DNA of 48,546 bases, taken from assembly GCA_905235625.1 (NCBI GenBank), contig CAJOLX010000005.1:1-48546 (forward strand). Direction: 5' to 3'. Below are positions 1-48,546 of the stretch, one piece after another (position 1 is the first letter of the stretch; each line of letters opens with the position of its first letter). The notes under the pieces were generated by a model. That model did not search any database. It saw only the letters and a list, made by a program, of their open reading frames with translations, and had not been told where the DNA came from. Position numbers and translations under genes: made by a program. This DNA comes from an uncultured Clostridia bacterium. GTDB lineage: Bacteria; Bacillota; Clostridia; Oscillospirales; Acutalibacteraceae.

Positions 1-1398
1 GTTAACGGCGGCGGCATCTGCAATCACGGCGAGCTCGTGTTTAAGGGCGGCACAGTCACAGGCAACAGCGCGAGCAAAGACGGCGGCGGAATTTTAACCA
101 GAAACTACGGCGGGTTTAACGCAAAGCTGGAAATCACGGGCGGTATTCTGAAAGAAAACAACGCCAACTACGGCGGCGGCATTTACGTTGACGGCGACTG
201 CAAAGCGGTTATCGATAAAATGACTGTTGCAGGCAACTCAGCCGGCACCGACGGCGGAGGAATATACGGCCACGAAAAGTCTGACCTTTACATAAAGAAC
301 TGCGTTGTCAAAGGCAACACCGCAAAATACGGCGGCGGCATTTACTTTAAAAGGGCAACGGCAGTTATTACAAACTGCGTGATAACGGGCAACAGCGCAA
401 GCGGCCATGTCGGCGGCCTTTACAATAATTATTATTCCGTCTGCGCCGTCAAAGATTCGGAATTCAGCAATAATATCAGCCCCGAAAAGGCGGGCGCAAT
501 CATAAACAACAACAATTCGGAGCTCATTATAAGCGGCACTGTTTTGAAAAATAATACAGCCGGCACCGACGGCGGAGCGTTATACGTTCACAGCAGCGCA
601 AAACCCGTTTATATGAGCGGCTGTACCTTTGAGCAAAACAAGGCGGCGTGGGGCGCGGGCATCTATATACTTGAGGGAGCAAGCGCTTACGCCGTGAAAT
701 CCGATTTCATCGAAAACTCCGCGTCGCAAAACGGCGGAGCCGTCTGGGTGGGAAGCAGCGACAACAGCCTCGGCGAGTTCAGAGAATGCGCCTTCACCGG
801 CAACAGCGCCGCGCAGAACGGCGGCGGCATTTATGCTCAGGGCAAGGGAAAAGTAACGCTGCTCACCTGCGAAATGCAGGGTCAGCACGCAGACTTCGGC
901 AAAGGCGGAGCGATTTATGCAGGAGACAAAGACACAGCCTCCGTCGGCCTCGCGGATGTGAAAATCACCGGTAACCGGGCAAAATCGGGCGGCGGAGCAA
1001 TCTATGCGAATAAAGCCGTTGTCAGCTTAAAGGGTCTGTGCAATATTTACGAAAACACCTGCGACGGCAACGGCGGCAACGTGATGCTCGGCAAGGAGTC
1101 TTACATCGCAAACCCCGGGCTTTACAAAGGCTCGGAAATATACGTTTACGCCGAGAGCAAAACGGTCGCAAAGGAAATAAGCGAATACCAGACAAGATAT
1201 CTCAAAATCGAAAACGTTAAAACCGTTTCGTTCAATCCGGAAAAAACCGTTGACACGCCTGTTATCGCTTCGCTTTTCAGCAGCGGCAAAGTGATGTGCT
1301 TCATCTTCCCGGCGGCGGTTCTGATTGCCGTGGCGGCAGCGATAATTATCAAGAGAAAAAATTCCAAAGCAGGAGGTGCAGAAGATGACAGCGAATAA
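1..1398 (+). CDS. Beta-helix repeat surface protein, C-terminal anchor (5'-partial)
   Basis: The reading frame is open from base 1, so the N-terminus lies outside the window; the ATG at 37 is internal. Almost the whole protein is a run of imperfect ~25-35-residue repeats around G-N-S/T-A-x(n)-G-G-G/A-I/L-Y, the pattern of right-handed parallel beta-helix (pectin-lyase-like, Pmp-like) proteins. About the last 40 residues carry one hydrophobic segment (roughly 415-437 counted from base 37) followed by KRKNSK and an acidic tail, so the beta-helix should be displayed outside and anchored by its C-terminus. No LPXTG-like motif precedes the anchor. No enzyme residues can be assigned, so adhesin or glycan-binding roles remain guesses. 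The stop overlaps the next start by 14 bases, indicating co-transcription. Confidence 0.85.
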   Translation, partial: VNGGGICNHGELVFKGGTVTGNSASKDGGGILTRNYGGFNAKLEITGGILKENNANYGGGIYVDGDCKAVIDKMTVAGNSAGTDGGGIYGHEKSDLYIKNCVVKGNTAKYGGGIYFKRATAVITNCVITGNSASGHVGGLYNNYYSVCAVKDSEFSNNISPEKAGAIINNNNSELIISGTVLKNNTAGTDGGALYVHSSAKPVYMSGCTFEQNKAAWGAGIYILEGASAYAVKSDFIENSASQNGGAVWVGSSDNSLGEFRECAFTGNSAAQNGGGIYAQGKGKVTLLTCEMQGQHADFGKGGAIYAGDKDTASVGLADVKITGNRAKSGGGAIYANKAVVSLKGLCNIYENTCDGNGGNVMLGKESYIANPGLYKGSEIYVYAESKTVAKEISEYQTRYLKIENVKTVSFNPEKTVDTPVIASLFSSGKVMCFIFPAAVLIAVAAAIIIKRKNSKAGGAEDDSE

Positions 1399-4300
1399 GA
1401 CAAAAAAGATTTTTATATCCCTCATTTGCGTTATTCTTGCGCTCTGCACCGGGCTTATCGGCACAATTGAGGTTTTTGCAGAGTCGCAGCAGGAAATTTA
1501 CTACCTTTCCGACGTTAAGCTTTTTTATTCCGACAGCGGCTCATCGGATGCCAGAAAAAAGTGCGAAAAAGACGGCTATATATTCGTTGACAACGACCTT
1601 AACAAGGGAACCGCTCAGAATTACGTTTATATCGGCTACAAGACCACTACCAACCGCGATATGGCGATTACCGATATACGTATGCTCGGTATGGACAGGG
1701 ATTATTACCTTTATAACTACAACCAGCTGATAGATTATCTCAAAAAATCCAATGCCGGCACGGCTCAGACCATGTATGAATCCGCATTGAAATTTGCGGA
1801 GAATTATCGCACGGGCAGCCCAAAGGCTAAAGACGCCTATGACGGCCTTAACCTGTTTTACGTGGGCGACGAAAACACGAAATTCGGCGACTATATTCTT
1901 GAAGGCAAGGCCGATGCGGATTTCTTTACCCAGATGGTCGTGAAATCAAGCGCCGGCACTCTCAGCGCCGTGATGGTATTTCTTAATTCGGGTGTTGCTC
2001 CTTTTGAAAATGAACTGAGCGTTCGTGAGCAAAACGAGGAGCTTATTCAGAATTTGGCTGTTATATCGGGCGATGACGCTCCCGAAGAAACAACCTCGAC
2101 TCCCGCTGAGGAAACCGTCGCCGAAACCGCCGCCGATACCGATAGCGAAAATCCCGATGAAACTGCGGAGACTTCGGCGCAGGCATCCGGCGAAACCGAA
2201 GAAGAGATCACGGTGGAGCTTACGACCGCAGCCGCCGGAGCGTCGGATAAGCCCGACACTCTCAACTGGGCAGACGCTCTTGCCGATAATCCTCTGTGGG
2301 ATATTATCAATAACAGCGATATTACCACCGCGGAAAAAAATGAACTGCACAGAATATATAACGATGAAGCAAGAGACGTTTTCGCTCAGATTCAGGATTT
2401 CACCACTCTCTGTCAGAATGCCCGGGAAAGAAATCCCGAATATAACGGCGGCAGCCTTGCAAATATTGTTGATATTGATAACGATATCTCCGCAGATGAA
2501 GCGGTGGAAGAGATGCAGAACCTCGATATAGAAGACGGCGACGCGCTTTATCTTGCGGCTTTTGAAACGCTCAATCAATACAATGTTGATGAAAAAACAA
2601 AGCTCGGCGACTGGATTATCAGCATGGGGCTTCAAACCTCGGATGAAGTTGACATCATGCAGCTTTATCCGCTGATTGATGCCATGGGTAAAGAACAGGC
2701 CGGTCTTATCAGAACCATCGGATTCCTCGGCGCCGCTTCAAATCTCGGCGAAAACCAAAGCAGCAAAGAGATGGCGGAAACCATCAGCGACGTTAAAAAA
2801 TCAATTAAAAGTTACAATAAAAAAGACTGTGTTTCCATATTTGAAGCCTCCGATGAAGGCATTGAAAACGCATATCTCGCCTACACGTCGGACGCGGTAA
2901 GAAAGAGCGGAGCAAATAACTCCATCGGCAGAAAAACGAGCGCCGAAATACTTGAAGAGAAGTTTGATGAAATCGTTGAAAAAATCAATCTGATATCAAG
3001 CATCTGCTTCGTTGCCGTCTTTGCCGTTCAGACCGCCTTTATGATTGCGTCACTTGCCCTTGCCGCGTCGGCGGCATGCGCAACGGCAACCACGGTATGC
3101 ACAACCATTGCGGCGGGCGCAGGTATGTGCAGCGCGGCTCTCGGCTGGGTAAGCCTCGGATTTTTGCATGCAACGTTAAAAATAATGCTTGCGAACTGGC
3201 TTGCAAAGCAGGTTCAGAAAATCTTTCCGACTACAATGCATACCGTTTTCCCCGACTATGTGTTTGACGCTGCCGACACAAAAGAAGGCGTTATCACGGT
3301 CAAATATACGTCCGTCAGAGATCAAAACGGAAACGTCGGCGATCTTAACGGTTACAAACAGCAAAAATGGGCGCTTCTCGCCTATACTGTCGACCCGCTT
3401 GTCGGCAGCCCCATAAGAGCGGATAACACAGGCAATATCTTCAAGATTACGTACGGCAGCTCTTCTGCTCAAAAAGGTTATGACTGCGTTAACTTTTTCG
3501 GCGAAAGAAGCCCCGCCAACGCCAACTATCAGACCGGCTATGACAGAGTAAACGGCATCTATATTTCATATATAACCGAGCAGTCCTTCGGCGAAACCGT
3601 GAACTCCGTTACCCGTGTTGACGAAAACGGAGAGCCCGTTCAGGAAACCGAAACAACGGAAGCGGACAGCTATATTGCCGATATCGTTGTTGTAACCGCG
3701 GGCAGCGAAGATGCCGCAAAAGCCAAAATCAACAAGAAAAAAGGCAAATACTATATCGTTGACTTCAATTTATCTCCGGGCGCCCGGCAGGACACTTATA
3801 TCGGTTATTCTATGACCGAAAACAAGGATGACGCCTTAACCGATATCCGCGTTGCTCCTTACCACGGCAACGAAGCTATTATGTTCGGCGAAGTTCAATA
3901 CACCTTTGTGGGGCATCTGGGCGTTGACGTCGGCGACGATTCCTCCAACACCCAGGGCGATGCGCTTATGAAAACCACCGACCCGAAAGCAGGCTCGCCT
4001 ATTCCGGCGGACGGCCTGCATATGGTCACAAATCATAAGGACGCTCAGCCCGGCTGGGAGCCGGTAACGGTTTTCAGCGGCATGCCTTATAACTTTAACA
4101 CAAGCTATGAGCAGCTTGATACAACTGCCGGCTCCGGATATTACACCACCAACAGCGGCCGTTGGGACAGAAAAGGCGTTTATATGTATTATGAACCGTC
4201 TGTCAAATACACCGGCGGTGAAAAGTATCTCTCGGGCATTTATTTCTGCAATGGCTATAAAGTTGAAAAAACCTTTGATTATATGTGGACGCAGACAACC

Positions 4301-6445
4301 GGTAATCTCGATCAGCTCAAGGACAGGCTGAAGGAATACCCCTATATGACGATGATGGACGTCAATATAGCCTCAAGTGTAAACCTTAATGATGATGATT
4401 CCGGTCACAGCGGTCTCAAGGAATATATCTGCTACACCTATACTTACAATCCCAAGCGGGCAATCAGCGATATCGTTGCGTTTCAAGGCGACACTTTCAG
4501 CGATTCGCTTCCCTACAACGTCAGTAAAAAGAATGCCGTTACCAAAAGCGTCATAAACTACGCGGCGTGCACGGCAGTCTGCCAGCAGGCGCCCAATATG
4601 CACAATGCGACGGAAATGCCGATAACGAGATTCATAAGCACCGCAAATGCCGTTTATAACAGCAAAGTGCTTACGGAGCTTGACTATGATTATGATCCTA
4701 TCAGGAGCGGATATACCTGTGAGCTTCCCGAGGGATTTGACTTCGGCTATAAGAAATCAAACTTCATTCCTTTAGGGCTTTACGTCTCCGGCAGCGTAAG
4801 CGGCAAAGAGCCGCTTAAGATGAGTGACGTTATTATCACCGGCAGCAGATATGAGGGCGAAGAGGAAAACGGCAAAATCACCTTCGACGTCAAAGGAGAA
4901 AATACCCTTGACGGCAGCGCCGCCTCGGGAGCGTTCCATTCGGTGTATGATATCAAAAATCCGAATTCACTCAGCCCCGTAAACATTTCTTGCCCCGATT
5001 GGTATAACAGCGGCAACAAAAAGAGAGACGGCAGCCCGATGTATATTTACATACGCAGCGCCGTTCAGTCAAAGGGTAAATATATTTCAAGCGTATCGGT
5101 CGGCTCTTTCTCAAGAGAGCTTTACAAAAAGAGCCTCGGCGCATCCAACATGAACGCCGCATCCGCAAGCGACGGAGAAATTGACAGCAGCGCCAACTTA
5201 ACGGCAATGCTCGGCGCCGCGGGCAACTGCACCGACGAGATAATTCCCTTCAATCTCGGCTGCAATCAGAGCGACGCCTGGTATAACCGCCAGAAAGGCG
5301 GCAAGGCAAACGGCTCCGCCCCGTCGAATACCGCAGCTTCATACATCGGCATTTCGAGAACGGATAGCTCTGCCGAAGCGATCAAAGCCGTTTTGCTTTA
5401 TCAGAATGACGATTACCCCACGGCAAACAAGATTGTGATTGACAAAGCGGATTATTATTGCGACAGCACGAATATGCCGATAGTCCTGAACGGTAAGCAG
5501 TATTATCTGTATTACACAAGAAACCGCGGTGTGCTCAGCGGCTCGCCGATAGAAGAAATCACGGTGGATTCAAGCCCGATAACGCCAGGCAGTTTTACTG
5601 CCCTTGTGGCGAAAGCGGGCGAAAAAACCACCTACGGTGAATCCGACCTCTCTTACTTTATTCACCTTTTCGGCTCTTCCGTGTCGGGCAACTACTACAC
5701 CGAGCTCTTTATAGGCAAGGGAGTAAACAGGCAGGCCGCTCTCAGCGACCTCGTAAGGCAGGAGTGCTCGCAGTTTATAGATATGGACCTCAACTACATG
5801 GCTTACGGCAATTCGGTTTATCTGGGCTACACCATGGGCTCACTTGAGCCCGATGCCGATGAGGATGAAATTGAGGACGCTCTTTACGAAGCAATTTACG
5901 ACGTTATCGTTACAATAGGAGAGCCGTATCAACCGGACGGCTTTGTAAACGAAAAGAATAACGTTTACTATGTGCCGGTGTCCGATGTAAATCTCAACGA
6001 TTCCGGCGATCGCACCGACCTGAGCGGCGGCAAGCCGCCTGAGCTTTATATGTATTATTGCAGCCAATACACCTCCGCAAGGTATAACCGCCAGCAGAGT
6101 AAAGCAAAGACCGGCATTGTTACCGCCCTGCCTCAGGATGTGTTCTCCGCGCCGCTGTCAAAGCTCGCTTTCGCGCTTTATGACAGGGTGCCGTATAACA
6201 GCTCTCTTCCCGGCACAGCTTCCACGGGGAATGAGATAATGAAGTGGGAGTACGTAATGCTCTCCGACCACAGTGCTCCGGTTGACTTTACCGCCGGCAC
6301 CGCTTCTTATTCAGGCAATTATTTTGTTGATAACCGTGTCACTATGTTTGCTCAGCGCCTTGACGGCTCCGTAAAGCCCGCGGGCGAAATTACCGGCGGC
6401 TTTGTGGCTGATCAGATGAAAGTTGGCACGCTGACAACAAATTAA
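1385..6445 (+). CDS. Giant secreted protein with MABP-like repeats
   Basis: The protein has 1686 residues. The ATG at 1385 is chosen over an in-frame GTG at 1376 because AGGAGG (1371-1376) sits 8 bases before it. A signal peptide (about 1-31) ends near VFAES. At least five segments (about 38-103, 755-828, 947-1035, 1232-1342, 1450-1512) repeat the order 'I/LSDI/V - GY - DLN - YIGY/YLGY - AITDI', which resembles the MABP beta-prism pattern. An acidic Thr/Glu/Ala-rich linker spans about 225-285. Helices follow, then an Ala-rich hydrophobic stretch (about 540-610), and then a block with GDLNGY and QKWALLAY that matches the C-terminal domain of the next four genes. There is no C-terminal anchor. 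It appears to be an enlarged relative of the downstream paralogues. Function is unknown. Confidence 0.85.
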   Translation: MTANKTKKIFISLICVILALCTGLIGTIEVFAESQQEIYYLSDVKLFYSDSGSSDARKKCEKDGYIFVDNDLNKGTAQNYVYIGYKTTTNRDMAITDIRMLGMDRDYYLYNYNQLIDYLKKSNAGTAQTMYESALKFAENYRTGSPKAKDAYDGLNLFYVGDENTKFGDYILEGKADADFFTQMVVKSSAGTLSAVMVFLNSGVAPFENELSVREQNEELIQNLAVISGDDAPEETTSTPAEETVAETAADTDSENPDETAETSAQASGETEEEITVELTTAAAGASDKPDTLNWADALADNPLWDIINNSDITTAEKNELHRIYNDEARDVFAQIQDFTTLCQNARERNPEYNGGSLANIVDIDNDISADEAVEEMQNLDIEDGDALYLAAFETLNQYNVDEKTKLGDWIISMGLQTSDEVDIMQLYPLIDAMGKEQAGLIRTIGFLGAASNLGENQSSKEMAETISDVKKSIKSYNKKDCVSIFEASDEGIENAYLAYTSDAVRKSGANNSIGRKTSAEILEEKFDEIVEKINLISSICFVAVFAVQTAFMIASLALAASAACATATTVCTTIAAGAGMCSAALGWVSLGFLHATLKIMLANWLAKQVQKIFPTTMHTVFPDYVFDAADTKEGVITVKYTSVRDQNGNVGDLNGYKQQKWALLAYTVDPLVGSPIRADNTGNIFKITYGSSSAQKGYDCVNFFGERSPANANYQTGYDRVNGIYISYITEQSFGETVNSVTRVDENGEPVQETETTEADSYIADIVVVTAGSEDAAKAKINKKKGKYYIVDFNLSPGARQDTYIGYSMTENKDDALTDIRVAPYHGNEAIMFGEVQYTFVGHLGVDVGDDSSNTQGDALMKTTDPKAGSPIPADGLHMVTNHKDAQPGWEPVTVFSGMPYNFNTSYEQLDTTAGSGYYTTNSGRWDRKGVYMYYEPSVKYTGGEKYLSGIYFCNGYKVEKTFDYMWTQTTGNLDQLKDRLKEYPYMTMMDVNIASSVNLNDDDSGHSGLKEYICYTYTYNPKRAISDIVAFQGDTFSDSLPYNVSKKNAVTKSVINYAACTAVCQQAPNMHNATEMPITRFISTANAVYNSKVLTELDYDYDPIRSGYTCELPEGFDFGYKKSNFIPLGLYVSGSVSGKEPLKMSDVIITGSRYEGEEENGKITFDVKGENTLDGSAASGAFHSVYDIKNPNSLSPVNISCPDWYNSGNKKRDGSPMYIYIRSAVQSKGKYISSVSVGSFSRELYKKSLGASNMNAASASDGEIDSSANLTAMLGAAGNCTDEIIPFNLGCNQSDAWYNRQKGGKANGSAPSNTAASYIGISRTDSSAEAIKAVLLYQNDDYPTANKIVIDKADYYCDSTNMPIVLNGKQYYLYYTRNRGVLSGSPIEEITVDSSPITPGSFTALVAKAGEKTTYGESDLSYFIHLFGSSVSGNYYTELFIGKGVNRQAALSDLVRQECSQFIDMDLNYMAYGNSVYLGYTMGSLEPDADEDEIEDALYEAIYDVIVTIGEPYQPDGFVNEKNNVYYVPVSDVNLNDSGDRTDLSGGKPPELYMYYCSQYTSARYNRQQSKAKTGIVTALPQDVFSAPLSKLAFALYDRVPYNSSLPGTASTGNEIMKWEYVMLSDHSAPVDFTAGTASYSGNYFVDNRVTMFAQRLDGSVKPAGEITGGFVADQMKVGTLTTN

Positions 6446-6460
6446 ATGGGAGAAAGAATT

Positions 6461-8836
6461 ATGAAAAGTTTATCAAGAGCGTTGATCGCAGTAATTCTTG
6501 CGATACTTACGGCGATGACCCTGCCAGCGCAGGTGTTTGCCGACAGCACCGATGAAAAGTACATCAGCGAAGTGCAGATAGGCGTGGGCAAAAGCGCCTC
6601 CGAAGCGGAAAAAGCGCTTGAGGGTTATGAAATTCTGAAAGACGGCAACGGCAATTATGCCGACCTCAACAAAAACGCGGGCGCTACCGGCACAGGCGCC
6701 AAAGGCAACCGCGTTGTCTATCTGGGTTTCAAAAAGACGGCTTACGCAAACGAGGCGATTACCGACCTTGCCGTAATGAATATGAAGGGCGGCTACTCGG
6801 TTGAGGATTATGAGGCTCTCATGGAATCCAATATGAAAGACCAGATCATTCCTTTCGTTGACTCGTTCCTTGCCGCCATTGAGGAATACAGAGAAAACTG
6901 CAATTCCTCAAATGCCGCCAACAAAAAGAGGGCAGCGTATATTCGCGATATTCTCAATAAGTTTACCGATGACGACTGCGGCGGCGCAGGCCTCGGCGAC
7001 CTGCTGCTCAATGAAACCAAATACGAGATGGGCGACAGCGCTTATAACGCTCTTCCAGCCGCCGAAAAGAAGAAGCACGCGGATATCCTCACCATTGTGG
7101 CGCAGGCAAACGGTCAGGCAACGCTGATTATCGAAAACCTGCTTACCCGCGCCGCCGATACCGGCGACGACACCTGGACGGACCGCTTGTCACGCACCAC
7201 CTATGATGACCTTCTGGATGACACCGGCCTTTCTCCGTCAAAAGCAAAAAAAGAGCTTGATCTGGAGTATTATGACGACGCCGTGATCATTCTCAGCATG
7301 TGGGACGCTTTCAAAGCGCAGCTGGACGGCTACGATGACGCGGTTGCAAAGCTTGAAGAGGAAACCGGCAGGGATTTATCAAAGCAGCAGGCAATCGTTG
7401 ATAATTTCAATATTGAAACCGCAACGGATGAAGAGGCTGCGGCGTATGCCGAGGCAGTTGCCGAATTAAGAGAGAATGCCGAAATTATTTCAAACTGCTA
7501 CGCAGACGTGCTCTGCAAGGAATTCCTTGAGGGAATAAAATACGGCGAGTCCACTCTGCTTGACTTTTTCACTACCGAGAGCAGCGCAATCGAAGAGGAT
7601 ATAACCGTTCTTTATCCGCTTGCAGCAGCCCTTTCACCCGGGCAGAGAGCAGGCCTTGAGTTCGTCACTTTGCAGCAGCTGGTCATGATAGGCTCCACCG
7701 ATGAAAAAGGATATGCCGATTCCGAATATGAAGAGACGGAAACGACCTCAATTTATCTCGGCGTAAACAGAGAGATTTACGAGAAAAACGGCGTTGCGCT
7801 CACCTCCGACGCTCTGCGCACAAAAGCAGTTGAAAAAATGAACAGCGAAAACGATTCCTTTATTCTGAGCATATGGACCTGCTCCATGATAGGTTTAACC
7901 CTTTTCTCTGCCACCGCGTTCGGAATCACCGCCCGCGTAAGGGTTTCTACGATCAGCTCCATTAACAAATATAACGCTAAATTGAGTCAGATGACAAAAA
8001 GCGTAAAAAGTATTAAAAACGGTCTCCGTTCTCTTCAAAACCCGACAGAGCATGCAACCGAATATGAACTTGCGACTCTCGAAAGTAAAGTTAACAGCCT
8101 CAACGCAGAGCTTGCGGATGCGGAAAAAGCTCTGAATTCATATAAAAACAGTAATTATGTCGCCAGGCTCGAGGCAAACTCCGCTTTGTGCAGCAAGCTG
8201 ATGATAGGCTACGGCATTGCGATGATAGTGCTTATCGGCATCACCACATATCTGACGTATCAGGATATAGCAAACCGTTACAAGGTTGATTTCACTTTCA
8301 TCCCCCGTTATATGGTTGATGAGAAGGATATAACCGGCTATAATATTAAGGGAGAAAAGATCGTTCTCAAAAACCAGGCAGCATATTATAAAGCTGCGAT
8401 CTGCAACCGCACCGGAGGCGACTATTACGGCACCGTAGGCAATATCGGCGACCTTAACGGTTACGTCGGCAAGCAGTGGCTGGCTCTCTATGCGGCAAAG
8501 AATGAGGCCGAGGCGCCGATTTTAGCGGCATCCTTCAAGGTGACCGGCAGCGCCGAAATCCCCGCCGGCTACACTCTGGGCATTCATTCATTCGGCACGG
8601 ACGCGGCTGAAAACCTCAACAATCCGCTCTACGTTTGGAAATCCGATGCGCCGAAGGTGTTTGTTTATTTCAAAACCGATGAGGCAGCTGCAACTGCCGG
8701 CGCAGCCGGTTCAAACTTCACGGCAGGAACTGTTGCTCTGTCCGGTGTGTGCGGCCTTGCAGCCGGCGCGCTTATAACACTGGTTTGCATGAAAGTCTCA
8801 AAAAAGAAAAAAGGAAACGAAGCTGAAGCAGTTTAA
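6461..8836 (+). CDS. Tandem paralogue 1: exported MABP-like membrane protein
   Basis: The protein has 791 residues. The start is the ATG at 6461, preceded by GGGAGAA; the in-frame ATG at 6446 would place that ribosome site inside the gene, and the paralogues begin MKHLS. A signal peptide ends at VFADS. An N-terminal domain (about 33-115) shows KYISEV, GYEI, DLNKNAG, VYLGF and EAITDL in the order of the MABP-like repeats of the preceding gene. A helical region follows, then a membrane segment (467-492), a Lys/Arg-rich coiled-coil loop (about 493-579), a second membrane segment (580-603), a C-terminal domain with GDLNGYVGKQW, and a last membrane segment (758-780) before KKKK. The positive-inside rule puts both domains outside and the loop in the cytoplasm. 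It resembles no named family that I recognise. Confidence 0.85.
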   Translation: MKSLSRALIAVILAILTAMTLPAQVFADSTDEKYISEVQIGVGKSASEAEKALEGYEILKDGNGNYADLNKNAGATGTGAKGNRVVYLGFKKTAYANEAITDLAVMNMKGGYSVEDYEALMESNMKDQIIPFVDSFLAAIEEYRENCNSSNAANKKRAAYIRDILNKFTDDDCGGAGLGDLLLNETKYEMGDSAYNALPAAEKKKHADILTIVAQANGQATLIIENLLTRAADTGDDTWTDRLSRTTYDDLLDDTGLSPSKAKKELDLEYYDDAVIILSMWDAFKAQLDGYDDAVAKLEEETGRDLSKQQAIVDNFNIETATDEEAAAYAEAVAELRENAEIISNCYADVLCKEFLEGIKYGESTLLDFFTTESSAIEEDITVLYPLAAALSPGQRAGLEFVTLQQLVMIGSTDEKGYADSEYEETETTSIYLGVNREIYEKNGVALTSDALRTKAVEKMNSENDSFILSIWTCSMIGLTLFSATAFGITARVRVSTISSINKYNAKLSQMTKSVKSIKNGLRSLQNPTEHATEYELATLESKVNSLNAELADAEKALNSYKNSNYVARLEANSALCSKLMIGYGIAMIVLIGITTYLTYQDIANRYKVDFTFIPRYMVDEKDITGYNIKGEKIVLKNQAAYYKAAICNRTGGDYYGTVGNIGDLNGYVGKQWLALYAAKNEAEAPILAASFKVTGSAEIPAGYTLGIHSFGTDAAENLNNPLYVWKSDAPKVFVYFKTDEAAATAGAAGSNFTAGTVALSGVCGLAAGALITLVCMKVSKKKKGNEAEAV

Positions 8837-8850
8837 TTTAGGGGCAAAAT

Positions 8851-11160
8851 ATGAAGCATTTATCAAGAGCATTTATTGCATTAATTCTTGCGATACTTAC
8901 GGCAATGACCCTGCCCGCGCAGGTGTTTGCCGACAGCGTCGATGAAAAGTACATAAGCGAAGTGAAAATAGGCGTGGGCAAAAGCGCTTCCGACGCCGAG
9001 AAATCGCTTGAGGGTTATGAAATCCTTAAAGACGACAGCGGCAACAACGCAGACCTCAATAAAAACGCCGGCGCCACCGGCACGGGCGGCAAAGGCAACC
9101 GCGTTGTATATATTGGTTTCAAGAGAACCTCCGATCCGAAGGAAGCCATCACCGACCTTGCCGTGATGAATATGAAGGGCGGCTATTCGGTAAAGGATTA
9201 TGAAGACCTCATGGAAAAGCAGATGAAAGAGCAGATTATTCCTTTTGTCAACGCTTTTATTGAGGCAATCAAAGAATACCGCGAAAACTACAATTCCTCC
9301 AATGCCTCAAACAAGGCAAGGGCGCAGTATTCCCACGATATTCTCAACAAATTCTATGATGACGATACCGGCAATTATCTCGGCGACCTGCTTCTGAATG
9401 AAACAAAGTTTGAAATGGGCGACGAGGCATATAACGCCCTTTCGGAGAGCGATAAGAAAAACCACGCCGATATAATCACGATAATCGCTCAGGCAAACGG
9501 CAACGCAACGGCAATGATAGAAAACCTGCTTGCCCGCGCCGCGGACACAGCCGACAACACGTGGATTGACCGCTTTGCCGCTCTGACCTATGACGACCTT
9601 GTTGACGAAACGGAGCTTCCCCCGTCCAAGGCGGAAAAACAGCTTGCAAAGGACTATGATGATGCCGCTCAGACCATACTTGCCGTTTGGGGCGACCTTA
9701 ATTCGGAGCTGCTGAAATATGATGAGTATCTCGACGACGTCGGGTCGTTTGATTTCAAAACAACCGATTTGGCAATAGACAATATTGAAAAAGCGGGAGA
9801 TAACGTTGACAGTGAAACCGCCCGTAATTATGCCGAAGCAGTGGCTCAGCTTTCCGATGTTATTCAGGAAGCAAAGATTGTCGCTGTTTGTGACAAGCTG
9901 TCTTCAATCAAATACGGCGCCGGCACTCTTCTTGATTTCTTCAGGCAGGACGCGTCTGTTTTTGAAGAAGACATAACCTTATTGTATCCTATGGCTGCTG
10001 CATTTTCAGACGGGCAGAGGGCTTCGCTCGAAATCCTGTCGCTTACGGAGCTTATCTCGCTGGCATTGACCGACAGCGACGAATATAAGAATGCCGACCC
10101 GGATTCACTGTTTGAAGTCTCAATTTATGACGGCATTGACCGCGAAATTTACGAAGAAGACAGCGTTGCGCTCACTTCCGACGCCCTGAGAACAGACGCT
10201 TTGAGTAAGGCAATGGAAGGCAGCGTTAACTGGCTCAACGGTCCGTCCATTATATCAATGATAGTTACGGGCGTTTCAATTGCGGCATTGATCGGCTCCG
10301 TAGTATTCTTAAAGAGTGCCAAAACGGCAGCGATTGAGGCGGCAGAGGCATACGACAAAGCGTTCGATGCTCTTAAAGCGGAAATGAACAGTAAATTGTC
10401 AGGCACACACTTTTGGGGCTTTTACAGCGATACTGACGTTGTGTTTGCGATGGAAAGCAAAAAGCCTGAGTTCGGCGACAACCTGCTTAAAGCAAACAAC
10501 AGCGTAACTCTCGGCAAGGGGCTTGTAATCGGCTTCAGCGTTGCTGTTATTGTGATGATTGCCGTAACCACATATCTTACTTATCAGGATATGGTGAACC
10601 GTTACAAGGTTGATTTCACTCCCATCCCGCGCTTTATAGTCGATGAAAAGGATATAACCGGATATAACGTGAGGGGTGAAAAGATAATTCTTAAAAACCA
10701 GGCAGCGTATTATAAAGCTGCGCTCTGCAACCGCACCGGAGGCGACTATTACGGCACCGTAGGCAATATCGGCGACCTTAACGGCTACGTCGGCAAGCAG
10801 TGGCTGGCGCTCTATGCCGCAAGAAATGATGCCGAGGCGCCGATTTTAGCGGACTCATTCAAGGTGACCGGCAGCGCCGAAATCCCCGCAGGGTATGAAA
10901 ACGGCATTCATTCATTCGGCACGGACGCGGCGGAAAACCTCAATAATACGCTTTACGTGTGGAAATCGGATGCCCCGAAGGTGTTCGTTTATTTCAAAAC
11001 CGAAGAGGCAGGCGCAAGCGCAGGCACGGCCGGTTCAAACTTCACGGCAGGATCCACTGCTTTGTCCGGCGTATGCGGCCTTGCGGTCGGCGCGCTTGCG
11101 GCAACGCTTGGCATGAGAGTCTCAAAAAGAAAAAAAGAAAACGAAGTTGAAGCAATTTAA
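8851..11160 (+). CDS. Tandem paralogue 2: exported MABP-like membrane protein
   Basis: The protein has 769 residues, with AGGGG before the ATG and 14 bases after the previous stop. The architecture matches paralogue 1: signal peptide to VFADS, MABP-like N-domain, helical middle, membrane segments at about 464-488, 557-580 and 735-758, and a tail with KRKKEN. The C-terminal external domain is nearly identical to that of paralogue 1 (shared GGDYYGTVGNIGDLNGYVG). The cytoplasmic loop between the first two membrane segments is about 68 residues and has a different sequence. A block around residues 180-215 (EMGDEAYNAL and following) is almost identical, also in DNA, to paralogue 3, suggesting recent duplication or gene conversion. 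Function is unknown. Confidence 0.85.
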   Translation: MKHLSRAFIALILAILTAMTLPAQVFADSVDEKYISEVKIGVGKSASDAEKSLEGYEILKDDSGNNADLNKNAGATGTGGKGNRVVYIGFKRTSDPKEAITDLAVMNMKGGYSVKDYEDLMEKQMKEQIIPFVNAFIEAIKEYRENYNSSNASNKARAQYSHDILNKFYDDDTGNYLGDLLLNETKFEMGDEAYNALSESDKKNHADIITIIAQANGNATAMIENLLARAADTADNTWIDRFAALTYDDLVDETELPPSKAEKQLAKDYDDAAQTILAVWGDLNSELLKYDEYLDDVGSFDFKTTDLAIDNIEKAGDNVDSETARNYAEAVAQLSDVIQEAKIVAVCDKLSSIKYGAGTLLDFFRQDASVFEEDITLLYPMAAAFSDGQRASLEILSLTELISLALTDSDEYKNADPDSLFEVSIYDGIDREIYEEDSVALTSDALRTDALSKAMEGSVNWLNGPSIISMIVTGVSIAALIGSVVFLKSAKTAAIEAAEAYDKAFDALKAEMNSKLSGTHFWGFYSDTDVVFAMESKKPEFGDNLLKANNSVTLGKGLVIGFSVAVIVMIAVTTYLTYQDMVNRYKVDFTPIPRFIVDEKDITGYNVRGEKIILKNQAAYYKAALCNRTGGDYYGTVGNIGDLNGYVGKQWLALYAARNDAEAPILADSFKVTGSAEIPAGYENGIHSFGTDAAENLNNTLYVWKSDAPKVFVYFKTEEAGASAGTAGSNFTAGSTALSGVCGLAVGALAATLGMRVSKRKKENEVEAI

Positions 11161-11175
11161 GACGGGAGAAACAAT

Positions 11176-13548
11176 ATGAAACATTTATCAAAAGTTTTAG
11201 TCGCGCTTTTGCTTGCTGTTCTTACGGCGGCAATACTTCCCGCGCAGGTGTTTGCCGACAGTGCGGAAGAAAAATACATAAGCGAAGTGCAGATAGGCGT
11301 GGGCAAAAGCGCATCTGAGGCCGAGAAATCGCTTGAGGGCTATGAAATCCTTAAAGATGACAAAGGCAAAAACGTTGATTTAAACAAAAACGCGGGCGCT
11401 ACCGGCATCGGCGGCAAGGGCAACCGCGTTGTCTATCTCGGCTTCAAACGCACAAACTTCAAAAACGAAGCCGTCACCGACCTTGCCGTGATGAATATGA
11501 AGGGCGGCTACTCGGTTGAGGATTACGACGCTCTTATGGAATCGAATATAAAAGAGCAGATTATGCCCTTCGTTAACAGTTTCCTTGCCACGATTAACGA
11601 ATACAGAATAAATTATGAATCGAGCATTGAAAAAAACAAAGTCAGAGCGCGTTATATTCACGATGTGCTGAATAAATTCATTGATGACGACACGGGAAAA
11701 GGTCTCGGCGACCTGCTTCTCAATGAAACAAAGTTTGAAATGGGCGACGAGGCATATAACGCCCTCTCGGAGAGCGAGAAGAAAAACCACGCCGATATAA
11801 TCACGATAATTGCTCAGGCAAACGGTCAGGCCGTTCTCTCGCTTGAAAATCTTCTTACCCGCGCTGCGGACACAAACGAAAACACCTGGCTTGACCGCCT
11901 CGCGTTAACCACCTATGACGACCTTTTGTATGAAACGGACCTTTCCCTCTCGGCGGCAAAAAAGGAAGTTGACAAGCTCTATTATGACGATGCCGAAGTC
12001 ATTCTCGGAATGTGGGACGCTTTCAAAGAAAATCTTGATAATTACGAAAACGCCCTCGCCATACTGAAAGAAGGCAAAGGCAAAGACTTTTCCGAGCAGG
12101 AAGACATCATAGACAATTATGATATTGAAAACGCGACCGATGAACAAACCGAAGCATTCGCCAAAGCAATGGCTGAAATAAATGCCGACACCGAGTTAAC
12201 GTCAAACGCATACGCGGACGTCGTTTGCAGGGAATATCTTGAATCGGTTAAGTGTGACGACGGCACGCTGCTTGATTATTTCACCCGTTCCTCAAAAGAA
12301 ATCGAAGAGGATATAACCTTCCTTTATCCGCTTGTTGCCGCGCTTACCGAAGGCCAGCGCGCAGGTCTTGAATTCACGACCCTGCAGGAAATGGTAATCA
12401 TTGCCGCAACCGATGAAAAGGGATATCGGGACTCCTCTTTTGATGATTTTGAAGAAATCTCCATCTATGAAAACGTTGACCGCGGCATTTATGAGAAGGG
12501 CGGCGTAGGTCTTACAAGCGACGCTTACAGACAGAACGCCATGCAGACCGTGGTCGAAAACAACAGCAGCAGTCTGAGCCTGTGGACTTTTGCTTCCATA
12601 GGCCTTACGGCAGCTTCCGTTTTGGCTTTCGGAATTACAGCCGGCGTGAAAATCTCAACGTCCTCCGCAATAAAGACATATAACGCTAACGTTTCCAACC
12701 TGCAAGCTCAGTTGAAAACACTTTCCCCTAAACTAAAAGGAATGAAAATACAGATAGAGGAAACTGTACTTAAAGGCCGCGATGCGACTCCGTTTCAAAA
12801 CCGTTTGGCAGATATTACCGTACAAATCCGTCAGGTCGAAAGTGAAATCAAAGCAGCGGAAAATCCGCAGTATCTTTCAAGGCTTCAGGCGAGATCGGCA
12901 ATGTGCAACAAGCTGATGGTAGGCATCGGTATAGCGATGATAATACTTATCGGTGTAACCACCTACCTCACGTATCAGGATATGGTAAACCGCTACAAGG
13001 TTGATTTCACTCCCATTCCGCGCTATATGGTTGATGAAGACGACATTACCGCCTACAACGCAAAAGGCGAAAAAGTAGTCATAAAGAATCAGGCGGCATA
13101 TTACAAAGCCGCGATCTGCAGCCGCACCGGAGGCGACTATTACGGCACCGTAGGCAATATCGGCGACCTTAACGGCTATGTCGGCAAACAGTGGCTCGCG
13201 CTCTATACAGAGCGCAACGAGGCGAAAGATCCGGTTTTAGCGGATTCCTTAAAGTTCACAAGCAGCGCGGAAATACCCGCCGGCTACACTCTGGGCATCC
13301 ACTCTTTCGGCACGGATGCGGCGGAGAATCTCAACAACACACTCTATGTGTGGGAAAGCACCGCTCCCGCAGCTTACGTGTATTTCAAGACTGATGAGCC
13401 GGCATCCGCAAGCGCGGCGGGTTCAAACTTCACAGCCGGATCCGTTGCCGTTGTAGGCGCAGCGGGCCTTGCGCTCGGAGCTCTCGCGGCGGCTCTCTGT
13501 ATGAAAGTTTCAAAAAAGAAAAAAGGTAACAAGGAATCGGCAGTCTGA
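11176..13548 (+). CDS. Tandem paralogue 3: exported MABP-like membrane protein
   Basis: The protein has 790 residues, with GGGAGA before the ATG and 15 bases after the previous stop. It has a signal peptide, the MABP-like N-domain (about 33-115), an acidic helical middle, and membrane segments at about 469-492, 580-602 and 756-779 followed by KKKK. The inner loop (about 493-579) is basic and predicted coiled coil but shares little sequence with the loop of paralogue 1 despite equal length. The external C-domain keeps the Y-G-T-V-G-N-I-G-D-L-N-G-Y core and the H-S-F-G-T-D-A-A-E-N-L-N-N stretch. No catalytic motif was found. Confidence 0.85.
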   Translation: MKHLSKVLVALLLAVLTAAILPAQVFADSAEEKYISEVQIGVGKSASEAEKSLEGYEILKDDKGKNVDLNKNAGATGIGGKGNRVVYLGFKRTNFKNEAVTDLAVMNMKGGYSVEDYDALMESNIKEQIMPFVNSFLATINEYRINYESSIEKNKVRARYIHDVLNKFIDDDTGKGLGDLLLNETKFEMGDEAYNALSESEKKNHADIITIIAQANGQAVLSLENLLTRAADTNENTWLDRLALTTYDDLLYETDLSLSAAKKEVDKLYYDDAEVILGMWDAFKENLDNYENALAILKEGKGKDFSEQEDIIDNYDIENATDEQTEAFAKAMAEINADTELTSNAYADVVCREYLESVKCDDGTLLDYFTRSSKEIEEDITFLYPLVAALTEGQRAGLEFTTLQEMVIIAATDEKGYRDSSFDDFEEISIYENVDRGIYEKGGVGLTSDAYRQNAMQTVVENNSSSLSLWTFASIGLTAASVLAFGITAGVKISTSSAIKTYNANVSNLQAQLKTLSPKLKGMKIQIEETVLKGRDATPFQNRLADITVQIRQVESEIKAAENPQYLSRLQARSAMCNKLMVGIGIAMIILIGVTTYLTYQDMVNRYKVDFTPIPRYMVDEDDITAYNAKGEKVVIKNQAAYYKAAICSRTGGDYYGTVGNIGDLNGYVGKQWLALYTERNEAKDPVLADSLKFTSSAEIPAGYTLGIHSFGTDAAENLNNTLYVWESTAPAAYVYFKTDEPASASAAGSNFTAGSVAVVGAAGLALGALAAALCMKVSKKKKGNKESAV

Positions 13549-13563
13549 ATCTGGAGAAGAAAT

Positions 13564-15777
13564 ATGAAACATTTATCAAAAGTTTTAATCGCGCTTTTGC
13601 TTGCTGTTCTTACGGCGACGATACTCCCCGCGCAGGTGTTTGCGGATTCGGCGCCCAAATACATAAGCGAAATCAAACTCGGAGAAGGCAAGACTATCAC
13701 CGAGGCGCAACAAGGTCTTTCGGGTTACGAAATCGTTAACGACAAAAGCACTTATTATTACAACGTCAACGAACTTGCTGTTGGCGACGATAAAAATTCA
13801 AAAGGTGACAGAGTCGTTTTGATCGGCTACAAAACCACAAATAAAAGAGAAGAAGCCATAACCGATATCGCGCTGATGAATATGAAAGGCGGCTTCAGCG
13901 TTCGCGACTATGAAAAGCTGCTCGAAGACCATTATACCGAGCAAATTGAACCGTTTATTCTTAATTTCAGCTCGGCGTTGGAAGAATACCGCATAAACTA
14001 TAAATCCGGCAACGCTTCCAATAAAGCAAGAGCGGTGTACGTTAAAGAATTGCTCAACAAGCTCATTGATGACGATACCGGAAAGCCGCTCGGCGACCTG
14101 CTGCTCAATCAGACCAAACAGGAGATGGGAGACGCCTACGACGCCCTCCCTGATGAAAAGAAAAAAGAGCACGCCGATCTCGGCACCATTCTTATGCAGG
14201 CAAACGGCAACGTGACGCTTGTTATTGAAAACGCCGTGACTCGCGCCGCCGATACCGGTGACGATACGTGGCTCGACCGCTTCCTCGCGAAGGATTATGA
14301 CGATCTCATCGACGAGACGGAGCTCAGCGCCTCAAAGGCAAAGAAGGAGCTTGACAGGCTGTATTCCGACAGCGCTCTGACTGTTTTAAATATGTTGGAA
14401 GAGTTCCTCTCATATCTTGAGGGCTATGCCGAAGCAAAAGCCTTTATGGCTTCTTTTGATGAAAAATCGGTAAACAGCGCAATAGAGGCTTATGAAAATA
14501 TGACCGGCAGCGAGTCTTCAGGCGAAAGAGACTGCATTACGGAAGAATATAACGAAGCGATGGATAAATACGTTGAAGCGCTTACGTCGGCGGAAAAAGT
14601 CGCGATTTATGAGTATCTTGAAAAAACGAAGTATGAAGGCGGAACGCTGCTTGATTTCTTTACGCAGCCTTCAGAAAATTTTGAAGATGATCTGACTCTT
14701 TTATACCCGATCGTCGCGGCGCTCAGCGCCGGTCAGAAAGCCGGCCTTGAATTTATATCTCTCAAGGAACTTATCGCTATTGCTCTGGCCGACGTCTCGT
14801 CTTATGATACGAAGAGTATCAAAGAATTGGAAACGGTTTCCGTCTATGCCGGCGTTAACCGCGAATTTTACGAAAAGGGAGCAGTGGCTCTGACATCCGA
14901 GGCGCTCAGAAAAAACACCATGGAAAATCCGGTTGAGGATAATGACACAACCGTCAAAGCTCTTTTTTATGCGGCAATGGCAATGGGAGCCCTTGCCGTT
15001 GTCAGCCTCGTCGGTTTCGGATATGCCGCAATGAGGCTCCACTTTTACATCGAAGCTGTTGACGAAGGCATGCTCGCAGCAGGTGAAAACGCGCTCTCCA
15101 TAGCTTTCAGAGCTTCCTCAATTTGCAAGGGGCTTCTTAACGCCGTTCCTCTTCTTTCTTTGGTTGCGTTCGGTATTCTTATATACTTCTCATATGATCA
15201 TATGGGAGATAAATACAACGTGAAATTCGATTCGATTCCGCGTTATATGGTTGATGAGAAGGATATTACCGCATATAATGCAAAGGGCGAAAAAATAGTT
15301 GTCAAAAATCAAGAAGCGTATTACAAAGCGGCTCTCTGCAACAGACCCGAATCGCACGAAATGTATGGCACGATAGGAAATATCGGAGATATTAACGGCA
15401 CTGTTTGCAAGCAGTGGGTAGCGCTCTATTACTCCAAAAATTCTTCGGAAGCGCCCATCCTCGCAAACAGTCTCACGTGCGTGAAAGGCAGTGAAACGAT
15501 CCCCGCAGGCTACACTACGGGCATACACATGTTCGGCACCTCCGCCGCGGAAAACCTTAACAACACTCTTTACGTTTGGAACAGCTCCGCGCCGAAGATA
15601 TTCGTTTACTACAAAACGGAAGATGCTGGCGCAAGCGCAGGCGCAGCCGGTTCAAACTTTACGGCAGGAATCGCCGCTTTGTCCGGAGTCTGCGGCCTTG
15701 CAGTCGGCGCGACTGCGGTAACGCTTGGTATGAAATCAGCCGGAAAGCGCAAAAAAAATACAGCCGAATCGGTTTAA
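13564..15777 (+). CDS. Tandem paralogue 4: exported MABP-like membrane protein
   Basis: The protein has 737 residues and is the most divergent of the four. GGAGA precedes the ATG, 15 bases after the previous stop. The first 25 residues are almost the same as in paralogue 3, up to VFADSA. The N-domain has diverged (YNVNELAVGDD replaces the DLNKNAG stretch) but keeps VLIGYKTT and EAITDIALMNMKGG. Membrane segments lie at about 466-492, 523-547 and 704-726. The inner loop is only about 30 residues, against about 68-87 in the others, and has no long coiled coil. The C-domain reads GTIGNIGDINGTVCKQW and the C-terminus keeps AGSNFTAG before the last membrane segment and a KRKKN tail. It is the last of the series before the phosphoesterase gene, 36 bases on. 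Confidence 0.85.
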   Translation: MKHLSKVLIALLLAVLTATILPAQVFADSAPKYISEIKLGEGKTITEAQQGLSGYEIVNDKSTYYYNVNELAVGDDKNSKGDRVVLIGYKTTNKREEAITDIALMNMKGGFSVRDYEKLLEDHYTEQIEPFILNFSSALEEYRINYKSGNASNKARAVYVKELLNKLIDDDTGKPLGDLLLNQTKQEMGDAYDALPDEKKKEHADLGTILMQANGNVTLVIENAVTRAADTGDDTWLDRFLAKDYDDLIDETELSASKAKKELDRLYSDSALTVLNMLEEFLSYLEGYAEAKAFMASFDEKSVNSAIEAYENMTGSESSGERDCITEEYNEAMDKYVEALTSAEKVAIYEYLEKTKYEGGTLLDFFTQPSENFEDDLTLLYPIVAALSAGQKAGLEFISLKELIAIALADVSSYDTKSIKELETVSVYAGVNREFYEKGAVALTSEALRKNTMENPVEDNDTTVKALFYAAMAMGALAVVSLVGFGYAAMRLHFYIEAVDEGMLAAGENALSIAFRASSICKGLLNAVPLLSLVAFGILIYFSYDHMGDKYNVKFDSIPRYMVDEKDITAYNAKGEKIVVKNQEAYYKAALCNRPESHEMYGTIGNIGDINGTVCKQWVALYYSKNSSEAPILANSLTCVKGSETIPAGYTTGIHMFGTSAAENLNNTLYVWNSSAPKIFVYYKTEDAGASAGAAGSNFTAGIAALSGVCGLAVGATAVTLGMKSAGKRKKNTAESV

Positions 15778-15813
15778 TTCAGTCTTTAATCATATGGCTT
15801 AATGAGGTATAAA

Positions 15814-17010
15814 ATGAAAATACTTAAAAAGGCAATTTGCGTAATTCTCGTTTTTGTTATGGCTTTTGCCGCTTCGCTGACTTCCTTTGCGGCGTACGGC
15901 AGCCCGGACTCTCGCTTGAAATTTGATGAAAACGGCGACTTAAACATCCTTCATCTTACGGATTGGCACTGCGACTATCCTCTGCCCGCCGTTCACAAGC
16001 AGCTTGTGCTTGAGTCAATAGCAGAGGCAAATCCCGACCTCGTTGTGCTCGGCGGCGATCTCTCCGAGGCATCGCACGAAAATCAGCCGGCGGCAATCAA
16101 AGAAATCTGCGAAATATTCGTGCAGGCGGAGATTCCTTTTGTCATCACCTTCGGCAATCACGATTATATGCACGGCTACACGATTGACGAAATGTTTGCC
16201 TTTTATAAGGAATACGGCGGAGAATACTTTATCGGTTCGGATGAAAACCCGGAGCTTTTCGGCTGCGGCACCTGCAGCATTCCCGTGTATTCAAACGACG
16301 GCAGTAAAATCGCCTATAACATCTACTGCTTTGATTCGGGTGACAGAGCCGTTATTGACGGCGAGGATAAAGGATATGATTCCGTTCATCCCGACCAGAT
16401 AGAATGGTATCAGGCAAAGGCTGAGGAGCTGAAAAACGGCAACGGCGGCGAATACGTGCCGTCCGTGGTGTTTCAGCACATTATAGTGCAGGAAATATAT
16501 GACAAGCTCTTCCCGGTTGCCGAAAGCTATAACGCGGGCTTAAGAGAATACGAAACCGTGACTTATGACCTTGTGCCTATCCCGAATTATGCAAACGTTA
16601 AAGACGGCTATATTTTTGAAAAGCCCTGCCCCGGTTATTATAATTACGGGCAGCTCGACGCGATGAGCAAAAACGGCGATGTGCGCGCAATATTCTGCGG
16701 CCACGACCACTACAACAGCTTCACCGTTGAGATTGACGGCGTTGATATTATCAACACACCGAGCATCAAACCCCACATTCTTTTGAGAAAGATTAACTGG
16801 GGGCCGAGGGCAATAACCCTTCACGAAGACGGCACCTATGAAAGCAGAGTGCTCATGACATGCGAGCTTGCGCAGAAGGAAGGCTCACAGCTTATCTCGG
16901 TGGGCGCAGTTCCAAAGGCGGAGATATTCATAGTGAAAATCTGGAAAGCATTGGTTGATATATCTCTCCCGATCTGGAGCCGCTTAACCGGTCTGATTTA
17001 CAAATTCTGA
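15814..17010 (+). CDS. Exported calcineurin-like metallophosphoesterase
   Basis: The protein has 398 residues. The ATG at 15814 follows GAGG at 15804-15807 and starts a good signal peptide (MKILKK... ending SFAA); the in-frame ATG at 15802 overlaps that site. All five metal-site blocks of the calcineurin-like superfamily are visible in order: TDWHCD, GGDLSE, GNHDY, a lone His in VVFQHI, and GHDHYN. A dinuclear-metal phosphoesterase acting outside the membrane is therefore well supported. The overall layout (GNHD followed by a long insert, then NWGPRAITL) recalls Dcr2/purple-acid-phosphatase-like proteins, but the substrate cannot be told. The last ~30 residues are hydrophobic-amphipathic (KIWKALVDISLPIW) and may contact the membrane. 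It closes the exported-protein series. Confidence 0.88.
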   Translation: MKILKKAICVILVFVMAFAASLTSFAAYGSPDSRLKFDENGDLNILHLTDWHCDYPLPAVHKQLVLESIAEANPDLVVLGGDLSEASHENQPAAIKEICEIFVQAEIPFVITFGNHDYMHGYTIDEMFAFYKEYGGEYFIGSDENPELFGCGTCSIPVYSNDGSKIAYNIYCFDSGDRAVIDGEDKGYDSVHPDQIEWYQAKAEELKNGNGGEYVPSVVFQHIIVQEIYDKLFPVAESYNAGLREYETVTYDLVPIPNYANVKDGYIFEKPCPGYYNYGQLDAMSKNGDVRAIFCGHDHYNSFTVEIDGVDIINTPSIKPHILLRKINWGPRAITLHEDGTYESRVLMTCELAQKEGSQLISVGAVPKAEIFIVKIWKALVDISLPIWSRLTGLIYKF

Positions 17011-17068
17011 ACCGCTGAATAACTTCAAAACTCTATTGCGCAGCACAAAAATCAAAAAGCTGAAAACG

Positions 17069-17101
17069 AAAACAGAGGCACAGAAACTGTGCCTCTGTTT
17101 T
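17069..17101. terminator. Bidirectional intrinsic terminator
   Basis: A perfect 15-bp stem (AAAACAGAGGCACAG with its complement) around a 3-base AAA loop, with A-run and T-run ends, lies between the convergent phosphoesterase (+) and hydrolase (-) genes. It can work in both directions. Confidence 0.9.
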
Positions 17102-17134
17102 ATATACAATGAAAAAGTTTTTTGTTGCTCGCTA

Positions 17135-17157
17135 TTCTTCGCTAAATACGTAAGTCC
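17135..17157 (+). repeat. Degenerate copy of the dispersed 37-bp repeat
   Basis: TTCTTCGCTAAATACGTAAGTCC matches the core of the repeat at 34642-34678 with two differences over 23 bases. It sits directly after a terminator, like the other copies. Confidence 0.6.
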
Positions 17158-17862
17158 TCATTTTTGAAGAAATTCAAGAACTCTGTTGTTAAATTCGTCG
17201 GGATTTTTGTACGGCAGAAAATGGTCGCCTTTGAGCACGGCAAATTCGCAATTCGGCAGGCTGTCCGCAATGAGGCGTGAGTGAGAACGCTTTATCATAT
17301 CGTTTTCTCCGCAAACAACGAGCGCTCTTGCGCCGACGCAACGAAGCTCATCGGGCTTTATATGCGGCTCATTGACCATGAGAGAAAGCAGCTCCCTGCT
17401 TTTAAATGCTTTTTCGCTCAAATATGACGGCGCGCAAAGCAATGCGTATTTCACTCTGTCGGAAATCCAAATGCGGTTTTTAAGCCCTTTCGGATAGAGA
17501 TTTGCGCCGCAAAGCGTCAGCGTTTCAACCGTTTCCGGGTGTTTCATCGCAAGCAGAAGAGCGATGTTGCCGCCGTCCGAAAATCCCACGATATGCGCTC
17601 TTTCGATTTGTTTATCCTTTATGAAAAACGCTGTGTCGTCCGCCGCCGCGGAAAGAGTGAGCCGCCCTTTGCCGTGAGGAGAATTGCCGTGGCCTCTTGT
17701 GTCGGGCGCATATACCTTATAATATTTTGAGAAAAAATCGATTTGAGCGCCGAAGCATTCTTTGTTTTCGCCGTTTCCGTGAAGCAAAATTAACGCTTCG
17801 CCCTCGCCCTTTTCGATAAATGAAAGCCGAACCTCGTTCACCGTTTTCATTCCTTTAATCAT
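17158..17862 (-). CDS. Alpha/beta-fold hydrolase
   Basis: The protein has 234 residues and is cytoplasmic, with no signal peptide. The fold is shown by LLHGNGENKE (oxyanion region), PDTRGHGNS, the nucleophile elbow G-F-S-D-G-G near residue 94, the acid in CGENDMIK, and the catalytic His in KGDHFLP near the C-terminus. The Ser-Asp-His triad is therefore complete. It resembles the many small MhpC/BioH-like hydrolases of Firmicutes whose substrates (esters, lactones or C-C cleavage products) cannot be read from sequence. The ATG at 17862 is preceded by GGGAAAG; the second Met at 17850 has its possible ribosome site too close. It appears to be a single-gene unit, convergent with the phosphoesterase. 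Confidence 0.88.
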   Translation of the reverse strand: MIKGMKTVNEVRLSFIEKGEGEALILLHGNGENKECFGAQIDFFSKYYKVYAPDTRGHGNSPHGKGRLTLSAAADDTAFFIKDKQIERAHIVGFSDGGNIALLLAMKHPETVETLTLCGANLYPKGLKNRIWISDRVKYALLCAPSYLSEKAFKSRELLSLMVNEPHIKPDELRCVGARALVVCGENDMIKRSHSRLIADSLPNCEFAVLKGDHFLPYKNPDEFNNRVLEFLQK

Positions 17863-17916
17863 TTTTTCTTTCCCATTATAACGCCCGGGCGCCGCGAGAG
17901 CAAGAGGGCGCGAGGC

Positions 17917-17957
17917 AAAAAAATGCGGGCATTTGTGAGAGTCTCACAAATGCCCGC
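17917..17957 (-). terminator. Intrinsic terminator of the secreted-protein gene
   Basis: The arms GCGGGCATTTGTGAGA and TCTCACAAATGCCCGC form a long perfect hairpin. On the minus strand it is followed by ATTTTTTT. It lies 25 bases after the stop of the gene at 17983-19704. Confidence 0.9.
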
Positions 17958-17982
17958 TCTAAAAGCCTTTGTTTTGAATAGA

Positions 17983-19704
17983 TTACTTATTCTTACCGAG
18001 CTTTATGGAATTGATCCAGTCGGTTATGGTCTTAATGATCTTGTTAAAGAAGTTTTCGATAAGGTTGCCGTAAGAAACTACAAGCTCGGAAACTTCGCCT
18101 TTAACAACAGTGCCTACTGCCGACGCAACGGCGGAAGGAGTGACTGCGTTGTAAGCGGGATATACGTAATCGGCGCTGAAGGAATAAGCTTCGGCTTCGC
18201 CGCCGTTAACAACGCTGTATTCATATCCGTTTGCAAAAGCGGTGTTGAACTCTATGGAGGTTTCGGGACCTACCGCAACGGTGGTGAAGGAATAATCCTC
18301 GATAATACCGTTCTCGATAACGTAGAGAATGAGAGTTGCGAGAGCGTCGTCGTCGGAATAAATCTTAACGTCACGGCCTGCCGCTACAAATCCGGTCTTG
18401 ATATAAGTGCCGGCAGCGGAGTTTGCGGTTACGGTGAAGTAGCCGTCATCGCCGGAAACGGTTACGGGAGTTTCGCCGAAGAGCTTGGTGTTGCCCACTT
18501 TAACGGTAGCAACGGTGTTCACCTGGATGATGGAATCAACGGGAACATAGGTCGCTATATCGGTGTTGAAGAGCACGTCCTTGGCAAGAGCAAGGAAAGC
18601 AAGCTCGGCAGCTTCGTTGATGGTAACGTTGTAGTTGATCTGATTCTTGACCATGCCTACAACGCCTTCGTTCTGAGCAAGCTTGAGGTTGTAAAGGGTC
18701 TCCGCTCCGCCCTGTCTGAGAGCAAGAAGAGCGCCGATCGCAAACTCATAAAGCTCTGCGTCGCCTTCGCGGGATGCTTTCTTGGCATAGCTTGAAGCGG
18801 CGGCTTCTACAAAGAACGTGGTGTAGAGCTGATCCATAAGAACATACTGATCGCTGGTGTTCCACAGAACGTCCGCAGCGCTCTTGCCGATGTCATAAAC
18901 CTTGAGGGCAACAGCGGTGTAAGCGTTGGTGTCTGCGGCGATGCGGGCAGCGGTGGTGAGCACGTTGGAAGCGGTGAAGCCGGTCGCTTTCGCGATTTCG
19001 CCCTTGATAAGGCTCTCGATGCTGCCGTCAATGTCTGCGATGAGGTTTCTGCAGGCAGTCACTACGACGTCGTAGCTGGTTACGGACGCAACGTAGTTAA
19101 GGAAATCCTTGTAGTATTCATTCGCAGCCTGAACGGAGAGAATCTTGGCATAAGCCTCGATAACGTCGTCTCTCTCTTTCTCATAGAGATTGCCGAGTTT
19201 TATGGCGCTGTTGATGTACTTGAAAGCTGTATTCCACTCGGAAGAAGTGAGCACGTCGGAAATCTCAACATAGCTGTTTACCTTCTGGAGAAGGTCATTG
19301 ATGTCGGACGCGGTCTTGAGAACTTCAAGAATCTCGTGGAACTTGGACTCGCCGATGTTGGCGTCGATCTTCTCAATGAGAGATACAAGCACCTGCTCTG
19401 CGGTTTCAACGGAAACGCTCTTGTCAAAACCGTTTTTCCATGCATCGTCATAAAGAGCGAAGATGGTGTAGGTAAGCATGGATCTTGAGAGATTTTCATT
19501 ATTCTCCGCTACATACTTCCAGTGAGCCGAGCTCTCGTTGCTGGTGAGCTCCTCAAGAACGGGCGCAAAATTCTCCTTCCACGCAGAGGTCTTCTCGGCG
19601 GCGGTGTAGCTTGCGGCTTCTCCATCGTCTGCAAGAGCGATGAAGGGAACGCAGCCGATAACCATTACAAGCGCAAGGACAACTGCCAAAACTTTCTTTG
19701 ACAT
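17983..19704 (-). CDS. Secreted protein of unknown function
   Basis: The mature frame starts at the ATG at 19704 (MSKKVLAVVLALVMVIG), with AAGGAAA at proper spacing; the frame is open 13 codons further upstream but lacks a ribosome site there. The protein has 573 residues, with a signal peptide to about residue 25 (IALADDGEA). The rest is mostly helical and Ala/Glu/Asn-rich up to about residue 390, followed by a beta-rich stretch containing VTVSGDDGYFTV. It ends in an amphipathic aromatic helix (NFFNKIIKTITDWINSIKL). There is no anchor, sorting motif or enzyme motif. It stands alone between its own consensus promoter and terminator, which suggests an abundant exported product. I do not recognise the family. 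Confidence 0.85.
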   Translation of the reverse strand: MSKKVLAVVLALVMVIGCVPFIALADDGEAASYTAAEKTSAWKENFAPVLEELTSNESSAHWKYVAENNENLSRSMLTYTIFALYDDAWKNGFDKSVSVETAEQVLVSLIEKIDANIGESKFHEILEVLKTASDINDLLQKVNSYVEISDVLTSSEWNTAFKYINSAIKLGNLYEKERDDVIEAYAKILSVQAANEYYKDFLNYVASVTSYDVVVTACRNLIADIDGSIESLIKGEIAKATGFTASNVLTTAARIAADTNAYTAVALKVYDIGKSAADVLWNTSDQYVLMDQLYTTFFVEAAASSYAKKASREGDAELYEFAIGALLALRQGGAETLYNLKLAQNEGVVGMVKNQINYNVTINEAAELAFLALAKDVLFNTDIATYVPVDSIIQVNTVATVKVGNTKLFGETPVTVSGDDGYFTVTANSAAGTYIKTGFVAAGRDVKIYSDDDALATLILYVIENGIIEDYSFTTVAVGPETSIEFNTAFANGYEYSVVNGGEAEAYSFSADYVYPAYNAVTPSAVASAVGTVVKGEVSELVVSYGNLIENFFNKIIKTITDWINSIKLGKNK

Positions 19705-19767
19705 GGTTGTTTTCCTTCTTTCTCGAAAATTAAATGCGCGCAAAAATACGCATTTTTACTTGTAACT

Positions 19768-19796
19768 ATTATAATATAATACGGGCATTTGTTCAA
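19768..19796 (-). promoter_or_regulatory. Sigma-A-type promoter of the secreted-protein gene
   Basis: Read on the minus strand: -35 TTGAAC (19791-19796), a 17-bp spacer, and -10 TATAAT (19768-19773). It lies about 60 bases before the start at 19704. Confidence 0.85.
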
Positions 19797-19845
19797 CAGT
19801 GAATTATGAACAAAATTTTAACTCAAAATTAGGCAATTGTTACAT

Positions 19846-19896
19846 ATAAAAAAGCATTGCGTCCGTCGGAAAAACCGTGATTTTCCCGACAGACGC
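19846..19896 (-). terminator. Terminator of the rpe-to-folK operon
   Basis: On the minus strand, GCGTCTGTCGGGAAAA pairs with TTTTTCCGACGGACGC (two G-U pairs) around a six-base loop, and AATGCTTTTTTA follows. It lies just after the stop of the 56-aa gene. Confidence 0.85.
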
Positions 19897-19913
19897 CGTT
19901 TATTTTTCGCTTT

Positions 19914-20084
19914 TCAGTTTTGCTTTCTGACTATTCCGTATTCGTCATACGGGTCGTAAAACGGGCATTCGCGCGAGCCGCTTTCGTAAAATCTGTAAAG
20001 GTCGTCCTCGTCAACGTTTGCCGAGCAATAATATTCCTCCGCCTCATCGTCATAGTCATAATGCGAGCAGCTGTCACATATCAT
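19914..20084 (-). CDS. 56-aa Cys-rich acidic protein (DUF6472-like)
   Basis: The protein has 56 residues. The start is an ATG at 20084 with GGAGG 10 bases upstream, and it overlaps the end of folK by 11 bases, so it is translationally coupled. The sequence begins MICDSCSHYDYDDEAEEYYC, has DEDDLYRF and ECPFY in the middle, and ends DEYGIVRKQN. The four Cys (CxxC, then two single Cys, the last in E-C-P) suggest a small metal-binding or redox-sensitive fold. From memory this matches the small clostridial family DUF6472, in which spacing and the final VRKQ are conserved; no function is known for it. It is the last gene of the operon. Confidence 0.8.
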   Translation of the reverse strand: MICDSCSHYDYDDEAEEYYCSANVDEDDLYRFYESGSRECPFYDPYDEYGIVRKQN

Positions 20085-20589
20085 CTTCGCTTACCTCCGG
20101 TATTACGAGCTCGTAATCCGTTTTCACAACTCCGCTCTCGCCGATTTCTCTCAGAGACGGCCCGAAAAGAAAGCCGAGCGCTCTGCCTGACGGAAAAATA
20201 TCGGAAAGCGGCTTCATGACGAACGCTCTGTTGAGTATCTCGGGATGAGGCACTCTCATTTCAAAGCTGTCGGAGCGGAAATTTTCATAGAGCAGCAGGT
20301 CAAGGTCGATAATTCTCGGCCCGTTTTTCCTGTTTCTCACTCTGCCCATCGCCGCCTCTATGCCGAGGCAGCCTCCGAGCAGAACGGCGGGGCTTGTGAC
20401 CGTATCTACTAAAATAACGGCGTTGTAAAATTTGTTTTGCTCTTCAAAGCCTACGGGGTCGGTTTCGTAAACGGACGAGCCGGCGATTATTTTAACGCCC
20501 GGCAGCCTTGAAACCGCCCTTATCGCGCAGTTTAAATTATCTATCCTCGTGCCCATATTGGTGCCGAGGGCTATAACGGCTTTACTCAT
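20074..20589 (-). CDS. folK: 6-hydroxymethyl-dihydropterin pyrophosphokinase
   Basis: It transfers pyrophosphate from ATP to 6-hydroxymethyl-7,8-dihydropterin, giving the substrate of FolP. The protein has 171 residues. The start is an ATG at 20589 (MSKAVIALGTNMG) after AGGAG. Family marks visible: ALGTNMG at the N-terminus, the middle SSVYETDPVG and Q-NKFYNAV, and the signature R-N-x-x-G-P-R-I-I-D-L-D-L-L-L with the metal-binding D-L-D, then RVPHPEI-x-x-R-AFV. The end of folB overlaps its start by 8 bases, so the genes are coupled. The enzyme is standard and of normal length. Confidence 0.95.
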   Translation of the reverse strand: MSKAVIALGTNMGTRIDNLNCAIRAVSRLPGVKIIAGSSVYETDPVGFEEQNKFYNAVILVDTVTSPAVLLGGCLGIEAAMGRVRNRKNGPRIIDLDLLLYENFRSDSFEMRVPHPEILNRAFVMKPLSDIFPSGRALGFLFGPSLREIGESGVVKTDYELVIPEVSEDDM

Positions 20590-20956
20590 TAAGCTCACTC
20601 CTGTTAAGAGAAATCTCAACCGCCATATATTCAAAATCGAGCTTTACGGGAGCGTCGGGCTTTTTGAGAAGAATATTAACCTCGTCAAGCGTTTCAAAGC
20701 GCTCGAGAAGCCCTTTCGCCACTCTGTAAGCCGCCCTTTCGAGCAGGTCGTTTTTTTCGCTCGTGAATATTTCCACCGCCGCCTTCGCGATTTTAGCGTA
20801 GCTGACGGTGTCGTCTATGCAGTCCGTCACGCAGGCTTTTTTAAGCGGCGTAAAAGCGGTTATGTCCATCACGAAATTCTGCCCGAATTCCTTTTCCTCC
20901 GGGTTCACTCCGTGATAAGCGTAAATTTTAAGCCCTTTGACAATTATTTTGTCCAT
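20582..20956 (-). CDS. folB: Dihydroneopterin aldolase
   Basis: It cleaves 7,8-dihydroneopterin to 6-hydroxymethyl-dihydropterin and glycolaldehyde in folate synthesis. At 124 residues it has the usual FolB length. Family marks are I-x-x-YAYHGVNPEEKEFGQNF near the N-terminus with the substrate-contacting Glu and Gln, the TVSYAKIA stretch, LLERAAYRVA, and the Lys of the KKPDAP motif. The start ATG has GGGAAG upstream. It lies 28 bases after folP and overlaps folK by 8 bases. Confidence 0.94.
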   Translation of the reverse strand: MDKIIVKGLKIYAYHGVNPEEKEFGQNFVMDITAFTPLKKACVTDCIDDTVSYAKIAKAAVEIFTSEKNDLLERAAYRVAKGLLERFETLDEVNILLKKPDAPVKLDFEYMAVEISLNRSELNE

Positions 20957-20984
20957 CTGTCTTCCCTTTCCGAAAAAGCCGCCC

Positions 20985-21809
20985 TCAGGCGCGCCTTAAA
21001 GCCCTGTCGGCAAACGCCGCCGCGCGAACTGCGTTAGGCACGTTGTGCACTCTTATTATGTCCGCTCCGCCGGCTATGGCAAGCGTGTTTGCCGCCGTTG
21101 TTTCAAGCTCTCTTTCTTCGGGCGCGAACAAGCCGTCGGGGTCGGTCATTCTCTTTCTCGAAACTCCCGCGAGCAGCGCCGTGCCGGTGAATTTGAGCAG
21201 ATTAAGACCTTTGAGTATCTCGTAATCGTTCTCACGGCTCTTGCCGAAGCCGAAGCCCGGGTCAAGGCAGAGAGAGGATCTGTTTAAATCGAGAGCGTGC
21301 GCTTTTTCGAGGCATTCGAGGAAAAAGCTCCTCACCGCAATGAGAGCGCCGTCGGGGTATTCCGCCTGCTCGCTTGCCGACGACGGATTATGAGTGACGA
21401 TGTAGCCCGCGCCGTATTTTTTCGCGAGGCGAACCATATCTTCGTTCATTTTTCCGCTTACGTCGTTTATTATCACCGCGCCGTTTTCGAGCGCGAATTC
21501 GGCGCATTCGGGGTAAAACGTGTCAACCGAAACGGGAACGCTCACCCTGCCCTTGATTGCCGAAAACACTTCCTCAAGCCTTTTGAGCTCTTCGGCGTGG
21601 GTTAGAGTTTCGCTGCCCGGCCTCGTGGACTGAGCGCCTATATCGAGAATGTCGGCACCCTGCTTTTCGGCGTCAACAGCCTTTTGCAGAGCGGTTTCGG
21701 GCGTGTTGAATTTGCCGCCGTCCGAGAATGAATCCGGCGTGTAATTGAGAATTGCCATGACGTAGGTCTTTTTGCCGAGCGGCATGGTAAATTCGCCGCA
21801 TCTGAACAT
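20985..21809 (-). CDS. folP: Dihydropteroate synthase
   Basis: It condenses hydroxymethyl-dihydropterin pyrophosphate with p-aminobenzoate to dihydropteroate; this is the sulfonamide target. The protein has 274 residues. The start is ATG 21809 (MFRCGEFTM), overlapping the folE stop by one base (TAATG). Visible motifs: MAILNYTPDSFSDGG (pterin/pyrophosphate loop), DIGAQSTRPGS (second loop), PVSVDTF, INDVSG, LDPGFGFGKS-x-x-N, the SRK in GVSRKR, and a final R-V-H-N-V. All catalytic loops are complete and nothing suggests drug-resistance insertions. Confidence 0.96.
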   Translation of the reverse strand: MFRCGEFTMPLGKKTYVMAILNYTPDSFSDGGKFNTPETALQKAVDAEKQGADILDIGAQSTRPGSETLTHAEELKRLEEVFSAIKGRVSVPVSVDTFYPECAEFALENGAVIINDVSGKMNEDMVRLAKKYGAGYIVTHNPSSASEQAEYPDGALIAVRSFFLECLEKAHALDLNRSSLCLDPGFGFGKSRENDYEILKGLNLLKFTGTALLAGVSRKRMTDPDGLFAPEERELETTAANTLAIAGGADIIRVHNVPNAVRAAAFADRALRRA

Positions 21810-22372
21810 TATTCCCTGCCTCCCGTCAGCAGAGAAAGCGCCTCGGCTCTCGTCTTCGCGTCGTTTCTCATTATGCCTCTGAGGGCGGAGGTGCGGGTCT
21901 GAGAGCCCGAGGCTCTCGCGCCTCTCATGGTCATGCAAAGATGCTCCGCCTCTATCACCACGGCGACTCCCTGCGGATGCATGGATTCGTCAAGAAAATC
22001 CGCTACCTGACTTGTAAGCCTCTCCTGAAGCTGCGGCCTTTTGGCAAAATCGTCAACTATTCTCGCAAGCTTTGACAGCCCTATGACCTTGCCGTCCGAG
22101 GGGATGTAAGCAATGTGAGCTTTGCCGATAAAGGGCAAAAGATGATGCTCGCACATGGAATAAAGAGGTATGTCGCGCACTATGACCATCTCTTCGTTCC
22201 CTTCGTCAAAGAGCTTCAAATGGCGTTTGGGGTCGCTCTCGAGCCCGGAGAAAATCTCTTCATACATGCGCGCCACTCTCGCCGGAGTTTCAACGAGCCC
22301 GGGCCTGTCCGGGTCCTCGCCCACGGCGATAAGTATCTCTCTGACGGCGTTTTCGATTCTTTCTTTATCCAT
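21809..22372 (-). CDS. folE: GTP cyclohydrolase I
   Basis: It converts GTP to 7,8-dihydroneopterin triphosphate, the first step of folate synthesis. The protein has 187 residues. The ATG at 22372 (MDKERIE) follows GGGGGAA; a TTG eight codons upstream has no ribosome site and overlaps the previous gene. Family marks are [22 protein letters not shown], the zinc/active-site motif [33 protein letters not shown], and [11 protein letters not shown] with the third zinc-ligand Cys. It has the length of typical type IA enzymes and starts the folEPBK set inside the larger operon. Confidence 0.96.
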
Positions 22373-22388
22373 AGCGAATTCCCCCTTG

Positions 22389-23552
22389 TCATTCAAAAAT
22401 CAGCGTCAGCGTAAACAGCTCGTCATCGTCGTAATAGCCCTTGAGCTTTTTGACGAGCGACTTGCCGTCCGTCGCCTTTTTGCCGCTCAATATGGCGGAT
22501 AAACGGTATTCTTCTATAAGCTGCTTATGGGCGGCGTAATATGATTTTTCGTTTGAAAAGCTAATCTGTATCTGCCTTTCGCCCGCTCTGTATTGCGAGG
22601 CTATTTTGCTCGCGAGGTCCGCTTCGTTGACCCTGCCGTAATCCGAATAAACAAGGCCCGTGGCGGAGTAATAATTTTCGCTGTTTGAAGTGCAGCTTAC
22701 GTCAATTGAAAAATCGGAATGATTTTTGCTTATCACTTCGTCCGACACGTTGAAATAAGTGTAAAGCCTTACGGACGAGCCCTTGTCGGTAAGGGGATCG
22801 TCCCAGGTGCAGTCAAGATGATACCAGCTGCCGTTTACGTTAACGACGTTCCACATGTGCGAGCCGCCGCTCTGGCGCGATGACGACGCCTGACCGCTTA
22901 TGACGGCGTTTTCTATGCCGACCCTGTCGAGCAAAAGCTTTGCCGCCTTTGAATAGCCCTCGCACGCGGCAACGTTATTGACGAGGCTGCCGTAAACGGA
23001 CGAGTAAACGTACTCTTTGTCTTCAATCTTATAGTTGCAGTGATCGACGATCCAGTTGTGAATTTCAAGCTCCGTCTGCCACTGATTGTCAATATCGGTA
23101 AGCCCCGCTATTATCGAGTCGCACACGGCGTCTATCTCCGCCTTCTGCTTTTCGTATTCGCTCTTGTCTATGATATATTCTACCGAGAAAAAGTCGTTCC
23201 ACAGCTCTGCCGTAACGGAGCATTTTCTGCCGATAAAAAACAAATCGGGGTTGTCGTAAAGCAGAGCTCTGAAAACGTTGTCAAGAGACTCCTCGTCAAC
23301 GTCCGGCACGAGAATTTTGTCGGGCATATCGTAGATTTTGTCGAGTATCATATTGTAAGCCTGCTTTTCAACGGAAGACAGCTTCTCATAATATAGCTTA
23401 TAGGGGCTTCCGTTTGAGCTCGGCGCGGGCGGGTCGGTTGTGTAGTTGTTTATGACCGGAAACGTGAGGTCGGGAAAATTGATTTTAAGGCTTATCAGCG
23501 ACAGGATTATGACCGCTATCGCGATAACGACCGTTCTTTTTTTATTCTTCAT
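22389..23552 (-). CDS. Membrane-anchored transglutaminase-like protein
   Basis: The protein has 387 residues. One N-terminal membrane segment (about 7-24) precedes a Pro/Ser linker, so the rest should face outside. A helical region (about 55-165) leads to a transglutaminase/protease core with the triad visible: Cys in [12 protein letters not shown], His in GGSHMWNVV and Asp in [11 protein letters not shown]. Bacterial members of this type are thiol hydrolases or transamidases on peptides and cell-wall proteins; the substrate is unknown. The ribosome site is weak, 16 bases after the previous stop, and it precedes folE by 16 bases in the same unit. Confidence 0.85.
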
Positions 23553-23568
23553 ATTTCAATTCGTCGGT

Positions 23569-24441
23569 TTATTTCTTCCCCGTAAGTTCGCTTTCGGAAA
23601 GGCAGACGTTGACCTTTGCCATTCCGTTTTCAAAAATGTAGTTTACAGTGTCGATTTCGGAGCGGTAGTCAACAATCGTGAAATCGGTGGTGACCGAATT
23701 CGCGAGCTTTGAATAAATCGCGTCCGTTTTTGCGGCGTTTGAGCCCGTGAGCACAGTGCGGAATATTTCTGCGAGCACGTCGCTTCTCACGCTTATGTTT
23801 TCGCCCTGACCGAATCCGAGCCAGAGCAGATATTTATAGAGAACGTCCCCCTTCATCGTGTTGACTCCTTCAATGAGGAAGAGGTTGAATTCTTCTCTGT
23901 ATTCCACTTTCTCGGGCACCGAAAAGGTTATTCCGCCGAAATAATTTATCATCGCTTTAAAGCCGGACGCCTTGCAATACATGGACTTGCTGATTTTTAT
24001 GCCGTATTCCTTTTCAACGGCGTCAACAAGCTCGTCGTGACCGCGCGTGCGGCAGATGTAGTTAAAGCTAACGTTTTCGCCCGAGCGCGAGGCGACTGTC
24101 TGAACGGACGGAGCGTAAAAATTGAAGGTCCTCTGAGGCAGTCTCACCTTCACTATCCACAAAAGGGTCATGTCTCCGCTCTCGTCGTCGGTGCAATAGA
24201 GCAGATAATACTTGTTGCTTGCGGGAATATCCGGCTGCTCGGAGGTTTTTTCTTCCTCGGCGGAGGTCATTACCTCTCCGCTGAGCGCCGAACGCAAATC
24301 AAAATCGTTCTTTGTGAGTATGACGAGCACGGAGCCTGCAAGCACGAGAATCAGCGCCGCGGCAATCGCCGCAGCTATCGGCTTGTTGAGAGCTTCGCCT
24401 CTCTTTTTTTCGGTTTTGAACGGTGAATTCGCGTTCTTCAA
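23569..24441 (-). CDS. LCP (LytR-CpsA-Psr)-like protein, degenerate
   Basis: The protein has 290 residues. A TTG start at 24441 sits 5 bases after the amylase stop with only a weak ribosome site. The N-terminus is cytoplasmic and basic, with one membrane segment (about 22-42) and then an outside domain. The stretch EYGIKISKSMYCKASGFKAMINYFGGITFSVP follows the LCP pattern (tE..yGI.I..Y..v...gF..lid.lGGI.f.vP) that makes teichoic-acid or glycan ligases. However, the canonical IPRDT region reads FYAPSVQTV, so the key Arg/Asp are missing, and the later R-rich helix is weak. It is probably non-catalytic or has a different role in the envelope. Confidence 0.6.
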   Translation of the reverse strand: MKNANSPFKTEKKRGEALNKPIAAAIAAALILVLAGSVLVILTKNDFDLRSALSGEVMTSAEEEKTSEQPDIPASNKYYLLYCTDDESGDMTLLWIVKVRLPQRTFNFYAPSVQTVASRSGENVSFNYICRTRGHDELVDAVEKEYGIKISKSMYCKASGFKAMINYFGGITFSVPEKVEYREEFNLFLIEGVNTMKGDVLYKYLLWLGFGQGENISVRSDVLAEIFRTVLTGSNAAKTDAIYSKLANSVTTDFTIVDYRSEIDTVNYIFENGMAKVNVCLSESELTGKK

Positions 24442-24446
24442 TTATA

Positions 24447-26294
24447 TCACTGCTCTTTTATCAGAATTGCCGCCGTTACGCCGTCAAGATAAAGGTCTCT
24501 GCCTTCGATTTTTTCACCCGTTAAAGAAACGAACCCTTCGCACGGCAGCGTATAAACTATGGGGTGATTGTTTCTGTTTGCAACGGTCATCACGCTTTCG
24601 CCCTCGCCGCGCCTCTCGTAAGCAACGCAGCCGAGGCAGGAGGAAACGGGCACGAATTCTCCCTCTTTGAAAACGGGGTGCTCTTTTCGGAGTTTTCCGA
24701 GAAATCTATAGTGAGCGAGCAGCTCCCCGTCCTCTTTGCCGTAGGGATAACAGCCTCTGTTGAAGGGGTCAACTCCCCCGCTCTCGCCGACCTCGTCGCC
24801 GTAATATATGCACGGGATGCCCGGCAGGGTAAACTGCATGGAAGAAACGAGCTTCAAAAGCTTTTTGCCTCTTTGGGTTTCCTCCTCGGTCATTTCACCC
24901 GAATATCTGTTTGCGCCGTCGGACGAATAGCCCTCGAGAGTGCCGAGGCGGTTAAGAATTCTGCACGTGTCGTGAGTGCCGACGTGATTCATAAGGCAGT
25001 CCACGGCGCATTTCGGATAATTCTCGCAAATTTCAAGAATTCTGTCGTTAAAGCCCTCGGCTCTTGAGCTCACGGCAAACCAGACGAGCGCGTCGGCAAA
25101 CGGATAATTCATCACGCTGTCAAGCTGCCTGCCCTGAAGGTATCTGCGCCTTTCGCCGTAGCTTATCTTGCAGGAGGCGTCCTCCCACACCTCGCCCAGA
25201 ATGAGCGCGTCGGGGTCGGTTTTTTTGACCGTTTGCCTTAAAGAATCGAGGAATTTATCCGGCAGTTCGTCCGCAACGTCAAGCCTCCAGCCGCGGGCGC
25301 CGAGCTTTTGCCATTTCTCAAGTATTTTAGAAATGTAGGCGATGTAACCGTCGTTATTTTCATCCGTTTCGGGCAAAATGTCAACACCCCACCAGCACGA
25401 ATATTTATCGGGATATTCCGTGAAGCGGTACCAGCCGAAATACTCGGAATCGGGGTCGTTATAAGCTCCGCCGTCGCCGAATGCGCCGTTTTTGTTGAAA
25501 TATTTGCTGTTGGCGCCTGTGTGGCTGAACACTCCGTCAAGGATTACGTCTATGCCTCGCTTTTCGGCTTCTTTGCAAAGGCGCGTGAAATCGCTCTCGT
25601 CGCCGAGCAGCGGGTCGGGCTTTTCATAATCCGCCGTGTCGTATCTGTGGTTGGATTCCGCAAGGAAAATCGGGTTAAGATATATGCACCCTACGCCGAG
25701 GCTCTCAAGGTAATCGAGCTTTGACTCTATGCCTTTGAAATCGCCTTTAAAAAAGTCGTAGCGAGTGATTTTGCCCTCGCCGTTCGGCTCCCACATCGGC
25801 TTTCCGCCCCAGTCGTCTCTGAGAACGCGGGAAGAAAAATCTCCGCTTTTCTCTTCGCCCGAAAAACAAAATCTGTCGGGAAAAATCTGATAAATAACGG
25901 AGCCCTTCAAGCGGTCGGGTGTGGCGAAATCCTTATCGTAAACGGTAAAGAAAAAGTCCTGCCCTTCGGACGAAATCATGCCCACGCTGCCGTAAGCCTT
26001 CGTTATGAAATTCTGCGAATAGCTGTTGAATATGCAAAAGCGGTAAAAATACAGCCCCGCTTCGCCTGCGGTGAAGCTTGCTTTCCACCATTCCTCGCCG
26101 CAGCCTTCGTCCCTTTCCCACTGCATCCTAACGTCTTCATAAAAGCCGTTTTCGGTGTGGATTTTCAAAAAAGCGGAGTTGCAGCCGAAGGATTTGGGAA
26201 GCACTATTCTGAACGTCAGCTCCGTGCCTTCTTCAACGGCGCCGAACGGATATTTATGATAAGTTCGGGATGAAATGTAAGGTATGAAATCCAA
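24447..26294 (-). CDS. GH13 alpha-amylase family hydrolase (neopullulanase/cyclomaltodextrinase-like)
   Basis: The protein has 615 residues. An N-terminal beta domain (about 1-120) is followed by the TIM barrel starting at VIYQIFPDRFC (about 133). GH13 conserved regions are visible: DVILDGVFSHTG (region I), GWRLDVADE with the nucleophile Asp, LILGEVWED with the acid Glu, and LMNHVGTHDT with the third Asp, then GIPCIYYGDEVG. QIFPDRF and the N-domain point to the GH13_20 type that cuts maltodextrins inside the cell. There is no signal peptide. The start is a TTG at 26294 with AAAGG about 10 bases upstream, inside the end of the previous gene (41-base overlap). It is unusual company for Rnf-like and folate genes. 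Confidence 0.9.
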   Translation of the reverse strand: MDFIPYISSRTYHKYPFGAVEEGTELTFRIVLPKSFGCNSAFLKIHTENGFYEDVRMQWERDEGCGEEWWKASFTAGEAGLYFYRFCIFNSYSQNFITKAYGSVGMISSEGQDFFFTVYDKDFATPDRLKGSVIYQIFPDRFCFSGEEKSGDFSSRVLRDDWGGKPMWEPNGEGKITRYDFFKGDFKGIESKLDYLESLGVGCIYLNPIFLAESNHRYDTADYEKPDPLLGDESDFTRLCKEAEKRGIDVILDGVFSHTGANSKYFNKNGAFGDGGAYNDPDSEYFGWYRFTEYPDKYSCWWGVDILPETDENNDGYIAYISKILEKWQKLGARGWRLDVADELPDKFLDSLRQTVKKTDPDALILGEVWEDASCKISYGERRRYLQGRQLDSVMNYPFADALVWFAVSSRAEGFNDRILEICENYPKCAVDCLMNHVGTHDTCRILNRLGTLEGYSSDGANRYSGEMTEEETQRGKKLLKLVSSMQFTLPGIPCIYYGDEVGESGGVDPFNRGCYPYGKEDGELLAHYRFLGKLRKEHPVFKEGEFVPVSSCLGCVAYERRGEGESVMTVANRNNHPIVYTLPCEGFVSLTGEKIEGRDLYLDGVTAAILIKEQ

Positions 26295-26565
26295 GGTTTA
26301 TCTGCCTTTCGCCGAAAAGCATCCCCGAGCCTTTTATGACGGCTTCAAGGGGTGTTTCGGATATTTTCAAAAACACGTCCGTGATGAAATAGCCTATGTA
26401 AATGAGAGCGAGAATGCAAAGAATAATGAGGATTATGCTCGTTATTTTTCGCCTCAGAGCTTTGGCCGCATAGTCGGAATGCGTGCCGAATGACTGAGTG
26501 AATTCCGTGAGGCTCTTTCTCTGAGAGGGTCTTAACGCTTTCTCGCTTTTTTTGCTTTTTTTCAT
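26254..26565 (-). CDS. Small single-pass membrane protein
   Basis: The protein has 103 residues. The ATG at 26565 has AAGGAGG 6-7 bases upstream, a strong site. The N-terminus is very basic (KKSKKSEK, RPSQRK), a hydrophobic segment spans about 43-68 (ITSIILIILCILALIYIGYF), and the C-terminal ~35 residues hold TPLEAVIKGSG. It lies 12 bases after the rnfA-like gene and overlaps the amylase start by 41 bases. It matches no family I know. Its position directly after the Rnf-like trio makes it a candidate extra subunit, which is inference only. Confidence 0.75.
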   Translation of the reverse strand: MKKSKKSEKALRPSQRKSLTEFTQSFGTHSDYAAKALRRKITSIILIILCILALIYIGYFITDVFLKISETPLEAVIKGSGMLFGERQINLGFHTLHFIPNLS

Positions 26566-26577
26566 TCGTCCGCCTCC

Positions 26578-27162
26578 TTAAAAAAGAGTTCTGCCGGTAA
26601 AGCCCATAAATCCGAGCGAAACGAGCGCAACGTAAAGAAACAGAGCGGGCGTTCCTTTAAAGGCGGGCGCAACGTGCCTGTTTTTCGCGAGCACTCTCGC
26701 TCCGCTGCCGATGAGGGCTGCGGCGAGCACAAACGCCGCCCCCGCGCCGAGGCCCGAGCCGATGCTGTTCCACACCGAATAGGTGGCGTTGTAGTTGATG
26801 TAAGGCACGGCAAACACGAGGGTGTTCAGCGCCGAAATGCCGAGATTGTCAAGCAGCTCCCTGTCGTCAGAGAGCACGTGCATAAACATGGCGGCAATCA
26901 GATAAACTCCCGCAAGCACTCCGCCGTAAATCATCGCCCTCACGGCGTAAGAGCCGTTTACCGAAAAGTAGGTTGAAATAAGATTGCAGATAACGCTCGT
27001 AACGGTCGAAAAGCCCGAAATCATCAGCGCAATTCTCAGGAATGCTCCGGGGCGGTTCGCGAGCCTTACCGCTTCGCTCATGCCGAGGCCCGAGCACATA
27101 ACGAGATTTTGGATAAACACCGCGTAGAGAGCGGTTATGAGCATGTCGTAAACTATTTTCAT
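26578..27162 (-). CDS. RnfA/NqrE-like membrane subunit lacking cluster cysteines
   Basis: The protein has 194 residues and six membrane segments. In true RnfA the protein pairs with RnfE and shares a [2Fe-2S] cluster within the membrane. Homology is clear at the end (FKGTPALFLYVALVSLGFMGFTG, matching FRG...SLAFMGFSG) and at the start (FIQNLVMCSGLGMS, matching VNNFVLxxFLGLC). Yet the Cys of GLC-P-F aligns with Ser29 and the Cys of the TNC motif is absent; only Cys23 and Cys59 exist. AAGGAGG precedes the ATG, and the start overlaps the rnfE-like stop by 4 bases. Iron-sulfur binding as in Rnf is therefore doubtful. Confidence 0.85.
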   Translation of the reverse strand: MKIVYDMLITALYAVFIQNLVMCSGLGMSEAVRLANRPGAFLRIALMISGFSTVTSVICNLISTYFSVNGSYAVRAMIYGGVLAGVYLIAAMFMHVLSDDRELLDNLGISALNTLVFAVPYINYNATYSVWNSIGSGLGAGAAFVLAAALIGSGARVLAKNRHVAPAFKGTPALFLYVALVSLGFMGFTGRTLF

Positions 27163-27956
27163 TTGCCGCTCTCCTCCTTTTCTCCGTCATTGCCGGTAAA
27201 GGACTCTATGAGCTCGTTTACGGAAGAAAGCAGATAGTCGTATTCATCGTCGCGTTCAAAGCCGAAATCCATGTCTATCTGCTCGGGGTCAAGCACGTTT
27301 TCAACCTCAAGCTCAATTTCTTCGGGCTGATCGCTCGCGGGCTTTTTCTCGGGCTTCTTTTCGCCCGAATAAACGGTCTGAAGCAAAGCGGCGGCAAAGC
27401 CCAATATCACAAGGCAGCCTACGGGCATTGCCATGCCTTCAAGCGTAACTTTAAAAGGCAGAGAACGGCCGAGTATTGAGCCGCTGCCGAGTATTTCGCG
27501 CACTGCGCCGCAGATGAGCATGACCGCTCCGATGCCTATGCCTGAGGCTATGGCGTCATAAACCGCGGTGCGCACGTCGTTTTTAACGGCAAAGGTCTCG
27601 CAGTGCACCGCCGTTGCGGAATTAACGGCTATCAGCGGCAGAAACATCCTCATGCCGAAAGGCAAATCTATGAGAGTTTTGAATTCAATGAACCAGAGCG
27701 CGGGGCAAATGAGCAAAAGCCCGATGATGAGATAAATGCCCACGCGAAGAAATCTCGCCGCCTTTTTAAGCATGAGGCTTGCGATAAACGAGGTGACTAT
27801 CATATCGGCAAGCAGCGCTATGGACGCGAAGAAAGCGTCTCTTAAATTCTGAGTTGCCGCCACAACGGGAAACAGGCCGACGCATTGAATGAGCACGGGG
27901 TTAAACTTGAAGGTGCCGGCGCGAATCATGCTGCCGAGAGAATATTTTTTATCCAT
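27159..27956 (-). CDS. RnfE/NqrD-like membrane subunit with acidic C-terminal extension
   Basis: The protein has 265 residues. Residues 1-198 follow RnfE: FNPVLIQCVGLFPVVAAT, FLPLIAVNSATAVHCETFA, AVREILGSGS. The two cluster cysteines are replaced: GLCP is GLFP (Phe29) and TNC is VNS (Ser113). A cytoplasmic, strongly acidic tail of about 65 residues (about 199-265, many Glu/Asp) has no counterpart in usual RnfE and may be a docking region. GGAGG precedes the ATG, which overlaps the rnfD-like stop by 8 bases. Loss of the same ligands in both RnfE and RnfA suggests adaptation rather than chance. Confidence 0.85.
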   Translation of the reverse strand: MDKKYSLGSMIRAGTFKFNPVLIQCVGLFPVVAATQNLRDAFFASIALLADMIVTSFIASLMLKKAARFLRVGIYLIIGLLLICPALWFIEFKTLIDLPFGMRMFLPLIAVNSATAVHCETFAVKNDVRTAVYDAIASGIGIGAVMLICGAVREILGSGSILGRSLPFKVTLEGMAMPVGCLVILGFAAALLQTVYSGEKKPEKKPASDQPEEIELEVENVLDPEQIDMDFGFERDDEYDYLLSSVNELIESFTGNDGEKEESGK

Positions 27957-28911
27957 TTACCGCAGCCTCCTTCACCTTTTTGTGAGAGGATACGATTATT
28001 CGCATTCTGTCGGTCAGCATATCGAGCAGAGGGCTGAACGCGTTTGCGATAAGCACGGCGAAGCAAACGGGCTCCTCAAAGGCGGCAAGGCGCCTCATAA
28101 CCATGCAAACGGCTCCGGTGAACACGCCGTAAACCACTTTGTTTGCCGTGTGAACGGGCATCGTGGCGGGGTTTGTGAGCATAAATACCGCGGCAAAAAG
28201 CAGCGAGCCGGAGCAAAGCTCCATAACGGCGCACGAAATAACGGAGCCGTCGGATCTCGGAAACACGAGAGAAATCAGCAGGCACGAAAGCACGAATCCC
28301 GCGCTCGGCAAAAGTGACGAACGCCTGCGGATAAACAGAAAAACGAAACAGCCGAGCAGCGCTATAATGCAGGTCGTGCCCATGGGGCCGAGAATGTTGC
28401 CCGTGAGCATATCAATTAAGTTTGAAGCGGAAAGCTTAACGGTGTTGCCCGCCGCAAGAGAAGAAGTGAGGGGCATCGTTTTCATAAAAGCTCTGCCGCC
28501 CGAGTAAGAAAAGACTTCGTTTTTAAAGCAAACGGCTGCGAAAGCAAAGCCTGCGGCGGAGGGCACAAACGGCGCTCTCATACCGCCGCCGAACGGAATT
28601 TTCGCCACTAAAATCGCGAAAGAGCTTGCGACGATGCCCACGTAAACAGGCGCCGTCGCCGGCAGCATAAGCGCAATGATAATGCCCGCGCAAATACCGC
28701 TCAGGTCAGCCGCATAATATTGCTTGTTGATTATTATGCTCGCAACAAAGTCGCACGCGAACGCCGTAACAACGCACACGGCAAGAGTGCGCACGGCGTC
28801 CGTTCCGTAATACCAAACGGAAAGAACGCACAGCGCCGCAAGCATTATCAGATAATCGCCGAACACCCTTGTGGACTTGGCTGTTCGGTCGCTTCTTGTT
28901 TCAGCCAACAA
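27949..28911 (-). CDS. RnfD/NqrB-like membrane subunit
   Basis: The protein has 320 residues with about 8-9 membrane segments. Family likeness: the IIINKQYYAADLSGICAGIIIALMLPATAPVY block, FGGGMRAPFVPSAAGFAFA, LTGNILGPMGTTCIIALLGCFVFL, and FTGAVCMVMRR followed by EEPVCFAVLIANAFSPLLD. RnfD normally carries FMN on a Thr in a (S/T)xAT motif; the matching stretch here (about 147-158, MPLTSSLAAGNT) has no clear S-A-T, so flavinylation is doubtful. The start is TTG (28911, or 28908, which has better spacing from GAGGTG) and overlaps the end of rpe by 11 bases. No rnfC, rnfG or rnfB is next to it. Confidence 0.85.
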   Translation of the reverse strand: MLAETRSDRTAKSTRVFGDYLIMLAALCVLSVWYYGTDAVRTLAVCVVTAFACDFVASIIINKQYYAADLSGICAGIIIALMLPATAPVYVGIVASSFAILVAKIPFGGGMRAPFVPSAAGFAFAAVCFKNEVFSYSGGRAFMKTMPLTSSLAAGNTVKLSASNLIDMLTGNILGPMGTTCIIALLGCFVFLFIRRRSSLLPSAGFVLSCLLISLVFPRSDGSVISCAVMELCSGSLLFAAVFMLTNPATMPVHTANKVVYGVFTGAVCMVMRRLAAFEEPVCFAVLIANAFSPLLDMLTDRMRIIVSSHKKVKEAAVNG

Positions 28912-29569
28912 AATTCACCTCGGCGTTACTTTTGAGCAGAGAAATGACCCCGGCAGGGTCGGGAGAGCGGAAAACGGCGCTGCCCGCGACAAGCACGTTG
29001 GCTCCTGCGGCAGCCGCTTCCTTCGCGGTGTCGGCGTTTATGCCGCCGTCCACCTGAATGTCGAGCTCGATGCCGCGTTTTTTCGCTTCCTGCCTTATTT
29101 CGGCAACCTTGGGCATGGTGTCGCGCATAAACGACTGCCCGCCGAAACCGGGCTCAACGGTCATAACGAGTATCATATCCGCCTTGTCAAGATAAGGCAA
29201 AACTTCCGATGCGGTAGTGGCGGGCTTTATCGCAACGCCCGCTTTGCGCCCGAAGGAATGTATCTCGTCTATCGTTTCGCCGATATCCGAATCGCTCTCA
29301 GCGTGAAAAGTGATAAGGTCGGCGCCCGCTTTAACGAAGTCTTCCACGTATTTCAGTGGGTCCGAAATCATGAGATGAACGTCAAAAAGCAACGAGGTGA
29401 GCCCTCTTATCGATGAAATAACGGGAGCGCCGAAGCTGATATTCGGCACAAATCTGCCGTCCATAACGTCAAGATGAAGCATATCGGCTCCGCTTTTTTC
29501 CATTTTTACGCTTTCTTCCCCGAGGCGAGAAAAATCGCTCGCAAGAACAGACGGTGATATTTTAATCAA
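28901..29569 (-). CDS. rpe: Ribulose-phosphate 3-epimerase
   Basis: It interconverts ribulose-5-phosphate and xylulose-5-phosphate in the pentose phosphate pathway. The protein has 222 residues. A TTG start at 29569 (IKISPSVLASDF) is chosen from GGAGG 8 bases upstream and from the family N-terminus. Visible: SPSVLASDF, HLDVMDGRFVPN-I-SFG, FDVHLMISDP, the MTVEPGFGGQSF motif, QVDGGIN and VAGSAVF. The metal-binding His/Asp residues are complete. It is the first gene of a 13-gene unit and overlaps the next frame. Confidence 0.95.
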   Translation of the reverse strand: MIKISPSVLASDFSRLGEESVKMEKSGADMLHLDVMDGRFVPNISFGAPVISSIRGLTSLLFDVHLMISDPLKYVEDFVKAGADLITFHAESDSDIGETIDEIHSFGRKAGVAIKPATTASEVLPYLDKADMILVMTVEPGFGGQSFMRDTMPKVAEIRQEAKKRGIELDIQVDGGINADTAKEAAAAGANVLVAGSAVFRSPDPAGVISLLKSNAEVNFVG

Positions 29570-29605
29570 GACTCGCACCTCCGCGGTAAACAATTACTCA
29601 AAGTA

Positions 29606-29634
29606 ATTATATCATAGCGGTGTTTTAAGGTCAA
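29606..29634 (-). promoter_or_regulatory. Promoter of the rpe-to-folK operon
   Basis: On the minus strand: -35 TTGACC (29629-29634), a 17-bp spacer, and -10 TATAAT (29606-29611). It lies about 37 bases before the TTG start of rpe. All 13 following genes overlap or are separated by no more than about 28 bases. Confidence 0.85.
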
Positions 29635-29673
29635 TATTTTAAAAATAAACAATGAGTGAACAATTGCCCCGAA

Positions 29674-29702
29674 ATAAAAATGACGGACGCCGAAGCGCCC
29701 GC
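29674..29702 (-). terminator. Terminator after the M20 peptidase gene
   Basis: On the minus strand an 8-bp GC-rich stem (GCGGGCGC with GCGTCCGT, two G-U pairs) around a TTCG tetraloop is followed by CATTTTTAT. It starts 14 bases after the peptidase stop. Confidence 0.75.
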
Positions 29703-29715
29703 CGTAAAAATATTG

Positions 29716-31167
29716 TCACTGATGATTTTTGATGAAATATTTGTAGAATTTAACGCCCGACGCCACTGCGGCGGTGCCGATATTTTCGTTTACGGAGTGC
29801 ATTGCCGCCAACTGAGAATTATCCATGAGAATGGGAGTGAATCTCACGCAGTTGTCGGTGACGCTCTGATAGTGCCTGCAGTCCGTGCCGCCGTTCATAT
29901 AGTAAGGAGCGAAGCAGTAGCTCGGGAACACCTCGTGAACGCACTTTTCGAGATACTTCATCTCGTCGCTGTCGGGGTCGGTAACGCGCGAAGCGTCAAA
30001 GCCCATGAGAGGCTCAGTTTCAATGTCGTATTTTTCGGCCGCTTTTCTGAGTATCTCAACGCATTCGTCCCTCGTCTGCAGGGTGCCGACACGCATGTTG
30101 GCTATGAGATAAGCCTCGCCCGGTATAACGTTGGGTGCGTCGGAGCCCGCTCCCTGAGTGAAGACAACGGTGGTTGTGACAAACGCCTTTGCCATGGGTG
30201 AAAACTTGGGCATGGCAACGTTCAGAAGGGGCTTAAAGAGCCAAAGGTTGCCGAAAATCAGCCTCATCGGGAAGGTGAGATAGGGCGCAAGGCTCGAAAG
30301 CATTCTCTCAACGGGAGGAGTAATGCCCGTTTTGAAGTGATTTTTCTTTTCAATATCGCAAACGAAAGCGGAAAGCCTCGCTATGGGGTTATCCGAAGGA
30401 GGAGTGGATGAATGTCCGCCGTTTCCCTTGGCGGTGAATTTGATGTTGACGGTGCCTTTTTCAACTATGCCGACCGCCGCGCAAAGCGCAGACATGCCGG
30501 GGAACACGTTTTCAACTATCGCTCCGCCTTCATCCATAGCTATGCAAAGGCGAACGCCCTTCTGCTCAAGATAGCTTACAAGCTTCTCCGCGCCGCCGCC
30601 CGAAATTTCTTCATTTGAAGCGAAGGAAAGATAAACGTCTCTTTCGGGCTCAAAGCCTTCCTCAAGCAGCTCTTCAACGGCAGCCATTTCAGCCATAACG
30701 GTGCATTTGCAGTCCATTGCTCCTCTGCCGTGAATTTTGCCGCCCTCTATGTCGCCCGAAAACGGGCCGTGCTCCCAGCCTTTTTCGGAGGCGGGCACAA
30801 CGTCCTGGTGACCCATGAGAAGGATTGCGTCCTTTGAGCTGTCTTTGCCCTTCCAGCGATAAATGACGTTGCCGTCGATATCGGTCATCTCAAGCTTTTC
30901 GTGAATGAGAGGGAACAGCTCTTTAAGCTTTGCATGCAGTTTGTAAAATTCGCTCTTGTCGGCGCCTTCGGGCTTTGAAACCGTAGGCACTTTTATCATT
31001 TCGGACAGAGCGTTTGCGTATTTTGCCTCTTCATCGGGGGTAAAAAGAGCTTTCTCTTCGCCCGTATAGGGCTTTGCTTTGATTGCCGCCGCTCTTATCG
31101 CCGCGATAACAAGCAGCAGGATTATGATGCCGATAACGGCAAGAAGCACAATCAGAAAGGTTTTCAT
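29716..31167 (-). CDS. Membrane-anchored M20 family metallopeptidase (CPS1/PM20D1-like)
   Basis: The protein has 483 residues. The ATG at 31167 (MKTFLIVL) follows GGGAGA. One N-terminal membrane segment (about 2-28) anchors it. The M20 two-zinc site is complete: GHQDVVP (His and catalytic Asp), RGAMDCK (bridging Asp), SNEEISGGG (general base Glu and zinc Glu), AMDEGG, and GGTDCRHY (last His). The dimerisation lid holds GNGGHSSTPP. Length and motifs fit the carboxypeptidase-S/PM20D1 subgroup, which hydrolyses dipeptides or N-acyl amino acids; the precise substrate is open. It probably follows pckA and the small membrane protein in one transcript. Confidence 0.9.
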   Translation of the reverse strand: MKTFLIVLLAVIGIIILLLVIAAIRAAAIKAKPYTGEEKALFTPDEEAKYANALSEMIKVPTVSKPEGADKSEFYKLHAKLKELFPLIHEKLEMTDIDGNVIYRWKGKDSSKDAILLMGHQDVVPASEKGWEHGPFSGDIEGGKIHGRGAMDCKCTVMAEMAAVEELLEEGFEPERDVYLSFASNEEISGGGAEKLVSYLEQKGVRLCIAMDEGGAIVENVFPGMSALCAAVGIVEKGTVNIKFTAKGNGGHSSTPPSDNPIARLSAFVCDIEKKNHFKTGITPPVERMLSSLAPYLTFPMRLIFGNLWLFKPLLNVAMPKFSPMAKAFVTTTVVFTQGAGSDAPNVIPGEAYLIANMRVGTLQTRDECVEILRKAAEKYDIETEPLMGFDASRVTDPDSDEMKYLEKCVHEVFPSYCFAPYYMNGGTDCRHYQSVTDNCVRFTPILMDNSQLAAMHSVNENIGTAAVASGVKFYKYFIKNHQ

Positions 31168-31197
31168 ATTGATCTCTCCCTTGCATTTTTTCAAAGA

Positions 31198-31224
31198 GCC
31201 CGGCTGCCTCAAAAGCACCCGGGC
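31198..31224 (-). other. GC-rich hairpin between two genes
   Basis: GCCCGG and CCGGGC arms with an inner TGC/GCA pair lie between the 135-aa gene and the peptidase gene. The T-run after it is poor (TCTTTG), so it may be an mRNA-stability or attenuation hairpin rather than a full terminator. Confidence 0.45.
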
Positions 31225-31240
31225 CCCTATTTACTGGCAA

Positions 31241-31648
31241 TTACGCCTGTGAGCCCTGCTGAACGGTGTCGTCGGGCTTTCTTTTGACAATGGCGGACGC
31301 GGCAATGCAAACGCCTGCCCACACAACGGTGACCGCCACAGCCATAGCAACCCCTACGGTTGCCATTTCGTGAAGCATCTGCGCCTTATCGACAGGGTCC
31401 GACATAGCGGTAAGGAACGGATAGTAAGGCACTATCTCTCCGTGCCACAAATGCTCAAAAGCAAGCAGCACGCTGCCGCCGAAAAGAAGCCCGGCAAGCC
31501 ACATGAGCTTTTTGCCCATGGGGATTTTATCGGAGGAAACGGAGCCGTTTTCACCGGGTTTTACCGTTTTCTTTTCTTTCGCCTTAACTATTTGCGCCGC
31601 CGCGGTAACTGCTATCGCTTCAGCAAGCGGAACCGTAAAACATGCCAT
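31241..31648 (-). CDS. Small membrane protein, unknown
   Basis: The protein has 135 residues. A hydrophobic N-terminus (about 1-22) precedes a basic loop (KAKEKKTVKPGENG), a second membrane segment (about 47-64, KKLMWLAGLLFGGSVLLAF), a short loop with EHLWHGEIVPYYPF, and a third segment (about 94-118). The loop with HLWHGE and PYYPFLTAM is the most distinctive part. AGAGG precedes the ATG. It lies between pckA and an M20 peptidase with no clear terminator on the pckA side. I do not recognise the family. Confidence 0.75.
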   Translation of the reverse strand: MACFTVPLAEAIAVTAAAQIVKAKEKKTVKPGENGSVSSDKIPMGKKLMWLAGLLFGGSVLLAFEHLWHGEIVPYYPFLTAMSDPVDKAQMLHEMATVGVAMAVAVTVVWAGVCIAASAIVKRKPDDTVQQGSQA

Positions 31649-31705
31649 AATTACAGCCTCTCTTCCTTGCTCTTATGAGCTGATTTTATTCTGAAAATTC
31701 GTTAA

Positions 31706-33310
31706 TTAAAGTTTGGGGCCTGCGGCAACGAGAGCTTTTCCCGCCTCGTTGTTTTCATATTTCGCGAAGTTCTTGATAAATCTGCCTGCAAGGTCCTTTG
31801 CCTTCTCTTCCCATTCGGAAACGTCGGCGTAGGTGTCGCGCGGGTCGAGAATGCCGGAATCAACGCCGTCAAGAGCGGTGGGAACCTCAAGGTTGAAATA
31901 AGGAATGGTCTTGGTGGGAGCGGTGAGAATGCTGCCGCCGAGAATGCCGTCTATAATTCCTCTGGTATCCTTTATGGAGATACGCTTGCCCGTGCCGTTC
32001 CAGCCGGTGTTAACGAGGTAAGCCTTGGCTCCGCTCTCTTCCATTCTCTTAACGAGCTCTTCCGCGTATTTGGTGGGATGAAGCTCGAGGAAAGCCTGGC
32101 CGAAGCAGGCGGAGAAGGTGGGAGTGGGCTCGGTTATGCCTCTCTCGGTGCCGGCGAGCTTTGCGGTGAAGCCGCTCAGGAAGTAATACTTCGTCTGCTC
32201 GGGGGTGAGGATGGATACGGGAGGAAGCACGCCGAAAGCGTCGGCTGAAAGGAAGATAACGTTATTTGCGGCGGGAGCGGACGAAACGGGGCGAACTATC
32301 TTCTCAATGTGATTGATGGGATAGGAAACTCTCGTGTTTTCGGTGACGCTCTTGTCGTCAAAATCTATCTTGCCCTCTGAGTCAACGGTAACGTTTTCAA
32401 GCAGAGCGTTTCTCTTGATAGCGTTGTAAATGTCGGGCTCGGAGTCTTTGTCAAGGTTGATTACTTTGGCGTAGCAGCCGCCTTCAAAGTTGAAAACGCC
32501 GTTGTCGTCCCAGCCGTGCTCGTCGTCGCCGATAAGAAGACGCTTCGGGTCGGTGGAAAGGGTGGTTTTGCCAGTGCCGGAAAGGCCGAAGAATATAGCG
32601 GTGTTTTTGCCGTCCATATCGGTGTTGGCGGAGCAGTGCATGGAAGCGATGCCCTTGAGAGGAAGGTAATAGTTCATCATTGAGAACATGCCCTTCTTCA
32701 TTTCGCCGCCGTACCAGGTGTTGATGATAACCTGCTCACGGCTTGAAATGTTGAAAGCAACTGCGGTTTCGGAATTAAGACCCATCTCTTTGTAGTTATC
32801 AACCTTCGCCTTGGAAGCGTTGTAAACCACGAAATCGGGCTCAAAGTTTTCGAGCTCTTCGGCGGTGGGAACGATGAACATATTTTTGATGAAGTGAGCC
32901 TGCCATGCGACCTCAACTATGAAGCGGATGGACATGCGGGTGTCGGGGTTTGCGCCGCAGAACGCGTCCACAACGTAAAGCTTCTTGCCCGAAAGCTCGT
33001 CTATAGCTATCTTTTTGAGCACTGCCCAGTTGCTCTCGGAAAGAGGGTGATTGTCGTTGGGATACTCGGGAGTGGTCCACCAAACGGTGTCTTTGGAATT
33101 TTCGTCCATTACGATGTACTTATCCTTGGGCGAACGGCCGGTGTAAATGCCGGTCATAACGTTTACGGCGCCGAGCTCGGTAACCTGACCTGCGTCGTAG
33201 CCCTCAAGCTCGGGCTTGGTTTCCTCGGCGAAAAGCTCTTCGTAAGAAGGATTGTAGCTTACTTCCTTAACTCCGGAAATGCCGTATTTTTCAAAATCGA
33301 TTTTTGCCAT
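31706..33310 (-). CDS. pckA: Phosphoenolpyruvate carboxykinase (ATP)
   Basis: It interconverts oxaloacetate + ATP and PEP + CO2 + ADP; in anaerobes it often runs toward oxaloacetate. The protein has 534 residues, normal for the ATP type. Visible: [15 protein letters not shown] near residue 58, the kinase P-loop [13 protein letters not shown], the metal-binding [20 protein letters not shown], and [16 protein letters not shown] precedes the ATG and a consensus promoter lies about 85 bases upstream. All active-site residues seem intact. Confidence 0.97.
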
Positions 33311-33394
33311 AATATACCTCTTTCTTTCGCGGATAAATGCCGAAACGAGCCGTTATCCGGCAGCAGACATCCGCTCCGATTTTTTCTTTTAATA

Positions 33395-33423
33395 ATATTA
33401 GTCTAACACGGCAAAAAAGTCAA
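33395..33423 (-). promoter_or_regulatory. pckA promoter
   Basis: On the minus strand: -35 TTGACT (33418-33423), a 17-bp spacer, and -10 TAATAT (33395-33400). Confidence 0.75.
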
Positions 33424-33582
33424 TGACTAAAGGCACGAATTTAAGGCAATTTAATCCCCGTTTTTATATGAAAATGTTAAATGCGCGGCGCTTTGAGCGA
33501 TTTATCGCAATTTGCGCTTGCATTTTTCGGCGGAATGTGTCATCATTTTCGCATAAACACATTATTCGGGGAGTGAAGCGAA

Positions 33583-34206
33583 ATGCCTAAAGCGGTTATC
33601 ATAGGAGGGGCGAAAATCGGCGATTACGAGCGCGCTCTGAGCTTTATTGAAGACGGAGATTTTCTTATCTATTGCGACAGCGGCCTTGCGCACTCGGATA
33701 AGCTCGGCGAGCCCAACCTTATCATAGGCGACTTTGACTCGCACGAAAACCCCGGTCTTGACGTTGAAACCCTCGTTTTGCCCCACATGAAGGACGATAC
33801 CGACACGGTTTTTGCCGCGAAGCAGGTTATCGAAAGAGGCTTCAAAAGCTGCCTCATGCTCGGCGCGTCCGGCTCAAGGCTCGACCACACTCTCGGCAAT
33901 ATTTCGGCAATGCTCATGCTCGAAAACGCGGGAGTGAGCGCCGTGCTTGCGGACGATTACTGCGAAATGGAAATCGCCGGAAAAGAAGAGAAACAGATCC
34001 CCTGCGACTACCCGTATTTTTCGCTAATGAGCGTTTTCGGAGAAGCGGACGAAATCACCGTTAAAGGCGCGCTTTATCCGCTGGAAAGCGCAAAGATAAC
34101 GCCCGACTATCAGTACGGAGTAAGCAACGAACCGCTCCCCGGCCAAACCGCCTCCGTCACCGTAGGCAAGGGCAAACTGCTGCTGATAAAGGTAGTCTCT
34201 GAATAA
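33583..34206 (+). CDS. thiN: Thiamine pyrophosphokinase
   Basis: It transfers pyrophosphate from ATP to thiamine, making thiamine diphosphate. At 207 residues it has the usual length for Firmicutes. Family marks: VIIGGA at the start, YCDSGLAH, the signature LIIGDFDS, PHMKDDTDTVFA, LGASGSRLDHTLGN, and a C-terminal beta domain with YGVSNE-x(9)-TVGKGKLLLI. ATG 33583 follows GGGGAGTG. The gene often sits beside rpe in Clostridia; here it is about 4 kb from rpe and divergent from pckA. I saw no TPP riboswitch in the 270-base upstream gap. Confidence 0.94.
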   Translation: MPKAVIIGGAKIGDYERALSFIEDGDFLIYCDSGLAHSDKLGEPNLIIGDFDSHENPGLDVETLVLPHMKDDTDTVFAAKQVIERGFKSCLMLGASGSRLDHTLGNISAMLMLENAGVSAVLADDYCEMEIAGKEEKQIPCDYPYFSLMSVFGEADEITVKGALYPLESAKITPDYQYGVSNEPLPGQTASVTVGKGKLLLIKVVSE

Positions 34207-34464
34207 CGGCTTGACTCGTAAATTCGCCTACGGCAATTTTCAATGAAGAGAAAAAACGAAAAGTGAAAAGAAAAGGGTCTTCGGCGATGATATCGCCTAC
34301 GACATTGAGGGGCAAGCCGATTTTATCGCCACACCCGCCCCTTCGGGGCACCCTCTCCGTTCTTGGAGAGGGCCATTTCTACCTCTCAGCCTCTTTAAGA
34401 AACCCGCTTTTGAATTTAGTAAGTGCTAACTGTAATCTTCTCTTCTTGTTAGCACTTGCAAGGG

Positions 34465-34487
34465 CTTTCGTATTAAGATGAAGACGA
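34465..34487 (-). repeat. Degenerate copy of the dispersed repeat
   Basis: CTTTCGTATTAAGATGAAGAC resembles CTTCCGTATTAAGCGAAGAC at 37752-37771 apart from a few changes. It is a weak match. Confidence 0.4.
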
Positions 34488-34592
34488 CGTTTTCTCCGCT
34501 CGCAGACAGTATCGCCGATACGGCAAGAGCGGAAAAACGCCGAAAAACGAAAATACAAATGTACGAGTTATATACTTTGGAGCATAATAATA

Positions 34593-34622
34593 CAGGGTGC
34601 GAGCTTTATTGTTCGCACCCTG
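34593..34622 (-). terminator. glyA terminator
   Basis: 10-bp perfect arms CAGGGTGCGA and TCGCACCCTG around a 10-base loop, followed on the minus strand by TATTATTATG. It lies about 60 bases after the glyA stop. Confidence 0.65.
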
Positions 34623-34641
34623 CTTACTTATCTAATCAAAA

Positions 34642-34678
34642 TTTTCGTTTTGTTCTTCGCTTAATACGGAAGTCCAAA
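34642..34678 (-). repeat. 37-bp dispersed repeat, copy A
   Basis: TTTTCGTTTTGTTCTTCGCT (34642-34661) continues to AGTCCAAA at 34678. Its reverse complement occurs at 37746-37782 with one difference in 37 bases, giving an inverted pair around glyA and the FGGY kinase. Confidence 0.8.
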
Positions 34679-34682
34679 TGCC

Positions 34683-35933
34683 TTATTCGTAAAGGGGATA
34701 TTTGCGGCAGATTTCTTCAACTCCCGCATTTATCTCTTCTTTTTTATTCTCAAAATCTGTAACGCAAAGATAAATGAATTCGGCTATCTTCGCCATATCG
34801 TCTTCTTTGAGGCCTCTGGTGGTAACGGCGGCTGTGCCGAGCCTTACTCCGCTTGTTACAAAAGGCTTCTCGGGGTCGTTCGGCACGGCGTTTTTGTTTG
34901 CCGTGATGTGCACGCTGTCAAGCCTCGTTTCAAGCTCTTTGCCGGTAACGCCCGTTCCTCTCAGGTCAAGCAGCATGAGGTGATTGTCGGTGCCTCCGCT
35001 TACGAGATTGAGCCCTCTTGAGGTAAGACCCTGTGCGAGAGCGGCGGAATTTTTGATTATCCGCTTTTGATATTCTTTGAATTCGGGCTTGAGAGCCTCG
35101 CCGAAGCAAACCGCTTTCGCGGCGATAACGTGCATGAGCGGTCCGCCCTGGTTGCCGGGGAATATGGATTTGTTGATTGCGGGCAGAAGCTCCTCTTTGC
35201 AAAGGATGAGGCCGCCTCTCGGGCCGCGCAGAGTTTTATGAGTGGTGGTGGTCACGATATCGGCATAAGGCACGGGCGATGGATGAAGCCCCGCGGCGAC
35301 AAGGCCCGCTATGTGAGCCATATCCACCATGAAATATGCGCCCACGGATTTTGCTATTGCGCCGAGGCGTTCAAAATCGATAATTCTCGGATAAGCCGAT
35401 GCTCCCGCAACTATCATGGCTGGCTTGCATTCTTTTGCCGAAGCCTCGACCTCGTCGTAGTCTATGAAGCCCTCGTCGTTTACTCCGTAAGGAACGAATT
35501 TGTAGAGCTTGCCGCTCGCGTTAACGGGTGAGCCGTGGGTGAGGTGACCGCCGTGAGCAAGGCTCATGCCCATAACGGTGTCGCCGGGTTTGAGCACCGC
35601 GGCGTAAGCCGCCATGTTTGCCTGAGCGCCGGAATGAGCCTGCACGTTGGCAGCCTCGGCTCCGAAAAGCTCTTTCGCTCTCTCTATCGCTATATTTTCA
35701 ACTATATCAACGTATTCGCATCCGCCGTAATATCTTTTGCCCGGATAGCCTTCGGCGTATTTGTTGGTCAAAACGCTGCCCATCGCCGCCATTACGGCAG
35801 GAGAAACTATGTTTTCGCTCGCGATGAGCTCAAGATTTTTCCTCTGCCTGCCGAGCTCAAGATTCATAGCTTCGGCTACCTCGGGATCATATTGTTTTAC
35901 AAACTCTGCTGTGTCGAGATAATCGGAATACAT
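34683..35933 (-). CDS. glyA: Serine hydroxymethyltransferase
   Basis: A PLP enzyme that turns serine and tetrahydrofolate into glycine and 5,10-methylene-tetrahydrofolate, linking to the folate genes in the window. At 416 residues it is the standard bacterial length. Visible: [41 protein letters not shown], the PLP Lys in [24 protein letters not shown], and [14 protein letters not shown]. The ATG follows GGGGA, and a consensus promoter lies about 90 bases upstream. Confidence 0.97.
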
Positions 35934-36023
35934 GTTAATTCCCCGCTTTCGTCTGATATACCGCCGTGATTAATGCGTGAAGCCGCTTCGCCGTTAATTC
36001 TCCCCGACTCGGACTACCCGAAA

Positions 36024-36052
36024 ATGATAACATAACGGCGCCGCCGTGTCAA
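36024..36052 (-). promoter_or_regulatory. glyA promoter
   Basis: On the minus strand: -35 TTGACA (36047-36052), a 17-bp spacer, and -10 TATCAT (36024-36029). It is divergent from the kinase promoter, with about 42 bases between the two -35 boxes. Confidence 0.8.
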
Positions 36053-36094
36053 TGCCGCAAATTCACCAAATCGGCTCCTAAAGCCTTTTTTCCC

Positions 36095-36123
36095 TTGACT
36101 GATTTGACATTTCATAATACAAT
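36095..36123 (+). promoter_or_regulatory. Promoter of the FGGY kinase gene
   Basis: -35 TTGACT (36095-36100), a 17-bp spacer, and -10 TACAAT (36118-36123). It lies 40 bases before the GTG start. Confidence 0.8.
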
Positions 36124-36163
36124 AAAAAGCGGAAGAAATTTTTTCGCAAAGGAGAGAAAAGCT

Positions 36164-37738
36164 GTGGAAAACGCAGGCAGATTGATAGAAGAAAACAAAA
36201 CCTCGATTGGCATTGAGCTGGGCTCGACCCGCATTAAAGCCGTGCTTATCGACGAGAGCGGAAATTCTCTCGCCTTCGGCTCTCATAAATGGGAAAACGA
36301 GCTTAAAGACGGCATCTGGACTTATTCGCTCGAGGATGCCGTAAGCGGACTTCAAGACGCTTTCGCCTCTCTCAAAAAAGACGTTTTTGAAAAATATTCC
36401 GTCACGCTCACCTCGGCGGGCTCGCTCGGAATAAGCGGAATGATGCACGGCTACCTCGTGTTTGACGAAAATGAAAATCAGCTTGTAGGTTTCCGCACCT
36501 GGAGAAACGTGATGACCGCCGAGGCGGCTGAAAAGCTCAGCGCCCTTTTCGGCTTTAACATCCCTCAGCGCTGGAGCATAGCTCACCTTTATCAGACGAT
36601 GCTCAGCGGCGAGCCCCACGTGAAAAGCATTCGCTCAATGCACACTCTCGCCTCTTACGTTCATTACAGGCTCACGGGCCGCAGGGTGATAGGCGTGGGC
36701 GAAGCGAGCGGAATGTTCCCCATAGACGCCGAAACGGGCTCGTATAACGAAGAGATGCTTTCAAAATTTGACTCTCTCGCCTCGGATATGCCGTGGAATA
36801 TCCGCGAACTTTTGCCCGAAGTACTCACGGCAGGCGAATTCGCGGGGTATCTCACCGAAGAGGGCGCTCTTTTGCTCGACCCCACCGGCGAATTTAAACC
36901 CGGCGTTAAGCTCTGCCCACCCGAGGGCGACGCAGGCACGGGCATGGTCGCCACAAACTCCGTAAGGCAGAGAACGGGCAATATATCCGCCGGCACCTCG
37001 ATTTTCTTAATGGTAGTGCTCGAAAAGAGCCTTTCAAAGAACTACCCCGAAATAGACATAGTTACCACTCCTTCGGGCTCTGACGTCGCAATGGTGCATT
37101 GCAACAACTGCTCCGGGGAAATTGACGCCTGGGCAGGCCTGTTTGCCGATATGTGCGGAAAGCTCGGGCTCGACGTGAGCATTTACAAGGTGCTCGACAA
37201 AATGTTTGAGCTCGCTCTTTCGGGCGACAGCGACTGCGGAGGGCTCGTCGGCTACAACTACATTTCTGGCGAAGTGATAACCGGGCTTGAAACGGGCAAA
37301 CCGATGTTTTTCAGAGACCCGTCGTCCTCCTTCACCCCCGAAAATTTCGCAAGGCTTCAGCTTTCGTCCGCGGCGGCGACTCTCAGCATAGGCAAAGAAA
37401 TTCTTGACGGCGAAAACGTTAAGATAGACAAGCTCTTCGGCCACGGCGGCTATTTTAAAGCTCCGCTCGCCGGTCAAACCGTTATGGCTGCCGCGCTGAA
37501 CGCTCCGATTTCCGTTGCCGAAACCGCCGGAGAAGGCGGCCCGTGGGGTCAGGCTGTGCTCGCGTCTTACATGATAAACAAAAAGGACGGTCAAAGCCTT
37601 GAGGATTATCTTGACGACGTGATATTCTCAAGCCAAAAATTCACCTGCGTTGAGCCGAACGAAAGCGACGTGGAAGGCTATAAGCGCTTCCTTGAGAATT
37701 ATAAAAAAGGACTTGCCGCGCAGAAAGCGGTAAACTGA
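36164..37738 (+). CDS. FGGY-family carbohydrate kinase
   Basis: The protein has 524 residues. The GTG at 36164 follows GGAGAG at good spacing; an upstream frame extension runs into the promoter and is not translated. N-domain: IGIELGSTRIKAVLID (phosphate-1 loop) and LGISGMMHGYLV with the substrate-side residues. C-domain: PEGDAGTGMVATNSV, NISAGTSIFLMV (ATP-binding) and FGHGGYFKAPLAGQ, then ETAGEGGPWGQA. It belongs to the xylulokinase-like group with RWSIAHLYQ, but the pentose or other substrate cannot be settled. It is a single-gene unit ending at a terminator, divergent from glyA. Confidence 0.88.
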   Translation: MENAGRLIEENKTSIGIELGSTRIKAVLIDESGNSLAFGSHKWENELKDGIWTYSLEDAVSGLQDAFASLKKDVFEKYSVTLTSAGSLGISGMMHGYLVFDENENQLVGFRTWRNVMTAEAAEKLSALFGFNIPQRWSIAHLYQTMLSGEPHVKSIRSMHTLASYVHYRLTGRRVIGVGEASGMFPIDAETGSYNEEMLSKFDSLASDMPWNIRELLPEVLTAGEFAGYLTEEGALLLDPTGEFKPGVKLCPPEGDAGTGMVATNSVRQRTGNISAGTSIFLMVVLEKSLSKNYPEIDIVTTPSGSDVAMVHCNNCSGEIDAWAGLFADMCGKLGLDVSIYKVLDKMFELALSGDSDCGGLVGYNYISGEVITGLETGKPMFFRDPSSSFTPENFARLQLSSAAATLSIGKEILDGENVKIDKLFGHGGYFKAPLAGQTVMAAALNAPISVAETAGEGGPWGQAVLASYMINKKDGQSLEDYLDDVIFSSQKFTCVEPNESDVEGYKRFLENYKKGLAAQKAVN

Positions 37739-37745
37739 TGATGTT

Positions 37746-37782
37746 TTTGGACTTCCGTATTAAGCGAAGACCAAAACGAAAA
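37746..37782 (+). repeat. 37-bp dispersed repeat, copy B
   Basis: It begins TTTGGACTTCCGTATTAAGC and ends ACGAAAA. It is the inverse of copy A with one difference in 37 bases, and begins 8 bases after the kinase stop. Confidence 0.8.
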
Positions 37783-37805
37783 GATAATGCAAACCCATAA
37801 ATTTC

Positions 37806-37839
37806 GGCAGCCCCTCCAAGCGGAGAGGCTGCCTTTTTA
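37806..37839 (+). terminator. Terminator of the FGGY kinase gene
   Basis: Arms GGCAGCCCCTCC and GGAGAGGCTGCC (one mismatch) around an AAGC loop, then TTTTTAT. Confidence 0.85.
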
Positions 37840-37990
37840 TACTATTCTGTTTTCCTTAAATCCCTGATTCATTACAGGCAATCTGTTGAATATTCTTCTG
37901 AAGAAGGCTGCAAGTCTTGCAAAGAAACTATCGTTGATTTTGACTTTTTCTGTTTCGCTTTCGGTGAGAACGCTTCCGTCCGAGCCGATA
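37837..37990 (-). pseudogene. Possible remnant of a secreted-protein C-terminus
   Basis: On the minus strand one frame reads GSDGSVLTESETEKVKIND followed by FFARLAAFFRRIFNRLP and a stop. The aromatic amphipathic end resembles the C-terminal helix of the secreted protein at 17983-19704 (NFFNKIIKTITDW). No start codon or ribosome site is in frame, and a different frame just upstream looks like a signal peptide (MQTKNLKKVFRLFFALFFL). This could be a decayed, frameshifted small exported-protein gene, or chance. Confidence 0.3.
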
Positions 37991-38009
37991 AGAAGAACAA
38001 GGCAAAGAA

Positions 38010-38042
38010 CAAACGAAAAACCTTTTTGAGGTTTTTCGTTTG
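38010..38042 (-). terminator. Possible terminator after the OhrR-type gene
   Basis: 13-bp perfect arms CAAACGAAAAACC and GGTTTTTCGTTTG with a seven-base loop lie 50 bases after the regulator stop. The T-run after it on the minus strand is weak (TTCTTTG). Confidence 0.5.
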
Positions 38043-38091
38043 CATATCCTCCCGAACAATCATTTTTAAAGCTTAAATCAATCCGCGATTT

Positions 38092-38526
38092 TCACCCGAG
38101 CGATGTCATCATTTTGCGCAAAATCACGTAAAGCGTTTGCGCGTCTTCGGCGCTCAGGGACGAGCAAGCCATCATCTGCCCCGGCACGTTCACGGCTTTG
38201 TCTTTCAGCTCTCTGCCGCTGTCGGTCAAGGTGATTATGAGATTTCTCTCGTCCGCCTGCGACCTTTTACGAGTTACAAGCCCTTTGCTTTCAAGAGATT
38301 TCAGCACGGGAGTAAGCGTGCCGGAATCGAGATAGAGGCGGCCTCCGAGCTCCTTTGAGCTCACTTCCTCCGTTTCCCACACCACCATCATCGTTATATA
38401 CTGAGTGTAAGTGAGATTAATCTCGTCAAGAAAAGGCTTGTATGCCTTTACTATACCCTTGCTGCACGCGTAAAGCGGAAAGCAGAGCTGATTGTCAAGC
38501 TTTAAGCAATCGTATTTATCCGCCAT
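38092..38526 (-). CDS. ohrR: MarR-family regulator, OhrR type
   Basis: The protein has 144 residues. It has the OhrR N-terminus LKLDNQLCFPLYACSKGIVKAY with the reactive Cys (residue 15) that senses organic peroxides in known OhrR, then LTYTQYITMMVVWE, KELGGRLYLDSGTLTPVLKSLESKGLVTR (the winged helix-turn-helix), and RSQADERN in the wing. It should repress until its Cys is oxidised. It is the second gene after a TSCPD protein (gap of 1 base), with GAGG before the ATG. An OhrR-box-like palindrome overlaps the operon promoter, so self-control is likely. No ohr gene is seen nearby. Confidence 0.85.
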   Translation of the reverse strand: MADKYDCLKLDNQLCFPLYACSKGIVKAYKPFLDEINLTYTQYITMMVVWETEEVSSKELGGRLYLDSGTLTPVLKSLESKGLVTRKRSQADERNLIITLTDSGRELKDKAVNVPGQMMACSSLSAEDAQTLYVILRKMMTSLG

Positions 38527-38527
38527 A

Positions 38528-38794
38528 TCAGTTCGCCTCGAGGGAAGCGTTGTAAGCTTCTCTCACCGCTTTTGAGAGCTGGTCGCCGCAGGAAGTATTT
38601 TTTCTGCCGCAGGTAACTCCGCCGAGTATCGACTCTATCTCGTCAACCGACTTGCCGTCAACAAGCTTTGAAATGGCTTTGAGATTGCCGTTGCAGCCTC
38701 CGAGAAACGTAACGTTTTTGACCTTGTCGCCGTCAATATCAAGGCTTATAAGCTGCGAGCATACTCCGCTCGTAATGTAATCATAATGAAACAT
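38528..38794 (-). CDS. TSCPD domain protein (TIGR03905 type)
   Basis: The protein has 88 residues. The ATG at 38794 (MFHYDYITSGVC) follows AAGGAG. It has the small-protein form of the TSCPD domain, also known from the C-terminus of adenosylcobalamin-dependent ribonucleotide reductases. Conserved residues: SGVCSQLISLDIDG, FLGGCNGNLKAI, and VTCGRKNTSCGDQLS. Four to five Cys are in positions that may bind metal. The role of the stand-alone family is unknown. Here it is the first gene under an OhrR-box promoter, which suggests a link to peroxide or thiol stress (inference). Confidence 0.85.
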   Translation of the reverse strand: MFHYDYITSGVCSQLISLDIDGDKVKNVTFLGGCNGNLKAISKLVDGKSVDEIESILGGVTCGRKNTSCGDQLSKAVREAYNASLEAN

Positions 38795-38838
38795 GGTTTT
38801 TCTCCTTTGCTTTTTTCGGAAACATCCGTTTTTTTGTG

Positions 38839-38872
38839 ATTTAATTGTACACAATTTAATTGCGTTTGTCAA
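38839..38872 (-). promoter_or_regulatory. Promoter with OhrR-box operator
   Basis: On the minus strand: -35 TTGACA (38867-38872), 17 bp, and -10 TACAAT (38844-38849). The spacer and -10 carry CAATTAAATTGTGTACAATT, closely resembling the ohrA operator of Bacillus subtilis (TACAATT/AATTGTA repeats). The placement would block polymerase. Confidence 0.75.
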
Positions 38873-38900
38873 TAATTTTCTTCGTTATTTTTTCGGAATA

Positions 38901-38936
38901 AAAAAAACAGAGCGCGGTTTTTCCTGCCGCGCTCTG
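38901..38936 (-). terminator. Terminator of the ABC exporter gene
   Basis: 10-bp perfect arms CAGAGCGCGG and CCGCGCTCTG around a nine-base loop. On the minus strand TTTTTTT follows. It lies just after the exporter stop. Confidence 0.9.
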
Positions 38937-38962
38937 CGATTTATTCCGTTTTGCCTTGCGGA

Positions 38963-41900
38963 TTATTCCGTTCTGAGAGCTATAACGGGGTCTTTCTTTG
39001 AGGCTATGCGCGAGGGTATAAGGCCCGCGATAAGGGTGAGCGCGATGCTTATGATTATCAGCGCTATCGCTCCGTTGAACGGAAGCTTCGCAACGTGCGG
39101 TATCGTGGTGAGGTGTTCAATCAGAATATTCACCGGTATGCACAGCAGCAAGGTCATGCCTATGCCTATCGCGCCGGAAATTAAGCCCACTATGAACGTT
39201 TCGGCGTTGAACACTCTCGAAATATCTCTCTTCGATGCGCCGATAGCGCGAAGGATGCCTATCTCTTTGGTTCTCTCAAGCACGGATATATATGTAATAA
39301 TACCTATCATTATAGAGGAAACGACAAGAGAAATGGCAACGAAGGCTATGAGCACGTAAGAGATAATGTTGATTATCTTTGTAACCGAGTCGAGCATAAG
39401 CCCCATGTAATCGGTATATTTTATTTCGGAGCCTTCGTGAGCGCCGTTATATTCGTCAATGATTTGGCTTATTCTGTCTTTCGACTCAAAGTCGAGAGGA
39501 TAAATATTTATCTGAGTCGGGCACGAAATGTCGCCTGCGCCGAGAATTGACAGCGCCTCGAGATAGCTTGAAGCGTAAGGCTGAGGCTCTTCCGGCTCGG
39601 GTTCGGGTTCGAGCTCCGGCTGAGCCGCATCGGGCTGAGCCGCAGCGTCGCCGCTCTGAGCGTCGCCCGCAGGAACGCCGGGAATTACCGCTCCCTGCTC
39701 CCCTTCGAGCACGGTGTAATCTTCAAAATCTCCGTTTACAATCGCATAGAGTATCTTGAGCTTCGTGGCGTTGTCCAAAAGCGAGAATCCCTGCAGCGCC
39801 TGCTCTCCGGTCATGTTTGTAATGCCGTATTGAGAGAGCAGTTCGTCGAGATCCGCAACAAGCTCTTTTCTCTCAGCCGATGAGCGAATGGGCTTCATCA
39901 AAAGCTCAACCGTTCTCTTATATTTCTCGGCTTCTTCTCCGCTGAATTTTTCGTCTATCGCGGCGTAAACTTCATCCTGGGTGGCGGAGGGAAGGGACGA
40001 GAGAGCGGAAAGGTCGTAGGTTTCCGCCGTGGCGGCAGCTTCGGGAGCGTCGCCGTCATTAAACGCAAATCCCACCTCGGGAGTTTCAAACACGCCGGTG
40101 TTTTCGGCTTTTACAGCCTCTTCTTCCTCGGTCTCTTCCTTCGGGAACGGAAGCCCGGTGAACACGTCGGTTTCGGGGTCGGCTTTCTGCTTCTTTACGA
40201 GCTCGCACTCGTTCGTTGCGTTCACAACGTATTCGGTGAGGGCGGTGGTGTAGCCTATCGTGCCCATGGTGGCAACCATGAGGCTGTCTTCGCTCGGCCT
40301 GATTATGCCGACGATAGTGATATCCTCGGCGTCCTCAATAAGCTGCTGCACGTAATAATCGTCGTCGTGCATATCGACCCACGTTGAGGTTTCTTCGTCG
40401 TAGCTGAAATAATCGGGCTCAAGCACGAGCTTGAAGTTTCTGCCGACTATGTCGCCGTATTCGAGCTCATAACTTTTTATTTCAACCTTTTCACCCGACG
40501 CTATTTTTGCAAAATTGGAGGTAAGCTCCTGAGCAGACATAAGGCCGAGACCCTGTATGGTAAGGTCGCTGATTTCGTTGTTTTTGTCAACTATGAGCAC
40601 CACTTCGTTATACGCGGAGGGCCATTTGCCTTCAACAAGGTCATATTGGGATTTGAGCAAATTCTCATTGTCAACCATTTCGAGCCACGTGTTGTAATAG
40701 CTCTGATAGGTTTCCATGGTGGTCGAGTCGATATTCATGCCCTCAAAGCTCATCGTGCCCATGAAGCCGTTCATCATGTCTATGACGGGGCTCGGATAAA
40801 CTCTGTTGAGGCCTTCGGACGTGTCGGAATAATAGATGTTCATGTCGCCCGCGTATTTATATTGAATGGAGCTCACGTTATCCATTATGTCCGATTCGCC
40901 GCTTATGAGAAACTTCTTGAAATCTTCAAGGTCGTTTACCCATATTTCGGAAGAAAGGGATTCGAGCATGCTTGCCGAAACGGTGTTTGAATAAACCTTG
41001 TCGAGATCGTGCCCCACGTCGGAGCTGCCGCTCGGCATTGTTTGCGAAAGGCCCATGAGCAGGGAGTTAAGGTCAACGGTGCTCGCGTCTATCGTGATGG
41101 GATAAGACGTCATCGTTTCCTGCTGAATGGACTCAATGTAAAGCTGGAAGCCGTTTGAAAGCGACAGAATAAGGGCTATGCCGATTATGCCTATGCTGCC
41201 GGCAAATGAGGTTAAGAAGGTGCGCGCCTTTTTGGTGAGCAGGTTGTTGAGAGAAAGAGAGAGCGCTGTCGCAAACGACATTGAAGGCTTCTTTGCCTTG
41301 CGGTCTTTCTTGTTTTTTTCATGGCGGAGCGCTTTCTCCGCTTCTTCCTCTTCGCTCTCGCTGTAAGGCCTGCTGTCATCCTTTATATTGCCGTCAACGA
41401 GCCTTATTATTCTTGTGGAATACTGCTCGGCAAGCTCCGGATTGTGAGTTACCATTACGACGAGCCTGTCGGAGCTGACCTCTCTGAGTATTTCCATTAT
41501 CTGAACGCTCGTTTCGGAGTCAAGAGCGCCCGTAGGCTCGTCCGCGAGCAATATTTCGGAGTCGTTTACGAGAGCTCTCGCTATAGCGACCCTCTGCATC
41601 TGACCGCCGGAAAGCTGGTTGGGCTTTTTGTTAATCTGGTCTTTAAGCCCCACCTTTTCGAGCGCTTCTACGGCTCTTTTGCGCCTTTCCTCTTTGGAAA
41701 CGCCCGACAATGTCAGAGCAAGCTCAACGTTTGAAAGCACGCTCTGATGAGGAATAAGGTTATAGCTCTGAAAGACGAAGCCTACCGAATGGTTTCTGTA
41801 ATTATCCCAATCGGAGTCGTCAAAATCTTTTGTCGATTTGCCCTCGATGATGAGATCGCCGCTCGTGTATTGGTCAAGGCCGCCGATTATGTTCAGAAGA

Positions 41901-42037
41901 GTGGTTTTGCCGCATCCGGAATGGCCGAGAATTGAAACAAACTCGCTTTTTCTGAATTCCACCGAAACGCCCTTGAGCGCCGTTACGCTCTCGTCGCCTA
42001 CGGGATATTCTTTTACTATATCTACAAGCTTTAGCAT
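38963..42037 (-). CDS. MacB-like ABC exporter, ATPase fused to FtsX-type permease
   Basis: The protein has 1024 residues. The ATG at 42037 (MLKLVDIVKEY) follows GGGAGG. Residues 1-230 are an ABC ATPase: Walker A GHSGCGKTT, signature LSGGQMQRVAIA, Walker B LLADEPTGALDS, and the switch His in MVTHNPE. A basic linker leads to the first membrane segment (about 265-295), then a ~570-residue outside domain with an acidic Pro/Glu repeat (ELEPEPEPEEPQP), then three membrane segments near the C-terminus with the FtsX pattern (GILRAIGASKRDISRVF). The layout is MacB-type mechanotransmission, used for peptides, lipoproteins or drugs; substrate unknown. It is divergent from a TetR gene with a palindromic operator. 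Confidence 0.92.
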   Translation of the reverse strand: MLKLVDIVKEYPVGDESVTALKGVSVEFRKSEFVSILGHSGCGKTTLLNIIGGLDQYTSGDLIIEGKSTKDFDDSDWDNYRNHSVGFVFQSYNLIPHQSVLSNVELALTLSGVSKEERRKRAVEALEKVGLKDQINKKPNQLSGGQMQRVAIARALVNDSEILLADEPTGALDSETSVQIMEILREVSSDRLVVMVTHNPELAEQYSTRIIRLVDGNIKDDSRPYSESEEEEAEKALRHEKNKKDRKAKKPSMSFATALSLSLNNLLTKKARTFLTSFAGSIGIIGIALILSLSNGFQLYIESIQQETMTSYPITIDASTVDLNSLLMGLSQTMPSGSSDVGHDLDKVYSNTVSASMLESLSSEIWVNDLEDFKKFLISGESDIMDNVSSIQYKYAGDMNIYYSDTSEGLNRVYPSPVIDMMNGFMGTMSFEGMNIDSTTMETYQSYYNTWLEMVDNENLLKSQYDLVEGKWPSAYNEVVLIVDKNNEISDLTIQGLGLMSAQELTSNFAKIASGEKVEIKSYELEYGDIVGRNFKLVLEPDYFSYDEETSTWVDMHDDDYYVQQLIEDAEDITIVGIIRPSEDSLMVATMGTIGYTTALTEYVVNATNECELVKKQKADPETDVFTGLPFPKEETEEEEAVKAENTGVFETPEVGFAFNDGDAPEAAATAETYDLSALSSLPSATQDEVYAAIDEKFSGEEAEKYKRTVELLMKPIRSSAERKELVADLDELLSQYGITNMTGEQALQGFSLLDNATKLKILYAIVNGDFEDYTVLEGEQGAVIPGVPAGDAQSGDAAAQPDAAQPELEPEPEPEEPQPYASSYLEALSILGAGDISCPTQINIYPLDFESKDRISQIIDEYNGAHEGSEIKYTDYMGLMLDSVTKIINIISYVLIAFVAISLVVSSIMIGIITYISVLERTKEIGILRAIGASKRDISRVFNAETFIVGLISGAIGIGMTLLLCIPVNILIEHLTTIPHVAKLPFNGAIALIIISIALTLIAGLIPSRIASKKDPVIALRTE

Positions 42038-42075
42038 AAGTGCCTCCCTCTGTCTTGACTTTAACACCAAAACCT

Positions 42076-42124
42076 GTTACATTTGTAACGGTTGAATTTT
42101 AACATTCAATTGTGAACAAATCAA
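42076..42124 (-). promoter_or_regulatory. Exporter promoter with palindromic operator
   Basis: On the minus strand: -35 TTGATT (42119-42124), a 17-bp spacer, and -10 TAAAAT (42096-42101). The perfect palindrome GTTACA-TT-TGTAAC (42076-42089) lies just downstream of the -10, around the likely start of transcription. A half site GTTACATT recurs at 42141-42148 before the TetR gene, so the TetR protein probably controls both. Confidence 0.7.
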
Positions 42125-42163
42125 TAACTCCGGCTTAAATGTTACATTAGGGGTAATTTTGTA

Positions 42164-42712
42164 ATGGAAAAAGGCAAGAATGAGAGCGCCAAGCTCACGC
42201 AGGAATGCATTGCGACGGCGCTTATGATGCTTATGGAAAGCAAGGATTACGACGATATTTCGGTTACGGAGCTCACCGAAAAAGCGGGAGTTTCCCGAAT
42301 GGCATATTACAGGAATTACGAGAGCAAAGACGATATACTCATAAATTATCTGCTCGACCTCGGAGCGGAGCTTTTTGACATGCTGTCAAAGCGCAAATTT
42401 GTTTCGCTCAACGACCTTATCGTGCGCGTGGGCCTTTTTCTGCAAAGCAACTACGGGGTAGCTCTCGCCTGCGTTAAAACGGGTCAGGGAGAGCGCCTGC
42501 TTGAAAAAATCATGGAAAAAATATTTTCCGCATATCCCGAAATATCGGGAAACACGGAAAATGAATACAGAACCGCTTTTTACGTGGGGGCGATACTCGG
42601 CGTTTTTAAAAAATGGTTTTCACATCAAATGGAAGAATCCGTTTATGAGATTTCCGACATTATCTGCCGCCTTATTGACAGCGACTCCGCCGAGAAGTTT
42701 TCCGCCCGTTAA
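42164..42712 (+). CDS. TetR-family transcriptional regulator
   Basis: The protein has 182 residues. The N-terminal helix-turn-helix (about 10-58) shows TQECIATALMMLMESKDYDDISVTELTEKAGVSRMAYYRNYESKDDIL, the usual TetR pattern with AYYRNY. The C-terminal ligand-binding half is helical and gives no hint of the ligand; it has the TetR_C-like form seen in Clostridia (FYVGAILGVFKKWF). AGGGG precedes the ATG. It is divergent from the exporter, the standard local repressor arrangement. Its stop overlaps the stop of the convergent SpoIID-like gene by 4 bases. Confidence 0.88.
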   Translation: MEKGKNESAKLTQECIATALMMLMESKDYDDISVTELTEKAGVSRMAYYRNYESKDDILINYLLDLGAELFDMLSKRKFVSLNDLIVRVGLFLQSNYGVALACVKTGQGERLLEKIMEKIFSAYPEISGNTENEYRTAFYVGAILGVFKKWFSHQMEESVYEISDIICRLIDSDSAEKFSAR

Positions 42713-44910
42713 GGAATGTAAGCAATAGTGAAGCAATGAGATTTAAGCCTGCCGCCCATAAGGCTCGTGCGGAAATCGTTGCCTATCATAGTCATGCCGC
42801 AAACGTTAATTTCATCCACGTAACCTATGCCGCTGCTGTAAGCTCCGTCGTGGCTGAGAATGTTCAGCCATTCGGCGGGGTTTTCGCTTATCTGCGCGGA
42901 AAGTCCGTTTCTTGAAGCGTAGCCCTCTATTAAAGAAGCCATTTCTTCGGCGGTGAATTCGGCGGTGGAAATTTCCGTTTCTTCGGGGCTGCTCGTGCCG
43001 CCGCAAAGATATTTGACCCTCGCGCCTCCCCACGCGTTGGTGGAGGAGGTGGTGGTGCCGGCGCAGTTTGAATAGTAAACCGCGTTTATGTAGCTGCCGC
43101 CGTATGAAATATAAGTAGCGTGCGGCTGCTGCTCCTCGGAGGTTATCTGAAGCACCTCCATAACGGCTCTTTCAACGTTTGTGCCTCTGTAGTCAAAGTT
43201 GTAATCTATGGTCTGACCCGCGCCGAAATTGCCGTTTCTCATCGCGTAGGTGTAAGCGCACACAGCCTGCGCCTTGAGCGCTTCGTAAGGGGCGTCGTTG
43301 CCTATTTCCTGCTTTACGGTTTTGCAAAGGAAGCTGAGCAAAGTCATTCCTCCGCTGCCGTCCGCTCTCGGAGCTTCGGCGTACATCGGGGTGTTGGGGT
43401 CGCCCGAAATTATGACCGTGCCGGGATAGTAGGCCGCCAAAATCTGAAGATAAGACTTGCCGCTTCTCGCCATCGCCTTTGCGCCGTCCTGGCTCATGCC
43501 TACGCCGTGACCCCAGCCGTAAACGGTGAATACGAATTTGCCGCTGTATTTTTTCTCGGTTTCGGCGGAATTTGAGCTGCCTTCGGAGCTTTCGGCGTTT
43601 TCACCCGATAAATCCTCGTCGGTGTTCTTTTCAAAAATATCGACTATAACCTTTGAAGTTTCGCCGTAAATAACGGTGGTCGGCACTGTGGTAAAGCCGC
43701 TGCCCGCTCTCCTGCCGTCGTCGGGCGCGTAATATGAGCTGGTGTCGATATTCATGCTGCCCGTAAGGTCGCCGTTTGATAACAGGGTTTCGGAAAAGTC
43801 AAAAACAGGCTCCACCTCGCCCATTGATTCATAGTCAAAGGTGTTGAATTCGCTGCCGCTCGTGGCGGAAGCCTCCGCCGCGCTTTGGTCAACGGATAAA
43901 TCTCTGTGAAGCAGTATCGCGCAAAATACGATGCAGAGCACGGCGAGCGCGCCCATAACGGAAAGCGCCGCGATAAACGCCTTTTGCGATATGTGAGTTT
44001 CCCTATATGTGGGCACCTCAATGCCGTCGCGCGCCGCGTCGCTTATCATTTCGCTCATGCGAACCACAGCCGCCGCCATGAGATGTTTTTTATCTTCGCC
44101 GCTGAGAGGATGCATTACCTCTATTCTGGCGCTTTCCTCCCCTGCGACCGCAAGCGTTACGGCGCCTTCGCTGTCGGGAAGAGAAATGTAAGCCCCTATG
44201 TCCCTTTCGCTCTCGGTGAGCGCCTGCTTCGCCTTTTCGGCGGCGGCTCTCTTGCCGGTTTCTTCGGGGGCGCTTTCTTCGCCTTCATCTTCGCTTTTCG
44301 CCTCGCAAACCGAGTAAAGCTCCGACTCGGGGTCTATGGATTTGACCGCGGCGGCAAACGCTTCGGCTGCCGGCGTGTTGTAAAAAGCAATCTTTTTGCC
44401 CGAAAGAGCTGTTTCGGACATAATATCTTTAAGCTTGTCTTTGGCGCTTCTCGTGTCTTCAAACGCGCCTGCGCCCACGGCGTCCTCAAGCCTTTTCTCT
44501 TCGGCGGGCGCAAGAATCACGCTGCCCTCGCCTATTTTGCACGATAAGGCGCTGTAAAGTCCGTCGAAAGACAGAAAGAGCTTGGCTCCGTCGGGAAGAG
44601 CCGTCTGAACGTTATATTCTTTGGGGTCTTTGGGAAGATTTGCGCCCGCTCTCTCAACTATCTGAGACGACCTTACTATCTTTGCTCCCGTTTCCTTTAT
44701 GAGCGCGAGCTTTGCCGCAACGAAAGAGTCTTCGCCCGCAAACACGACCGAGCTCTGCCCCTCTCTCGCCTTCGCGGCGGCAAGAGCGACAGCCTGCTTC
44801 GGGTCTGTGTAAAACTCGTCTTTTATTACGTCAAGGCTCTCCGCGGCGGCGCCTCTGAGGTTGCCGTAAGCCTGACCCTCGGGAATGTATAAAACGACCT
44901 TAACTGCCAA
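42709..44910 (-). CDS. Membrane-anchored SpoIID/LytB protein with swapped motif order
   Basis: The protein has 733 residues. A TTG start at 44910 follows AAGGAG with 8-base spacing. Residues 1-305 are cytoplasmic, Ala/Glu-rich and unrecognised. A membrane segment spans about 309-335, then an acidic Ser linker, then the SpoIID/LytB domain outside. SpoIID cuts the glycan of denuded peptidoglycan; LytB is a modifier of amidases. The GWGHGVGMSQDGA-x-x-MA-x-x-G block with AAYYPGT, normally at the C-terminal end of the family, is here at about 462-495, before the EIGNDAPYEALKAQAVCAYTYA block (about 533-555), YYSNCAGTTTSSTNAWGG (about 610-627) and the final NDFRTSLMGGRLKSHCFTI. The domain thus looks circularly permuted. 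It is the last gene of the sortase operon. Confidence 0.85.
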   Translation of the reverse strand: MAVKVVLYIPEGQAYGNLRGAAAESLDVIKDEFYTDPKQAVALAAAKAREGQSSVVFAGEDSFVAAKLALIKETGAKIVRSSQIVERAGANLPKDPKEYNVQTALPDGAKLFLSFDGLYSALSCKIGEGSVILAPAEEKRLEDAVGAGAFEDTRSAKDKLKDIMSETALSGKKIAFYNTPAAEAFAAAVKSIDPESELYSVCEAKSEDEGEESAPEETGKRAAAEKAKQALTESERDIGAYISLPDSEGAVTLAVAGEESARIEVMHPLSGEDKKHLMAAAVVRMSEMISDAARDGIEVPTYRETHISQKAFIAALSVMGALAVLCIVFCAILLHRDLSVDQSAAEASATSGSEFNTFDYESMGEVEPVFDFSETLLSNGDLTGSMNIDTSSYYAPDDGRRAGSGFTTVPTTVIYGETSKVIVDIFEKNTDEDLSGENAESSEGSSNSAETEKKYSGKFVFTVYGWGHGVGMSQDGAKAMARSGKSYLQILAAYYPGTVIISGDPNTPMYAEAPRADGSGGMTLLSFLCKTVKQEIGNDAPYEALKAQAVCAYTYAMRNGNFGAGQTIDYNFDYRGTNVERAVMEVLQITSEEQQPHATYISYGGSYINAVYYSNCAGTTTSSTNAWGGARVKYLCGGTSSPEETEISTAEFTAEEMASLIEGYASRNGLSAQISENPAEWLNILSHDGAYSSGIGYVDEINVCGMTMIGNDFRTSLMGGRLKSHCFTIAYIP

Positions 44911-44947
44911 ATCATCATCTCCTTGCCTTTATGCCGTGACCGGGATT

Positions 44948-46729
44948 TTACCACCTCGGGTCGTTGGCATAAGGATTGGTCTTTTTGTTGGCATTGTACC
45001 AAGCCTGAGGATATTTGGGGTTGCTGTTGAGAATAACTCTTGAGGTGTCGACCGTGGCGGGCTCATCGTCTCTCTTGAGCCTTGCCACAACGACGAGCCT
45101 TCCGCCCTCAAAGTCGTAGCAGCAGGTGGAAAGAGTGAGGATTTTGTCGGTGGGATTTATGTCCACGCCGGTGGTGTAAAACTTTCTCTTGTCTATTTCC
45201 TGAATGTATTCGCTGAACTTCGCGTCACTTATGTCAATGAAGTTATACGGGAATACGTAGCCGTTATCCTGGCTCGCCGCGGAATTCGTTATGAAAGCGG
45301 CGTAAACGAACCATACGTGGTCGCCGTAAATGGTGTTGCACTCAATAACGGGCGCGCTCTTAAAGCCATCGGGCTCCCTGTAATTTTCGAGCAGGCCGAA
45401 AATGTAATCGTCATAGTGCATGTTGTGGCCGTAAACGACGGTGTTTTTGGGCAGATTCTTTAAATCGGTTATTCTGTAATCAAAGAACGGCACGCCGTAA
45501 TTCGTCCACTTCTTGTAAATGTTTCTGTGCAGATAATAATCGTTGTCGGCGCCCTGCGCAATGGGAAGATTTATCTCGAGCGACGGAATGGAGATCCAGC
45601 CCTTGAGGTCGTTGTTTATGGCGTAAAGCTGCTTATACTTCGCGAGCATTCCGGAGGGATACTCGGTGTCGTCATCGTCATCCTTTTCCATATCGTCGAC
45701 CGTGCCGGTCACGTCATGCTCGATGGTGTCGGAAATTACCGATTCGTTTTTCTTGTATTTGTAGGGCTCGATAACGTAAGTGTTAACGAGAATTCCGCTG
45801 CTGACAACGATAACTATCAGCGAAACCACAAGCACTATTCTGCGGATAATGTCGCCCTTGTATTTTTTGCCGCTGAGCTCAAGATTTTCTTTCTTTGCCT
45901 GCTTCTTCTGCTTTCTCGTTATTTTGCCGCTGTCTTCGATTATCTCGTCGGGCACAACGCCTACCGTGCGCTGGCCGTCATTGGGCAAAAAGTCAAGCAC
46001 GAGCCCGTTTTCGCGAATGGTTTCTTCGGGGATGTTTACAACGAAGCTGTCTTTATCGCCCGATGGAGTTTCCGCCTTGACGGTCTCCTGCGCGGCTTTT
46101 TTCGGCTTGTCGTCGCCCAAAAGAGCGGCAAGCTCATCCTTGAATTCTTCGGAGCCCGTGTCTATGCCGAAAGAATTTGCGGGCTTCGGAGCGCTTCCTT
46201 CCGCGGGAGCTGCGCCTGCGGTGAGCTCGTCGGACTTTGAAATATCGCTGACGAACGGAGCTATATTGTCGTTTGACTCAATGTCGTTAAGTATTCTGTC
46301 ATAGCCGGACTCATCCTCAGCGGCGTTCTTTAAAGCCTCTATCATGCCGAAAATGTCGTCCTTCGCGCTGTCGGTTTCTCCCGCCTCAAAGGTCTTGGGA
46401 GGGGTCGAGCCGAGCTGAACGCCCGAGGGCTTCAGATATTCCTCGGGGTCTTTCCATTCTCCGCCCGCCGCGGCGCTTTCGGCGATGTCGTCGAGCTTTT
46501 TGGGCACTATCGTAACGGGCCCGGTGCTCATAATGTCGTCATAAAGCGACTGCAGCTCGTCCTCAAGGCTCTTTTCGGTTTTCTGTATATCCTCGTGAAA
46601 GCCTTCAAACAGCGCTTCGTTGCCTTCTTCTTTGTCGGCAAGGAACGTGCCGAGGTCTATCTCGGTGAGAGCTTCTTCGTCTGCTATTGAGTTTATTTCC
46701 GGTATTGAATTCTTATCGTTATCTGCCAT
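44948..46729 (-). CDS. Class B-type sortase with long cytoplasmic N-terminal region
   Basis: The protein has 593 residues. The ATG follows AAAGGAG. Residues 1-290 are acidic, low-complexity and cytoplasmic; a membrane segment spans about 297-320; a sortase domain follows. Catalytic residues are visible: His in VVYGHNMHYDD, Cys in TLSTCCYDF and Arg in GRLVVVARL. The helix insert (KFSEYIQEIDKRKFY) and T-L-S-T-C suit class B. The final ~30 residues NPKYPQAWYNANKKTNPYAN followed by DPRW match those of the neighbour sortase. It lies 37 bases before the SpoIID-like gene. No canonical substrate is encoded nearby. Confidence 0.9.
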   Translation of the reverse strand: MADNDKNSIPEINSIADEEALTEIDLGTFLADKEEGNEALFEGFHEDIQKTEKSLEDELQSLYDDIMSTGPVTIVPKKLDDIAESAAAGGEWKDPEEYLKPSGVQLGSTPPKTFEAGETDSAKDDIFGMIEALKNAAEDESGYDRILNDIESNDNIAPFVSDISKSDELTAGAAPAEGSAPKPANSFGIDTGSEEFKDELAALLGDDKPKKAAQETVKAETPSGDKDSFVVNIPEETIRENGLVLDFLPNDGQRTVGVVPDEIIEDSGKITRKQKKQAKKENLELSGKKYKGDIIRRIVLVVSLIVIVVSSGILVNTYVIEPYKYKKNESVISDTIEHDVTGTVDDMEKDDDDDTEYPSGMLAKYKQLYAINNDLKGWISIPSLEINLPIAQGADNDYYLHRNIYKKWTNYGVPFFDYRITDLKNLPKNTVVYGHNMHYDDYIFGLLENYREPDGFKSAPVIECNTIYGDHVWFVYAAFITNSAASQDNGYVFPYNFIDISDAKFSEYIQEIDKRKFYTTGVDINPTDKILTLSTCCYDFEGGRLVVVARLKRDDEPATVDTSRVILNSNPKYPQAWYNANKKTNPYANDPRW

Positions 46730-46782
46730 TGTTTTTCTCCTTTCGGGCTCGGCTTAACGGGATTTTTCATTAGAAGCCTTTA

Positions 46783-47757
46783 TCAATCGGGGCTCGGCTC
46801 CCATCTCGGAGAGTCCTTGTAAGGATTGGTCTTGCCCTGAGAATTATACCAAACCTGCGGCCTGCGGTAATCGGGGTTGTCCTTTACGAGCGACGGGTCG
46901 ATGCTTTCGTCTTCGCCCTCGTGCAGAAGCCTGCCGACGACTACGAGCCTTGTGTCAACGCTTTTGCCGTAAACGTAAATGCAGGTTGAAAGAGTGATTA
47001 TTTTGTCGGTGCTTTCAAGAGAAACGCCCGTGTCATAGAGCTTTCTCTGATTGACCTGCTCGATGTAGCCGGCCATGTTGCTGTCGGACATATCGGGGTA
47101 AATATAGTTGAAGAAATACCCGTTGTCGTATGACGGCAAAGTGGTCGAATAAAAGACCGCGCAGATTTTATAGGTGTATTCGCCGTAAAGCGTTGTGAGC
47201 TTTATGAGGGGATTTTTGATGAAATTCTCTTTTTTCTGATAGTCGTAAAGAGAGCGGAAGGACTGCTTGGGTATTCCGTCGGACTTGCCGGTGGTGTGCC
47301 CGTGAATTATCATATTCTTCGACAGCGTCTTGCTCTTGCTGCACCTGTAATCGAGATAAATGTTGCCGTAATTTTGAGAGCTCGTTTCGGTAGTGCGCCT
47401 CTCATAAAAATCGTAGGTGAGGTAGCGGTCGTTATCGCTGCCCTGCACGACGGGGGTGTCTATCTCGGTGCCGGGTATGGTAAGGCGGGCTGCGGTGTTT
47501 TTGTTTGCGGAGTAAAGAGGCTTCATGCTCTCAAGGATATCCGCGGGATAGCTCGCGTTTTTCATATTTGAGGGTCTGAGCGCCTCTATTCCGTCCGAAA
47601 GAGCGGCGGTCGTCAGATTATCCGACACGACCCATTCAGATTTTGCGGGGTCTTCCGGTTCGGAGGGCTTTTTTAAATTGAAGCCCGCGAGCGCGGCAAA
47701 AACTATCGCCCCGACGCCGAACACGGCGCACAGCGCTATGCAGATTTTTTTACTCAT
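46783..47757 (-). CDS. Class B-type sortase
   Basis: The protein has 324 residues. GGAGAG precedes the ATG, which overlaps the cinA stop by 8 bases. A single N-terminal membrane segment (about 5-25) leads to the sortase domain: PGTEIDTPVVQGSDN, catalytic His in IIHGHTTG, Cys in TLSTCIYVYG, Arg in TRLVVVGRL. The tail after the domain (NPDYRRPQVWYNSQGKTNPY followed by KDSPRW) matches the downstream sortase. Class B enzymes usually attach heme-uptake or pilus proteins; no substrate with an NPQTN-like signal is seen here. Confidence 0.92.
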   Translation of the reverse strand: MSKKICIALCAVFGVGAIVFAALAGFNLKKPSEPEDPAKSEWVVSDNLTTAALSDGIEALRPSNMKNASYPADILESMKPLYSANKNTAARLTIPGTEIDTPVVQGSDNDRYLTYDFYERRTTETSSQNYGNIYLDYRCSKSKTLSKNMIIHGHTTGKSDGIPKQSFRSLYDYQKKENFIKNPLIKLTTLYGEYTYKICAVFYSTTLPSYDNGYFFNYIYPDMSDSNMAGYIEQVNQRKLYDTGVSLESTDKIITLSTCIYVYGKSVDTRLVVVGRLLHEGEDESIDPSLVKDNPDYRRPQVWYNSQGKTNPYKDSPRWEPSPD

Positions 47758-48546
47758 TTGCTTTTCTCTCCTTAGCGATCAGATACTTTCTGACGAGATT
47801 CAAAGCCCTCGAAGCGGCAACGGTGCGATTGTAAACCCTGTCGTTCCTGCCGGTTTGTATCTTTTCAACTTCTTCATAATTTTCGGCGCTCAGCGCGGCG
47901 TAAATCAGCCCGGGCGCCTTGCCCTCTTCGTCTGAATCGGGGCCCGCGAAGCCCGTTACGGATATGCCTATGTCCGCTCCGGACACGCGCCTTATGCCCT
48001 GCGCCATTTCGAGAGCTGTCTGCGGGCTGACGGCTCCGTATTCGTCGAGCGTTTCTTTCTTAACGCCCAAAACGGCGGTTTTCACCTCGTTTGCGTAGGT
48101 GACTGCGCCCTGCTTGAAAACGGCGCTCGCTCCCGGCACGTCCGTTATTCTTTTTGAAATGAGCCCGGCGGTGCAGCTTTCGGCGGTGGCTACGGTGAGC
48201 CCTCTTTCCTTAAGCATAGGCACGACCGCCTGCTCCATATATTCAACGTCAACGCCGTAAACGTAATCGCCGAGTATATCCTTTAGCTTTTCAATGACCG
48301 GCAGGGCGATTTTTTCAGCTTCTTCTTCGCTCTTCGCCCTTGCGCTCACTCTCAGATACGCCTCACCCATCTTGCAGTAAGGCGCGACGGTGGGGTTTTC
48401 GCTCTCGAGCAGCTCACCCGCCATCTGAGCCATATCGCTCTCGCCAATGCCGAAGGTGCGCACCTGATGGGAAACTATGGTGCAGGAGCGGTATTCCTCA
48501 AGAAACGGCACGACCGAGCGAATGAACATCGGCTCGCATTCGTAGG
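47750..48546 (-). CDS. cinA: CinA family protein, 5'-partial
   Basis: The gene runs off the window end; upstream of the ATG at 48529 the frame stays open (tac gaa tgc gag ccg), matching the CinA stretch PYExxPMF, so that ATG is internal. Residues present cover the end of the MoaB-like part and the whole C-terminal nicotinamide-nucleotide amidase domain, with ATAESCTAGLISKRITDVPGAS (nucleophile Ser), GAVTYANEVK, YGAVSPQTA, and ISVTGFAGPD. The amidase removes ammonia from NMN for NAD salvage. It heads the sortase/SpoIID operon. Confidence 0.93.
   Translation of the reverse strand, partial: YECEPMFIRSVVPFLEEYRSCTIVSHQVRTFGIGESDMAQMAGELLESENPTVAPYCKMGEAYLRVSARAKSEEEAEKIALPVIEKLKDILGDYVYGVDVEYMEQAVVPMLKERGLTVATAESCTAGLISKRITDVPGASAVFKQGAVTYANEVKTAVLGVKKETLDEYGAVSPQTALEMAQGIRRVSGADIGISVTGFAGPDSDEEGKAPGLIYAALSAENYEEVEKIQTGRNDRVYNRTVAASRALNLVRKYLIAKERKANE

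Follow-up and report, generated by a model that had tools for sequence, protein, structure and literature searches.

A conserved Rnf-like membrane trio lacking the electron-transfer sites in gut and rumen bacteria: a candidate redox-independent ion transporter

What remains of an Rnf complex, and what might it do, when only three of its membrane subunits are present and the sites that carry electrons are gone? The question is raised by a 48,546-nt stretch of DNA from an uncultured Clostridia bacterium (hereafter the window), in which genes resembling rnfD, rnfE and rnfA adjoin at positions 26,578–28,911 of the minus strand in the order D-E-A, as the original prediction had described them. We refer to their products as D′, E′ and A′ (Table 1).

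Gene content and surroundings of the locus

All three proteins belong to the Rnf-Nqr superfamily (PF02508, PF03116), with Pfam scores of 70.4 and 78.3 bits for A′ and E′ against a cut-off of 23.8, and 195.4 bits for D′ against 27.7. The NCBIfam models rnfA, rnfD and rnfE matched the trio far under their cut-offs (46/229, 123/207 and 71/213 bits, respectively), and its PDB relatives comprised 7zc6 and other Rnf/NQR entries. The subunits encoded together with this core in RNF were missing: no homologue of rnfB, rnfC or rnfG was found at an E value of 1e-3 among the 409 window frames at least 50 aa long, in agreement with their predicted absence around the trio. Models of nqrB, nqrD and nqrE scored well below cut-off and the window held no homologue of NqrC (RnfG), which places the trio outside Na+-NQR.

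Table 1 Features of the locus and residues discussed in the text
Feature	Position	Strand	Description
103-aa ORF	26254..26565	-	Single-pass membrane ORF, one TM segment
A′	26578..27162	-	RnfA-like membrane protein, 194 aa; PF02508 2.5e-19
A′ Ser29-Arg33 codons	27064..27078	-	Lost cluster Cys site and new charged pair Glu30/Arg33
A′ kept residue			Asn113 = N112
E′	27159..27956	-	RnfE-like membrane protein, 265 aa; PF02508 9.7e-22
E′ C-terminal tail	27162..27341	-	Acidic, residues 206-265, net charge -18
E′ kept residues			Arg71 = R67, Glu120 = E115, Asn112 = N107
D′	27949..28911	-	RnfD-like membrane protein, 320 aa; PF03116 1.8e-57; 7zc6_D 1.9e-65 (profile)
rpe	28901..29593	-	Ribulose-phosphate 3-epimerase; TIGR01163 1.3e-77; 11-base overlap with D′
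Promoter-like site	29606..29634	-	Ahead of rpe and the trio; 11/12 matches, TG before -10

The upstream neighbour rpe is conserved, being present at 49 of 55 related loci. The promoter-like site was recognised by consensus match only, the region containing 7 such sites against 4.5 (sd 2.1) in shuffles. A riboswitch search of the window and five related loci at the gathering threshold returned none, its three matches being tRNAs. Downstream, the 103-aa ORF matched PF13200 (DUF4015) weakly (hmmsearch E = 6.6e-4, profile positions 35–79) and may bear a faint resemblance to the membrane anchor of the PF13200 protein found after A′ in relatives. The D′E′A′ trio is under purifying selection, with dN/dS values against two relatives of 0.09–0.21, next to 0.12–0.13 for rpe.

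Loss of the cofactor sites

It had been predicted that the ligands of the intramembrane [2Fe-2S] cluster were replaced by Ser29 in A′, with loss of the TNC motif, and by Phe29 and Ser113 in E′. Both assignments were correct: ungapped profile–profile alignment placed Ser29 and Thr114 of A′ opposite Cys25 and Cys113, and the two E′ residues opposite the two RnfE cysteines (hhalign). The window therefore has 0/4 of the RnfA/RnfE cluster cysteines. Across the window's clade (the DEA clade, 27 rows), A-Cys25, A-Cys113 and E-Cys108 were each found in 0/27 rows, compared to 19/19 in the canonical comparison set (19 rows); the E-Cys25 column is still Cys in 23/27 E′ rows and Phe in the window. The RnfD flavin motif, initially described as unclear, is lost, with Thr153, Arg130 and Glu185 (C. 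tetanomorphum numbering), the covalent FMN threonine included, each found in 0/27 DEA-clade and 19/19 canonical rows. At the riboflavin/Na+ site, the window's D′ carries Val in place of Asn124 and Asn in place of Asp248.

Two of three pairwise alignments (7zc6_A and 9eri_A) placed Cys23 of A′ onto Cys25, the third (8ahx_A) agreeing with the profile register. This shifted-cysteine reading was rejected for the window's clade because the profile alignment is ungapped there and Cys23 is found in only a few relatives; either register gives no conserved ligand, and the cysteines of A′ have not moved to a conserved nearby set. The stripped E proteins of family f6 have a Cys immediately preceding the ligand position, in column N107, possibly a single shifted cysteine, the other three ligands being absent. 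Newly conserved cysteines (A′ Cys59, 24/28; E′ Cys119, 25/28), together with the E-Cys25 column, leave room for another putative metal site.

Related stripped loci and canonical Rnf

Phylogenetic analysis recovered the conserved clade without cluster cysteines that the original prediction had proposed to look for. The stripped trio was shared by a sizeable group of bacteria from gut and rumen, its synteny conserved across dozens of genera; stripped loci downstream of rpe occurred in families f1 and f22 of the window's order, and the seven named related loci were from Ruminococcaceae, Clostridiaceae or Clostridia MAGs. Loci were sorted as canonical or stripped by the presence of an RnfG or RnfB homologue, so that absence of B and G is the sorting rule itself; the lost cofactor sites are independent of it. 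Loci L084, L088, L098, L099 (odd), L120 and L125 stand outside the class counts, L067 and L072 (contig edges) were counted separately, L097 has no A′, and A′ is cut by contig ends in L037 and L040.

Some stripped loci, termed CDEA, carry an RnfC-like C′ that retained 8/8 Fe-S cysteines in 26/26 loci and has lost the FMN/NAD motif. On the best tree C′ was lost three times with D′E′A′ retained, or twice if only starred branches are counted; locus L081 is without C′, yet falls outside the DEA clade. C′ has not moved to another place in these genomes: each of 20/20 DEA-clade and 8/8 f22 genomes searched gave one RnfC-like match, away from the stripped locus.

In the joint D+E+A tree all stripped loci formed one clade (SH-aLRT 99). 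In the tree of D alone the four stripped f6 loci sat beside a canonical f6 sequence (96/89), and a single clade was rejected (AU p = 0.039); C alone did not discriminate (AU p = 0.149). Another species of the genus of these f6 loci keeps a complete rnf between the same two flanks. A single origin of all stripped loci is disfavoured by the D tree and by these flanks; stripping probably occurred twice, since canonical L135 and stripped L130 and L132 belong to one genus and have both flanks in common.

The genome search suggested alongside the original prediction located an rnfC-D-G-E-A operon with apbE elsewhere in the window's genome, where the assembly splits rnfB into two pieces and the only RnfC match (PF13375, C′ profile) lies inside the canonical operon. 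All DEA-clade genomes checked (20/20) held four PF02508 proteins, of which two are canonical, and one RnfC, beside the canonical operon. Stripped A′/E′ without canonical RnfA/E were found in genomes G103 (99% complete), G090 (98%), G051 (97%) and G077 (93%), and the first half of the RnfB model matched nothing in any of them. The first three are CDEA; G077 has D′E′A′ alone, lies outside the window's clade and yielded no RnfC-like protein.

Possible function and significance

The conserved Cys-less clade, purifying selection and the loss of B and G and then of C together argue for a non-redox, Rnf-derived trio. That part of the original proposal, a repurposed non-redox derivative of Rnf, is strongly supported, and the non-redox character itself is well supported on sequence grounds; the further step to a transporter or channel is an inference, for which the retained Na+-path residues speak. 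In work on A. woodii Rnf, R67 and E115 of RnfE lie on the proposed Na+ route, to which RnfE N107 and RnfA N112 are also assigned, and variants deprived of the [2Fe-2S] cysteines were inactive, the strains failing to grow (PMC11889175). DEA-clade retention was 27/27 for R67, 25/27 for both E115 and N107 and 26/27 for A-N112, the one miss being a truncated row. Among (nearly) invariant canonical columns these residues ranked 1/50 (R67), 5/50 (E115 and N107) and 3/49 (A-N112), against mean retentions of 0.47 in E and 0.24 in A. The f6 loci kept R67, E115, E88 and N112 (4/4 each) and lost N107 (0/4).

Our tentative preference is for an Rnf membrane core without an electron path, working independently of redox and most likely moving Na+ or H+ through the A′–E′ pair. 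Subunits B and G, then C, would have been lost and the D′E′A′ core kept for a redox-independent job, in which the inverted A′/E′ dimer would still carry an ion by alternating access, driven by an ion gradient alone, as a carrier or exchanger. The position after A-Cys25 is Glu in 27/27 DEA-clade rows and the +4 position is Arg (26) or Lys (1); CDEA loci have Arg at the former position in 12/26, the Glu being specific to the DEA clade. In the window's clade, this fixed carboxylate (A′ Glu30), beside the former Cys25, may replace the negative charge that the reduced cluster would supply, and ion binding would then no longer need an electron. The long E′ tail of the clade may replace RnfC/RnfB as a cytoplasmic docking or gating part. 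The fuller scenario, of a Na+ pump turned in place, probably twice, into a cofactor-free ion transporter with the A′ Glu standing in for the cluster charge in the window's clade, is possible but doubtful.

Several observations count against ion transport. R67, E115 and N112 could be retained for folding. RnfA E88, of the ion-pair network, and T110 are each 0/27 in the DEA clade, T111 is lost as well, new cysteines have become conserved and the E-Cys25 column mostly stays Cys. A canonical RnfA/RnfE pair accompanies the trio in all 20 DEA-clade genomes checked. Another model sends Na+ through RnfD (PMC9588780, PMC12174285), and Asp248, one proposed Na+ site, is Asn in the window's D′. One mechanism cannot cover all grades of stripping, because E115 is nearly gone in CDEA loci (2/27), N107 is absent from f6 (0/4) and only the DEA clade has the Glu after Cys25.

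A signalling or scaffolding platform, in which the E′ tail would anchor cytoplasmic partners and work with the PF13200 protein without any transport, is unlikely, though the tails are conspicuous. They measure 50–473 aa in 27/27 DEA-clade rows, 21 of them net negative; that of the window ends in a short, helical-looking stretch (by eye), YDYLLSSVNELIESF, and many others in the clade share a similar short end (by eye). The E protein of f6 has a long low-complexity stretch before its membrane part in place of the tail, many loci have a PF13200-type protein or a remnant of its anchor after A′, and a mecA-like adaptor gene is present at 33 of 55. Against this, tails are mostly short in CDEA (median 5 aa in 26 rows, two exceeding 40 aa) and f22 (median 10 aa), a PF13200-type match is lacking in 26 non-canonical loci, some cut by contig ends, and a scaffold has no need of R67, E115 and N112 in the membrane pair.

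Equally improbable is a residual or new redox role, through riboflavin bound non-covalently in D′ and the Fe-S clusters of C′ in CDEA loci, or through a new metal site in the DEA clade. The intact Fe-S cysteines of CDEA C′ and the polar residues of the CDEA D′ cavity (N124 18/27, D248 22/27) would suit it, and Nqr/Rnf-like RnfD proteins without the flavinylation Thr are proposed to bind flavin non-covalently (PMC10979944). The window's clade, however, has no C′ and N124 in 0/27 rows, and its cluster site offers no conserved Cys in A′ and just the one E′ column described above.

There is also little to recommend a model in which D′ does the work, as a solute channel or an ammonium-like one, with A′ and E′ as structural partners. 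In its fold RnfD is similar to urea and ammonium transporters (PMC9588780), and canonical-invariant columns are kept better in D′ (47%; 94% in f6) than in A′ (24%; 42%), E′ standing at 47% (56% in f6). Nothing in the sequence points to a specific solute, the cavity residues drift in the DEA clade (D248 17/27, besides the lost N124), and N112 and R67 of A′/E′ are among the best-kept residues.

We consider it quite unlikely that the trio regulates the cell's canonical Rnf or serves it as an alternative core, borrowing RnfB, C and G. The canonical RnfA/RnfE pair present in the window's genome and all 20 checked DEA-clade genomes is what a partner of canonical Rnf would be expected to show, but the RnfB-contact residues K32 (3/27) and R154 (0/27) are lost in the clade, and G103, G090, G051 and G077 offer no such partner. 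The existence of genomes without canonical Rnf led us to set this reading aside for CDEA loci and L081 only. That the trio is what is left of a duplicated rnf operon decaying into pseudogenes, as the loss of several subunits might indicate, is highly improbable given the open frames, low dN/dS, wide synteny and new clade-specific conserved residues.

With RNF (RnfABCDGE; C. tetanomorphum 7ZC6, Acetobacterium woodii), one of the closest known systems, the trio shares homologous D, E and A in the order of the genome's canonical operon, the invariant Asn beside the second RnfA cluster Cys and RnfE R67/E115; it differs in having no B, C or G, in its lost cluster cysteines and FMN Thr, and in that no redox path can be drawn. 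In the Rnf paralogue Na+-NQR, NqrA is described as an RnfC stripped of all redox cofactors (PMC4014512, PMC12174285); in Na+-NQR the [2Fe-2S] site of NqrD/E and the flavins of NqrB/C remain, whereas in the present locus stripping has reached the membrane core itself. The two-subunit Nqr/Rnf-like systems pair an FMN-bind protein with an RnfD-like protein that has a NAD-binding domain (Meheust et al. 2021, PMC8238504; PMC10979944) and likewise lacks the flavinylation Thr. The stripped locus instead retains A′ and E′ and has no RnfG homologue, and the 320-aa D′ matches PF03116 only, with no PF00175 fusion. Urea and ammonium transporters share their topology with RnfD (PMC9588780) and have no counterpart of A′/E′. 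Among the open-access literature matches listed, none described an RnfD/E/A set without cofactors.

With the electron sites lost and proposed Na+-guiding residues retained, a portion of an electron-powered pump may have turned into a plain ion transporter. If true, a respiratory complex would have given rise to a new family of transporters, and nature would have supplied evidence for ion passage via RnfA/E, in a field where electron–ion coupling in RNF/NQR is debated between Na+ routes via RnfD and via RnfA/E (PMC12174285; PMC11889175). A natural core without an electron path, with graded intermediates (complete operon, C′D′E′A′, D′E′A′), makes the ion-moving part and its uncoupling from redox testable. 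Annotation pipelines and models of metabolism should be cautious: a protein called 'RnfA/D/E' in these gut bacteria does not necessarily imply energy conservation.

The trio and its proposed operon

Very probably, D', E' and A', the window's homologues of RnfD, RnfE and RnfA, constitute a conserved, redox-stripped Rnf core. Their Pfam matches were firm (D' to PF03116, 195 bits; E' and A' to PF02508, 78 and 70 bits) and the closest solved structures were chains of RnfD, RnfA and NqrD/RnfE; scores against the NCBIfam RnfA, RnfD and RnfE models fell well under the cut-offs. Consecutive genes overlap (rpe/D' by 11 bases, D'/E' by 8, E'/A' by 4), a 103-aa membrane ORF follows 12 bases past A', and a promoter-like site, of a kind barely commoner there than in shuffles, precedes rpe, which together suggests that rpe, D', E', A' and the 103-aa ORF form a single operon. 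This ORF is similar to the anchor segment of a PF13200-type membrane protein that relatives carry at the same place (E 6.6e-4). As originally noted, rnfB, rnfC and rnfG are absent near the trio, with no homologue among the 409 window frames.

Coordinates of the trio and of other features discussed (L, locus; C, contig)
Feature	Location	Strand
D', E' and A' genes, in that order, overlapping	window, 26578-28911	minus
Canonical rnfB of the window's genome, piece on C8	L042:7754-8203	
Canonical rnfB of the window's genome, piece on C10	C10:38681-39073	
Secreted protein between D' and E', CAP/SCP-like by eye	L046:10112-10891	
Secreted protein between D' and E', CAP/SCP-like by eye	L048:5400-6188	
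RnfD-like, without recognised E/A	L084:7974-8924	
RnfD-like, without recognised E/A, beside an RnfC-like frame of ~900 aa	L099:9383-13128	

Cofactor sites and grades of stripping

RnfD-like matches occurred in 125 of 150 genomes of the family, often two per genome. Fifty-eight regions around such matches and seven named loci were classed by the presence of an RnfG or RnfB homologue: six regions were canonical, four odd (excluded) and 55 loci stripped. The latter comprised 26 with an RnfC-like subunit, C' (CDEA), 27 without it (DEA; 28 with the window) and two cut by contig ends. The commonest stripped order was rpe, a divergent mecA-like gene, C', D', E', A' and a PF13200-type membrane protein.

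Ligand positions followed the C. tetanomorphum and A. woodii structures (PMC9588780; PMC11889175), with the register set by profile-profile alignment to canonical relatives, gap-free across these sites. The replacement of cluster cysteines noted earlier was borne out: Ser29 and Thr114 of A' stand at RnfA Cys25 and Cys113, and Phe29 and Ser113 of E' at both RnfE cysteine positions. The Cys-less clade that was to be looked for exists, uniting the window with every DEA row except L081 (27 rows, SH-aLRT 100). Within it A-Cys25, A-Cys113 and E-Cys108 were each found in 0/27 rows; E-Cys25, absent in the window, was present in 23/27. The RnfD flavin motif, previously called unclear, is actually lost (D-Thr153 and the FMN-side Arg130 and Glu185, each 0/27). 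All four cysteines and D-Thr153 were kept in 19/19 canonical rows. Conserved cysteines distant from the canonical cluster sites were seen in DEA rows at A' Cys59 (24/28) and E' Cys119 (25/28).

In all 26 CDEA loci, C' kept the eight cysteines of two [4Fe-4S] clusters and had lost the GxGGAGFP motif. C' was missing from eight of ten first-fetched and five of six later loci of family f22; on the best tree (81 rows) its absence took three changes, of which starred branches require two. C' is not relocated elsewhere in the genomes searched with its profile: a single RnfC-like protein was found in each of 20 DEA-clade genomes, adjoining canonical genes, and in each of eight f22 genomes, at a distance from the stripped locus; G077, the genome of L081, gave no such protein. 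The sole RnfC of the window's genome is the canonical one (PF13375 and C' profile). Positive controls recovered their own C' (G127, G103 and G279).

Several loci showed further peculiarities. The mecA-like adaptor gene lies on the opposite strand between rpe and C'/D' in 33/55 related loci (the one representative scanned matched PF05389); no homologue occurred among the 409 window frames. Two related genomes carry a secreted protein within the trio, and two loci an RnfD-like gene of unusual context (table); L098 is an odd RnfD locus in which no A was found, and L088 keeps the RnfD threonine motif with divergent E and A.

Origins and relation to canonical Rnf

A partner of canonical Rnf would co-occur with it, and all 20 DEA-clade genomes checked, including the window's, hold four PF02508 proteins, a canonical pair among them. 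However, G103, G051 and G090 (CDEA) and G077 (D'E'A' alone, outside the window's clade), which are 99%, 97%, 98% and 93% complete, each contain exactly two PF02508 proteins, namely A' and E' from the stripped locus, and one RnfD-like match. None of these four matched the RnfB model over its first half, and the over-cut-off RnfB sum in G077 stems from ferredoxin-type stretches. Independence from canonical Rnf is thus shown only for relatives outside the window's clade. A decaying trio is contradicted by Nei-Gojobori dN/dS against two relatives (0.09-0.21 for D', E' and A'; 0.12-0.13 for rpe), rough figures as dS mostly exceeded 1.

The search for a second rnf set in the window's genome found apbE and rnfC-D-G-E-A on contig C8, motifs present. 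The rnfB gene is split there: the frame of its first part, on C8, continues into a mutY-like ORF close to the contig end, and its second part is on C10, apparently at the end of that contig. The gene is intact in two genomes of the window's genus; the split is most likely an assembly break, probably with a chimeric contig end.

Of 297 genomes searched in the order, 47 matched the A' profile at E <= 1e-40; 17 belong to family f1, 30 to f22 and none to any other family. Among 243 genomes of the class, scores dropped from 169 bits directly to 123. Genomes of family f6 were not in this listing, so independently stripped sets elsewhere would escape it. Four f6 loci (L117, L130-L132) carry C-D-E-A only, with no cysteine in the four cluster-ligand columns (E has one a single position ahead of its column); the FMN threonine is also absent, and C keeps eight Fe-S cysteines. 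The canonical order C-D-G-E-A-B is found between the same flanking genes in L135, which is from the same genus. On the D tree the stripped f6 loci group with L135 (96/89), and a single clade of them and the f1/f22 set is rejected (AU p 0.039), whereas the D+E+A concatenation contradicts it (support 99) and the C tree is undecided on one clade of stripped loci (AU p 0.149). A second, separate origin in f6 is probable. As family f4 (L119, L136, L137) has a canonical operon between rpe and a PF13200-type gene, the stripped sets were probably derived from a complete operon at that site.

Residues kept and gained in the membrane core

E' carries a tail of 50-473 aa in the DEA clade, net negative in 21/27, and by eye many of these tails finish in a similar short stretch; by homology we take it to be cytoplasmic. 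In CDEA its median is 5 aa (>40 aa in 2/26). Canonical RnfE frames of f4 are also long (462-527 aa stop to stop in L119, L136 and L137; that of L119 has a low-complexity C-terminal extension), so long tails also arise in complete Rnf.

In the model proposed for A. woodii Rnf, Na+ passes through RnfA/E close to the cluster, with RnfE R67-E115 and N107 and RnfA E88 and N112 involved, and cluster reduction raises Na+ affinity (PMC11889175). In the DEA clade R67 (27/27), E115 (25/27), N107 (25/27) and N112 (26/27) were among the best-kept of the canonically fixed columns, with the gate L103 and V106 at 22/27 each; E88 and T110 were gone (0/27 each), as were the RnfB contacts K32 (3/27) and R154 (0/27). 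Stripped f6 loci kept R67, E115, E88 and N112 (4/4 each) and not N107 (0/4). New to the DEA clade are a Glu right after the lost Cys25 and an Arg or Lys three residues past this Glu (both 27/27); the carboxylate could supply the charge otherwise provided by the cluster in its reduced state. Putative movement of Na+ or H+ through A'/E' is, tentatively, the likeliest mechanism. In CDEA the position after Cys25 is most commonly Arg (12/26) and E115 is kept in only 2/27, so the mechanism there may differ; as these loci have the clusters of C' and retain part of the riboflavin residues, a step of redox or sensing type may remain.
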